This document shows positions 1 through 64,000 of a stretch of DNA of 64,000 nt, piece by piece. Within the stretch, counting starts at the first letter, position 1. Every line of letters begins with the position of its first letter. The stretch is taken from NCBI GenBank assembly GCA_963920635.1, contig OY987302.1, positions 35,005,278 to 35,069,277 of the forward strand, written 5' to 3'. A program made the position numbers and the translations under genes. The notes under the pieces are model-generated. The model ran no database searches. It saw only the letters and a list, made by a program, of their open reading frames with translations, and was not told the DNA's origin. Source of the DNA: Pseudeuparius sepicola. Its lineage: Eukaryota > Arthropoda > Insecta > Coleoptera > Anthribidae.

Positions 1-1244
1 CTCACCACGAATTGCATCGATCGATATCTCAAAAAGTAAACATAGAATTTTTTTGAAAATTTGGCAGCTGACCATCGTCAATGAGTACTATTCATTTAAA
101 GTATTTTTAAAATGGCGGCACTCCCGGTTATACCGGAAGCCGATGACAACTTCGTTATTTTAAATGGAACACCCTATATTTTAATGCATTTTTGGATTCT
201 ACGGAAAATTCTAGGTACATTTCACGTATCATGTCCTATACCTAAATTAAACCGTTTTTGAGATATTTGCCATTTTAGAGAAAAAATGACAGATGCAGAC
301 CCGTACTTAATTGACAGTTTCTTCATAACGGCTACATATTTCCTAACGCGCTCTTGGCATTTTGCAGTCAAAGGCTTGGTGCAGAAAAATACCATAAAGA
401 AAGTTTCCGATCTTGTACAGGGTGCTCACAAAAAATTATTCAAATATTAATTCAAAAAATGCCAAAAACTCAAAATTTTTAAATAGAAACCACCATTTTT
501 TTGTTGTAGCCGTATTCAGCACAAAAAATTAGGGCAAGTTTGTGTTTAGTTCCCTATACCTAAATGTTAGCATTTTCGATTTATTTACAAAAAACTTCCA
601 CTTCTTCATCAAGGGGGTTTGATTAATCTAGTTGGCCATGGCTGATTATACGATTGTCAGAGAATGAAGAAATACCATTTAGTTTAAAATTATTGTAAAC
701 AGTGCCGGCACGGTTAAATTACACAAACGAAGACTATTCAAATTTATTTATTATTTATGGAGAATGCAACAGAGTTATATCGAGAACTTCTAATACCTCC
801 ACTTGCTGACAATAAATAAATTTAAATATTAAATAGTCTTCCTTTGTGTAATTTAACCGTGCTGACAATAATTTTAAACTAAATGACATTTTTTCATTCT
901 CTGACAATCGTATATCGTAATCAGCCATGGCCAACTAGATTCATCAAACTTAAGAAAACGCCCCCTTGATGAAGAAGTGGAAAATTCGTTTTTTTGTATA
1001 GAACATGATACATGAAATGTACCTAGAATTTTCCTTAGAATCCAAAAATGCATTAAAATGTAGGGTGTTCCATTTAAAATAACGAAGTTGTCATCGACTT
1101 CCGGTATAACCGGAAGTGCCGCCATTTTTAAAATACTTTAAATGAATAGTACTCATTGACATTGGTCAGCTGCCAAATTTTCAAAAAAATTCTATGTTTA
1201 CTTTTTGAGATATCGATCGATGCAATTCGTGGTGAGACACCCTG
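1..1244. mobile_element. Foldback (long-TIR) DNA element, left tip cut by window
   Basis: The first ~260 bases return in inverse orientation at about 985-1236, and inner blocks at 601-720 and 830-970 also pair, so nearly the whole element folds back on itself. The right end reads ...GGTGAGACACCCTG followed by TA, the usual end of TA-targeting insect elements of the Tc1/mariner type. The matching left tip would lie about 8 bases before the window starts. No coding capacity is visible. It is probably a non-autonomous element. Confidence 0.8.
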
Positions 1245-1246
1245 TA

Positions 1247-2159
1247 TATTTTTTATGAGTTTGAAGCGCTGCTGACACGGCCCGTTGCAATATTTTTAAG
1301 GCTGACTACATCCACATCGTTGTTTAGTTGTTTTGCTACTAAATAAACCAAGTTTTAGATTTTCTAAAACAGTTGCGACATAGTTGGTTTTTTTACAACT
1401 TTGAAGCCACCCCTGCGCCAAACGCTAACGAAACTGGCTGACTGACGGCAGGCTATTCTTATACACCCTAAATACTACACTGTATCAAAAAACCAGCCTT
1501 CCTAAAACTATTGCATTTTTTTGTCACTCACCTCGCGGACTATATCTTCTCAGTATTAGAAACAACTTCTATTAATAACATGTTGTAGTAGTTCTTAAAA
1601 TAAGACACCTTTATGCCTAAGGTAACATTGGTTTTCCCAATTTTTTAAACACTATATAAATTTGTCACATTCTAATACTATTTTCAGGCTCAGAACAAGT
1701 AAAATTTTTTATCAAGAGTGACTTTTGCGATAAAATGATAACTAAAAAAGTTTTTCCTTTTGGAACCTCTTCCCGTGGACCTAAAGAACTAGATACACCC
1801 GATACGACATAAAAGACACTCATATTATGTTATTCTAGGCGATACATTCATTGAAAACACTGTTGCCAAATGTAGGGTCTGAGAGAGCTGTAGAACGTAT
1901 CCGGGTCTGACTTTGTTACACGCATTTATACAGCATTCTCCGCTGCGCCCTCTGCAGAACGCAGCAATGAACTAAATCCGTATATAATGACATATACAAC
2001 CGCCTTTACAGACCCGGCTGAAAATTCACCCCCTTCACCTAAATATAGGTGAAAACGTTCTCAGACCCACAGCCGGGTCTGGGAACGTCGAAAATGGCTT
2101 GACATTGTAGGTAAATTTGGTTCTTATTGTTTAACTAGTCAAGCCACGACTACCCTCCT

Positions 2160-2161
<2 letters not shown>
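1247..2161. other. Unassigned AT-rich sequence
   Basis: I see no open frame, tandem structure or recognisable element here. A short phrase around 'cgggtctg' recurs near 1902 and 2072 in an otherwise ordinary AT-rich background. Confidence 0.5.

Positions 2162-2206
<45 letters not shown>
2162..2206. repeat. (TA)n microsatellite
   Basis: About 22 uninterrupted TA units. It immediately precedes the GTGGCACC-rich block. Confidence 0.97.
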
Positions 2207-2212
<6 letters not shown>

Positions 2213-2467
2213 GTACGTCGTGGCACCAAATTCACACACAATTCTACGAAGTGGCACCCATATATACGTTGTGGCACCAACTCGAGGTGCCACTTCGGAA
2301 ATGCAGTATATATGGGTGCTAGAAGATGTCATGATCATAACTGCAAAATTTCCCGGAGGTGCCACTTTGACTATATATCGGTAAAAATCCGAATTTGGTT
2401 CACCAATATAATTTCCAGAGGGCGCTGCTGTGCTACGAACGTAGTGGCACCGCGGCTCTGGCTAAAC
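2207..2467. repeat. GTGGCACC / GGTGCCAC motif cluster
   Basis: The octamer GTGGCACC or its reverse complement occurs at least six times in 260 bases. One instance is the short hairpin GTGGCACC-AACTCGA-GGTGCCAC around 2271-2293. Related GTGACATCC clusters occur near 28.2-28.5 kb and 45.6-45.9 kb. The nature of the element is not recognised. Confidence 0.6.
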
Positions 2468-2560
2468 CGTCGTTCAGACACCTGCGATATATCGAATGCA
2501 TAGATGTTTTAAAGCGTCGTTTAGACACCTGTGGTATATCGAATGCATAGTTGTTTTCAG
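2468..2560. repeat. 47-bp tandem duplication
   Basis: Two adjacent units (2468-2514 and 2515-2560) both run CGTCGTT(C/T)AGACACCTG...ATATCGAATGCATAG and differ at only a few bases. Confidence 0.9.
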
Positions 2561-2958
2561 TAGACCCACAAATGTATTAATTTGGAAGCTGCTTTAAAAT
2601 AATGTCCACTTATTTCTTAAGTTGTGGCATACAAATCAACATAATTAGTAATATTTTTATAGATTTTGTAATGCGAAAAGTGCCGCAAGGTAGTATCGTC
2701 GACATTTTCCATATCGGGACTGGGACTATTCGGCGAGGCCGTTTTGGCACTTGTCTTTCGGCGCGGCCCATTCGGCGCCATCCGATTCTGCGCCAGATTT
2801 TGTGGGGAAAAAGAAATAAAGCGAACAAGATATTTTTTAAAGAAATATAATAATTTTGTATCGAATAGATAGGACAACATGCCTGTGTCAAAACGAAATA
2901 ATAATATACAAAAGATAAGTGCATATATTAGTCAAATAAGAATAATATATAAAATAAT

Positions 2959-3177
2959 TTACCAATTTATCAAAAAAAAATCTAAAATGTCTCTATTGTT
3001 AAAATCTCTAACTAATGCTAAAATCCTGGAATCTGCTTGTTGGTACTTTCTAAGCTTTGCTGGTGGTGCATGACCAGCAAATTTGAACAAAGGTGGAGCC
3101 GATTTGAATGCGCCATCTACAAATAATGCTTCAATCTGTTGAAGGAATCGGAGGCTGCCTGTTCTTTTAAACAGCAA
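2959..3177 (-). pseudogene. MULE-type transposase fragment
   Basis: A 72-codon open stretch reads ...IEALFVDGAFKSAPPLF... early and ...ILALVRDFNNRDILDF near its end. The first resembles the first catalytic Asp region (LFVDGTFK-type) of MULE-domain transposases, and the second resembles the usual C-terminal tail of insect members. In an intact protein these regions are hundreds of residues apart, so the middle has been deleted. No other catalytic residue remains and it cannot be functional. The assignment is from recalled family patterns. Confidence 0.55.
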
Positions 3178-3263
3178 AATCCTATTTTATACTGGCACAG
3201 AGTCATACAACACAATTCTCTCTTCGGTGCCACTGATGTTGATGGTTTGGTACTGTTGTGGTA

Positions 3264-4087
3264 TACAGGATAATTTTTTTAGGTCTACCACCGCCATTTT
3301 CTCGCTTATTTTACGCCCTACAAAAAAAGCGTAAGAAACAAAAATGTTGAAATTTTGGACAGCTAAGTGGTGCTGCAAAAGAAATCGGCATCTATGGCCA
3401 ACTTGTCGCGCAATATTAAAAAAACCTCAAATTGAGCAAAACTATTAATAGCCGTGGAATGTTTATTTTAAGAGACAGAGGAAAACTTTTATATTGAAAA
3501 TTGATGGCACTGAGAAGCTTTATCCATCCACGTAGTCAGATAGTTTCAGCAAATTACACAGGGTCTTCGGCTCTCTTGAGGCTATGAATTTCTTTTTGTT
3601 TATTTCTTATTAAGCGATTTTCTCGCTTATTTTAGGCCGCACAGAAAATACGTAAGAAAACAAAATATGGCAGTTTTGGTCAGCGAGGCGACTTGAAAAA
3701 AGGAATGGGCGTCCATGCCCAACATTTCGCGGTGTACTATAAAAACTTTAAATCGACAAAAATTTTCATTGTCTCAAGAGAGCCGAAGACCCTGTGTAAT
3801 TTGCTGAAACTATCTGGCTACGTGGATGAATAAAGCTTCTCAGTGCCATAAATTTTCAATATAAAAGTTTTTCTCTGCCTCTTAAAATAAACATTCCACG
3901 GCTATTAATAGTTTTGCCCAATTTGAGGTTTTTTTAAGATTGTGCGACAAGTTGGCCATGGATGCCGATTTCTTTTGCAGAACCACTTAGCTGTCCAAAA
4001 TTGCAACATTTTTGTTTCTTACGCTTTTTTGTAGGGCGCAAAATAAGCGAGAAAATCGCGGTGGTAGACCTAAAAAATCATCTTGTA
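3264..4087. mobile_element. Foldback/MITE element with ~390-bp arms
   Basis: The left arm (about 3264-3660) and right arm (about 3760-4087) are inverse copies; for example the stretch ending CACAGGGTCTTCGGCTCTCTTGAG pairs with its complement near 3775. The ends read TATACAGGAT and ATCTTGTATA, consistent with insertion at TA. There is no open frame. Confidence 0.85.
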
Positions 4088-4457
4088 TATAATTCTTGAA
4101 GTGATAGGGGCGCTGCCGGTGGTACACGAATATCGTTTCGTGTTCTTCAAACCATTTTTCTTAGCGCACTTGCATTTGGCATTGTTTTGTTAAGCTGTGG
4201 GTTTTTGGGTAACTTCTGCTCGCCGTTTCTTATGTTGCTTTGTTGTATCAGCTTCTATTTTACAGGGTGTTGGCTCGTCAGAATGAGTATATATGTAAAT
4301 GCTTCTGCTTCACAACTTCTTCATGTTTAACATGTATTCTGGCCTTGCCGCGGTCTTTTTGTTCACATCAATAAAACTTTGTTATATGGTCTTTGCTCAA
4401 TTTGTCGAAAATGTAAATATAACCTTCATTGACAAATTTTGGTTTTCCACGTTTCGT

Positions 4458-4480
4458 ACACACACACACACACACACACC
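4458..4480. repeat. (CA)n microsatellite
   Basis: About 11 CA units in sequence without genes. Confidence 0.95.
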
Positions 4481-4655
4481 TCCATTCTTATTACTTATTA
4501 GGAACAGGAACAGTCGTAAACGACTGAAAACTAGAGCCTTTTTGTTCATATTGGTATTTGTTACCTGGGTTTATTATAACCAATGCTAGACAATAAGTTT
4601 TAGGTAAAATAATTAGTAAATGCATTTATGTATTAATTAAGTTTTAGCATCAATA

Positions 4656-4812
4656 AAATTTATTATTTTTGACCTGTGAAATTCAGATACCAAAAATATA
4701 ATTTCTGATAAGCAAGAAAGGCATTTAAATAAGATAAGAAATAAATGAATATCGGTTAAAACGCATTTTAAAATTTATTATTTTTGACCTGTGGAATTCG
4801 GATACCAAAAAC
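4656..4812. repeat. Direct repeat pair, ~42 bp
   Basis: TTATTATTTTTGACCTGTG(A/G)AATTC(A/G)GATACCAAAAA occurs at about 4656-4698 and again at about 4771-4812 in the same orientation. Confidence 0.85.
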
Positions 4813-5029
4813 ATCAGTTAATTACAGGTTTATTCAAATATCTGGCGCCGAATGAGAGACGACGCCAAATCACCAGCGCCGAAACGGCCGTTCCAAAACG
4901 GCGGCGCTGAACTGTCCTAGACCCCTCCATATCACATACATCCTTGTTCTTTCCTGCCATTTATAGGCCTACTAAAAAAATTATTTATTTTTTAATTAAT
5001 CGGTTTTTACACAAAATCGTATTTTTTAC

Positions 5030-5640
5030 GCAAAAAATATATCAACATTCTGTTTGAGCGCATTTGTGAGGAATGTCGAACTAAGAAAGCAACGGGAGCC
5101 TAAATAATTTCTCCCCCAAAACTACCCCCCTACCGACCCCCAAAATTAGAACGAAAAAATATCAAAATTCTTTTTGAGCCGATTTGTGAGAAATATCGAC
5201 TAAAAAAGCATCTGGAATCAAAATAATTTTTTTCACTAAACTCAACCCCAAAAGAAGACTTTAGGGGAAGAAATTATGTTGACTTCCATGCTTTCTTACT
5301 TCGATATTCCTCACAAATCGGCTCAAACAAAATTTTGATATCTTTCTTGTTCTCATTTTGGTGGTGGGTTGGTGGTGAATTTGGGGGGAGAAATTATTTC
5401 CACTCCGCATGTTTTTTTAATTCGATATTCCTCACAAATGGGCATCAACAGAAGTTTGATATATTTTTCTTTATTCTAATTTGTTAATATCGAACTAAGA
5501 AAGCTCCAGGAGTCAAAATAATTTCTCCCCCCAAACTTAATCTCTACCAACCCCCAAAATAAAAAAGTAAAGGGATGTCAAAATTCAGTTTGCGCCGATT
5601 TGTGAGGAATATCAAAGTAAGACAGTATTAGTAGTCAAAA
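5030..5640. repeat. Satellite-like block of ~115-bp units in both orientations
   Basis: The unit carries ATCAAAATTC, GAGCCGATTTGTGAG, GAATATCGA and a C-rich stretch such as CCCCCAAAAT. It appears forward near 5030-5270, reversed near 5270-5460, and forward again near 5490-5640. Copies are diverged. The left arm of the large palindrome begins directly after it. Confidence 0.75.
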
Positions 5641-5642
5641 TA

Positions 5643-5890
5643 ATACCCTTTAGAAAGTGGGTATTACATGAATTGCCGACTCTTACGGCAAACTCTCGTA
5701 AAGAAATTTGGTTTGATGTAGTTGGTTTTCAAACTAATCGCAAAGAAAAAAGCAAAAGCGATCCCACAAAATTCGATCACGTAAATATATCAGACGTGAG
5801 GTTAATTCTAAACGACGAATATTTCCCATTTGAAAGGAAAAGGCTGGATTTCAAAAGTAATGATTACTTAGAAGCTTACAATAGTTACAC
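5643..5890 (+). pseudogene. Major-capsid-like protein fragment, left copy
   Basis: The frame holding KEIWFDVVGFQTNR, then FDHVNISDVRL and FPFERKRLDFKSNDYLEAYN, recalls the conserved C-terminal part of the double-jelly-roll capsid proteins of Maverick/adintovirus-type elements common in arthropod genomes. The coding match starts exactly at the palindrome edge (5643), so this copy has no upstream half. It is cut off at 5890 by a 742-bp insertion that supplies the stop. The inverse copy is at 13701-13949. The family call is from memory. Confidence 0.6.
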
Positions 5891-6632
5891 CTCAGACAAA
5901 TAATAAACATAGAATAATAATTCAATACAATACCGGCCCTGCCAAGATTAAAAAATGTTTAGTAACATTATTTGTTTGAGTTAGTAATAGAAATCTAAAA
6001 CAAAACAATGCAATGAGTTTACCATTGCCAAACTTCTTCATACATTCATCTTGTACTTACGAAATAAATGTATAACCAACATTAAAAAAACATTCATTTG
6101 GAACAATTAGTTGATATCTACAATCTAGATATAGTAAAAATTTTGACAGTTATCATTTAACAATAATTTTTACTGATTTTGTGAATTTACTGATCCTACT
6201 TGGTCTACAAATAATATCCTTAATAAATTGCTTATTCTTGCTAACGTGGCAACGTTGCACGAGCTCTTTGTGATCGTCACTCATTTACTTTATTATGCCT
6301 CAACAGCTGACCCAGAGTTCCTTGACATTTTGCCGCCTTGTGTTGATGTGTTTCTAGTGTTTACTCTTACCTTATTCTTGTTTTTTTGAAGAGATTTTGG
6401 AGTTATTGGACAAAAGACATATAGTTAAGTTAGTAATTAGTGAATTAAGTGTAGTTTTAAGAGCAATGGGTAGAGTAAAGTGTTGGATTTGTGGCATAGG
6501 AAACATAACCTCTGGTTATATGATGCAGGCTTAAGTGTCAAATATGTTGTTTTTGTTTTGAGTAGGCATTTTTTATATTGGCTGGTTATAATGCAGCCTT
6601 TAGGTTAGTATATATTTATTATTTGTCTGAGA
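5891..6632. mobile_element. 742-bp TIR element with 8-bp target duplication, P-element-like
   Basis: The ends are CTCAGACAAATAATAAA and its inverse complement. The flanks AGTTACAC (5883-5890) and AGTTACAT (6633-6640) are an 8-bp duplication with one change. Inside, an ATG at about 6465 begins MGRVKCWICG and stops after roughly 20 codons, which could be the start of a zinc-coordinating (THAP-like) domain. Eight-base duplications fit P or hAT elements. The P-like suggestion is inference from the Cys motif. Confidence 0.7.
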
Positions 6633-6640
6633 GTTACATA

Positions 6641-7292
6641 AAGTTGGAAAAAAACAAGTTTTATAGGTGTTCGCGAGAAACATCTGCTAGATTACAAAAA
6701 TAACGTAACTCTATTTGTTATCGACTGTTCTAGAAAGTTTTGAATGCGGTAGGTAAAAATTTTATGTTTCGAATATTGGAATCAACAGGTGTTTTGGAGA
6801 ACGTTTTGGCAATTTCAAAGCAAACGGTTGATTTAATCGTTATGAAACAAGAGTACCTTTTTGTTGCAGAATGAAAAGATGCACTAAAATGATGGACCTG
6901 CAGGACCAAAAAGATAATCTTAAAAAAGTTAAGCGTAAAAGCGTGATCAAAAAACAGCGCAAGTGGCGCCCTCTGTGAGATACGCTGAAATTGACATTTT
7001 CAGCTTATTCTCCATTCCCAAAAACATAGCAGTGCCAAATTTCAGTTCAGCAGCTTGATTATTTCGGGAGATGTAGCCAAAATTCAATTTAAAAAAATGA
7101 ACTTTAATGCCCTGTATCTCAAAAGTTAGGACATTTACGAAATACGTTCATATGAAGTTTTTTTCTTAAAATGGGCCAAAGAATTACCCCCTTACGTATG
7201 TACATGATATTTAGGAACACCCTGTATATAAATAACGATCTGTGGAGTCTCTAGCCAGTAGTGCTTAATAATTATGAATGGTGAATTAAAAA
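6641..7292. other. Non-coding arm segment with one TA-element terminus
   Basis: I see no gene. The stretch ends in a terminus typical of TA-targeting elements (GGAACACCCTGTATA at about 7212-7226); its partner end is not found nearby. The same sequence lies inverted at about 12300-12951. Confidence 0.5.
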
Positions 7293-8326
7293 ATGGAATT
7301 AGTGTCATATAAAAATATTGATGACAGACTCAAATCGTTTGAGTCTTGGCCCTCAAGTAGTGTGATTGCGTGGCAAAAACTGGCGGAAGCTGGTTTTTCT
7401 ATAAAAATAACGAAGATGTGGTTGAGTGTCCATACTGTCATATCGAAGGATATCATTGGGCAGTGGTGCCCCAAGGGGGCAGCACAGGGGCACGTGCCCC
7501 CCCCCCCCAGTCCCGTAGCTAGGACGAGGCAGGTATAATTTTAGTTAGGACAATAAGGCACAATATCAACATGAAACCTACCCTTCTTATTATTGAGTTA
7601 TGGATGTCATAAAGTGTTTTTTGCCACTATAGATATTGCACTAGCATAAGTTATAAAATAATTGCACATTAAAAATAAACCTCCGTTACAAATAGTGCAT
7701 TTAGTTTCAATAATTCGAAAATATATTTTACTTTTTATCCGTACACACTCTTATTTTTTATGTTTGGAGAATATTTCGAGAGCGGGCAAAACAAATTCTG
7801 ACGCGGGCACTGCCCGCCCAGCCCCCTAGTTGCGCTGCGGCCCTGCCTTCCCCAACAGGAGGGCACCTGCGGTACATTATGTGGCTTAATAAAAATGTAT
7901 TTTTTCTTTCTCAGGTTGGTTCTGCCCACTCCTTTATCTTTGTATTCGACACCATCACAACATAAGCATACTGTGCTCCTCCCATAAATAAGTCCTGGGT
8001 GTGCCACTGTCATTGGGAACCTTTTGTGTTAAAAGGTGGCGATACTGATGCAGAATTTATTGTTGAAATTCGCCCGATTGAAATTCTCCCGAATGCCGTT
8101 CCCGAAGATGAGGTGTAGTCTCAAAAAGTTGATGCTTCTTGTCAAACTAAGCAAACTTGTAAAGATGAAGAAAAAATGTATGTAAAATTTGTTTCTCTAA
8201 CCCCATAGAGGTATTAATGTTTTCTTGCGGGCATTTAGTTTTTTGTATGGAATGTTCAGCTTCAATAAATAGGTGCCCATTGTGTAGACAAGTTATATGG
8301 AATAAAATGAGGGTATACCTTCCATG
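7293..8326 (+). pseudogene. IAP-like gene (BIR plus RING), broken, left copy
   Basis: The BIR half (7293-7460) shows RLKSFESWP, a LAEAGF block and, one base out of frame, a CPYC...HW zinc-site pattern, so a one-base deletion near 7394 breaks the domain. A hAT-like element (7461-8009) splits the gene inside the BIR. The RING half (about 8131-8326) shows CGHLVFCMEC and CPLCRQVI and ends ...MRVYLP. IAPs bind caspases or act as E3 ligases, and large insect DNA viruses and related elements often carry them. Its place between capsid and ATPase genes suggests element-borne origin. The same frameshift is in the right arm. It is non-functional. Confidence 0.75.
7461..8009. mobile_element. hAT-like MITE inserted in the BIR domain
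   Basis: The termini CAGTGGTGCCCC and GGGTGTGCCACTG are inverted, and an exact 8-bp duplication TCATTGGG flanks the element (7453-7460 and 8010-8017). It has G- and C-runs near both ends and no coding capacity. The same insertion lies at 11580-12129 in the other arm. Confidence 0.9.
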
Positions 8327-8420
8327 AAAACATGTATTGTTTTTCAGTAATAAAAATAAAATTACGATATTCATTTTTGACACCTTGCCCCTTATCCTAC
8401 TAAGAAAAAGCTTAAAGTGC

Positions 8421-8590
8421 CTAAGCGACTTGAAAAAACGACTTGACGACTCAGAAAACGCCTAGACGACTTTAAAAAATGACTAAACGACTCGAAAAAT
8501 GACTGGGCGACTTGAAAAAACGACTAAACGACTCGAAAAACCATTGAACGACTTGAAAAAAGACTAAGAGTCTGAAAGCGACTCGAAACT
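8421..8590. repeat. Short tandem array, CGACTYGAAAAA-type unit of ~17 bp
   Basis: About nine degenerate units built on CGACTTGAAAAAACGACT lie between the IAP-like RING and the ATPase-like frame. The frame across them has stops. An inverted copy is at about 11040-11212. The function is unknown. Confidence 0.85.
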
Positions 8591-8600
8591 ATAAATACTG

Positions 8601-8864
8601 ATGTTTGTCGGATCATCAAACTGGTCCATAACGCAAATCGAGCAACAGCAAACATCGCTCCCTGTTGAGGACTTAGATTTTCGAACTGAGAAGCAGCTTA
8701 AGTTGAAACATGATAAACTATTTCCAAATTCAATTCGTGCAATTTTTTGTGGTCCCAGTGGATGTGGAAAAACAAACACACTTTTAACTTTAATATTTTA
8801 CCAAAATGGTTCGAAATTTGAAAACGTGTGTATATTTAAACAAATTTTTAATAATATTACATAA
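8601..8864 (+). pseudogene. Packaging-type ATPase N-terminal fragment (A32/FtsK-HerA-like), left copy
   Basis: An ATG at 8601 opens 87 codons containing the Walker A motif GPSGCGKTNTLL (residues ~50-61) preceded by FPNSIRAIFC and followed by SKFENVCIF. This matches my memory of genome-packaging ATPases of Maverick/adintovirus-type elements, which drive DNA into capsids. Walker B and the rest of the fold are absent; the frame stops 30 residues after the P-loop. The right-arm copy has an extra in-frame stop (Arg codon to TGA). It is a remnant only. Confidence 0.65.
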
Positions 8865-9181
8865 AATATTGATTAAAGGCAATGAATGACAATATACATG
8901 ACAGCAAACAACTTGTCTTCAAAACTTCAATGGCACACTTTTCTAAACGCAGGAAATTATTAAATTGCTATTTTTGGACTTCATTTTTTTTTATTTAGTA
9001 TATTTTGATTTTGACAAAATTTTGGATATAGGGTTCTGGATCGATTCTGAACAACTTTTTTTAGTAATTGTGATAAATGTGATCAACAATTTCTGGCTGA
9101 TGAAGTAAAACTGGAGCACTGTTCCTTGAAAAAGGCACATGTTTATATTATGAAGTTTAGCTTTTGTTTTTTTATTTTTTT
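8865..9181. other. Unassigned arm sequence near palindrome centre
   Basis: AT-rich sequence without an open frame that I can assign. It is repeated inverted at about 10446-10790. Confidence 0.5.
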
Positions 9182-9345
9182 TATCACCCAACTTTGAAGG
9201 TCAGTGACCAAAAATGAATTTTTGAGTGAAAATAGTAATAATAATAATAAACAAATTTATTTAGCAACAAATTGCTATTCAATTACATCATTAATAAATA
9301 AAACCTATTATCATAATATACAAGGTGGTCCAAACTTTATCAGCA
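9182..9345. other. 164-bp segment present only in the left arm
   Basis: The arms match on either side of this block but the right arm lacks it. It contains (AAT)n and ends with CAAGGTGGTCCAAAC, a phrase seen at ends of insect elements. It is either an insertion on the left or a deletion on the right. Confidence 0.7.
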
Positions 9346-9445
9346 ATACTTTGAAAACTACTAGAAGATTTCAAAAAAGGAGATTTTTCCTATAAACATG
9401 TATCGAAATCCTAACGTTTTTCAAAGTTTCTTTTATTTCTCCTAA

Positions 9446-9538
9446 CAAGAAAAAGTGGTCTTTTTTTTCTAACTTTGAGTGCTATGCCCATTATCACTTT
9501 TTCTTGTTTTTACATCTACACTCACAATTTTACGTTCT

Positions 9539-9570
<32 letters not shown>

Positions 9571-10352
9571 CTAAGTAGGTACTACCCACATCTAAATAAA
9601 AATATTTAATTTTTATAAACTTTTTCTTACAAAATTTGTTGTAAGGAAACAAAATTTTGATTTCGGGACCATTTTTTGGGACTTTCGGGACTAGTACTGG
9701 GACTTAACCTTTCGAAAATTTGCACACCTACAGTCCGTGCACTCTAAGTTGACACGCGAGAGCCTCAGTCTAAGCGACGCACAATAAGCTAGGTACTTAT
9801 GGATCACTGGCGCTTAGACTGAGGTTTACGCGTGTCAGATTAGAGTGCACGAACTATACTAAATTTTTAATTCCGAACAATTTTCCCTAATAACGTTTTG
9901 TCATAAGACCTACCTAAAGCCCACTTTACTGGTGTGAAAAATTAGATTTTTTTAAATTCCCAGGACACATGATTTTTCGAATCTAGAAACCTTTTTGAAG
10001 GTTTTATGGCCAAATGTTATTAAGGAAAGTATGTGTGCAAAATTTCGAGTGCCTAGACCTACTTTGATTTTCTTCTGCTAAAAAATTAAAATGCATAAAA
10101 GTGAATTTTTCAAAAACGGTACATTTTTCGAAAAAAAGTCATGAGTTTTTTTCTTAGAATTTATTGGAAAATTTAGTGAATGCAAAAAATATTACTTTTC
10201 CAGTGGCGTACCAATTTTTTATCAAAAAATAATGATGATTGAACTTTGTCTCTCCGACACTGGTGGAAGTAGATGGGCTGAATTATTTTTAATTTATAGT
10301 ATGGAATGATTGTCTAAACTGTACGAAATATGTTTGCCTTAGCTCTCTTCCT
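9446..10352. other. Spacer between the palindrome arms
   Basis: About 907 bases of unique, AT-rich sequence with a (TA)n run at about 9540-9562 and a hairpin MITE at 9731-9856. No coding region is seen. Confidence 0.7.
9731..9856. mobile_element. ~122-bp hairpin MITE, copy 1
   Basis: AGTCCGTGCACTCTAAGTTG...CTCAGTCTAAGCG pairs with CGCTTAGACTGAG...TTAGAGTGCACGAACT, giving a nearly complete hairpin with a short loop. TAC flanks both sides, a likely 3-bp target duplication. A second copy lies at 59576-59703, also flanked by TAC. Confidence 0.85.
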
Positions 10353-10797
10353 TTAGGAGAAATAAAAGAAACTTTGAAAAACGTTAGGATTTCGATACAT
10401 GTTTATAGGAAAAATCTCCTTTTTTGAAATCTTCTAGTAGTTTTCAAAAAATAAAAAAACAAAAGCTAAACTTCATAATATAAACATGTGCCTTTTTCAA
10501 GGAACAGTGCTCCAGTTTTACTTCATCAGCCAGAAATTGTTGATCACATTTATCACAATTACTAAAAAAAGTTGTTCAGAATCGATCCAGAACAATATAT
10601 CCAAAATTTTGTCAAAATCAAAATATACTAAATAAAAAAAAATGAAGTCCAAAAATAGCAATTTAATAATTTCCTGCGTTTAGAAAAGTGTGCCATTGAA
10701 GTTTTGAAGACAAGTTGTTTGCTGTCATGTATATTGTCATTCATTGCCTTTAATCAATATTTTATGTAATATTATTAAAAATTTGTTTAAATATACA

Positions 10798-11021
10798 CAC
10801 GTTTTCAAATTTCAAACCATTTTGGTAAAATATTAAAGTTAAAAGTGTGTTTGTTTTTCCACATCCACTGGGACCACAAAAAATTGCACGAATTGAATTT
10901 GGAAATAGTTTATCATGTTTCAACTTAAGCTGCTTCTCAGTTCAAAAATCTAAGTCCTCAACAGGGAGCGATGTTTGCTGTTGCTCGATTTGCGTTATGG
11001 ACCAGTTTGATGATCCGACAA
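10798..11021 (-). pseudogene. Packaging-type ATPase fragment, right copy
   Basis: Inverse copy of the left ATPase fragment with the same P-loop. A CGA-to-TGA change in the segment before the P-loop (near 10949) breaks this copy while the left copy stays open there. Confidence 0.6.
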
Positions 11022-11298
11022 ACATCAGTATTTATAGTTTCGAGTCGCTTTCAGACTCTTAGTCTTTTTTCAAGTCGTTCAATGGTTTTTCGAGTCGTTT
11101 AGTCGTTTTTTCAAGTCGCCCAGTCATTTTTCGAGTCGTTTAGTCATTTTTTAAAGTCGTCTAGGCGTTTTCTGAGTCGTCAAGTCGTTTTTTCAAGTCG
11201 CTTAGGCACTTTAAGCTTTTTCTTAGTAGGATAAGGGGCAAGGTGTCAAAAATGAATATCGTAATTTTATTTTTATTACTGAAAAACAATACATGTTT

Positions 11299-12297
11299 TC
11301 ATGGAAGGTATACCCTCATTTTATTCCATATAACTTGTCTACACAATGGGCACCTATTTATTGAAGCTGAACATTCCATACAAAAAACTAAATGCCCGCA
11401 AGAAAACATAAATTTTTTCTTCATCTTTACAAGTTTGCTTAGTTTGACAAGAAGCATCAACTTTTTGAGACTACACCTCATCTTCGGGAACGGCATTCGG
11501 GAGAATTTCAATCGGGCGAATTTCAACAATAAATTCTGCATCAGTATCGCCACCTTTTAACACAAAAGGTTCCCAATGACAGTGGCACACCCAGGACTTA
11601 TTTATGGGAGGAGCACAGTATGCTTATGTTGTGATGGTGTCGAATACAAAGATAAAGGAGTGGGCAGAACCAACCTGAGAAAGAAAAAAAACATTTTTAT
11701 TAAGCCACATAATGTACCGCAGGTGCCCTCCTGTTGGGGGGAGGCAGGGCCGCAGCGCAACTAGGGGGCTGGGCGGGCAGTGCCCGCGTCAGAATTTGTT
11801 TTGCCCGCTCTCGAAATATCCTCCAAACATAAAAAATAAGAGTGTGTACGGATAAAAAGTAAAATATATTTTCGAATTATTGAAACTAAATGCACTATTT
11901 GTAACGGAGGTTTATTTTTAATGTGCAATTATTTTATAACTTATGCTAGTGCAATATCTATAGTGACAAAAAACACTTTATGACATCCATAACTCAATAA
12001 TAAGAAGGGTAGGTTTCATGTTCATATTGTGCCTTATTGTCCTAACTAAAATTATACCTGCCTCGTCCTAGCTACGGGACTGGGGGGGGGGGGCACGTGC
12101 CCCTGTGCTGCCCCCTTGGGGCACCACTGCCCAATGATATCCTTCGATATGACAGTATGGACACTCAACCACATCTTCGTTATTTTTATAGAAAAACCAG
12201 CTTCCGCCAGTTTTTGCCACGCAATCACCCTACTTGAGGGCCAAGACTCAAACGATTTGAGTCTGTCATCAATATTTTTATATGACACTAATTCCAT
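11299..12297 (-). pseudogene. IAP-like gene (BIR plus RING), right copy
   Basis: The RING half ends at 11299 and the BIR half starts at 12297, split by the hAT-like element at 11580-12129. It has the same one-base BIR frameshift as the left copy. It lacks about 37 bases upstream of the CGH motif that the left copy keeps, so the first zinc ligands of the RING cannot be read. Confidence 0.72.
11580..12129. mobile_element. hAT-like MITE, right-arm copy
   Basis: Inverse copy of 7461-8009 with the same 8-bp flanks, here CCCAATGA at 11572-11579 and 12130-12137. Confidence 0.9.
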
Positions 12298-12959
12298 TTT
12301 TTAATTCACCATTCATAATTATTAAGCACTACTGGCTAGAGACTCCACAGATCGTTATTTATATACAGGGTGTTCCTTAAATATCATGTACATACGGAAG
12401 GGGGTAATTCTTTGGCCCATTTTAAGAAAAAAACTTCATATGAACGTATTTCGTAAATGTCCTAACTTTTGAGATACAGGGCATTAAAGTTCATTTTTTT
12501 AAATCGAATTTTGGCTACATCTCCCGAAATAATCAAGCTGCTGAACTGAAATTTGGCACTGCTATGTTTTTGGGGATGGAGAATAAGCTGAAAATGTCAA
12601 TTTCAGCGTATCTCACAGAGGGCGCCACTTGCGCTGTTTTTTGATCACGCTTTTACGCTTAACTTTTTTAAGATTATCTTTTTGGTCCTGCAGGTCCATC
12701 ATTTTAGTGCATCTTTTCATTCTGCAACAAAAAGGTACTCTTATTTCATAACGATTAAATCAACCGTTTGCTTTGAAATTGCCAAAACGTTCTCCAAAAC
12801 ACCTGTTGATTCCAATATTCGAAACATAAAATTTTCACCTACCGCATTCAAAACTTTCTAGAACAGTCGATAACAAATAGAGTTACGTTATTTTTGTAAT
12901 CTAGCAGATGTTTCTCGCGAACACCTATAAAACTTGTTTTTTTCCAACTTTATGTAACT

Positions 12960-13700
12960 CTCAGACAAATAATAAATATATACTAACCTAAAGGCTGCAT
13001 TATAACCAGCCAATATAAAAAATGCCTACTCAAAACAAAAACAACATATTTGACACTTAAGCCTGCATCATATAACCAGAGGTTATGTTTCCTATGCCAC
13101 AAATCCAACACTTTACTCTACCCATTGCTCTTAAAACTACACTTAATTCACTAATTACTAACTTAACTATATGTCTTTTGTCCAATAACTCCAAAATCTC
13201 TTCAAAAAAACAAGAATAAGGTAAGAGTAAACACTAGAAACACATCAACACAAGGCGGCAAAATGTCAAGGAACTCTGGATCAGCTGTTGAGGCATAATA
13301 AAGTAAATGAGTGACGATCACAAAGAGCTCGTGCAACGTTGCCACGTTAGCCAGAATAAGCAATTTATTAAGGATATTATTTGTAGACCAAGTAGGATCA
13401 GTAAATTCACAAAAACAGTAAAAATTATTGTTAAATGATAACTGTCAAAATTTTTACTATATCTAGATTGTAGATATCAACTAATTGTTCCAAATGAATG
13501 TTTTTTTAATGTTGGTTATACATTTATTTCGTAAGTACAAGATGAATGTATGAAGAAGTTTGGCAATGGTAAACTCATTGCATTGTTTTGTTTTAGATTT
13601 CTATTACTAACTCAAACAAATAATGTTACTAAACATTTTTTAATCTTGGCAGGGCCGGTATTGTATTGAATTATTATTCTATGTTTATTATTTGTCTGAG
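12960..13700. mobile_element. 741-bp P-like TIR element, right-arm copy
   Basis: Inverse copy of 5891-6632 with flanks ATGTAACT and GTGTAACT. It interrupts the capsid-like frame at the same codon as on the left. Confidence 0.7.
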
Positions 13701-14141
13701 GTGTAACTATTGTAAGCTTCTAAGTAATCATTACTTTTGAAATCCAGCCTTTTCCTTTCAAATGGGAAATATTCGTCGTTTAGAATTAACCTCACGTCTG
13801 ATATATTTACGTGATCGAATTTTGTGGGATCGCTTTTGCTTTTTTCTTTGCGATTAGTTTGAAAACCAACTACATCAAACCAAATTTCTTTACGAGAGTT
13901 TGCCGTAAGAGTCGGCAATTCATGTAATACCCACTTTCTAAAGGGTATAATAATAAGGCTGATCTTGCTTTATGGATTGCAGGAGATCTAATCTAATCCT
14001 ATCATTTGTCTGAATATGTTTCACTTTTAGTTCTATACTGGTACTCAATAATTCTGATGTGAACTCTGTAGTTGCATTGACAGTTTGCACTAGTAACGGG
14101 CAATTATTGTCATTGCAGGCTCGAATTAGTCTTATTGTTTG
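13701..14141 (-). pseudogene. Major-capsid-like protein, central and C-terminal part
   Basis: From 14141 downward the frame reads IRACNDNNCPLL, then ELKVKHIQTNDRIRLDLLQSI, continuing after a frameshift near 13955 in an ATT repeat into the segment shared with the left arm (KEIWFDVVGFQTNR). This order fits the recalled capsid family. The upstream half resumes at 17133 beyond an inserted LINE, and the far C-terminus is lost at the P-like insertion. The palindrome edge (13949) falls within this gene. Confidence 0.6.
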
Positions 14142-17130
14142 CTTAATAATAATAATAATAACTTTATTTCCACCGAATGCACAAACATACATTATAGAAA
14201 ACGTCACAAAATTTTTTACTAGTCACAATCGCTGACATAAAAACAACTAATTTACAATACACCATATAACATTCCTAGTTACACATCATTAAAAAATTCC
14301 TTCACAGAATAAAAACATTTCTACTGCAGGTAACACTTCAAAGTCCTTTTAAAAACATTACAATTAATTGATTTTTTTATTCCATCATTTAGTTTGTTAT
14401 ATACTTTTATAGACAGATATCCAACAGAAGTGCGGCCGATCCTCAACCGATATTGGGGTGTCCTAAAATCATTCCTTTGCCTAGTATTAAAACTATGAAT
14501 ATCTCTGTTCTGTTGAAGGTTAGATCTATTAGTGTACGCATAGACACATAACTCATAGATCAAAATACATGCAACTGGCAGCAACTTCAGCGACTTAAAG
14601 TGCTCTCTGCACGATTCTATTTGCGGAATCCCTACCATACATCTTATTATTCTTTTTTGAGAGAGGAATACTTGACCAGCCCCACACAAACTACCCCAAA
14701 AACATACTCCGTACCTAATTCGAGATTCCACGTAACCATGATACATTAACAACAGCTGATCGCGAGTCAGCACAGTTTTTAAACTTCTTACAAGGAAGCA
14801 CAAACTATTTAATTTAGCTGTCAAATTTCTTATTTAATTTAGCTGTCAAATTTCTGCAACGACTTTTCCAATTTAGGCTCTCATCGAGAGTGATCCCCAG
14901 AAATTTTATTTCTTTGTGTCTTTCGAGACGTTCGTTATTAATTAATATATCAAGATTCAGCTCATTCCTGTTGTTATAATTATGAAATCTTAAATAATGC
15001 GTTTTTGAGGTATTAATGTACTTACTGTATACTGTAATTATGAGAAAACCACCCACAAAGTGTTTCCATATTTTGGTTACATTTTAATTCCAGAAACTCT
15101 GAGTGTTTGTTTGACATTATGAGTGAAGCGTCGTCGGCATAGAGAGCCACGGTGCAGTCATCTAATTTAGCACTAATATCATTGATGTATAGGAGAAAGA
15201 GGATCGACCCTAATATGGAGCCCTGCGGTACTCCTAGTTTAACGTTTAATTGGCCTGACATCACAGATCCTCTCTCCCCACCACTGCTATGTGAGATGGC
15301 AACAAATTGTTTTCTGTCCCTCAAGTAGCCGGCAACCCAGCCTAGAGCATTACCCCTGATCCCGCACATTTCTAGTTTATTTAAAAGCTGAGAATGAACG
15401 ACACAGTCGAAAGCGCGACTCAAGTCACAGAAGATGCCCACCGGTTGCTCCCCCGCCTCCACGCATTCGACTACCCTCTCTATGAAGTAGTGGATGGCGG
15501 AACAAGTGGATCGCCCATCACGAAAACCAAATTGATTATCCATGAGTATTTTACGGGAAGCTAAAAAAGCCTGCAAACGCTCCAAATAGCAATACTCAAA
15601 TATCTTTGAGAAAACCGAGAGGAGAGCCACAGGACGGTAATTCTCCCCCTTCTTATAGAGTGGTACAATTTTGCTCTGCTTTAGCCGTTCCGGAAATGCC
15701 CCGGTCGAAAACGATAAGTTTATCAAAAACAACAATGGTGTGGCCAGCACACTGATGCTTTTTTTATTAGAAAACTTGGAACCTCATCATAGCCACATGA
15801 TTTTTTTGGCTTAAGATTTCTGTTAATAAGAGAGACGAGTTCGTCTTCAACGAAGGGAACAAGAAACATTGTGTCGGGGTTTCTGGGTAGCTCGCTGTAG
15901 TAAGGTAGTTGGGGTATTCAGTTAACAACGTTATGCGGCGCCCTCTCGAAAAACATGTTAAAAGGATCTGCGACATCCTGTGGGTTTTCAACAGTCATAC
16001 CGCCTTGGTATAATTTTAAATTTCCACAACTAACCGCTTCCTTATTACTCAAGCTGCTGACAACTTTCCAAGCTGATTTTATTTTGTTTTCAGAACAGTT
16101 AATTTTGCTTTGGTAAAAAGCTCTTTTTGTTTTTGCCACTAAATTTGCATGTTTGCGTTTGTTCCCTGCGTATAAGGATTCCAATTCGGGAAATATTTGT
16201 TTCATATGGAAAAGGTCCTTTAAGTCCTTACTGGATTCTTTTACGGAGTCATTGACCCAATGTTTACTTTGCTTTTTATAGAAAGTTTTCTTTGGAAAGT
16301 TTTTGTTAAAATGCAGCAAAAACTTGTCGATAAAGAACTCATATGCTTCATCTATTTTTTTGCGCGCATACAGGCCTTCCCAGCTCTCCCAATATAAGTT
16401 GTTAATAAATTCTTGAATGTTATTTTCGTGAAAATCACGCCCGCACTCTGTCAGACTCGTAGATCTTTTTTCATATACAATTTTGGAGTTTATGGCCCTA
16501 TGATCAGAAAAAAACACATCCGATACTACACTATCTGACTGGACATTGGAAAATACAAAATCAATTCTGTAGTTATTTCTAGTTGGTCCCGTGTTATGGA
16601 CTTTCAAATTAAATGTTGCCAAAATGTCTCTGATTATATAATCTCCTTCGTCTCTCACAGGATCGACATTGAAATCCCCACACAAAACAATGTTAAAACT
16701 AGGTTTAAACACATAATTTAAAACTGACTGTAGACGAGTACAAAATTGATCTACACTGGTCTTAACCGGTGAACGGTAACACGTCAGCAATACAGTTCTC
16801 TTATTGCCGCACTGAAAGGAAATACCGCAAATCTCGAAATGTTTCTCAATGCAAAAGTGTTCCAATGGTATTTGTTTGGATTGAATCTCTGAAGAGCACC
16901 AAATTCCCACACCGCCTCCCTTCACCTCCCTCCGCGAGAAGGAAGCCCCGTTGTAGAAATTATGAAAGTATATTTGACTTACATCTTGACTCCAAGTCTC
17001 CATGAGACACAAGAACTTACAATGCTGGCGTCCTGAGAGGAATTCAGCTGTTATAAAATCTATTTTTGCAGGCGTTAAACACTGGCAATTTAATGAGATT
17101 AACTCATAGCAAATGGCATATTGATAATTA
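14142..17130 (-). mobile_element. LINE (jockey-superfamily-like), inserted in the capsid-like gene
   Basis: A 3.0 kb element on the minus strand with an (ATT)n-type 3' tail at 14142-14161. It carries an endonuclease, a reverse transcriptase and a long C-terminal region. The 5' end joins capsid-like coding sequence in frame at about 17130, so it is a 5'-truncated insertion. The exact clade was not determined and no target-site duplication was found; a few codons of the capsid gene seem missing at the site. Confidence 0.88.
14321..17120 (-). pseudogene. LINE ORF2: AP-endonuclease and reverse transcriptase, frameshifted
   Basis: The endonuclease part (about 17120-16450) shows LCLMETW, LCGDFNVDP and FFSDHRAI. 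The reverse transcriptase (15750-15022) shows NQFGFRDGRSTCSA, FCDLSRAFDCV, GVPQGSILGSILF and the YADD catalytic box at about 15131-15142. The C-terminal region runs to 14321 with the usual LTRDQLLLMYHGYVESRIRYG pattern. Breaks lie between endonuclease and RT (15750-15990), at about 15040, and at 14815-14855 where a ~21-base tandem duplication shifts the frame. It would nick DNA and prime reverse transcription if intact. Confidence 0.9.
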
Positions 17131-17132
17131 TT

Positions 17133-17610
17133 AAAGAGCCCAAACAAATGTTTGAAAAGTATTCTTACGCTGAATATTCCATCATCGTTCAAGATTGGTG
17201 CATTGTCCTTGGGATAGCTCCAACTTGAAGTTACCAAATACTTGTCATCGTTAGGAGAACAACATAAATCTCACCATTTCCAACTCTTTGCCATTAAGTT
17301 TGTATTAGACAGAGTCAAAGAAAAACATTGCACCATTGTTTACAAGCTTGCAAGTGCCAGTGCCTGACATCTTGTTTATTTTACCTTTTATGAAAATTGC
17401 AGCATCATACTTCAACAACCAAAGATCACCTTGGTTAGTCATTATTTCTACAATGTCATTGCTAGTGAATGACTTTACGAACGGGTAATGGGAGCGTGCT
17501 TCTGAAAGTTGAATAACTTTGGTTTCTGATGTACGTCGAACACTTGATGTGTCAATGACATGACAACTGAGATATTTTAAAAATAAGTGATTTTTGGGTG
17601 TAAGACTCAT
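17133..17610 (-). pseudogene. Major-capsid-like protein, N-terminal part
   Basis: An ATG at 17610 opens MSLTPKNH..., then SNDIVEIMTNQGDLWLL and KLVNNGAMFFFDS, which recall the N-terminal jelly-roll segment of Maverick/adintovirus-type capsids. A stop follows at about 17302, and a further in-family stretch (WSYPKDNAPILNDDGIFSV, then FKHLFGLF) reads in another frame to 17133, where the LINE begins. The gene is therefore broken by at least one frameshift or stop and by the LINE. Confidence 0.58.
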
Positions 17611-17697
17611 ATTACAATCTCTACTCTTGTACAGCTCTGCTGGTTGTGAACTTCTCAACCGACCGGGGCTCCTTTTATACTTTTATATGGTCGGTAC

Positions 17698-18250
17698 CTA
17701 CCAACAAGCACTAACACCATTTCTCTTCAGCTCCAATCTGATTATGATTTCTTCCCCGTCGAGATTTACTGATCTTGAATCTTGATCTAAAAGTTGAACT
17801 ATAATATTGTCGATGGGTTCTATATTGATACTGTTTCCCGGGTCTACTGTAGGCATAAAGGTAAAAACACAATTTCTACTTGGAGGTCTGATTGATGTAA
17901 ATCTCTGGATTTCAATATTTTATTTGAAAAGCCAAGCAATTTAGCTATAATATCGGGCGGCTTAAAATTTATGTTATACAGAGATTTTAGTTCGCACTTT
18001 GAAGTATTATTGTTAGGTTTCAACGAAAAAATGTCGTCTAGTTCATGCTGATTATCCAGTGAACTTCCTACTTATTTCTGAACGTAATTCTCAATATCCC
18101 TAATCTCATATGCTCCTGACGGGACCTCAATTTCTAACTCGCTTCCTCTGTGATTGACGAAATATAGCTTGTCCTGTCCCCTCTCTATATTTAGAATTGA
18201 ATTCCAATAGAGAAATTAAGGTTAGCGAATATTCGTACTGAGGGTCTAGC
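17698..18250 (-). pseudogene. Minor-capsid-like (penton-like) protein, internally deleted
   Basis: The minus-strand frames show LELDPQYEYSLTL at the start, VPSGAYEIRDIENYV, LLGFSNK and, near the end, LLDQDSRSVNLDGEEIIIRL. I recall these signatures from the small structural protein next to the capsid gene in arthropod Maverick-type elements. There is an in-frame stop after the IENYVQK segment, and a stretch between LLGFSNK and the C-terminal block looks shortened. It ends about 90 bases upstream of the capsid-like ATG, in the same direction. The function is by analogy only. Confidence 0.5.
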
Positions 18251-18268
18251 TCAAGGGGTGTCCGCAAT

Positions 18269-18380
18269 TTATTTCATGAGTTTGATATATCGGATCAGTT
18301 CTTTCGGTAGCTTCAGCGCCCCGAAACTATCAAAATACTCAACGTTGTTACCTCTTTTATCATATGCTGCCCAATTATTA
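18269..18380 (-). pseudogene. Adenain-type cysteine protease C-terminal fragment
   Basis: A short frame reads WAAYDKRGNNVEYFDSFG then LKLPKELIRYI before a stop. A W..Y...YFDSFG block is typical around the catalytic Asp of the adenovirus-like (Ulp1-fold) maturation protease carried by Maverick-type elements. The residue before the Trp is Asn where His is expected. Only about 36 codons survive. Lying directly upstream of the minor-capsid-like gene strengthens the call. Confidence 0.45.
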
Positions 18381-18384
18381 ATAA

Positions 18385-19585
18385 CTACAGGGGCATACAA
18401 CAAAGTAATTCTAAAGAATGTAGCACAAACCCTAATACCTTTAACAATTTCTTTTTAAACATTGCCTCAGATCTAATCAAAGATGTTCCTAACGCGTCCC
18501 TTGACCCCGTAGATTTTGAATACAAAATGCCCCCCAATCAATTTACTTTTTCAGAGGTCACATTTAATATGACAAGAGACATTATTAATAAGATCAAAAA
18601 CAAAAGCATGATTGAACATGAAACTTATTAAAACTGTAAAGAATATTATAATAGGGCCTCTGACCAGACTGATAAACGGCTTTGTCAAGGGCACATTCCC
18701 ATTGGTCCTTAAGAAAGCAATAATATGGGGATATGAATGCCTGAAAACTACAGGCCGATCTCCCTACTTCCTGGCCTTGCAGATGGTCAACTTCCTGTAG
18801 GCCAATGATTGCCTTGTTGCATGCCAGTTTTGATTTAGAATCACAGTTTTAGGTGTGTTAGATCTTGTATCTCTCATTATTGAGTCATTTCACAAGGTTC
18901 AATATAGTTCGGAACTCCTATGCGACCTGAGTAAAGCTTTCGACTGTGTCAACCATGGAATCCTCCTGAAAAAGTTGTTGAAGTACAACTTTTCTGCTGA
19001 GAGTATTTGTCTCATTGGATCCTACCTGAGGGACCGAGTGCAGGCAGTCAGGGTTTGTGGGAAGTCTTCGGCGGAGGGTGTTTTAAATATTGGTGTCCCT
19101 CAGGGATCAGTATTGGGACGAATACTCTTTCTGACCTAAAGGTTCTGTCAACTCTTACCCAACTCATGATGGTATCCACAGCTATGACACCAGACATAGG
19201 GATGGGATAGTCCCTACTTACTGGAGACTGAAACGGTGCCAGACTGGTCCGGGGTACTGGGCAATAAAATTCTTTAACAAACTTCCTTATCAGATAAGAA
19301 ACCTAAATGTAAGTTCTTTTGAAAAAAACATAAAAGCTGTGCTGATCAAAAATCCGTGTTACAGCATGGAAAAATATTTTAACACTTGTTTTAACTAGAC
19401 AACCCCCAATAGTGTGATGCTTTTGATTTTTAACTTGTAACCCGAGAACGAATGTTTTAAAATCTGTTTGTCAAAATTTTATTATTTTAACATTTTAACT
19501 GCTATACTATGCTACTGATTCTTTGACATGTGTAATGCATTGTGTGCAAGTAACATGAATAAATGGTATTGGTATTGGTAATGTG
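18385..19585 (+). mobile_element. Degraded LINE with (GGTATT)n-type tail
   Basis: The plus strand holds scraps of a LINE ORF2: FNNFFLNIASDLI, MPENYRPISLLP, LLCDLSKAFDCVNHGILL, GVPQGSVLGRILFLT and, after a deletion removing the YxDD region, KFFNKLPYQIRN and a NPCYS...YF tail. It has many stops and frameshifts. It ends with a GGTATTGGTATTGGTA tail at about 19565-19580. It abuts the protease fragment; the exact 5' junction is uncertain. Confidence 0.8.
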
Positions 19586-19603
19586 TTCCAGCATTTCTTT
19601 TAA

Positions 19604-20917
19604 CATTTAAATTTAAACCGGTGTGAAGACAGCCACCGCTTCCAGCCAAAATAAAAATCGCTGTAAAAACTTTATTTTTGGTTGCCGGACTCAATATTTG
19701 GCAGAAATGACTAGAAACATGTTCCGGACAAGATAGTAGCGTCTGAACAATTTGCCACCCCACATTTCCATTTCCTCCCCACACCCCTAAACAGGAAAAT
19801 GAAAAGTAAAAATTTTGTTTTTTGGTCACTGGCGCCAATATTCGGCACAAGTGACTAGACGACCGTTCCGGACGAGTTAGTGGTGCCCCTATAATTTGCC
19901 ACCCTCTGGGTCACCCCTCACAACCCCCCCTTCGAGAAAAGTAGCCGTAAAAACTTTGTTTTTTGGTCGCTGGCGCTCATATTCCGCACAAGTGACTAGA
20001 TGACCGTTTCAAAGAAGATAGTGCCGTCACTATAATTTGCCACCCTCTGGGTCACCCCTCACACCCCCCTATTCGAGAAAAATGGCCGTAAAAACTTTGT
20101 TTTTTGATCGCTGGCGCTCATATTCCGCACAAGTAACTAGATGGCCGTTTCGGAGCAGATAGTGCTGTCCCTATAACTTGCCACCCTCTGGGTCACCCCT
20201 CACAACGTCCCATTCGAGAAAAGTAGCCGTAAAAACTTTGTTTTTTGGTCGCTGGCGCTCATATTCCGCACAAGTAACTAGATGACCGTTTCGGAGCAGA
20301 TAGTGCCGTCCCTATAATTTGCCACCCTCTGGGTCACCCCCCATTCAAGAAAAGTAGCAGTAAAAACTTTGTTTTTTGGTCGCTGGCGCTCATATTCCGC
20401 ACAAGTAACTAGATGACCGTTTCAGAGCAGATAGTGCCATCCCTATAACTTGCCACCCTCTGGGTCACCCCCCACAACGTCCCATTCGAGAAAAGTAGCC
20501 GTAAAAACTTTGTTTTTTGGTCGCTGGCGCTCATATTCCGCACAAGTAACTAGATGACCGTTTCGGAGCAGATAGTGCCGTCCCTATAATTTGCCACCCT
20601 CTGGGTCACCCCCCATTCAAGAAAAGTAGCAGTAAAAACTTTGTTTTTTGGTCGCTGGCGCTCATATTCCGCACAAGTAACTAGATGACCGTTTCAGAGC
20701 AGATAGTGCCATCCCTATAATTTGCCACCCTCTGGGTCACCCCTCACAGCCCCCTATTCGAGAAAAGTGGTCATAAAAAAATTTTTTTTGGTCGATTACA
20801 AGACGGGGAAACGTTTCTTATTCGAGGGGCACATTATACGCACGAAAATATCGCCACCACTACTTGCAATCCCCAAAACTACCCCTGGTCGATTTCCAAA
20901 AAAATAGCATATATATA
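19604..20917. mobile_element. Tandem-repeat element, copy 1 (~125-140-bp units)
   Basis: About nine units each contain CATATTCCGCACAAGTAACT, GATAGTGCCGTCCCTATAAT, TTGCCACCCTCTGGGTCACC and GTAAAAACTTTGTTTTTTGG. The left end carries AACCGGTGTGAAGACAGCC and the right end CTACCCCTGGTCGATT then a TA run. The same element lies inverted at 51566-52634. No reading frame in it looks genuine. Confidence 0.88.
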
Positions 20918-21489
20918 TACAGGGTTAACTATCACTTAGTACAAAAATTTTTATGGCAGATAAAGAAAAATTAGACTTGCCAAAATAAATTTTCAAAAAT
21001 TTTCTAACATTTGTCTTAAGCCTAAAAAAATTTTTTTTCAAATTGTATTAAACCCCTCAAAAAACGCCGCCTATGGACGCCCGCGCGACATGTCTAAAAA
21101 TTTCGCGTATGTCAATAGCGCGGCGTTGCCACGTCTATCAATTTATCCGAGGATTCACCACAAAATTTCGATTTCCTTTTAAAAACGATTACTTTCTAAG
21201 GAACATGTAGAATGCCTATGAAACACCTACCTTACTGACATTTCCAGGATTGTTTGCACCATTTTCTGTTTTCTTGCTTTTTACATTAAAAGTCACACAA
21301 CACAACATTCACATTTTCTAAATCTGTTGGGGATCTCTTGGTTTCCCTCTGCTATTCCTTTTGTTTGAAGCGAGGTACTCAGCCTGACGACCACGACGAG
21401 GTAGATCCCCTCCGCCAGGAAAACCCCGAAGGGTAACCAAAAAATCACAACTGCACTAGCACACATTGCACAAATGCACATGCAAAGCA

Positions 21490-22757
21490 CTACAGTAGCT
21501 GTTCAAAGAGGCCGCCGTTAACTTCGATGCACAAATTCACTCGGTTAACTAAAGAAGTCTGGATACGTGCAAAAAGTCCATGATTATTCCGGATTTGAAC
21601 AGCTGCACCTTCAATTCGTTCACGTAACTGCTGCTCGTTGTCGATTTCCTGCTCGTACACAATCGCCTTCATGAATCCCCAAATACAAAAATCCATTGGA
21701 TTCAAGTCTGGTGATCGCGGCGGCCATGCAATTGGCCCTCCTCTTCCGATCCAACGGTTGGGGCATTGGTCGTCTAAAAGTGCACGAACAGGTCTCGCAA
21801 AATGGGCTGGTGCACCATCGTGCATAAACCACATGTCATGCAGTACTTGTAGTGGCAAATTATCAAACAAAACATTTGTCAGAAAATACAAGTATCGTTC
21901 AGCGTTTAAATTTTCCGGTAGAATGTATGGTCCAATTAATCGATCTCCATAAACTCCTGCCCAAACATTGATGGAAAACCGACGTTGGAAATTAAACCGC
22001 CGAACAGCATGTGGGTTCTCATCGGACCAAATATGGCTGTTGTGTCTAAAAAAAAACAACAAAAATTAGAAATATTCACAATTTTGGCGAAGGCGTTAGG
22101 ATTGACATAGCCAATTTTATAATAAATAAAAAAGATAATATGGAAGAGAGAAAGCTATAAGTAAGTAAAAATTTACATACGTGTAAACCCCAGCACGTGT
22201 GAAGCAGCATTCGTCTGTCCAAAGAATGTTGAAAACAAAGTTTGGGTCTGGGCGATTCGATCACGTAGCCAAGTGCAGTAGGTCATTCTCACCGGAAAAT
22301 CATTTGCTTCTAATGCTTGGACTTTTGTATGTGATAAGGGTGAAGGCCGTTTTCCCTTAGAATCCTCCATGCCTGTAAATAATTTTATTGTTACATTTTA
22401 AATTTTATGTAGGTATTAGGTGCAAGCAAAGACAATCCCATCACATGGGATAGTCTTTGGTAGAAGTCAGTTTTATTGGTTTTATTTTACTTGCCTTGTT
22501 CTGAGATATTCCCAATCTCCTTGCAATAGCTGTAGTGCTTATGGAAGGTTGCTCGCCCACCCCTTCGAGCTTGCAAAACACCAGTTGTTTCGCATACGTT
22601 GTACAATGTTCACGAAAGTACGTGGGTTAGGCATATTTGCCCTGTTAGGAAAACGAATACGGTATTCTGCTGCAGCTCGATGTGCACTTTCATCGCATCT
22701 CCCGTACATTATAACCATGTCCGTTAACTCGGCGTTCGAATACTCCGGCATTTTCAC
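21490..22757 (-). pseudogene. DD41D (rosa-type) transposase, copy A, three exons, broken
   Basis: Exon 1 (from 22757) starts MKMPEYSNAELTD with the helix-turn-helix region; exon 2 (about 22375-22178) and exon 3 (22055-21490) hold the catalytic core. Visible motifs are FMHDGAPAHF and WPPRSPDLNPMDF; 41 residues separate the second and third Asp, the DD41D spacing. Introns have GTAAAA and GTATGT donors. Lesions relative to copy B: a deletion of over 50 bp in exon 1 and small frameshifts in exon 2. Exon 3 is open. Such enzymes cut and paste DNA at TA. Confidence 0.88.
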
Positions 22758-22858
22758 AAAGACGCTGAACGATTTGCCGCGAAAATCAAGACCAAACTGG
22801 GAAATAACGCCATGTTACATTCGCAAATGCCCTCCGTCGGCTACTAGCCAAACTTGAA

Positions 22859-23928
22859 AAGGTTTGTTCCAACAGGACCAATAACCGTGCTCAAGCACGT
22901 TCAGCGCATGCGCACTACCCCACTGGCTGTTCCAACTGAATTATGTACCTACCGACACGGGACGATACACGCACTGTTCCAGCCGATTTATGGATCATTT
23001 GTGTATCGTCCTTGTACGATAAAAACGGTCCCTGGTCTAAAGCAATAACCGCGTGTACTGACATGCGCAGTGTATAGTCATGTGACAGAGATAAACAATA
23101 ACCTCATATTTTTGTTTTTACGTAGATGGTTTTAAATCGATGGCTGGGATCGTGTTTTTTATTTCTTGTTGGTTTTTGGCTTGTTGGGTAGGGCGGGGAA
23201 TCGTTGAACAATAATTTTTTAGAGTGAAGAGTGAGGTTAGCCCACCGAACATTCGGTTAGCCACATATTAAACACGCAGGTTAGGTGCGGTCACAAAACG
23301 TGATTTGGTCGATTTGATTCACAATCCGTTCCATCTGAAATTTTCTTTGGGATCGCACATGAACGGTGCAAAACTAGCGCATGCGTTCTTTAAGGGTTAT
23401 CATCTAGTTCATGTACAGTTCTGTGACGGTACGTAAATTCGAGTTGGAACAAATGATCCCAAAGAAAATTTCAGATGGAACGGATTGTGAATCAAATCGA
23501 CCAAATCATATTTGTGACCGCACCTAACCTGCGTGTTTAATATGTGGCTAACCGAATGTTCGGTGGGCTAACCTCACTCTTCACTCTAAAAAATTGTTCG
23601 ATTCCACGCCCTACCCAACAAGAAATAAAAAACACGATCCCAGCCATCGATTTAAAACTATCTACGTAAAAACAAAAATATGAGGTTAATGTTTATCTCT
23701 GTCACACGACCATACACTGCGCATGTCAGTACACGCGGTTATTGCTTTAGACCAGGCACCGTTTTTATCGTACAAGGACGATACACAAATGATCCATAAA
23801 TCGGCTGGAACAGTGCGTGTATCGTCCCGTGTCGGTAGGTACATAATTCAGTTGGAACAGCCAGTGGGGTAGTGCGCATGCGCTGAACGTGCTTGAGCAC
23901 GGTTATTGGCCCTGTTGGAACAAACCTT
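22859..23928. mobile_element. Nested foldback element inside copy A
   Basis: The ends AAGGTTTGTTCCAACAGG and its complement bound ~500-bp inverted arms around a short centre (about 23360-23460). Arms contain long stop-free stretches that repeat in all four arm copies in this window; these arise from the repeat and show no protein signature. Confidence 0.88.
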
Positions 23929-25104
23929 GTATGTACAGTTAGTTGCCTAGCTAGGAAGTTATGAAATGACGAACGGGGCAACGCGGAGCAGTCGAAAAAA
24001 CGTTTCATAGACTCGACCGGGCCGATACGTCGCTTAATTCATACCGCCGAGGCTTCAGAACAATAAATCCTTTATCTATGCTTCAGAAGAGGTTAGATGG
24101 TGGACAAGAATTCATCAGAGGAGCTCCGGGGGTATTAAGGGAGACGGCTTGTGGTGTCGCGGTAATGAGCTTTCCGCGAGACTAGGAACCCGTCCGGATA
24201 CGAGCTAAGGTAAGGGGAATCTAATAGCGCTGCATCTGTACAGATTCAAATCGATTGTTATTTATGTATTTTTTAAATTTGTTTGAGTAAAAAGGTATTT
24301 TCACCGTTCCTAAATCAACGGCAACACCACGGAAAATCACTTCAGCTGTCAGTACCTTCAGAAGCCAAATTGGATGACGTCATTAAAGGCGGGGATTTAC
24401 AGGGAAAATAAGGGTCTTTACCCGTTTTTTTAAAGATCGTAAAAAAAATCTAAAAATATTTTTCTGTTTTCTTAAGCCATCCTGCGCACGTGGTAAAATT
24501 TTTTGTACTAAGTCATAGTTAACCCTGTATATACAGGGTTAACTATCACTTAGTACAAAAATTTTTATGGCAGATAAAGAAAAATTAGACTTGCTAAAAT
24601 AAATTTTCAAAAATTTTCTAACATTTGTCTTAAGCCTAAAAATTTTTTTTTTCAAATTGTATTAAACCCCTCAAAAAACGCCGCCTATGGACGCCCGCGC
24701 GACATGTCTAAAAATTTCGCGTATGTCAATAGCGCGGCGTTGCCACGTCTATCAATTTATCCGAGGATTCACCACAAAATTTCGATTTCCTTTTAAAAAC
24801 GATTACTTTCTAAGGAACATGTAGAATGCCTATGAAACACCTACCTTACTGACATTTCCAGGATTGTTTGCACCATTTTCTGTTTTCTTGCTTTTTTACA
24901 TTAAAAGTCACACAACACAACATTCACATTTTTTAAATCTGTTGGGGATCTCTTGGTTTCCCTCTGCTATTCCTTTTGTTTGAAGCGAGGTACTCAGCCT
25001 GACGACCACGACGAGGTAGATCCCCTCCGCCAGGAAAACCCCGAAGGGTAACCGAAAAATCACAACTGCACTAGCACACATTGCACAAATGCACATGCAA
25101 AGCA

Positions 25105-26428
25105 CTACAGTAGCTGTTCAAAGAGGCCGCCGTTAACTTCGATGCACAAATTCACTCGGTTAACTAAAGAAGTCCGGATACGTGCAAAAAGTCCATGATT
25201 ATTTCGGATTTGAACAGCTGCACCTTCAATTCGTTCACGTAACTGCTGCTCGTTGTCGATTTCCTGCTCGTACACAATCGCCTTCATGAATCCTCAAATA
25301 CAAAAATCCATTGGATTCAAGTCTGGTGATCGCGGCGGCCATGCAATTGGCCCTCCTCTTCCGATCCAACGGTTGGGGCATTGGTCGTCTAAAAGTGCAC
25401 GAACAGGTCTCGCAAAATGGGCTGGTGCACCATCGTGCATAAACCACATGTCATGCAGTACTTGTAGTGGCAAATTATCAAACAAAACATTTGTCAGAAA
25501 ATACAAGTATCGTTCAGCGTTTAAATTTTCCGGTAGAATGTATGGTCCAATTAATCGATCTCCATAAACTCCAGCCCAAACATTGATGGAAAACCGACGT
25601 TGGAAATTAAACCGCCGAACAGCATGTGGGTTCTCATCGGACCAAATATGGCTGTTGTGTCTAAAAAAAAAAACAAAAATTAAAAATATTCACAATTTTG
25701 GCGAAGGCGTTAGGATTGACATAGTCAATTTTATAATAAATAAAAAAGATAATATGGAGGAGAGAAAGCTATAAGTAAGTAAAAATTTACATACGTGTTT
25801 AAAACCCCAGCACGTGTGAAGCAGCATTCGTCTGTCCAAAGAATGTTGAAAACAAAGTTTGGGTCTTGGGCGATTCGATCACGTAGCCAAGTGCAGTAGG
25901 TCATTCTCACCGGAAAATCATTTGCTTCTAATGCTTGGACCTTTTGTATGCGATAAGGGTGAAGGCCGTTTTCCCTTAGAATCCTCCATGCCTGTAAATA
26001 ATTGTATTGTTACATTTTAAATTTTATGTAGGTATTAGGTGCAAGCAAAGACAATCCCATCACATGGGATAGTCTTTGGTAGAAGTCAGTTTTATTGGTT
26101 TTATTTTACTTGCCTTGTTCTGAGATATTTCCAATCTCCTTGCAATAGCTGTAGTGCTTATGGAAGGTTGCTCTTCCACCAAATCAAGCACTGACTCAAC
26201 ATCGTCCATGTTCATTTGCCCTCCAGGCCCACCCCTTCGAGCTTGCAAAACACCAGTGTTTCGCATACGTTGTACAATGTTCACGAAAGTACGTGGGTTA
26301 GGCATATTTGCCCTGTTAGGAAAACGAATACGGTATTTTGCTGCAGCTCGATGTGCACTTTCATCGCATCTCCCGTACATTATAACCATGTCCGTTAACT
26401 CGGCGTTCGAATACTCCGGCATTTTCAC
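25105..26428 (-). pseudogene. DD41D transposase, copy B, one visible nonsense codon
   Basis: Exon 1 (26428-26110) is complete, ending at a GTAAAA donor; exon 2 starts at 25991 after TTTACAG and carries the first catalytic Asp in LWTDECCFTRAG; exon 3 (about 25660-25105) carries HDGAPAHF and SPDLNPMDF. A Trp codon just after the third Asp region is TGA (25294-25296); copy A has TGG there. I saw no other lesion, so this copy is close to intact. Compared with copy A it preserves the exon 1 segment that A lost. Confidence 0.88.
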
Positions 26429-26529
26429 AAAGACGCTGAACGATTTGCCGCGAAAATCAAGACCAAACTGGGAAATAACGCCATGTTACATTCGCAAATG
26501 CCCTCCGTCGGCTACTAGCCAAACTTGAA

Positions 26530-27512
26530 AAGGTTTGTTCCAACAGGGCCAATAACCGTGCTCAAGCACGTTCAGCGCATGCGCACTACCCCGCTGGCTG
26601 TTCCAACAGAATTATGTACCTACCGACACGGGACGATACACGCACTGTTCCAGCCGATTTATGGATCATTTGTGTATCGTCCTTGTACGATAAAAACGGT
26701 GCCTGGTCTAAAGCAAAAACCGCGTGTACTGACATGCGCAATGTATAGTCATGTGACAGAGATAAACAATAACCTCATATTTTTGTTTTTACTTAGATGG
26801 TTTTAAATCGATGGCTGGGATCGTGTTTTTTATTTCTTGTTGGTTTTTGGCTTGTTGGGTAGGGCGGGGAATCGTTGAACAATAATTTTTTAGAGTGAAG
26901 AGTGAGGTTAGCCCACCGAACATTCGGTTAGCCACATATTAAACACGCAGGTTAGGTGCGGTCACAAAACGTGATTTGGTCGATTTGATTCACAATCCGT
27001 TCCATCTGAAATTTTCTTTGGGATCGCACATGAACGGTGCAAAACTAGCGCATGCGTTCTTTAAGGGTTATCATCTAGTTCATGTACAGTTCTGTGACGG
27101 TACGTAAATTCGAGTTGGAACAAATGATCCCAAAGAAAATTTCAGATGGAACGGAAAAATTGTTCAACGATTCCCCGCCCTACCCAACAAGCCAAAAACC
27201 AACAAGAAATAAAAAACACGATCCCAGCCATCGATTTAAACCTATCTACGTAAAAACAAAAATATGATGTTAATGTTTATCTCTGTCACACGACCATACA
27301 CTGCGCATGTCAGTACACGCGGTTATTGCTTTAGACCAGGCACCGTTTTTATCGTACAAGGACGATACACAAATGATCCATAAATCGGCTGGAACAGTGC
27401 GTGTATCGTCCCGTGTCGGTAGGTACATAATTCAGTTGGAACAGCCAGCGGGGTAGTGCGCATGCGCTGAACGTGCTTGAGCACGGTTATTGGCCCTGTT
27501 GGAACAAACCTT
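26530..27512. mobile_element. Nested foldback element inside copy B
   Basis: Same foldback as in copy A with the same ends, but the inner part of the right arm has a deletion near 27155, so the arms are unequal. Confidence 0.86.
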
Positions 27513-28114
27513 GTGTGTACAGTTAGTTGCCTAGCTAGGAAGTTATGAAATGACGAACGGGGCAACGCGGAGCAGTCGAAAAAACGTTTCATAGACTCGA
27601 CCGGGCCGATACGTCGCTTAATTCATACCGCCGAGGCTTCAGAACAATAAATCCTTTATCTATGCTTCAGAAGAGGTTAGATGGTGGACAAGAATTCATC
27701 AGAGGAGCTCCGGGGGTATTAAGGGAGACGGCTTGTGGTGTCGCGGTAATGAGCTTTCCACGAGACTAGGAACCGGTCCGGATACGAGCTAAGGTAAGGG
27801 GAATCTAATAGCGCTGCATCTGTACAGATTCAAATCGATTGTTATTTATGTATTTTTTAAATTTGTTTGAGTAAAAAGGTATTTTCACCGTTCCTAAATC
27901 AACGGCAACACCGCGGAAAATCACTTCAGCTGTCAGTACCTTCAGAAGCCAAATTGGATGACGTCATTAAAGGCGGCGATTTACAGGGAAAATAGGGGTC
28001 TTTACATGTTTTTTTAAAGATCGTAAAAAAAATCTAAAAATATTTTTCTATGTTTTCTTAAGCCACCCTGCACACGTGGTAAAAATTTTTGTACTAAGTC
28101 ATAGTTAACCCTGT

Positions 28115-28609
28115 ATAGATTCGACCACCATACGTTGTGACATCAAAACGTAAAAATCTCACCGGAGCTGTGACATCCATCGACGCTGTGAGATCCAAAA
28201 TCGGATGTCACAACGTTTTCCAATGCTAATCGTGTTAAAATGTTTGTAGAATCGTACCCTACGAATTCTGGCCGGATGTCAAAATGCGTTGTTGTAAAAA
28301 TTTTGTATATTTTTAGTTCCGCTGTATATATACCAGGTGGCTCGCGAGTTGCGCGGTTTTGTATATTAAATATACTCTGGATAATTTTACTCCATCGACT
28401 CGTGACATCCAGAACGTTTCCGGTGTATATTAGTTCTTACACGTTAGATTAAGTGGCATCCGAAATTTGACAACACTGCAAGAATAGCGGTCGCATCGCG
28501 TTATTTTCCTATCGCTTCTGATGTTCTAAGGAACGGCACGCGGCTTAGGCAATAAATTCGGGAAGTGCATTCATGAAGGTGACTGGTGATTTTTGTGCGT
28601 TATGATCAG
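28115..28609. repeat. GTGACATCC-type motif cluster
   Basis: GTGACATC(A/C), its complement GGATGTCA and close variants occur about eight times between 28135 and 28465. The block resembles those at 2.2 kb and 45.6 kb. No gene is seen. Confidence 0.5.
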
Positions 28610-29052
28610 TGGACCAGGGGGGGAGAGCTTGGGGCTTTAGCCCCCCCAAAGATCTGCCGCGTAGTATTTATTTCTAAATAAAATTGATTTGAAAACAATA
28701 GTTTTGCCGTAAATATTACCAAACGATTTTTTAAAATAATTAGCCTCCACTCCAACTTTAAATTCTGATTACTGGTTATGATATATGATAAAAGTTTTTA
28801 GTAGATATTTCTAATAGTGCTTTTCTTCTTTTGTGTTGCATCAGCAACGGCCTTTTTCGGAGGTAAATAAATATGAATAATTTATAAATTTTAAAAACTC
28901 AATATAACTGGCTTTGAAAATTGCAATGTTATAAAAAGTGTAATGAAATTGGTACGTCTCTGGGAGCGTTTACATAAACTATTTGGAAGTACTCTCATCA
29001 GATATACGACTTGTGATAGTTTTACCTCTCTGTGTGGACTATTCTGCTATAA
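28610..29052. repeat. G-rich element end plus inverted flank (left partner of 38946-39430)
   Basis: GACCAGGGGGGGAGAGC...TAGCCCCCCC at about 28610-28650 looks like a G-run element end. The part at about 28915-29038 is the inverse of 38946-39045 and 39390-39425, for example CTCTGGGAGCGTTTACATAA. This places an inverted repeat around the whole 10 kb nest. Confidence 0.7.
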
Positions 29053-30528
29053 CAGATCGCTGGTAAAATAAATTAATAATTTTAGACCAAATAATGTGGG
29101 TTCAAGCAGACAAAAAAAATAAAATAAGAAATAAAATAACCAAATAGTTGATTTTTTGGCAATTTTTGAGCAGTAATTATTACAGTTGCCGCAGATGAAC
29201 AAACCACCACCTGCTTATTTTATTTATCATACAGATACAGTTGCAATTTTTCGTATTACAGTTTTTGTCGAAACAAAAACGCTTAAACTTTGGCGTACAA
29301 TGTGTGGTATGGATTCTTGGGAAGAAAATATATGGGAAGCCAGTTGTCGTTTACTGAAGTCCATCCATAATATCCAGGATCTTCAAGTTGTGACTTCGCA
29401 ACATTACTTGAATATATTTAACTGCTACGGGCACCTGCAACTGCCAATAATTAAACAATCCAATATATAATTTCAAACTAGTAATACCTCAAAAAATGTT
29501 GATAAAAAGCACAATCAGTAGGGGGAAGATCGAAGAAGGTTTATTAGATTTGGTGGCCATTGCGTTTAGTGACTATGGCCACATTTTTATGTTTACAGCT
29601 CTTTGTTTTTGCGTGATTTTAAAAAGTCACGAAACGTATGCACCTATTTACTACTATGCACGTTAAAATCTAAAATATATAAAATAAATAAACATTTCAT
29701 TTCCATAAACAAAATTGTACAAAAATTAGGGCAGACTTTTTCGAAGATGCATCGTTTCACGGGATGCGATACTAGAAGCGCATTTTAGAAAATTAAAAAA
29801 AAAACGCTTTTCAAGTTCTACAGAAGAATATAAATGTGCTTGAAAAATTGTCACAGAAGGTACGAAATATGTTCTTCTATTATATAAGTAAATATAAAAA
29901 TGTAGCCAAGTCACTAAACGATTTACGCCTAGCAATGGCCACCAAATCTTCTTCTTACGAATTTTCCCCTACTAACATTTTTTGAGGTATTACAAGTTTG
30001 AAATTATATATTATATAATCAACATTTTTTGAGGTATTACAAGTTTGAAATTATATATTGGATTGTTTCATTATTGGCAATTGCAGGTGCACGTACAGTT
30101 AAAAAGATGGTATTCAAGTAACGTTGCGAAGTTGCAACTTGAAGATCCTGGATCTTATGGATAGACTTCAGTAAACGACAATTGAATTCGCATATTTTCA
30201 TCTCAAGAATCCATACCAAACATTGTACGCCAAAGCTTAATCCTTTTTGTTCCGACAAAAAGTGTAATGCGAAAAAGTGCAAATTTAATATTATTATAAA
30301 AAATCAATATAAAAAAATGTTTATTTTGCAGTTCATTAAATAAATGGTGACTTTAAACAGATACATAAAATAAGCAGGTGGTTGTTTGTTCATCTGGCAA
30401 CTGTAATTACTGCTCAAAAATTGCCAAAAATCAACTATTTGGTTATTTTATTTCTTATTTTATTTTATTGGTCTGCTTGAACCCACATTATTTGGTCTAA
30501 AATTAATAATTAATTTTACCAGCGATCT
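29053..30528. mobile_element. Foldback element with ~500-600-bp arms
   Basis: The ends AGATCGCTGGTAAAATAA and its complement bound arms (about 29053-29560 and 29930-30528) that pair along most of their length, for example around CATCCATAATATCCAGGATC. The spacer is ~370 bp. There is no protein signature. A ~42-base direct duplication sits at about 29978-30060. Confidence 0.85.
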
Positions 30529-30702
30529 ATTACACCAGTGGCGCAACCAGAAATTATTGTCAGGGGGGGCTGGTTGACAATGTTACTAATATTTTTGTGT
30601 AGAATTACTTAATAATAATAATAATAAAAGTGAGCTGTATAACCTTAATTTGAAAAAATTGAGCATAGTCGAGGGTATGGTCTTTGGCTTTTTTGAGAGA
30701 AC

Positions 30703-30926
30703 AGTTAAATTAACGATTTCGAAAAATACGTTTTTAAAACAATTTATTTTGACAGTTACAACAGGGCAGCGTCTACTGCTACAAGACAAGATAGAACTGA
30801 TTAACAATAGAGCAAAGCTTAAATATATAGGGATACAAAATGCAACTTAGCCTACACGTGCCCGCGCACTCAGCACTTTGTCTGCACTTTAACACAATCA
30901 GGACCATTGTTCATAGCGACGTAACT
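30703..30926 (-). repeat. 3' LTR (224 bp)
   Basis: I see one or two base differences from the 5' LTR (for example CAGCACTTTG here against CAGCAATTTG). Preceded on the coding strand by the polypurine tract. Confidence 0.95.
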
Positions 30927-30940
30927 CCTCCCTCCTTAAG
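30927..30940 (-). promoter_or_regulatory. Polypurine tract
   Basis: CTTAAGGAGGGAGG on the minus strand directly abuts the 3' LTR, the place where plus-strand synthesis is primed in retroelements. Confidence 0.85.
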
Positions 30941-32636
30941 ACGAAAATATCAACCTGGAGGGTTGTTTTTCCGTTTCCTTCTCCACCATTTCAAATTTGA
31001 CTTGTCCTCTTCTTTTCTTGAATTTTCTTTGATATATTTTCCATCCAATATATCCAGTAAGTAATAGAAAAATAATAATGATGCTTGTAGCGAATCCATA
31101 GCTGAGGGCATGTATCTTCTGAATATCGGGGACTTGCAATAGTGTAGACTTTTCCTGAAGCTTGTGAATATTTTCTAAGTTAATAGTTTGGAGTTGAAGT
31201 GGCTTCGCTCGTAGGTAGTTAAAGTTGAGGTCATTTATTCCAATTTCTGGTAAATTAAACGGTTTTCCATTTATTTCTTCATTTTTATTAATAAATTGGA
31301 AATCTTTGACTTTGATTTCACAATTTCCTGGCAAATGTATCAAATTAGGTTCGCTGATAATTTTGATTTCTTCTTTCTTTTGACAATTTGTTGAAATTTT
31401 GAGTGTTTCTTCGGCAGGAATAGCAATAATGTATTCACTGTTGATTGCTTGGATTATTGGGTTTATTATGTTAATTGGTAAACCATGACAAAACTTTCCT
31501 TCGGCTTCCTTTATCATGGAAATTATGCATTCGTTTGAGTGAGGCGTGAGTGAATTTTGACAAATATACATATTTTCAACCTTGGGACATTCCTCGTTCT
31601 GGAACTGTTGTTGGTTCGAGCCAAGTATAAGGTAAGGGTGACTCGGGATAACAATTGAATTTTTAATTGGGATTGGGAACAATCGATATGTTTGAAATTT
31701 TTCGTGTGAAAATATTGGAAAATGAATTGCAAATATAAATTTATCATTATTAAAGTTTACTTGTATTCCAGCGAGTTCATAATAAGAAATTACATTTTTT
31801 AATCTTAAAATGGATTCAATAGAGTATAAATTTTTCAAATATTTAATCATGGAACGTAATTGCAATGCAGAAATTATTGAACTATGTAAAGTATTAAGTT
31901 TTGCGAACATTATCGCGTTTTCCAAATTATCGAGAAAAGTTATGAGATTTTGACAATTAAGAATAGTTTGATCCAAAATGTTTTGTGCTTGTAAATATGC
32001 AGAAATATCGTTAATGGTTTTATTGATATTAACCTCAAAATTTTCTAATTTTTCTTTTATCAAATTTTGATTTGATTGCAAAATTGTTATAGGAGAATTA
32101 TAATTATCAATAAGTTGCTTTGTTAATGAGATTTGTAGAGAAACTTCCTTCGTAAAGGATTGCTGATTATTTTGAAGTGCGTAAATCGCTTTATCATACT
32201 TTTCACCATCGTCAGAATCTAGTGTGCCAAAAAGCCATTTTGAAGCTTTACCTACGATATTTATTAAACCTCTCTTACTTCTATTATGGGGAGTAATATT
32301 ATCTAATTTTCTTTCTACTTCCATTATTAAATATTCTACATGTTGTAGTAGGTTATATAAAACATTAGAATAGGAGTTAGTAGCGATTTCTGATATATTA
32401 TTTTTATCTAAAGATAATTTCATGATGCTATAAAATTTACGCATATTATTTAATTGATTAATTATAGGATTAATTTTAATATAGTGAATAAAAGTGTGTT
32501 TTGTTTCAGTAATTTTTGTATCTCCTAACTGGAAAGGTAGTAAAGGAGTTTTTATAGGTGTAAAAGTCATTTCAGTCGTCGTTGTCAGTGTCAAAACTGG
32601 AGTCAAGATTAATAACGTTGTCGTCAGAAACAGCAT
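30936..32636 (-). CDS. env: Env: baculovirus F-like envelope fusion protein
   Basis: An open frame of 566 codons from the first ATG at 32636; reading can extend to 32666 without ATG. It starts with a hydrophobic, signal-like segment (residues 1-20). A furin-type RSKR lies at ~119-122, directly followed by GLINIVGKASKWLFGTLD, the conserved fusion-peptide region of F-like proteins. A transmembrane segment is at about 515-535 with a basic cytoplasmic tail. Errantiviruses use such proteins to fuse membranes. The start overlaps the end of pol in another frame. I see no break, so this copy appears open throughout; activity is not shown. Confidence 0.93.
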   Translation of the reverse strand: MLFLTTTLLILTPVLTLTTTTEMTFTPIKTPLLPFQLGDTKITETKHTFIHYIKINPIINQLNNMRKFYSIMKLSLDKNNISEIATNSYSNVLYNLLQHVEYLIMEVERKLDNITPHNRSKRGLINIVGKASKWLFGTLDSDDGEKYDKAIYALQNNQQSFTKEVSLQISLTKQLIDNYNSPITILQSNQNLIKEKLENFEVNINKTINDISAYLQAQNILDQTILNCQNLITFLDNLENAIMFAKLNTLHSSIISALQLRSMIKYLKNLYSIESILRLKNVISYYELAGIQVNFNNDKFIFAIHFPIFSHEKFQTYRLFPIPIKNSIVIPSHPYLILGSNQQQFQNEECPKVENMYICQNSLTPHSNECIISMIKEAEGKFCHGLPINIINPIIQAINSEYIIAIPAEETLKISTNCQKKEEIKIISEPNLIHLPGNCEIKVKDFQFINKNEEINGKPFNLPEIGINDLNFNYLRAKPLQLQTINLENIHKLQEKSTLLQVPDIQKIHALSYGFATSIIIIFLLLTGYIGWKIYQRKFKKRRGQVKFEMVEKETEKQPSRLIFSS

Positions 32637-32655
32637 AACTGCAGGAAGGAATTGT
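32637..32655 (-). promoter_or_regulatory. Probable env splice acceptor
   Basis: On the coding strand ATTCCTTCCTGCAG precedes TT-ATG of env, a good pyrimidine tract plus AG (acceptor at 32639). Errantivirus env is made from a spliced RNA, so this site is in the expected place. It also decides the ATG choice. Confidence 0.6.
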
Positions 32656-34575
32656 ATCAATGTCAATATCCTGTAAACAAGGGTTTAAATTAGATTTTGG
32701 GCGTTTTAGTTGCGATTTGTGAATAATTTTGTCATCGGAAGTTTTGACTTTTGTCCCTAAATCTTCCTTAATTTCGATTTTCGTATGTTTTGGTTTGGTT
32801 TTATCCCTTAATGACGCTTTATTTTTCTGGAATTGAACAGTACAAGGCTCGTAATTTTGTGGTTCTTCCCTATCCTTGTTGTGGCTTGTATTTTGTTTAT
32901 GTTTTTCGCTTAGTGAAACCTCATGAATTTTATCAAAAATTATTTTTAATTTGTTTTTTCGCTCATCTATGTACTGGTTTAGTATTATTTCATCTGTGAT
33001 GTCGAATGGGTCGAGGGCACTGGTGTGACCGTTAATAATATCAAAAGGCCTTTGTTTTGTCGTACTATGAACAGAATTATTGTAACCTAATATAGCATAT
33101 TGCATTAATTGTTTTATTTCCGAGTTCGGATGAGTAAGTTTTAGTACGCGTATACTATCAAGTAGCGTATTATGTAATCTTTCTATATTACTATTACTGT
33201 TCGAGTAACCGGGTGTCGTAAAATGTATATTTGCATTATGAAGTTTACAAAAATCAGTAAGAAGACTTGTTTTGAACTCAGTACCGTTATCGCATGTTAT
33301 TGATTTTGGTATTCCAAAGTGTGATACAAAATTAAAAATTCCATCCATTACATCAGTTGAATTACATGATTCTAAAGGATAAGCTTGAGCGTATTTTGAA
33401 AAAACATCAATTATTGTCAAATACTTTCTTCCTAAAATTTGAAAAGTGTCCATATGTATGGATTCAAAAGGTTGTGACGGAGTTGTAGTTAAGGCAAATT
33501 TAATTTTAGGTGGGTTCCTATCATATTTAGCATTACAATATTCGCATCTATTGATATATTCCGTTATGTCATTTTTCATATTGGGCCAATAATATAATTT
33601 TTTCAAAGCTAACAGAGTTTCGTTTATGCCACGATGACATGTCTTTGTTTCATGATGGTATCGTAACAGTTCTTGTTGACGATCCTTTTCAGTTACATCG
33701 GTTAAGAAAATGTTAGAGAAATTAAGTTTATACGCATGATTTTTGAAAGTTTTTGCTAGTAAATTGCAGATTCTCGGTTTCAAATCAATTTCACTCTTTT
33801 GAATATAAATACTGTAGAGTAGTTTCGGATTTATGTATTCCTTGAAAAATTTAATTAATTCATAGGCATAATTTTTCAGTGTTAGGTAGACAGTTAGTCT
33901 AATTTTATTGGGAAAAGGACATGTCTTTATAACATGATATTTTCCAGAGTCTTTTAAAATAAATATAATTTGATTAGTATAAGTGTTTAGACAATTTTCA
34001 GTTATTGGAATGGTTAAAATTGGATCTTCTATTGCAGAATGAACAGTTTCAATTTCATTTCTATTTTTAATAAGTTCTTCAATCTCTCCGGTAGGTTTAA
34101 TTAGAATATCGGATATTATATTTATTTTTGGTTTTGAACTATTTTCATTTACTTCACGATTTTCTTCGGGGAATTCGGCCTCTAAATATTCTCTGATTTC
34201 ATCATTAGTTATAGAGCTATTCAAAAATCTATGAATTTCTTCATCAGTATCACCGGGATTTCCTAAAATTGACTGATTCTCGATAGCGTTAAGGTCATTG
34301 TTATTTCGGCTTTTCTTAACCTTTTCTTTTTGTTCTTTTAAAAATTCGTCTAACTTTAATTCGAATTCTAAATCCGGGTTACTTAATTGAAAATTATTTT
34401 CAGGAATATATTTTACTGTTATCTTGTTTCCGTCAACGGTACGTTCTTTATAAAATTTTATTGGTTCTTCGAAATTAATTGTTCGTTGATCTTTGTTTAG
34501 AGAAATTTTTATGTTTTTTGGTACACCATATATAGGTTCTGGTGGACTTTCATTTGCAGAAAAAATCGGGTTTAC

Positions 34576-35019
34576 TTCTGAAACATCATTATCTATGTAG
34601 CAAATGACTATTTCCGCTTGCACAGATTTAAAAATAAAATTAATCATTTCTTTCATTATATTCCAATCTAATTGGTCAAGACCGCATCCTATCCTTGGCA
34701 TAGCTAAATATTTTATGTCATTTTTGATCACATGACTTCGTAAGTTTTTAAGACAAGTAAATATCTTATAGTAAGTCGGTTTCTCATAAAAGTGTTTCTT
34801 AGTAATTAAATAATATATAAAACGTTTTCTAGTATTTATAACTGTTAATATTCCTACTTCGCCTACTTGTTTGTTTTGTTTCTTTAAATTAGCAACGTTA
34901 TCATACCTTTCTTTAAATTCGGCTGCAATACCAGCGCTCATTTTAAAATCGGACGACACACAATGTGCCAGTGAGTACCTCTCGGGCATCTCAAATAAAT
35001 TTCTTTTTATTTCAACAAC
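34576..35019 (-). other. Macro domain within pol (TARG1/OARD1-like)
   Basis: About 148 residues. The block AHCVSSDFKMSAGIAAEF is the ADP-ribose-binding start of the fold and MPRIGCGLDQLDW is the late loop. The Lys in YLITKKHFYEKPTY and the Asp of GCGLD align with the two residues I recall as catalytic in human TARG1, which removes ADP-ribose from Glu/Asp. The domain follows the RNase H remnant and precedes the integrase. An ADP-ribose hydrolase role is inference; no macro domain is part of standard errantivirus pol as I know it. Confidence 0.85.
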
Positions 35020-36129
35020 ATTACCATTATTTTCATTGTTATCATTATTTTCTATAATTTTCCTAAATTCATAATATTCTTTATCAATATCATAAAATAG
35101 GATATTATTGACATTATCGTCATTTTCACATTGAATACGAGATAATGAATCCGCATTAGTATTTATTTTTCCTTTTTTATGAACTTCATTAGCTTCACTA
35201 ATAACTTCATTTTTAAAATCATCATTATTATCATAAACTTCATAATTTTCGTAACTTCCGTAAAATTCATCTTCAAAGTTTTCAGTATTATTCTTATAAT
35301 TATAACTTATAACTTCGTTATTTTCACTTATAACATCTTCATTATTTATCTTAACTTTAGTCTTATTCTTCCTAACTCTATTTTTATTTTTCCTAACTTT
35401 GTTTTTATTTATTTTAACTTCATTAGTTTCTGTAAAAACTCCATTTATTTCACAAGTTTCACAAAATATATCGTCATTAATATTATCATTATCATTATTA
35501 AAATCTTGAAAATCTAAATATAGCGAATTAATCATATCAGAACCATCTTCATTATTTAAAACTGTGTCCGTTGTTTCTGGAGAATAAGGACTAGTTATGT
35601 TGCGTTCGGGAACAATAGCATTATTATTAAATTTATCTACTGGGATTTTAGTTGAAAGCGCCTCGTGTGCGTTAACTGAAATGGAGTATTGTTTATCATC
35701 TGGTCGCCTATAATAAAAAGGAATTGTTGTTACATGGTTGACAAGAATATCATTTTCGAGGTCAATATGCAATTTTAATTTCTTTAAATCACGTAAGCCT
35801 ATAATGCCATCAAAATAAGGGTGGAAATCAAATAAAATTATCGGAATGACCATATCAGTGTTTAGTTCTTCTGGAGCCGGAATATTGGCTCTGAGTTTAA
35901 TTTCTGTTTCGCCTAAACTCGTTTTGACTTTCGTGGGACAAGTATAAATACAATTTGGAAAATATTTTTCTACGATAGAAGGTCTTAAAATTGAATGAAA
36001 ACAACCTGTATCGATAAGCAATTTCATTTTGGGATTTTTAATTTGAATAGAAGCTAAACTGTTATGTTGTTCCACATAAATTTCGACTATTTCTTTTTCC
36101 TGGTTTATTTCTTCCGTTTGGGAGGATGA

Positions 36130-37547
36130 CTCACCAATGGAAAATTTCCGGAGTTAATTTTTTGAGTTTGAATTTGATTTTGGGGTTCATTCTGAGAAAG
36201 AGTTTGGTCATACGCATCGCGCATTGGCTGTGTTGAATTATTACTCGCGTTTTCATTATTAATTTGATATAGTTCTTCGACTATAGCGTTATTTTGCGGC
36301 TGATAATTATTTCAGGGAAAATTATTCTGTCGTGCTGAAAAGCTTCTGTGTACATTAGAAGGTACACGCGAATTTGTTGACATAGCTTCTGGGTTTCCAA
36401 AATTTGTGTTAGTAAAAGTATTATTTCTAGTCATTTGGGAATTGACTTGCATAGGCTCGTATTGCCTTTGTATATTTTGTCCTGTGGGTCTAAAAACGTT
36501 ACAGAGTGGTCCAAAAACTTGTCTGTTCGTGGGAAAACGTCTCTGTTGGTTATTAAAATTTGGTTGAATGTTAATGGGTTGGCTTGGGAAGTTTGGTCTA
36601 GTTGAAAAATTCTGATTTTGGAAATTATTCCTAAAAGGTTGGTTATTATAACTTTGGAAATTATTTCTAGGGAAATTATTTTGATAACTAGGACGAGGGA
36701 AGTTATTTTGCAAATTGTTCTGATAGTTAGGGCGAGAAAAATTACTTTGTGAGAAATTATTTTGTCTTTGATATGTTCTCTGATTATTTTGTGGAAAACT
36801 TGGAAAATTACTTTGAGAACTACTTTTAAAAATATTTTGGGTATAGTTAAAATTTTCTTCTTGAATGATTAGTGTCATTGCATCTTCGAGAGATACAGGT
36901 TCCTTCAAACGAATGATAGTCTGTAGGGGACCTGTCAAACCTCTAACAAAAGTCCTTAAACATAATTCATCATATTGCCTAACGTAAATTTCTTTAGCGG
37001 CTTGGGTTAAGTATACATCTGAATTCACTTTTTGTCTCAGATTACTCCTCATAACCTGAAGTCGTTTTGCGAAATCTAAAGGAGATTCATTTTTAAATGG
37101 CCTAGCCGTAAATAAGTCCTGCTCTGGGCACTCCAAATTGCGACGATCACCAAAGCATTGATTTAGTGCGTCCTTAATTTTCTGCCACGTATTTAACTCA
37201 TTGCGGCAACCTATCAATAATTCAGCGCGTCCAGTGAGTTTCATCTGAACCGCTCTGACTAAGTAAATTTTTAAAAATTCATCATTTATGCCATTATCAG
37301 TTTCAAAAAGGTAATCACATGACGAGATAAATTTCGGCAAGGAAGTTGCATTGCCGTCAAAATTAGAAATTGTTTCTACATACATCTTAAGCATTGGTAA
37401 GTTAAGTTTTTCATTTGCCATTGTGATTATTTTATTTTTTCTTTCTTCTTTAATAACTTGGTTAACGTCAGATGAACTACTTGGTTCGTCAAAACTTAAA
37501 CTTGAGGAAAATAAACTTGTAATATCCTCAATATCAACGTCACTCAT
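36130..37547 (-). pseudogene. gag: Gag polyprotein with one in-frame stop
   Basis: ATG at 37547 opens 411 codons to a TGA at 36312-36314; the same frame continues open past the stop for ~60 codons through the slippery site. The first ~250 residues look like a capsid-type gag (TARPFKNESPLDFAKRLQVM region, residues ~150-170). The C-terminal part is Asn/Gln/Phe-rich with repeats of the type QNNFPRPSYQNNFPRNN. No CCHC knuckle is visible. The TGA probably is a point mutation, because frame and composition continue across it and the frameshift signal lies beyond it. Confidence 0.85.
36141..36147 (-). promoter_or_regulatory. -1 ribosomal frameshift heptamer A AAT TTT
   Basis: The coding strand reads GG-A-AAT-TTT-CC with the gag frame as A|AAT|TTT, the canonical X XXY YYZ pattern. 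Shifting by -1 here enters the pol frame just before the protease. It is the only such heptamer I noticed in the overlap. Confidence 0.75.
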
Positions 37548-37551
37548 CAAA

Positions 37552-37676
37552 TAAATATATCAAAATCTTCAAAAATATCTTAAAATCTTCAAAAATAACT
37601 TAAAATCTTCAAAAATATCGTAAAAAATCTTCAAAAATATCGTAAAAATCTTCAAAAATATCGTAAAAAATAAGGA
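37552..37676 (-). repeat. Tandem repeats in the retroviral leader
   Basis: About six units of CTTCAAAAATATC(G/T)TAAAAAT (~20 bp) lie between gag and the 5' LTR. The Drosophila gypsy insulator, an array of protein-binding sites, sits in the same part of that element. A similar role here is only a suggestion. Confidence 0.85.
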
Positions 37677-37946
37677 ATAAAAATAGGAATCCAAAGGAAC
37701 ACTTGACTCTTACCAAAAGCTGGTTCTGGTCGCCGGCCAAAGTCCTAAGGTGAGCAATATCTTGTCTGTAGCTCCTGCGGTGTTGGCTGCCAGGGGTTGA
37801 TCCAGGGGCTGCTGCTGCGATGCCTCGAAGATCAGGTTGTTGGACGACGTCTTCAAGATAAAAATCTTTCAGCTTCTCGCGAAGCGGTAGAATGGGGTGC
37901 CGATACCGTGGGGATTCCAAACTACGGTCACGGAAACTGGACGCAC

Positions 37947-37964
37947 GTCCTACCGACTGCGCCA
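37947..37964 (-). promoter_or_regulatory. Primer-binding site, tRNA-Ser type
   Basis: TGGCGCAGTCGGTAGGA on the coding strand directly follows (and overlaps by one base) the 5' LTR. It is complementary to the 3' end of insect tRNA-Ser as I remember it, the primer used by several errantiviruses. Confidence 0.85.
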
Positions 37965-38187
37965 GTTAAATTAACGATTTCGAAAAATACGTTTTTAAAA
38001 CAATTTATTTTGACAGTTACAACAGGGCAGCGTCTACTGCTACAAGACAAGATAGAACTGATTAACAATAGAGCAAAGCTTAAATATATAGGGATACAAA
38101 ATGCAACTTAGCCTACACGTGCCCGCGCACTCAGCAATTTGTCTGCACTTTAACACAATCAGGACCATTGTTCATAGCGACGTAACT
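37964..38187 (-). repeat. 5' LTR (224 bp)
   Basis: Nearly identical to the 3' LTR; ends AGTTA/TAACT. It is followed on the plus strand by the GAAC duplication. Confidence 0.95.
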
Positions 38188-38945
38188 GAACAAAGTAATT
38201 ACCTAGCTTTTCAATATCAATCGGTTTGGAGTGATAAATACAGCGTACCTACAGGGTCGTACATACACTTTGTCGATGGGAAAAAGTAGTAAAATTTTTA
38301 TTGTCAAGAATTGCGCCGCAGGCGAAAATTTTCAAATTTTCAAAGTCAAACATTTTAATGAACTAAAAATAATTAATGAACCTAATATTATCAAAACATA
38401 TTATGCAAGTCAACTGATTGTATTTTTTTCTTTTTTAACTATCGAACCATAATAATAATTTAACTATGCAGTAAATGTAAGAAGTATTAGGTACTCTTTT
38501 TTTCTTTTACATAAAAGCCCGAGAGAGAATTCCTTGAATGATGTGGAAGTAAAAATATAAGTTAGTGCCTATAAATTTATTGCCACATCCTATAAAGTAA
38601 CACGTCCCCTCAAAGGGCCAAATGTAGAATATAGATAGGAATCTACAATCTAATTTTAAATTTATTTCCTGGTGGGTTCATAATGATTATTGATTTTTAA
38701 AGTTGGAATTAAAAGCAGGTGTTCGTTTCTTAAAATGCGCCGCAGGCGAAATTTTTTAGAAATTTTAAGGACAGATAATTTAACTGAGGCATTGGAAATT
38801 GTAAAGTTACATCACCATGATATGTTTTCTCTGTAGTATTGTTTTTATCTAGCAGTGTTTAGCGCTTTTTTGCCTGGTTGGTACGAGCTCGGGGGGGGGG
38901 GGGGGGCTGCAGCCCGGCAGCCCCCCCCCCCTCGTTGCGCCACTG

Positions 38946-39430
38946 GTCCACACGGAGAGGTAAAACTACCACAAGTCGTATATCTGAGAGTACTTCCAAA
39001 TAGTTTATGTAAACGCTCCCAGAGACTTATCTACTCTTTGTCTTTTAGAGATCATTTACAATGGCAGTGAGTTCTCCCTGAGAGGGTTTACATTGGCAAA
39101 CTATTAGGAAGTACTCTAAGATATTTATACTTGTGATAGTTTCACTTGCGCATGTAAACTACGCATTAGTTGTGGAGACATGCCTGCCACGCGTGGATAT
39201 TCTCACGCAAGGGATTAATTTTGCGTTCCACGTGAGTAGCGTGCGCCACAAAAAAATTCAGTTCAAAAACTATAGGCTCTATAGGTAATTTTTTTTTACC
39301 AATAACTTCTTTTATGTTTTGGGCACATTTCCCTCACAGCATGTATATAAAAATTTCCACAAATAAAAAAGTTTCTCGCTTAGTGAAAATTTCATTACAC
39401 TTTTTATAACCTTGCAATTTTGTTGCTATT
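38946..39430. repeat. Inverted flank (right partner of ~28915-29038)
   Basis: 38946-39045 and 39390-39425 repeat the left flank in inverse orientation. The ~340 bases between these two parts are absent on the left. Confidence 0.7.
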
Positions 39431-39890
39431 TAAAGTGGTTAATAAACAATATTGGACATTCGTTGTAAGCGCTCATAGCTCCACTACTCTCAAAGATATG
39501 ACGATGGAAACGTAAAAAACACAATTTCCGTTTTTTCGAAATAAAAAAGGTCTCGACCACAAAAAAATGTCTTAAATCGCCATTTCGTATGCAGAGTGAT
39601 GTACTTAACAACACCTATGGGGTCTGATCTAGTTCTACCCACAAAATTTTTTTTTTGAGAACGGAGCGACTTTTTAGCCCAATTTCGCTCCACTAGTAGG
39701 TACCTTTCTTAAAACTGTATGCTGATGACACAATTTTAGCCATTCCAAAAAACCATTAATCTGAGTTGCTACAGATATTTATAGTCGAATTAAATTACGG
39801 ACTTAAGCTTGCAAAAAATTGTAACATTATGAATTAAAGTGAATCCTATGAATTTTGAGGCGGTCTTTCCGAAAAAAGCAAAAAAAAAAT
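39431..39890. other. Unassigned sequence
   Basis: AT-rich; no open frame or repeat recognised. Confidence 0.5.
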
Positions 39891-42726
39891 GTAGCCCAGG
39901 GTCGAAATTGCCCAAATTTGGGGTTATGTTCATTTTTCAATTTTGCGCAGGCGTATCTTGGAAACGAATCAATATTTTGAAACGGGGTTTACACCATTTT
40001 AAAGCATAGGAAAAATGGTAATTTTCATGTCCCATGAAAAATTTTGATCCGAGGCACCGTTCCCGAGATATAGAAGATTGAAATGTATGAAGTATTTTGA
40101 GAAAAAATTGGGTGCTGAAGGCCGAAAATTTAAATGTTCGAACACTAAAGTTTTCATAACTTTGGTAAAAATTAAGATATTTGAAAAAACAAAAATGCGT
40201 TTTGAATGTAAGGGACGAGACTATTGATATTCAGAGGGACGCAAGAAAAATCCCAAAATTGGGCATATGGCGGAGGGGCAAAGTGTACCCATGACCTAAT
40301 TTCATTGGTTGCCTGTAACAGGCAAACTATTTGAAATTTTTTAATGCCACTGACAGAGCTTACTCTTGAATGACCATTCTTATGTTTGTATGAGTTTTAC
40401 CGAAATCGGACTATAATTGGCCAAGATATCAAAGAATTAAAATAATTTTTTTTCCAAAAAAAAAATATTTTTTTTTTTTGAAAATCTGAAATGGCTCAAA
40501 AATGCCAAAAATGCACCCAATAACTAGAATTTTTTTATTTTTTAGTACCTCAATGTGTCTAGAATACCACTACGTTATAGAAAATTCGTCAAAAATATTT
40601 TGTCTATTTTTCTGACATTGTTCATTGTGTGAGTACCAAAAAAACATGGTTTTTGGGAAAAGTTGCCTAAAATTGGCAATTTTCAATTACTTGGTCTGAA
40701 AGGTGGGCAAACCTAAATTGGATGTCGTCTCAACATGTGTACGAAGTTACAAGTCTGTATGTCTATTCTAAGTTGTAGAATTCCCCCGACAAAAGTCCCG
40801 TTACACGCGCTCCGCGGGATCCAAAAATCGTACAGTGTCACTATTGAAGCAGGCACCATAAGGGATTTTTTTTATTTTTGGATAAAATGTTAATATGACT
40901 TTGCCATCGATTTGTGCTTGTCAGAGGATGACGTCACAAGAGTCGACCACGTGACTTGCGGTATCTGTCAAAATTGACATTTTTTTCAAAAATTATCCAA
41001 AATCGGCTTTATTTGACACATTTTCGATAAAAGTTATTAGAAAAAGTTGTTTCTTTTGCAATTTTTGGCCTACATACCAATTTTCAGAGACCCTTGATAA
41101 CATTTAACTTTTTGCGTGTTTTTGTAAAAAAATTCCAAACATTTCAACTGAAATGTATTTATTGAAAGTTGTATTTTTACCTAACCTAACCAGTTGATTT
41201 CTTAAACAATCTCTATTTGGTTTAAAAAATTATGTCAAGCTTGGTGCAAAGTTGATTTAATTTCAAAGGTTTGATGAACACAAACCTAGTCTATTTTTCA
41301 CGTCGTTAACTACTTTCATCTAAAAAGAGTTATGTAAAGAGAATACAAATAAATGAACACTTTGGTTCATTTGAAAATTAAATTAGCGGTTCCCGACGGA
41401 AATGTATCTCTGATAACAGTTTAAGTAAAAAAAAATGAGTAGGCTATGGAGACAGAAATCTTGCAATTTGCATTCCATTTGCGCGCTTTGAGTGCCGAAC
41501 ATTGCCAGAGAAATGTATACAAAATGGTTTCTATTGACAATCATCCCAAAAGTCAATGTTCAGGTTCTCGTTGAGATAAAGGCCATTGCTTTCCAGATAT
41601 TCTGCCGTCTTCTTTTAAATGGAGGAAAATTTCGTTGAATAACAATGACTTGTCGATTTACTGAAAGAGAAAAAATGGGGAAAAAAATTCAGAAAAAACT
41701 TTTTGCCATATTTTTGCATACTATTGCAGATTTGGGCATGCGACCTATCACATTCAAAATATATCCGAAAAATACTCATTTTTTGGTCTTAGGAAATTGC
41801 TCATAAAACAAAAGTGGTTTTCTCTTAAATCCAAAATTTTCAATTTTTTCGAGTAAGAACAAGCACACTGTCGACCTTTTCCGTAATTTGGGCACCTTAC
41901 AGACATTAGCGCAATTTAGTTTTGTTTCCATCTACAAGAGTGCCTCAAAATACGTAATAATCAGTAGGTCAAAAAATTGATGTTTTGCAAATTTTTCGCA
42001 AAATATTACAGATTTCGCCACCCGACCTCATTCGAAACGTAACCAGAAAATACGCATTTTTTGTTTAGCATATATATCTTCTCGTATTTCAAGTTTTTTT
42101 TTAAATCACGAAAAACCAGATTTTAGAGAACAAAAAACAAACTTATCTTAAAATTGGAACTTACACACAGGCTTAGGAATAATTTTCGAAAATTATTTAC
42201 AGTATATTTTTTGTGTATTTTTTTGCGTTCTTTCCGAAGGTGAAGTAATCTTTCTACCAAAAAATTTTTTTTTAGATAGTCCCGGCAAACCGCGCCAAAA
42301 TCGCACGAGAAAGAATTTCAAAAAATTTCCCTTTCCGGTTTTTTGCAAATTTCCGAAAAACTATGGCAGATTTCGCCGCAGGACCTATTTTGTTTGAAAG
42401 CCAAAAAAAATCCAAAATCTCTCATAGGCACATATTGTGGCCTAACACTTATAGTTTCGCCACAAATTCAAAGTGAATTTCGTGTTCATGGTTCTGATAA
42501 AAAAAAACGAAAAAAGCAACTTTTTGGTATAAGCGCCTCTGGCGGCGAGAAATACGCCTTAAAAATATGGGTATATAAATTTCCGAACTATTTTTGCCTC
42601 CTCTTTCGACTGGTGCATTTATTTTTACCATAGGGGTAGTACTTGGCGAGATAATTAGCAATTTTCCTTGAGAAAATCCGGAAAACCCGGTTTTTCCCAA
42701 TTTAGAAAATTTCGACCAGGGGCTAC
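39891..42726. mobile_element. 2.8-kb non-coding TIR element
   Basis: The left end GTAGCCCAGGGTCGAAATT and the right end AATTTCGACCAGGGGCTAC are inverted. The interior is AT-rich, with loosely repeated phrases such as GCAAATTTTTCGCAAAATATTACAGATTTCGCC near 41980 and 42340, and no meaningful open frame. An insertion of unknown class, probably non-autonomous. Confidence 0.65.
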
Positions 42727-42844
42727 ATTTTATTTTTTATTTTTTTGGACAGAGCGCATCAAAATACATAAGATACAATTTGTTTCATCCAGTTACAATT
42801 GAATGCAAGCTCGAGGGGTCTTTTTTTCGTAATTTAATTAGACT

Positions 42845-43630
42845 ATTAACAATTTCCATCCACAGATACAATTTACAATGGAAACAGAATCTGATGATCA
42901 ATTCCCGTTTTTGGATGTTTTGGTTGTCAGAGATCATGTAGGTACATTGTCCACCAACTGGTACACCAAAACAACAAGCTCAGGGAGAGTGCTGAATTAT
43001 TTGTCCGGTCATCCACAGTCACATAAAGTTAGCACTATTAAAAATTTAATACGTAGATCAGCCTCTCTCAGCAGTCCTCATTTTCACAAACAAAACAAAG
43101 AAAAAATAAAATCTATTTTAAAATTAAACAACTATCCATTATATTTTAAGTTTCCATATATCCGCAATTTGTCAGAAAAAATAGAAAAGGTGTTTAAATC
43201 TAGTCACCCTCTTTATCCTGTCAGACAGGTCAAATCTATATTATCATGTTTAAAAGACAAAACACCTCACATGGTCAATTCCAATTTAGTGCATCAAATC
43301 AATTGCAAAAATTGCAATAAGTGTTACATTGGTATTACAAAACAGTATTTGAAAAATCGAGTCTACCAACATCAATATAATTGTCGTGAGAGAAAAAAAA
43401 ACAAATTTGAAAAAACTGCCTTAGCACAGCACCATTTTTTGACAAAACATGATTTTGACTTTGATGAAGTAAAGATTCTAGACAGAGAGCCATATTATTA
43501 TAAAAGAACTATTAGTGAGATGATTCACATATCTACAAAGTCAACGGTGAATTTTAGAACTGATGTAGCAGGTCTAAGTAATATTTATAAAGGCCTGTTA
43601 ACGATATATACATCAAATTTGCAAAAGTAA
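42845..43630 (+). CDS. Penelope RT C-terminus plus GIY-YIG endonuclease (partial)
   Basis: Open for 262 codons from INNFHPQIQF (42845); first ATG at 42878. FPFLDVLVVRD and TNWYTKTTSSGRVLNYLSGH match the thumb region after the RT palm. The endonuclease then shows CKNCNKCYIGITKQYLKNR (GIY-YIG core with the Cys pair before it), a H..H region and EMIHI with the metal-binding Glu near the end. Penelope elements prime reverse transcription with this enzyme. RT palm and fingers are missing through 5' truncation, so it is inactive, though the remaining frame is intact. Confidence 0.92.
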   Translation: MNNFHPQIQFTMETESDDQFPFLDVLVVRDHVGTLSTNWYTKTTSSGRVLNYLSGHPQSHKVSTIKNLIRRSASLSSPHFHKQNKEKIKSILKLNNYPLYFKFPYIRNLSEKIEKVFKSSHPLYPVRQVKSILSCLKDKTPHMVNSNLVHQINCKNCNKCYIGITKQYLKNRVYQHQYNCRERKKNKFEKTALAQHHFLTKHDFDFDEVKILDREPYYYKRTISEMIHISTKSTVNFRTDVAGLSNIYKGLLTIYTSNLQK

Positions 43631-44170
43631 AAGATAATGGTTACAGGTAGTAAAATGAATACACCCAGTATATAACTGTAAAATAAGTAGTTAAATTATA
43701 AAAAAAATAATAAAAAATAATCCATAACTTGATATCTACCGAACTAATTTTTTGTTGTAACATACTGAGGTTTTTTGGGGAAAAAAATCTAATTATATAC
43801 CTGTTCTCGTTGACGTCCCGACCATAAATATATTTACGTTCTACATTGATCGCCAACTTTGACTAACAAATGATTTGGTTTCGTTTCTGTATCATTTTAT
43901 CCTGTGATACCTATGTGCTCTATGAAATTTTGTATAATTGACTTAAATATCTGTGATATAGAATAGGCGAGTACTCTGTATTTTTGTATTGTTTCTTTTA
44001 CGCTTGTTTGTACACATAGTTATGGTTGTTCTCAAGTTATCCTAACTTTCCAAGCGTACCTATATAGTTGTTATATGTTTATGTAATTTATTGTTGTATC
44101 ATATACACTATAGTTAGCATTTTTAGCCCTGAAGAAGACAAAAAATATACTTCGAAAAGTCGGCACATTC
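42845..44170 (+). mobile_element. Penelope-like element, 5'-truncated
   Basis: Begins inside the reverse transcriptase coding region just after a stop at about 42835 and ends near GAAGAAGACAAAAAATATACTT, typical of Penelope 3' ends. The coding part is described separately; 43634-44170 is 3' untranslated sequence. Confidence 0.85.
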
Positions 44171-45329
44171 TAGAAGTATAATAAATTGAAAAATCATCAT
44201 GAAGTCTGCCCTGGTGAGGTGACCGGTGAACTTGTGGCTCAGGCAGGGCAAACTTATTGCCAGGCAGGGCAATGCCCTGCCTTGCCCCCCCCTGGCTAGG
44301 CCCTGAGTCAATAGCAAAATTTTCCTAACAGAAATCCTCCTGCTTTTCGGTTCTCTTCGCGACCTTTTATAGCCAACGTTAAGTCAACAATATGATAACA
44401 AAACAACAACACTAACAGCAAAAATAACAGCGGCAATATCAAAAACAAAACAACAAAATGTTCAAAAAGAACGTATCAACAAAACAACACAATAATAACA
44501 CCAAAGCATATACGAAATATCGGAAATCCGTCGCTGTTAAACCGACAAACCACTTCCTGAGCTAATTCTGGAATGACGAAATTATCATATTTTTTAAAAA
44601 GCAATAAAAACTGCATCGCCTATGATGTCCGCTGCCTAGAGAGGGGAGATACAAGTCACGTACGACCCCGGCGATGCCCCTCTCCGCGTAGGGGAGTACG
44701 CCAGCCGAAGAAAATGAAAGAAAATGTCACTAAATCCAATTTTTTACTGTCATTTTTCACTTTATTGCCGATTTAAAAAAAAGGAAACTGTTTAGAGACG
44801 TTGTACCGATCGATTGATGGTTTTAGAATTTTGCTTTTCGGCCTAGAAATACGATTTTTGAATAAATAAATCAGAATATCAAAAAGGTAAAACCATCAAT
44901 CTCTTGCTATTACTTTTCTAAATACAATGAAAAAAAAATCATTAAAATTGGTTGGAAAATAACGGAAAAAACGGGTCCAAAAATTGCTACTTTAATACAC
45001 TGCGAGTTCCACCTTAAAATAAATAAATAGTTTTCCGGGCCTACATTTATGTCCATTTCAAATAATAATTGTCCCAAAATTGTCTTTAAATGGTTTTGTC
45101 TTTTTACTTGTTACTTTATTTGTAGTATTTCTTTGAAACAATTTAGCTGTCTGCCACCTTTAAACGTAGATAGTATTTAATTTTTTTTCGTTTCAAGTGC
45201 CTGTGCTTATAAAATGTTAGTTTGATTTTGTACCTACTACTTATTTTATTTTCAATCATTTCTGCTCTCAAAACATTACCTACCTAATAATACTACTTAA
45301 TAAACCAGTATAATATAATATTATAATTT
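44171..45329. other. Unassigned sequence with one G/C-run element end
   Basis: 44217-44312 contains GGCAGGGC words and CCCCCCCCTGGCTAGGCCCTG, like a hAT-type end. The rest is AT-rich, with (AACAAC)-rich stretches at about 44400-44500. No gene is seen. Confidence 0.5.
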
Positions 45330-45386
45330 ACGTAATGCTAATAATGATTAGGAAGTGTGTTAAAATGCGAAATTGCAGACAAAGTT

Positions 45387-45508
45387 TACTACATTTAAAC
45401 ACCCTCCTGTGTTGAGCTGCAGTAAGGTTTGTTACGAGAGAAAGATTATATCTTTTTAGGCAAACCTTACTGCATGTCAAACAGCCTCTGCGTTGAACCG
45501 TAGTAAAC
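45387..45508. repeat. Imperfect hairpin, ~48-bp arms
   Basis: GTTTACTAC...CTGCAGTAAGGTTTG pairs with CAAACCTTACTGCATG...GTAGTAAAC. The arm ends pair well and the middles poorly. Probably an old MITE. Confidence 0.6.
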
Positions 45509-45539
45509 AATCCACAGTTCACTAATCACTAGCCACCGC

Positions 45540-45839
45540 AGCGGCCCCCGCCCATCCACCTGCTTATTTATCGCCGTTATTGTAGTGCAACATTCGGTGA
45601 AGTGGCAACGCTGCACGGATGTCACGAAATACGTAATGTTTTGGCGGATGATGCAAGCACCCTTACGTAAGAATGTATATAAGATATACGACGGACTTCA
45701 CAGAGATAGGAAATTTAATTTTTCATTTCGTGTATGGTTTGATTGTTAATAGCTTAATTGAATCCTCTCCTCAAACTTTCAAAGTCATATTTTTGTTTTG
45801 GGGCTAACTTGTTTCCTTCGTGTGGATGTCACAGAGCCG
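45540..45839. repeat. GTGACATCC-type motif cluster
   Basis: GGATGTCAC occurs at about 45617 and 45823 and again in the palindrome that follows, in the style of the clusters at 2.2 and 28.2 kb. No gene is seen. Confidence 0.45.
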
Positions 45840-45929
45840 CACTTTTTACCGGATGTCACAAGATGCCCTGGATAAGTATATATATATATATACTTATCCA
45901 GGGCATCTTGTGACATCCGGTAAAAAGTG
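45840..45929. repeat. Perfect 90-bp palindrome without spacer
   Basis: CACTTTTTACCGGATGTCAC... is mirrored exactly around a central TATA run, with 45 bases on each side and no mismatch. It lies 8 bases before a TA-flanked transposon. The outer words belong to the GTGACATCC cluster. Confidence 0.95.
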
Positions 45930-46589
45930 TATATATACAGGGTGGTTCACTTTTATGTGGTAGGACTTTAACATTAGATAGAAAAAGATAATCTAAAATG
46001 AAAATTTTATATCAACATATATCGGGGAAAGCTTAGTTTCCGAGATACAGGGCGTTGAAGTGTTGGAAAAAATATGAAGTATTTTTTACACTGTCCGAAC
46101 CAGTGGAAATATTTAAACCAAATTTGATGTGTAGTACCACCTTTTTGACTACGATATTTAGTGATAATATGAAGGTCCTGAAATAACCAGTGGTGGAGTT
46201 ATGGGTTTTCACTATCACTAAATTTAAAAAGTAATTAGTACGGACCTGTCTCACATCAACGTAAATTTTTTTTTCGTAAAGTTCTTTCAATTCTCTACAA
46301 AAAGTGTATCTTGACATTTTTTTGTATCTGCCACGGTTGTGTAGTAAATAAATTATTTCGTTTCCATCTCAGCCTTTTTTGCCTAAAAATGTGTTTTCTA
46401 AGATTATTGATAAATATCGCAAATAACAGAAATTAATTATGGAACACTTATCGGATTCAGCTATTTTATTTTTAATTTTATGGAAACAATTTTAAAAATA
46501 AACTGGCACTTGGTTTGAGGTACATTACTTTATTATCATTTTAACATTTTTATCAAATCTAGTATAATTTCTTAATAATTTTTATAATT

Positions 46590-47268
46590 CTAAATTTGTA
46601 CAACATTCAACAATTGTTCAAAATGTGATCCATTCTGTTGCACACATAATTCACTTCGACGCCTAACGGATTGAACAGCATCGATTAAATTGCCATTTCT
46701 CAATTCATCGCACGCATTTCTGATACGATCAATAAGTTGTTCCCTTGTTTCTACAGGAGTCGCATAGACTTGTTCTTTTAAAAATCCCCATACGAAGAAG
46801 TCCAGAGGTGTTAGTCCGGAGAACGTGGTGGCCAAGCGACCGGTCCCCCTCGTCCGATCCACCTATTTGGAAAGTTATTATTTAACCAGTTCCTCACATT
46901 TCGGTGAAAATGTGCAGGACAGCCGTCAAGTTGGAACCAAGCCAACAATCTTAAGTTTAAAGGAATGTCTTCCCACATATTATTATGCTCAGCTACTAAA
47001 AACTCCAAAAAATTGTCACCATTCACTCGCTGTGGCAAAAAAAGGGTTCAAACAGATGATGGTTGTACAGTCCAATCCAAACATTGACACTAAATTCGAC
47101 CTGAAAATTTCTTGGCCGGATTGCATGTGGGTTTTCTTGTGCCCAAATATGCTGATTATGAAAGTTTACTAATACTCCACGACGAGTAAAACACGACTCG
47201 TCCGTCCATAAAATGTTATTTAAAAATTGTCTATTTCCTTCAATTGACTCCAAAATCCATCGGCAAAA
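46590..47268 (-). pseudogene. DD41D transposase, C-terminal half, inverted duplicate
   Basis: Starts in mid-gene at the arm edge (47268) and runs to 46590. It shows LDGCPAHFHRNV, WIGRGGPVAWPP and the FEQLL-type tail. It has the same two frameshifts as the right copy. No N-terminus. Confidence 0.9.
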
Positions 47269-47700
47269 TCTCTACAAAAAGTGTATCTTGACATTTTTTT
47301 GTATCTGCCACGGTTGTGTAGTAAATAAATTATTTCGTTTCCATCTCAGCCTTTTTTGCCTAAAAATGTGTTTTCTAAGATTATTGATAAATATCGCAAA
47401 TAACAGAAATTAATTATGGAACACTTATCGGATTCAGCTATTTTATTTTTAATTTTATGGAAACAATTTTAAAAATAAACTGGCACTTGGTTTGAGGTAC
47501 ATTACTTTATTATCATTTTAACATTTTTATCAAATCTGTATTATTTCTTAATAATTTTTATAATTCTAAATTTGTAGAATTCTAAATTATACCACGACGA
47601 GTAAAACATGATTCTTCCGCCCATAAAATGTTATTTAAAAATTGTCTTATTTCCTTTGACTACAAAATCCATCGGCAAAATACTAATGTCCTTTCTGCAT
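47267..47700. repeat. Duplicated 3'-region plus older transposase scrap
   Basis: 47267-47580 repeats 46279-46590 directly, ~310 bp with small differences. After it, 47590-47700 resembles the stretch at about 47176-47268 (CCACGACGAGTAAAACA...) but is more diverged. Confidence 0.85.
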
Positions 47701-47825
47701 CGCCGTACTGGTGAAGATAAGTGTGCCATGGAAAAGAAAATCTTATTGACAGTTAATAATACAATAATCTGTCATCCAGTAGATGAACGTAGCAGCGCCG
47801 CAGTTTGTCTTTGTTAATAATTAAA

Positions 47826-48868
47826 ATGCCGTTCCAATTTACAAATGAAGAGCAGGCTGACAGCCAGAGAATACCGGAGGCGATTTCCAAATAGGCGCCA
47901 TCCGCGTCCCTCGGTGTTTGTTAACATGCACCGGCAATTCAGAACTCGCGGTCTGAGAACTAGAATCGTCGAACGAGGAAATGAAAACAATATCCAACAA
48001 GTCAGACGCAACAATGAGATTCTTCGTGAATTCGATAGGAATCCTACAACAAGTAGCAGAAGACTGTCAGTGGCCCTACGTGTTTCAAAGTCTGCAATTT
48101 TGCGAGCTTTAAAAAGAGATCACAGGCATGCGTATCATCTACAACCCGTACAAGGTTTAAGGCCCGGTGATGCAGAAAGAAGATTAGTGTTTTGCCGATG
48201 GATTTTGGAGTCAATTGAAGGAAATAGACAATTTTTAAATAACATTTTATGGACGGACGAGTCGTGTTTTACTCGTCGTGGAGTATTAGTAAACTTTCAT
48301 AATCAGCATATTTGGGCACAAGAAAACCCACATGCAATCCGGCCAAGAAATTTTCAGGTCGAATTTAGTGTCAATGTTTGGATTGGACTGTACAACCATC
48401 ATCTGTTTGAACCCTTTTTTTGCCACAGCGAGTGAATGGTGACAATTTTTTGGAGTTTTTAGTAGCTGAGCATAATAATATGTGGGAAGACATTCCTTTA
48501 AACTTAAGATTGTTGGCTTGGTTCCAACTTGACGGCTGTCCTGCACATTTTCACCGAAATGTGAGGAACTGGTTAAATAATAACTTTCCAAATAGGTGGA
48601 TCGGACGAGGGGGACCGGTCGCTTGGCCACCACGTTCTCCGGACTAACACCTCTGGACTTCTTCGTATGGGGATTTTTAAAAGAACAAGTCTATGCGACT
48701 CCTGTAGAAACAAGGGAACAACTTATTGATCGTATCAGAAATGCGTGCGATGAATTGAGAAATGGCAATTTAATCGATGCTGTTCAATCCGTTAGGCGTC
48801 GAAGTGAATTATGTGTGCAACAGAATGGATCACATTTTGAACAATTGTTGAATGTTGTACAAATTTAG
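47826..48868 (+). pseudogene. DD41D transposase, main copy
   Basis: ATG at 47826 gives MPFQFTNEEQAD, then an N-terminal segment is missing and reading resumes one frame over in LTAREYRRRFPNR (from ~47857). First Asp in LWTDESCFTRRG, second in QLDGCPAHF, third in TPLDFFVWG; counting across the break gives 41 residues between the last two. Frameshifts occur in a T-run at about 48418 and near 48642. No introns are seen, unlike copies A and B. It ends with HFEQLL... at 48868. Confidence 0.9.
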
Positions 48869-49526
48869 AATTATAAAAATTATTAAGAAATTATACTAGA
48901 TTTGATAAAAATGTTAAAATGATAATAAAGTAATGTACCTCAAACCAAGTGCCAGTTTATTTTTAAAATTGTTTCCATAAAATTAAAAATAAAATAGCTG
49001 AATCCGATAAGTGTTCCATAATTAATTTCTGTTATTTGCGATATTTATCAATAATCTTAGAAAACACATTTTTAGGCAAAAAAGGCTGAGATGGAAACGA
49101 AATAATTTATTTACTACACAACCGTGGCAGATACAAAAAAATGTCAAGATACACTTTTTGTAGAGAATTGAAAGAACTTTACGAAAAAAAAGTTTACGTT
49201 GATGTGAGACAGGTCCGTACTAATTACTTTTTAAATTTAGTGATAGTGAAAACCCATAACTCCACCACTGGTTATTTCAGGACCTTCATATTATCACTAA
49301 ATATCGTAGTCAAAAAGGTGGTACTACACATCAAATTTGGTTTAAATATCTCCACTGGTTCGGACAGTGTAAAAAATACTTCATATTTTTTCCAACACTT
49401 CAACGCCCTGTATCTCGGAAACTAAGCTTTCCCCGATATATGTTGATATAATATTTTCATTTTAGATTATCTTTTTCTATCTAATGTTAAAGTCCTACCA
49501 CATAAAAGTGAACCACCCTGTATATA

Positions 49527-50355
49527 TGCCTAATAGGCTAATAGATTTTCAGTTCCTGAAAAAACTTTTAGTCAGATGGTGTAGAACAGGAAAATGACAT
49601 TGCCATAATTTGCCACCCCCATAACTCACCCCCGATTTACAAGAAACAACCGTAGAAGCTATGTTTTTCGTTTGTTATGAATAATTTTCGGTGGAGCTGT
49701 GTAGTTGAACATGCTGAACAGGAAAATGACATCGCCATAATTTGCCACCCCCATAACTCACCCCTGATTTACAAGAAACACCCTTAGAAGCTATGTTTTT
49801 CGTTTCTTATGAATAATTTTCGGTAGGGCGGTGTACTTGAACGTGCTGAACAGGAAAATGGCCACCATAATTTGCCACCCCCATAACTCACCCCCGATTT
49901 ACAAGAAACACCCGTAGAAGCTATGTTTTTCGTTTGTTATGAATAATTCAATAATTTGCCACCCCCATAACTCACCCCCAATTTACAAGAGGGTGGCAAA
50001 TTATAGGGACGGCACTATCTTCTCCGAAACGGTCATCTAGTCACTCATGTGGAATATGACCGCCAGCAACCAAAAAACAAGGTTTTTACGATCACTTTTC
50101 TCAAATAGGGGAGTGTGGGGGGTGACTCAGAGGGTGGCAAATAATAGGGATGGCACTATTGTTCAAGTACACCGCCCTACCGAAAATTATTCATAACAAA
50201 CAAAAAACATAGCTTTTACGGGTGTTTTTGTAAATTGGGGGTGAGTTATGGGGGTGGCAAATTATGGAGGGGTCATTTTCCTGTTCAGCAAGTTTAATTA
50301 CACCATCTGACTAAAAGTTTTTTCAGGAACTGAAAAGCTATTAGCCTATGGCATA
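49527..50355. mobile_element. TIR element with internal tandem repeats
   Basis: The ends ATGCCTAATAGGCTAATAG and near complement flank ~55-bp inverted arms (CAGTTCCTGAAAAAACTTTT). Inside are about three units with CAGGAAAATGACAT and TTTGCCACCCCCATAACTCA. A stretch at 49990-50150 has the unit of the 19.6 kb element instead, and an inverted unit follows. Confidence 0.85.
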
Positions 50356-50358
50356 TAC

Positions 50359-51563
50359 AGTGTGACCCATTGTGATGTTGGACGCCCTCATAAAATCTGT
50401 AATTTTTGTCCGATTTTAGCCGTTTTTTTTTCTAAGAATAGATCACAAAAAACTCTATTTTGGCGCAAAGTTTCAGATCTTAATCTCAATTTTCAAGGCC
50501 TACTATGAGTTTTTTCTAGTAAAAAAAGACGAATTCCCTTTAGCGATATTTTTATTTAAAATCTGACAACACAGCGTTAATCAGGACACCCTAAAACCCC
50601 CACACACCAAATTTGAATAAAAAATATACAGGGAGTTCCTTCCTGCGGATTGTCAAAGCTTTGAAAAATAGGAATTTTGAAGGCATTTGGCAAGTCAAGT
50701 GTGCCATGGAATCCCCTCAAAACAGTTGAATGGTCAACAGAACCACTCAAAGTATTCGTGCGCAAAGATCTAATTCAAAAATATACAGAGTGTCTTTCTC
50801 TGTCATCTGAAAATACCGAATTTTTTTAACTTTATATATCAAAAACGCCCCAGCCACTATAAACGAACTAAGTCTAAAAATACAGAAGCCTACCAGTCAG
50901 TAAGTCCATATGCGTTAAGGTGGCTGGTGTGCCACAACAGGAAACACACAGAAATGTATCATCTTAGATAGTGACTTTATTGAGTATGGTCCGATAATTT
51001 AAATGGTTTTTTTATTTGTTGGTTGGTATTTTGTAAAGAAATAAATTACTTGTGTGTTTGTTAATGTTTTTTCAATAATTCCAGAGCACTCATGACCAGT
51101 ATAAAGTTTCACAAAAATTCAGCATTTTGAGATGGTCCAAAGAAAAATACCCTGTATATTTTTGTATTGAATCTTTGTACGCCAACACTGTGAGTGGTCC
51201 TGTTGACCATTCAACTGTTTCGAAGTAATTCCATGGCCTGTAAAATTTCTATTTTGCTCAACTTTGACACCCTGCATAATGGAACTCCCTGTGTATTTTT
51301 TGTTCAAATTTGGTATATGGGGGTTTCAGGGTGTCCTGATTAACGCTGTGTTGTCAGATTTTAAATAAAAAAATCGCTAAAGGGTTTTTGTCTTTTTTTA
51401 CTAGAAAAAAATTCATAGTAGGCCTTGCAAATTAAGATTAAGATCTGAAACTTTGCATCAAAATAGAGTTTTTTGTGATCTATTATTAGAAAAAAAACCG
51501 GCTAAAATCGGACAAAAATTACAGATTTTATGAGGGTGTCCAACATTAGAATGGGTCACACTG
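50359..51563. mobile_element. Foldback element, CAGTGTGACCCATT ends
   Basis: Arms of ~400 bp (50359-50780 and about 51160-51563) are inverse copies, for example ATCAGGACACCCT with AGGGTGTCCTGAT. TA flanks both ends. No coding capacity. Confidence 0.88.
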
Positions 51564-51565
51564 TA

Positions 51566-52634
51566 TATGCTATTTTTTTGGTAATCGACCAGGGGTAGTT
51601 TTGGGGATTGCAAGTAGTGGTGGCGATATTTTCGTGTGTATAATGTGCCCCTCGAATAAGAAACATTCCCCCGCCTTGTAATTGACCAAAAAACATTTTT
51701 TTACGACCACTTTTCTCGAACAGGGGGTGTGGGGGTAACTCAGAGGGTGGCAATTTATAGGGGCGCCACTAACTCGTCCGGAACGGTCGTCTAGTCACTT
51801 GTGCAGAATGTTAGCGAAAGCGACCAAAAAACAAAGTTGTTACGGCTACTTTTCTCGAATGGGGGGTTGTGGAGGGTGACCCAGAGGGTGGCAAATTATA
51901 GGGACGGCACTATCTGCTCCGAAACAGTCATCTAGTTACTTGTGCGGAATATGAGCGCCAGCCACACAAAAAACAAAGTTTTTACGGCTACTTTTCTCGA
52001 ATGGGGCGTTGTGGGGGGTGACCCAGAGGGTGGCAAATTATAGGGACGGCACTATCTGCTCCGAAACGGTCATCTAGTTACTTGTGCGGAATATGAGCGC
52101 CAGCGACCAAAAAATAAAGTTTTTACGGCCACTTTTCTCAAATAGGGGGGTGTGAGGGGTGACCCAGAGGGTGGCAAATTATAGGGACGGCACTATCTTC
52201 TTCGAAACGGTCATCTAGTCACTTGTGCGGAATATGAGCGCCAGCGACCAAAAAACAAAGTTTTTACGGCTACTTTTCTCGAATGGGGGTTGTGGGGGAT
52301 GACCCAGAGGGTGGCAAATTATAGAGGCGCCACTAACTCGTCCGGAACGGTCGTCTAGTCACTTGTGCCGAATATTGGCGCCAGCAACCAAAAAACACAA
52401 TTTTTACGTTTCATTTTCCTGTTTAGGGGTGTGGGGAGAAAGGCTGGGGGTGTCAAATTGTTCAGACGCTACTATCTTGTCCGGAACATGTTTCTAGTCA
52501 TTTCTGCCAAATATTGAGACCGGCAACCAAAGAATAAAGTTTTTACAGCGATTTTTATTTTTAAGTTTGGATTGCCTAGTATATTGGTGGCTGGCTGAAA
52601 GCGATGGCTGTCTTCACACCGGTTAAATTTAAAA
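51566..52634. mobile_element. Tandem-repeat element, copy 2 (inverse of 19604-20917)
   Basis: Begins with the TATTTTTTTGGTAATCGACC end and finishes with GGCTGTCTTCACACCGGTT, exactly the reverse order of copy 1, and carries ~7 units. Confidence 0.88.
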
Positions 52635-52794
52635 CTGCCGATTCGGTTTTTTGTGGACCAAGTTTTGATGATAGATATTGACGAGAAAGACACAGTTTTT
52701 ACTAATGCAATCTTAACTATGTTTCAGTGGCAGTTCGTGAGTATTTAAACGGGTGGGGCCAAATATCGGAAGACATTTTAAAAATCAATGTGCC

Positions 52795-52995
52795 TAACTA
52801 AACCGGTATGAAGTTAGCAGCCGATTTTCTGGCAGCAAAAAATTTTCCTCGCCCTTCCTTATTCTATCTATAGATTTATTGTGATAAAACCTTCTAAGCA
52901 CATTAAACTGGAAAGTGAAGAAATATTAACAAAAAAATAAACATTGACATTTTTGGTCGCCAGAAAATTGGCTGCTAAGTTCACACCACCCCTAA
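52795..52995. repeat. Small inverted-repeat element (~200 bp)
   Basis: GGTATGAAGTTAGCAGCCGATTTTCTGG pairs with CCAGAAAATTGGCTGCTAAGTTCACACC. Likely a MITE. Confidence 0.65.
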
Positions 52996-53949
52996 CTAAT
53001 ACAGGAAACAACTTACCAAAGTTTTCCAGTGGCATTTATTTCTATGGGCATCTGGCGTTTCAAAAAAATGAACATCAGACACCATCACAAAATGTAGATT
53101 ATTAAAGTTAGATTTAAACAAGGTTTTGAACTGAACCAATTTGTTTTTGAATAAATAACCAGAGAAATAACAAACTGAGAGACAACTTTAAAAGTTCGCC
53201 TCGGTTGTCATAAATGTTTGAGTAAATATTATTAAAAAAGTATATTAGCACTAAAGTTCACCAATTCTCGAAAAATGCCCTTATTTTCGGAAGCCTCTGC
53301 CTCATTGTGTCCTCTTAAGTGCCAACTCGAAAGCCCCACAAAAACGAACACAGTTAGTTATTTGATTTAAAACATACAGATTTTATCAACCTGCTCATTA
53401 TGTTTAAGCAGTGTATCACGATATGCTGAATTTAACTGTGTTTTTATATTTATTTTACCCAGCATACTAAAATTAAAAATGTTATTCATGTGTACCTTCG
53501 ATTTTTCTGTGTCTTCATTTTATCCCAAATGTGCAAACATCGTTGGTTCCCTTTTTTGACCAAGTTTCATCACCGCCGAACAAAACACATAAAAAAAAAC
53601 AAGTTGTTTGTTTCTTCACATCCGCACAACCAATTATTTTTTAAGTAGAACACCGTTGTTGAATTTACGTGATCGTGTTTTTTGTCCTGCCTTTTGATTT
53701 TTCTCTATAGTTAAATTGGGCAATGGCCTGCCCAACTTTTAATTTGCAGTTTTTGCTCAAAGTCCATTAACGAAAATGAATTTCTTAATAAAAAACTTAC
53801 ACTGTTCATTTTGAAAACATTATAAACATACTACTTAACTAGGCAAAATAAGCAGCACGTTCTGCCTGCTCGCGAAAGCAACGAAACATATCATCGGAGC
53901 CTGCCGTGGGAGAACGATGTTTATGAGCATTTAATAACTCAATTTCCCA
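52996..53949. other. Unassigned AT-rich sequence
   Basis: No frame or repeat that I can support. Confidence 0.5.
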
Positions 53950-54074
53950 ATTATTGCCAATCTCACTTCCACATTCGCCAGACTGCTTTCGCTCTCTCTC
54001 TAAAGAATTCACAATGCTCTCAAAATGGAACGTGGCATGGTCGGTGGTAGGGCCATGGCACCGTGGCTCCACTG

Positions 54075-54897
54075 CACGAGCCGCCCCTGCTATGTTTAAT
54101 AAACACGTGCCTGTTAGAACAGTAAGGGTGAGCAAACCAAAAGCTCCTTGGCTGACATACCCTCTTAAAATGATTTTAAAAGAAAAAAATCGAGCCGCTT
54201 CCATTTATTTCACAAATAGGACACCTGAAAATTTAAATAAGTATAAAGAACTAAGAAACTTTGCTTTGGCATCTATTGGAAGAGAGAAACGTGCATATTT
54301 GCCTTTCCTTAACTCGCAAAACAACTCGAGGCTTATGTGGAATGAACTTAAAAATCTTAATGTCAATTATAGCTCTAAACCAAGTATACCTAAAACCTTT
54401 ACTGATCCATCTATTATTAATAACTACTTTCTATCAGTTTTCGAGCCTGGTATCTACCACATCACTAGAATTTTACAATAACAGCAAATTTTGTAGGCAT
54501 AAAATTCAGTTTTAAACCCTCTGAACCTAGTGAAATAGTACAAATTATAAAAAAATTACACTCTAATGCAACAGGGATGGATCAGTTGAATTTAAATATG
54601 ATTAAAATAAGCTTATCCATCATTTTTCCCCATATTACACATATCGTCAACCTATGCCTAGAGAAGGGATATTTTCCTAAGTTGTGGAGACAGGTAGTGA
54701 TGATTCCTATTCCTATTCCCAAAACATCCACTCCCAGGCAACTGACTGACCTGAGACGTATTAGTTTACTACCGGTTCTATCTAAAGTTCTTGAAAAACT
54801 AGCATATGTTGAGAGGCATAAAATCATACCATCACAACAATCAGGCTTTCGCAAATCACTACAAGCCAACATCGAAACCAAACTAACTGTATCAAAG
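54075..54897 (+). pseudogene. LINE ORF2 fragment (linker to early RT)
   Basis: FNKHVPVRTVRVSKPKAPWL and the following KYKELRNFA region match the linker between endonuclease and RT in jockey/R1-like LINEs. After a frameshift at about 54480, FKPSEPSEIVQIIKKL, then DLRRISLLPVLSKVLEKL and QSGFRKS give the first RT motifs. Both ends are missing: no endonuclease before, no YxDD after. Confidence 0.82.
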
Positions 54898-54900
54898 TAA

Positions 54901-56385
54901 GTACATACTGATGCAGAATATTAACATAATCCTATGATAAAAATATCATGTAATGCGAAATTTGAGGTCTAATATATGCACTTGATACATGCTTGTGTTA
55001 TACTTGCATTTCCTCTGGCAAATTCTTATGAAAATTAACTGTTATTAGAGTTTCATATATTACCTAAGTAAAGTAAATGCATATAAAGCAACTACATTTT
55101 TTGTGCAAGAATGCATATTTTTTATACTAGTGATTATGTATAGTAGACAATGTTTCAGTTTGTACGTGTACATCTAAATGTTTTCCTAAAATTCTTTTAG
55201 GATTTTATGGAATTAGCAAAAGTGAAAAAGTATTTGGTTTGGTTTTCCAAAATAGGGGAGAATTCTTCAAATTCGTACAATAGTGGTCAAATGCGTTCTT
55301 TTGACTAAGGTAGATTCCTCTCTTTTGTGAAATTTTCTTCAGCTAGACATTTTGTTATGGGCAGTGACTGTGATGTGCGGAATGCCCGAAAGCATAGATT
55401 AAAGGAGACATAATATATTAGGCATTATTGAAATCGTCCGTAACACCACCTTTCAAACATTAATTTTATAATGAAAATTAATTAAAACAGATAAATTTTA
55501 ATGTGTTACAATTCTTAGGCTCGATTAGTAATTGACGTATATTCAGGTATTTTAATTTAGTTTTAGTTTTTATATAGATGTAACTTTGTGTATATACCGA
55601 AAGAAACACCTATACTACACAACAGAACTATTATTTTTTGTCGATATATTTAATTATCTATGCTAACTCAGAAACAGGAGATACAGAACATATACTTAAG
55701 TTCTGGTGATTGCACTGAGACAGAAGAAATATAATTTAATTTCATATTCTTCAGTGCTATATTAATTATTATTTTGTTAGTAAAACCTCTCGGCATCCTT
55801 TCATTCAGGTAGAACATTCTGAACTGAAATTGTTTAGAGATATAAATTTTTGTAAGTGATTATATGCTTAATGTGTCAGTACGGTTCAGTGGTAAATAAC
55901 GTGTGAATTTATACTCTGGTCATTCTAAAAAAAAGTCTATTCAGAATTTGTGGTTAATTTCTTTTCAATTTTTGAAATAGAAAAAATAAAAAACGTATTA
56001 TAGGCAATTTCAAAATCAGGGACACAAGATCTATTCTTATACGCCCAGAACTGATTTACTGCACACACCCTTTTGTCTTTGATTAGTCGACTGACTTCAA
56101 TCTGTCCGTGCATGTGTCAGACAAAGACGCCAATAGATCGTATAGCGTAGAGTTCCTAACCGCCGTCTCGGGAAGGATATGTCACTGTCACAGCATAAAT
56201 TTAGAAATTCTGTCATTTTGTGCGTATTTTTAAGAATTTTCTTTGTTTTCAAGTTTGGCTCTTAGTTCTTACTTGTTCTTGTTGTGGATTATTTTGCTAT
56301 AAGTTTTGTAATAATAGTTCGGCTTTGGTAATATATGTTACTGCGTTACGGGTTTGTTAATAAACATTTCCTAATAATCTTAAGA
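54901..56385. other. Unassigned AT-rich sequence
   Basis: 1.5 kb with no open frame or repeat that I recognise. The last part (56200-56385) directly precedes the ATG of a transposase and may be its leader. Confidence 0.5.
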
Positions 56386-57890
56386 TGCCTGGCCACAGGC
56401 TTAATTTGCAAGCCAGAGAAATTGTAGCGAAGTTATTAAATTATATCAAAGATGAAAAACGCAACGGAGGAACACTTTTACCAGTTCACGCAGTCCAAGA
56501 GGTAAATTGCAAATATTATGGCAGTAGATAGTGATTACGGAATCAAATATTTTTCAGCGTTGTTTCTCAAGCTTTGGGCATTGTTTACGCACTGTTTCAC
56601 GCATTTCCTACGAAGTGCAGAGAGCAGAGGGTCAAGATGGTCCCCAGGAAAATCCAACTACTTCTGCCGCGAAATATGGACCTCGACAAAAAAACAAAAC
56701 CATGGACTTGCCAGAGGAAACGAAAATGGAAGTCAGAAATGTTATTTATAATATGTATTCAGAAAGTAAGTTTGCATTCTAGTTGAATTCGGTGTGTGTG
56801 TAGTTAAATGTTAAATTTTCTTTTACGTGTTTCTACATTGCTATAACTAGATAGTCAGACTATCACTTTACAATTTCAAGGCACGGTAAAATGTATAATT
56901 AAAATATATAAAAGTAAAACCACACACATACCTAATATTATAACTTCTCTAAAAAGGTGATGGTAAAACGCATTATTTTACAATTTAAATTTGGGTGAAT
57001 TCACCGGGGTGGTATATCTGGTTGCGTTTTACAAGTAGAATCCTTGTTTATATAAATAAGGGTAGAATGTGTTAATGCAAGAAAAAGAGCAGAAAAAAAT
57101 ATTCTAATGCAAAAGATATTTAGGAGTTTTGTATCTAGGTTAATGTTTTAGAAACCAACTTTTAAATTAACAAATTACCTTTTTTTCATTCTTGCAAATA
57201 TCAAAATTTGCTTACAATGTATTTGTTAGAGTTAAACATATATATATTTTAAATTTTTTAAATTATATTTTAAATTATTTATTATTTACAGAAAAGCACC
57301 TAACTCTGAAGACTTTGAGGGAGGAATTGGCTATTAAAGTACCGCTTGATATTAGTAAGTCATCCTTGGGTCGTTTATTACCACAGATTGGTTTTAAATA
57401 TAAAAAGGACGACAACTGCTGAGTTGAAGCAGCAAGTTGTTTTCCTTGACGAAACTTGGATATTTGCAAGAGGAAACCAAAAACGATCTTGGCAGGATGA
57501 ATCCATAAAGAGCTTTCGAAGACCTAGGGATACCAAGGAAAGCGCTTTATAATTTTGCATGCTGGTCATAATAAAGGATTTGTGGACAACGCTTCCCTTG
57601 TTTATTCCACTCGGAGAGAACTAGCTGACTACCACGGAGACATGAATGGTGATATTTTTTTAAAATGGGTTAAGGAAAAACTTGTTCCAAATTTGGAAGA
57701 GCAGTCTTGGACAATGCACCTTACCACAGCACTTTATTAGAAAGGCAGCCAAACCCATCGTGGAAGAAAGCAGAGATCTTACAATGGTTGCAAGATAACG
57801 ACATATCTGTGGAGCCTCACCTATTCAAGGCAGAACTATTAGCATTGTTCGGTTTGCTATTAAAGCGTGTTTTTTCCGTTTTTTTAAACT
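56386..57890 (+). pseudogene. IS630-related transposase (DNAPYHS type), spliced and broken
   Basis: ATG at 56386 starts MPGHRLNLQAREIVAKLL; a donor GTAAAT follows KDEKRNGG...VQE, with an acceptor TTTTTCAG at about 56557. A second exon holds GIVYRTVSRISYEV-type helix-turn-helix text, and a further exon starts after TTTACAG at 57292 (HLTLKTLREELAI). Catalytic blocks: VVFLDETW and LDNAPYHS. Frames change at about 57420, 57550 and 57710, and the region between the last helix and FLDETW is shortened. It is an IS630/Tc1-type DDE enzyme; exact family not determined. Confidence 0.78.
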
Positions 57891-58243
57891 ATATTTTTTA
57901 ATTTATATTTGGTTTGATGTATCTGATATTAATATACATATGTACTTTAACTGCGTTCATATATTTATTTCAAAATTTGTTTATTTACCCTGGAGGTGGT
58001 CATGCTATCGTTTGTATTAAATAGTCAATATATCTATATTCTTTGTGATTGATAAATTCTTAAAAGATGTGGTCAAAACTTTGTTTTTTTATTTAGTTGT
58101 ATCTACTTATATTTTTTCTTTATAACATCCTTTTAGTTAGCTACATACATACATACATAGTTAGCAACATACCCAACCCATACTACCTACATTCCTAGTC
58201 AGACTATCATTTTACAATTTCAAGGCATGGTAAAATGTATATA
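56846..58243. repeat. Direct repeats ~50 bp flanking part of the transposase
   Basis: TAGTCAGACTATCA(C/T)TTTACAATTTCAAGGCA(C/T)GGTAAAATGTATA occurs at about 56846-56895 and 58195-58243 in the same orientation, 1.35 kb apart. Confidence 0.85.
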
Positions 58244-59044
58244 ATATAAAAAAATAAAACCACGGAAGTAGATATACTATGAGAGTTCTGGGCCACCATT
58301 TACATGTAAATCTGCATAAGGCCAAAAAGCTGCAATTTGACAGGTGGTCTGTACGAAGCCATAGAAGGACCACTTTCTATTTTATTCCTAGATCTCGACT
58401 TTAAAGTCGAGATCTCGACTTTGAACTGTGGAATTTAGTTGGCGAGGCCTCTGGCCGAGGCAAATAAACCACATGAGTCATAAAAAGTTAAACTTCAGTG
58501 CCTTGGTACATATTATATTTTTTTTGAAATCGAAAAAAAGATGTTTTATTAAAAAGAAAATAATCATACGGGATCACCCGTCCATGAACCAAATGTGCGT
58601 GGCGTTGCTTGACTTTGACGATCGCTTTACCTAGGTCAAGTATGACAGGACACGCACCTTCGAACAGAAAAACCAAACTACTGCTTGTTGTGCAGGCTCC
58701 ATAACAAATCTATGGATATTCAAACCTACTAAAATATTTGTATTGAAAGATTGCGCTGCTATAGGTAAAAATTTCGAAATGTGTACAAAAAGTTAAATGG
58801 GCCTTTATTGCCCGGGTTTTGAATATTTGGTCACTTTTGACGGGCGATGGCTCCGCGTCTGACTTTTGATGTTTACATCTCTCCATGGCCTACTTATTAA
58901 TTACTTACTTTTGGGACACTTCACTGCCGATTTCAAGAAAAAGATTATTATTAATAATTCAAATTACAATTTACTTGTATTAATACAAATTTATTACAGT
59001 CACAAAAATAATTCAAATAAAAATTTTATTAATAAGAATTTATT

Positions 59045-60250
59045 ATAGTCCATAACAAAAAGTTATCTAAATTAAATGTTCAAAGTGCTGTCCGTTATTT
59101 CGTAAACACTAGTATAGCCTATTTTCAAATTCCCTTCTTACATTCTGGAAAACTTGTCTAGGAATTGTTCTACATTTTGTATTGATTCGTTGACGAAGAT
59201 CTTCAATAGATTTGGGCTGGGTTTTATAAATAACACTTTTTTAAATAACCCCAAAGAAAAAATCTAAGGGACTTAGATCTGGGGATCGTGTAGGCTATTC
59301 TACGGGTCCTCTTCTTCCAATCCAGCGCATTGGAAATTCTCGATATAAGAACTGCCTAACTGGTAGAACGTAGTGTGGGGGTGCTCCAGCCTGTTGAAAA
59401 TGGATTTTGTTCTCATCGAGGTTTAAGTTCACATGGCTGCCTTCTTGGGTTTCTGTTTCCTCCGTAGTAAGAGGGTTAATAGTCGTTTCTAATCAATGCA
59501 AATAGAACTCGCCCTTTAGATTGCCTGGTTTAAATATTGGCCCGATGACCTTGTCTCCTAGAATACCTGCCCATACGTCTGTGCACTCTAAGCTGACACG
59601 CGAGAACCTCAGTCTAAGTGCCACACAATAAGCTGCTTATGGATCGCTGGCGCTTAGACTGAGGTTTTCGCGTGTCAGTTTAGATTGCACGAACTGTACA
59701 TTAAGTTTTTCGGGATACTGGGTATTACCTTCTGTGAAGACATGCGGATTTTCGTCACTCAAATATCAACAATAATTGTGCTTGTTAACAAAACTGTTGA
59801 GAAATAAACTACATTCGTCGCTGAAACAGATATTTTTGAGCAATTTGAAATCATTGGTAATTTTATCTGTCATGTCTTCGCAAAACTGAACACTACGGCC
59901 GGGATCGTCTTCCATAAGTTCCTGATGGATCTGAATTTTGTGGGGATGAAATTTGTGCAATTTTAAAACTTTTCGCACTGACTGATAAGAAAGTCCAGTT
60001 GCAGCTGCTGTCTGACGAATGTAGGTAGTAGGATTCATTGCAAAATGACCCAGGACTTCGATCTGGGCGTTTTCTTGAAGTACCCTGGACTCTGTCCTTT
60101 TCTTGTTTTCTACAGATCCTGTTATTTTCAACTTTATGACCAGTTTTCGGATGTACGTGTGGCTAACATATCTTTCTGGATATCTTGCATTAAAAGTATT
60201 AGCTGTTCTCAATGCACATTTAGCTTCTAGCCCGAAGATAAAAATCATTT
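59045..60250 (-). pseudogene. DD41D transposase, catalytically dead
   Basis: The N-terminal part is open for 160 codons (60248-59766) with a helix-turn-helix region (LSYQSVRKVLKLHKFHP) and the first Asp in ICFSDECS. The middle is split by the hairpin MITE at 59576-59703. The second catalytic Asp is Ala (FQQAGAPPHY near 59390), and a Trp before SPDLSPLDF is TAG. The spacing to the third Asp is 41 residues. It ends in NNGQHFEHLI near 59070. Confidence 0.85.
59576..59703. mobile_element. ~122-bp hairpin MITE, copy 2
   Basis: Same hairpin as at 9731-9856. TAC on each side; removing the element with one TAC rejoins the transposase coding sequence at AAT|GTA|TGGGC, which supports a 3-bp duplication. 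Confidence 0.87.
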
Positions 60251-60626
60251 CAACCCTTTAGGCTACAGTGTAAACCATGATAACAGGAAAATATTGAAGA
60301 TACTTTGGCAAAATCTACTATGAAAATGAAGGCGAGTCCCAAAGTAAATTTATTTTATACCCACTATATGGAAGGATCCAGGTAAATTGGCATATAGTAT
60401 AATTATTTATCAAGTAGGTATTGTCTACCTAATTTAACCCTTCTAGCATCGACTGTAATTAATAAGACTTCTCACGGCTATAGCTGCATGTCCTGGAAAA
60501 CAGATGGAGCCTATGGTCAACAATGTATCTTGCATTGTATTTTGTATCCGGGAAGCGCATGGTGAGCCAGAGAACTGTCAAACATGACAGCCATGAGCAG
60601 TCTTTATTAATACGTCAGTCAACGCT

Positions 60627-60750
60627 TCTAGCAGGTCGGATTCCTTAATTTAGATAACTTTTTGTAATTGACTGTAATAAATTGTTTAAATTCTAGCAGG
60701 TCGGATTCCTTAATTTAGATAACTTTTTGTAATTGACTGTAATAAATTGT
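60627..60750. repeat. ~59-bp tandem duplication
   Basis: TTCTAGCAGGTCGGATTCCT...AATAAATTGT at 60627-60685 and 60692-60750. Confidence 0.92.
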
Positions 60751-60881
60751 AATTTGAATAATAATAATAATCTTATCTGTACTTGGAAAACCTTAAAATT
60801 ATTTCAACACCTAATTAAATGTGGTGTTAAAATATTATTAAGTAGGTAAGCAAGCAGTTTACCTGTGCCAATTTAATTTGG

Positions 60882-60954
60882 AATTTGTATTACTAATTTG
60901 TATTATTAATTTGTATTATTAATTTGTATTATTAATTTGTATTATTAATTTGTA
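60882..60954. repeat. 13-bp minisatellite AATTTGTATTATT
   Basis: About five and a half units in a row. Confidence 0.95.
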
Positions 60955-61213
60955 TACGAGTTAAAATAAAGCCTATGTAGCATAAATTGCAAGATCTCGA
61001 GTTCAAAGTCGAGATCTAGGAATAAAATAGAAAGTGGTCCTTCTACGGCTTCGTAGGTCTGCAAGATTTTCTCAGAGTATGTCATTTTTAAAATGACAGG
61101 TCACTGTCGTAGCCACGAATTTCTGGGCCACTTGGCCGCCGCCTTTCGAGCGTGATTAGACCTGCGTGGGACTTGTTCCGACCCGACTTAAAATTCTTAG
61201 AAGTCGTCGCCGA

Positions 61214-61343
61214 CACGTGTGACCACCAGTCGACCCCTAGATCCCGAGAGAGTTCTAACTCAGGTCCCTTAGAAGTCGCCACCTTTGCAACACGTGTGAC
61301 CCCCAGTCGACCCCTAGATCCCGAGAGAGTTCTAACTCAGGTT
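61214..61343. repeat. GC-rich tandem duplication, 77-bp period
   Basis: CACGTGTGACC(A/C)CCAGTCGACC...GAGAGAGTTCTAACTCAGGT at 61214-61265 and 61291-61342. The surrounding 61080-61640 is more GC-rich than the rest; no protein signature is seen in its short frames. Confidence 0.9.
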
Positions 61344-61643
61344 CCCAAAATTTTTTAGACCACTCGCAGCCCTTAGATTTGTCCTATCATGTTTTAGAAT
61401 TCCAAGAAATCTGATCGACGCATTTCTGGACCACGCCGAGTGACGGCGTTGCACAGTTCCCGGTCGCATTTGCAATCCGCAGTTTGGAGAGGAAACATCT
61501 CGCCACGCGGAGCGCATGGCATCCATCGTCCTAACATAGAATTTCTAGGAAATCGCCCAACTCGCCCCATGGAAAAGTTGCGATGAGAACGCGTGATTAG
61601 TCGTTGAATTTCCTAATTTCTCCTCGCTTCCTAGAACTGTGGG

Positions 61644-62370
61644 ATGTCACCAGTGTCCCTGACATGCAAATCGAAACCCTTGTAAATCATACTTCCCGTA
61701 AGATTCTAAAACCCCCTGTAAACCGATGTGAGGCCGCGCGGTACCAAGTCGAAAGAGATGATAAGTAAAAAAGCCATGATGCAATAAAATACAACAGTAG
61801 TAATAACACACATGTAAAAAAAACATCCGAGCGTCGCCTTGAAGCGACCGACGGGTCAAGATCTGCGGGTGTAGCTATTCCATAGTACAATGGGTGTACA
61901 CATTTCAATAGAAATACTAAAATATCTCCAAAAATCTGAGAAAATCCTCAACGCAAACGATTTTGATAAAAAAAAAACAGACAACGTAGTTTATTTAAGG
62001 CACACTGTACACTAGCTCAACGGCTAACAAAAATATATGAAATTTCTTTGTATTAGTGCATATAAAATTTTGCCTTAAGGTAAAATCAGATGCAAAAAAA
62101 ATGTCAACCTACTTTGCCCTGAAAATCGAAAATTTTTAATCATTAAAGTATTGAAATATTTTAGACACACTTTGAAAATAGTATGGCATAAGTCATGAAA
62201 TTTTGATAATATGAAATGGAAACTAAAAAAGCTTGTAAAATATGAATTAACACACCGGGTGAGATTTCGATTCTGCAGTTTATTTAACGTACACGGCTTT
62301 ACTGCTACCAAAAAAATCTGAGAAATTTCTATGTATATTAGCCAGGTGTCTCAAAAAATTCGACTTTACC
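61644..62370. other. Unassigned sequence
   Basis: No gene or repeat recognised. Confidence 0.5.
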
Positions 62371-62488
62371 TGGGAAAATCGAACATTTATTTAACTGTAT
62401 GATGGATGATAAAAAATCTAAGATATTTCTGGGAAAATCGAACATTTATTTAACTGTATGATGGATGATAAAAAATCTAAGATATTTC
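62371..62488. repeat. 59-bp tandem duplication
   Basis: TGGGAAAATCGAACATTTAT...TAAGATATTTC at 62371-62429 and 62430-62488, identical by eye. Confidence 0.95.
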
Positions 62489-62619
62489 TGTGTATTATCC
62501 TGGTGCAAAAATTCGTTTTCGAGTAACTAAATGAAAACAAAAACTTTTTAAATGTTGGTAAGTGGTGGGGGTGGGGGAAGGTTAGCGACTATAAGAAGGG
62601 TCACGCTAAATGCTCTTGA

Positions 62620-63258
62620 CAGTTTGGAAGTCAAACTCGAATAATAAAGAAAATAGAGTCGGTTAACAACAGAGTTGATCAACTGCGATCCCTAATATTT
62701 TCTTCACAATTAAAACCTGAGGAGGTACAAATGGGATTTCATGAATGTGTGAAAATTATGAAAATTGTAAACACACTAATAAACAAATCCAAAATATCTT
62801 CTGAAAAACAACATCTAACTACTGTCCTAGCTCAAGTTTGCAGTTTCAGACGAATGTTTAAAGCCCTACAAGTTGTGGGAAGTGGATCTAGAAAGGAAAC
62901 TGCATACCACCGTGTCAAGTGGGTCGATATGCAATCTGCGTTTAAGGGTAGGATTCGTACTGGATTAATTGTCAATTTGAAGCACAAGATAGACGTCAAA
63001 ACATTTTTTAAAGATGGTTCAGTCCTTTTCAGTAGGAGAATAAAAAATAGTATAAAAAGAAATGAGATGATCAAGGTCAATACAATGTTCTGTGGATTGT
63101 TTGAACGTGGTACAAAAGAGATGGTCGTCGAAGAGCTTAAATATTTCAACACTAAAAATGAGATTATTTCTCGTCATATGAACATGGTACAGTGGTTTCG
63201 GGATAACGTTGTAACGGATTTTTTTTTGTTAAAACTCCGTTACTACGTTTTTAAATAA
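62620..63258 (+). CDS. Unassigned ORF, possibly from a PolB-bearing mobile element
   Basis: The frame is open for 212 codons from 62620; the first ATG is at 62731 (175 codons). The N-terminal stretch IKKIESVNNRVDQLRSLIF looks coiled-coil. The middle reads KWVDMQSAFKGRIRTGLIVN, then MIKVNTMFCGLFERG and YFNTKNEIISRHMNMVQWF. I recall a similar WVEIESAFxxRIxTGxxxN...KVNTxFxGEF...FNTKN pattern in arthropod proteins encoded next to or fused with protein-primed DNA polymerase B. The usual ERDSGW that follows is not present, so the tail is altered or truncated. Function not claimed. Confidence 0.45.
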   Translation, partial: QFGSQTRIIKKIESVNNRVDQLRSLIFSSQLKPEEVQMGFHECVKIMKIVNTLINKSKISSEKQHLTTVLAQVCSFRRMFKALQVVGSGSRKETAYHRVKWVDMQSAFKGRIRTGLIVNLKHKIDVKTFFKDGSVLFSRRIKNSIKRNEMIKVNTMFCGLFERGTKEMVVEELKYFNTKNEIISRHMNMVQWFRDNVVTDFFLLKLRYYVFK

Positions 63259-63850
63259 TTAATAACAACCCTTGCACACAGTTTTGAGTATTCTGTTCTG
63301 AAATCGCAAATTCGAATCTAATTCAGTCGAATATCAGTTCACTAAACTTGTTTTGTGATATCGATTTCTAGTGTGACGCAGTGATACGAAAACATCTGTT
63401 AAGATCTAAGGTACGTTGAACCTTAGAGTACATTGTAGCACATGGGTAGGTTGTTCGGCTTGGTTCAGCCATGGATCTATTTAGGTCAGTGCTCGAATTC
63501 GAGTAATCTGCTCGGTTAACAACTGACTGGGTCTGGTTCTGCGACCCGGTAACATTTTTATGGTTCACAAAAATCGATTTTCTGTCTGAGCACTGACGTC
63601 ATTAGTAATTTGAGTATTTTGTGAAGATTTTGTCAAACAGGAGCGGAAAGACGTTCTGTTCTGGCTGTCTGATTTTGGTCTTCGAAGCGAAAGGTAGTAA
63701 GATAATATCGGGTGCGTTAGTTTTCCGGATTTAAAATCCATCTTTATCGCCGCCCCGATCTTATCTTTTCGTAATCTTGTGTGCCTATTTGTTGTATATT
63801 GTTTTAGTGCAACCGATTGATGTCTTATTTTTGTATTTTCATGTGATCAC
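63259..63850. other. Unassigned sequence before a possible host exon
   Basis: Moderately GC-balanced with no long frame. The paired words CAGTGCTCGAATTCGAG and GAGCACTGACG around 63490 and 63590 are weakly inverted. Confidence 0.4.
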
Positions 63851-63980
63851 CGGCTTTGATTTTTTGGATTTTCGAGGACGTCGAATAGGACGGCCATTTT
63901 GAGGTTAAGGACTGCTTGGACTGCGTTGTTTTGGTACTCGGGGAGCAAAGGCACCGGACAGGACCGAGCAAAAAGGACAG
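63850..63980 (+). other. Possible 5' exon with consensus splice donor
   Basis: The sequence GGACAG|GTGAGT at 63975-63986 is a full-consensus donor. Upstream ~130 bases are less AT-rich than the neighbourhood and include GACGGCCATTTTGAGG. It could be an untranslated first exon of a host gene continuing beyond the window. No coding frame supports it. Confidence 0.3.
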
Positions 63981-64000
63981 GTGAGTTATTGAAAAATTAT

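Follow-up and report, generated by a model that had tools for sequence, protein, structure and literature searches.

A recently integrated, errantivirus-like provirus in the beetle Pseudeuparius sepicola carries a TARG1-type macro domain inside its pol reading frame, between an RNase H tail and the bridge-integrase region. Computation directly shows the domain with its fold and its conserved Lys and Asp, along with the structure of the provirus, its open pol frame, the absence of reverse transcriptase (RT) and the TARG1-type domains in a few other Ty3-type pol proteins. We hold it an even call whether the domain is, as predicted, a catalytically competent mono-ADP-ribosyl hydrolase that undoes a host PARP-type response.

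Results

A young errantivirus-type provirus in the window

The window (the whole 64,000-nucleotide stretch analysed) contains a minus-strand insertion with an LTR at both ends and gag, pol and env inside (Table 1). An F-type env downstream of pol and LTRs with a 4-bp target duplication are both errantivirus traits; a 4-bp duplication is typical of errantiviruses. The insertion is an errantivirus-type provirus. The LTR mismatch (1 of 224 positions) and the GAAC duplication indicate that the macro-bearing, RT-less form itself integrated recently.

Table 1. Features of the provirus and its pol frame, in window coordinates
Feature	Position	Strand	Evidence or remark
Target-site duplication GAAC, one side	30699..30702	.	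directly outside LTR
3' LTR, 224 nt	30703..30926	-	224/224 aligned to the other LTR, single mismatch at 30876
Polypurine tract, just inside 3' LTR	30927..30940	-	plus-strand pyrimidine run adjoining LTR, by eye
env ORF, F-type envelope	30936..32684	-	Pfam Baculo_F E 4.9e-16
pol ORF, 1193 codons, open	32572..36153	-	no RT domain found
Integrase catalytic core	33205..33477	-	Pfam rve E 2.4e-10
Integrase H2C2 zinc-binding domain	33532..33687	-	Pfam E 9.8e-15
Errantivirus bridge domain, pol residues 702-835	33649..34050	-	predicted macro-like fold, no catalytic residues
Inserted segment with macro domain, pol residues about 341-619	34297..35133	-	comparison with P0144-P0153
TARG1-type macro domain, pol residues 379-526 (148 residues)	34576..35019	-	
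RNase H tail (its last 17 residues), pol residues 323-339	35137..35187	-	
N/D/E/K-rich stretch replacing RT-RNase H, pol residues about 181-322	35188..35613	-	
Retropepsin part, pol residues about 25-180	35614..36081	-	54% identity to P0144 over 151 residues
gag ORF, 415 codons	36312..37559	-	Pfam Ty3_capsid E 1e-4, below family cut-off
5' LTR, 224 nt	37964..38187	-	pairs with LTR 30703..30926
Target-site duplication GAAC, other side	38188..38191	.	directly outside LTR

Other repeats share the window. A large imperfect inverted repeat with four arm pairs (84-95% complementary; positions 29044-30538) adjoins the provirus and is foldback-element-like. By eye, we also observed ORFs resembling a non-LTR retrotransposon endonuclease and RT (15022-17270, minus strand), an ORF resembling the end of a Penelope-like element with a GIY-YIG motif (42842-43630, plus strand), and ORFs like fragments of Tc1/mariner-type transposases (21490-22065, minus; 47821-48435, plus; 59766-60257, minus).

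The pol frame lacks reverse transcriptase

An earlier note on this DNA described retropepsin, an RNase H tail, a macro domain of ~148 residues and integrase in a single open frame, and our analysis confirmed this arrangement. The retropepsin part matched Pfam RVP at E 0.15 only. The RNase H tail scored 20.7 bits by HMM, against a shuffle maximum of 7.5. The N/D/E/K-rich stretch between them contains a 21-nt tandem repeat (35342-35424) and matched no Pfam family over cut-off. A Pfam search of pol in the window copy found neither RVT_1 nor an RNase H family, leaving only the 17-residue tail.

The window copy is thus a deleted, errantivirus-derived element and not a complete errantivirus. Without RT in its pol, it cannot reverse transcribe itself and is not autonomous; given its near-identical LTRs and target duplication, it was probably copied with the enzyme of another element. 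All six relatives inspected (P0148, P0152, P0163, P0176, P0159 and P0251) also lack RT, and the macro domain too. In three of them (P0152, P0163 and P0176), the remaining pol resumes at the RNase H tail after the deletion, as in the window, with no macro domain. Judged from these sequences, RT deletions of this kind are not unusual among the relatives.

The 120 listed integrase relatives carry no recognisable macro domain

We used the bridge and integrase as a query, scoring 7995 candidates and obtaining 182 matches, 120 of which were listed. The matches include a 297-type pol of Helicoverpa (P0209), which places the element among errantivirus kin; source names among the relatives include Brassicogethes and Callosobruchus, which point to a beetle host. 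Like the pol of errantiviruses (insect endogenous retroviruses, Metaviridae), the window pol has a protease, an RNase H tail and a bridge and integrase, these last being 51-59% identical to the eight nearest pols from this search. The F-type env and 4-bp duplication extend the likeness. Unlike errantivirus pol, it has no RT and gains a macro segment of about 279 residues. The missing RT, which the earlier note did not mention, makes the element non-autonomous.

A macro HMM run with default filters up to E 10 matched none of the 120 listed nearest relatives, and an unfiltered macro search of the same 120 pols gave a best value of only E 0.048 (P0173). The view that standard errantivirus pol has no macro domain agrees with this result (0 recognisable among 120 listed of 182). 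The claim that a lineage took up the domain does not: we saw a single copy, and the 120 nearest listed relatives lack the domain.

The macro domain is TARG1-type with conserved catalytic residues

Compared with relatives, the window pol contains an insert of about 279 residues between the RNase H tail and the stretch that directly continues this tail in relatives, which begins in the window pol only at residue 620. The insert thus lies at the RNase H end, upstream of the bridge and integrase. BLAST hinted at another, degenerate RNase H tail following the macro domain, in which case a duplication would flank the insert; we rejected this tail (HMM score 2.4 bits, below the best shuffles, which reached up to 7.0).

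The domain is nearest in sequence and fold to TARG1, and not to other macro domains. Lys 84 and Asp 125 of TARG1, the latter of which we take to be catalytic, have their counterparts in the domain (Lys 74 and Asp 115 of P0001 in the alignment). Sequence and fold matches thus bear out the assignment to the TARG1 subfamily, and the alignment bears out the retention of the putative catalytic pair. All 16 alignment-invariant residues are kept, and the domain is strongly diverged from every known relative (best 53-54% identity). Passages of PMC8501950 describe Lys 84 of TARG1 as catalytic and needed for activity. From its residues and fold, the window domain should be an active mono-ADP-ribosyl hydrolase. 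The earlier note read the kept Lys and Asp as a sign of selection; in a single young copy, they argue for recent function of the domain and not, alone, for selection within the element.

A few other retroelement proteins carry macro domains

The macro part used as a query against pol-length proteins gave 22 matches among 71 candidates. P0020, P0022 and P0015 each unite RT, integrase and a macro domain in one protein; the macro domain lies between RNase H and integrase in P0020 and P0022, and after integrase in P0015. In P0014, RNase H is followed by a macro domain, where the protein ends. P0023, a Frankliniella occidentalis gene model, joins Retrotrans_gag and Ig domains to a partial macro domain that stops before the Gly-Cys-Gly loop. 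Lys and Asp are kept in P0020, P0014 and P0015; P0022 keeps both and has lost the Gly-Cys-Gly loop. The earlier note counted a junction confined to one copy, unshared by related elements, as evidence against its reading. The results go halfway towards this: the junction is absent from close kin, but the distant P0020 and P0022 have a macro domain where RNase H meets integrase. These similar domains in a few distant retroelements suggest that such elements may face an ADP-ribose-based host defence.

The remaining 17 of the 22 matches have no retroelement family in precomputed Pfam annotation; among them are several long proteins from insects that include TARG1-type domains. In the insect host proteins P0002, P0003 and P0005, one good TARG1-type macro domain is followed by weak macro matches resembling tandem copies. 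By eye, P0024 (209 residues) resembles a TARG1-type macro domain with a bZIP segment in front of it.

An RT tree was built from 50 of 106 usable rows together with P0015, P0020 and P0022 (P0014 was too short). P0022 fell outside the 50 sampled errantivirus pols (100/99), but was joined to the long-branch P0020, and the program warns of long branches.

The donor may be a host, a virus or another element

The earlier note proposed a host hydrolase as the source. Among individual sequences, a host protein of the beetle Tenebrio matches best (53%), yet the trees give no support to a beetle host origin. In a tree of 93 domains (143 rows less 50 from vertebrates and Schistocerca), the window domain lies outside the 25-row group that holds insect proteins. 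In a smaller tree of 46 hand-picked rows, without P0020 and P0022, grouping the window domain with five beetle proteins was not rejected (AU P = 0.163), and grouping it with 16 insect rows was weakly rejected (P = 0.036). P0015 falls among fly TARG1 proteins in the 93-domain tree, and the retroelement macro domains lie apart from each other, which suits several captures; the trees have few columns and leave many forks open, so that their support for separate captures is low.

A structure search of viral models (BFVD) with the window domain gave 106 matches at E 0.001 or less. Among the 50 shown, Kadipiro virus VP8 ranked first (41% identical), and the others include thrips flavi-, virga- and negev-like viruses, an iridescent virus and an entomopoxvirus. 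TARG1-like macro domains are present in many models of insect-associated viruses of many kinds, as far as predicted structures indicate. An IMG/VR scan with the window macro domain found no relative, nor did one with the P0022 domain. A 44-row alignment retrieved 122 IMG/VR relatives, of which 80 were kept; none of the 80 had a tblastn match to the window integrase piece or the P0144 RT piece. A host, a virus and another element all remain as candidate donors.

The bridge may be a macro-like fold

Structure prediction points to a possible macro-like fold, lacking catalytic residues, in the bridge that adjoins integrase. Similarity to macro domains by sequence profile was not significant (hhalign score 18.0, reached by 3 of 200 column shuffles; reversed profile 19.1). 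The best macro match falls in the bridge for 26 of 80 pols, a level that 14 of 100 shuffled models reach (reversed model, 23 of 68). About nine pols have weak bridge matches whose register agrees with the structure alignment, macro position about 136 falling on bridge position about 109. We did not count them as homology because a chance match would recur across homologous pols, and shuffled models perform equally well.

In a broader scenario, which we regard as rather unlikely, the gypsy/errantivirus branch has long had a macro slot where RNase H meets integrase: the bridge would be a macro domain without its first helices and catalytic site, P0022 would hold a recognisable, eroded TARG1-type domain in this slot, and the window copy would have added a fresh, intact one. 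If so, the handling of ADP-ribose during integration would date back to the early history of errantiviruses. A bridge that is a worn macro fold would give a first idea of the identity of this conserved, unannotated domain.

Discussion

The window domain differs from TARG1 (OARD1, C6orf130) in its setting: TARG1 occurs on its own or within a long host protein, whereas the window domain is embedded in a retroelement pol. It falls under the family cut-off of DarG, a bacterial antitoxin. Kadipiro virus VP8 and the proteins of thrips virga-like and other insect-associated RNA and DNA viruses have the same fold, but these viruses are not reverse-transcribing. The fish epsilon-like endogenous retroviruses are alike in having a macro domain within a retroviral genome. 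As cited in PMC4977317 (Basta et al. 2009), these vertebrate retroviruses carry macro domain proteins as additional open reading frames. In the open-access literature searched, no paper was found to describe a macro domain inside the pol of an errantivirus or Ty3-type element; PMC12440569 and PMC12992720 contain no word beginning with 'macro'. A macro domain in a retroviral genome thus has a precedent in fish, and its placement inside an errantivirus or Ty3-type pol has none among the reports found.

The evidence for an ADP-ribose eraser includes the TARG1 fold and active site, the recent integration of the macro-bearing form and the macro domains of many insect-associated viruses. It also includes the macro domains that the 22 matches revealed in three further pols with integrase and in one protein with RNase H. 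Against it stand the absence of the domain from all 120 listed nearest relatives, the single copy and the defective, RT-less element. The same absence fits a reading that we consider less probable than the eraser, and still serious: an RT-deleted, defective copy gained a TARG1 piece by template switching during reverse transcription and integrated before decay, the piece being useless to the element. RT is gone here, RT-less pols without the domain occur (the six inspected above), and the closest single match is a beetle host protein; moreover, the insertion is young, so its open frame requires no selection after insertion. That frame nevertheless runs open for 1193 codons through both junctions, and strong divergence with 16 invariant residues kept would be odd for a fresh, unselected capture. 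A domain of this kind also stands at this junction in other pols.

Alternatively, the domain could recognise ADP-ribose on chromatin or nicked DNA and thereby direct or aid integration by the integrase fused to it. Its position would suit this role: here it precedes the bridge and integrase in one frame, in P0020 and P0022 it lies where RNase H meets integrase, and in P0015 it follows integrase. P0022, with its fold retained and active-site loop lost, and the possible macro-like bridge would suit such a reader. A pure reader would not need the Lys and Asp that are kept in the window, P0020, P0014 and P0015, and we find this explanation improbable. An assembly artefact, or a host gene adjoining a retroelement, is very improbable: the domain lies in an open frame between protease and integrase, within two LTRs and a target-site duplication, and P0015, P0020 and P0022 are each one protein with RT, integrase and macro domain.

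If the domain is an eraser, we infer that it would be made within Gag-Pol and enter the particle alongside integrase. Passages of PMC8053099 and PMC8501950 describe TARG1 as stripping ADP-ribose from protein Asp/Glu, from DNA thymidine, and from DNA or RNA that carries it on a 5' or 3' phosphate. In the particle, the domain could clear ADP-ribose from the 5' or 3' phosphates at the ends of viral RNA or cDNA; Gag, integrase or chromatin proteins are alternative putative substrates. A host PARP-type response would thereby be undone between entry and integration. Ty3-type elements would have captured TARG1-type domains more than once, and the window copy would have lost RT before or together with capture and moved using an enzyme supplied in trans.

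Macro domains are countermeasures of several RNA viruses to PARP-type defence. An intact macro domain in an insect reverse-transcribing pol, with Ty3-type counterparts, would extend the PARP conflict to retroelements. Whether insects tag retroelement RNA, cDNA or particles with ADP-ribose would then become a testable question.
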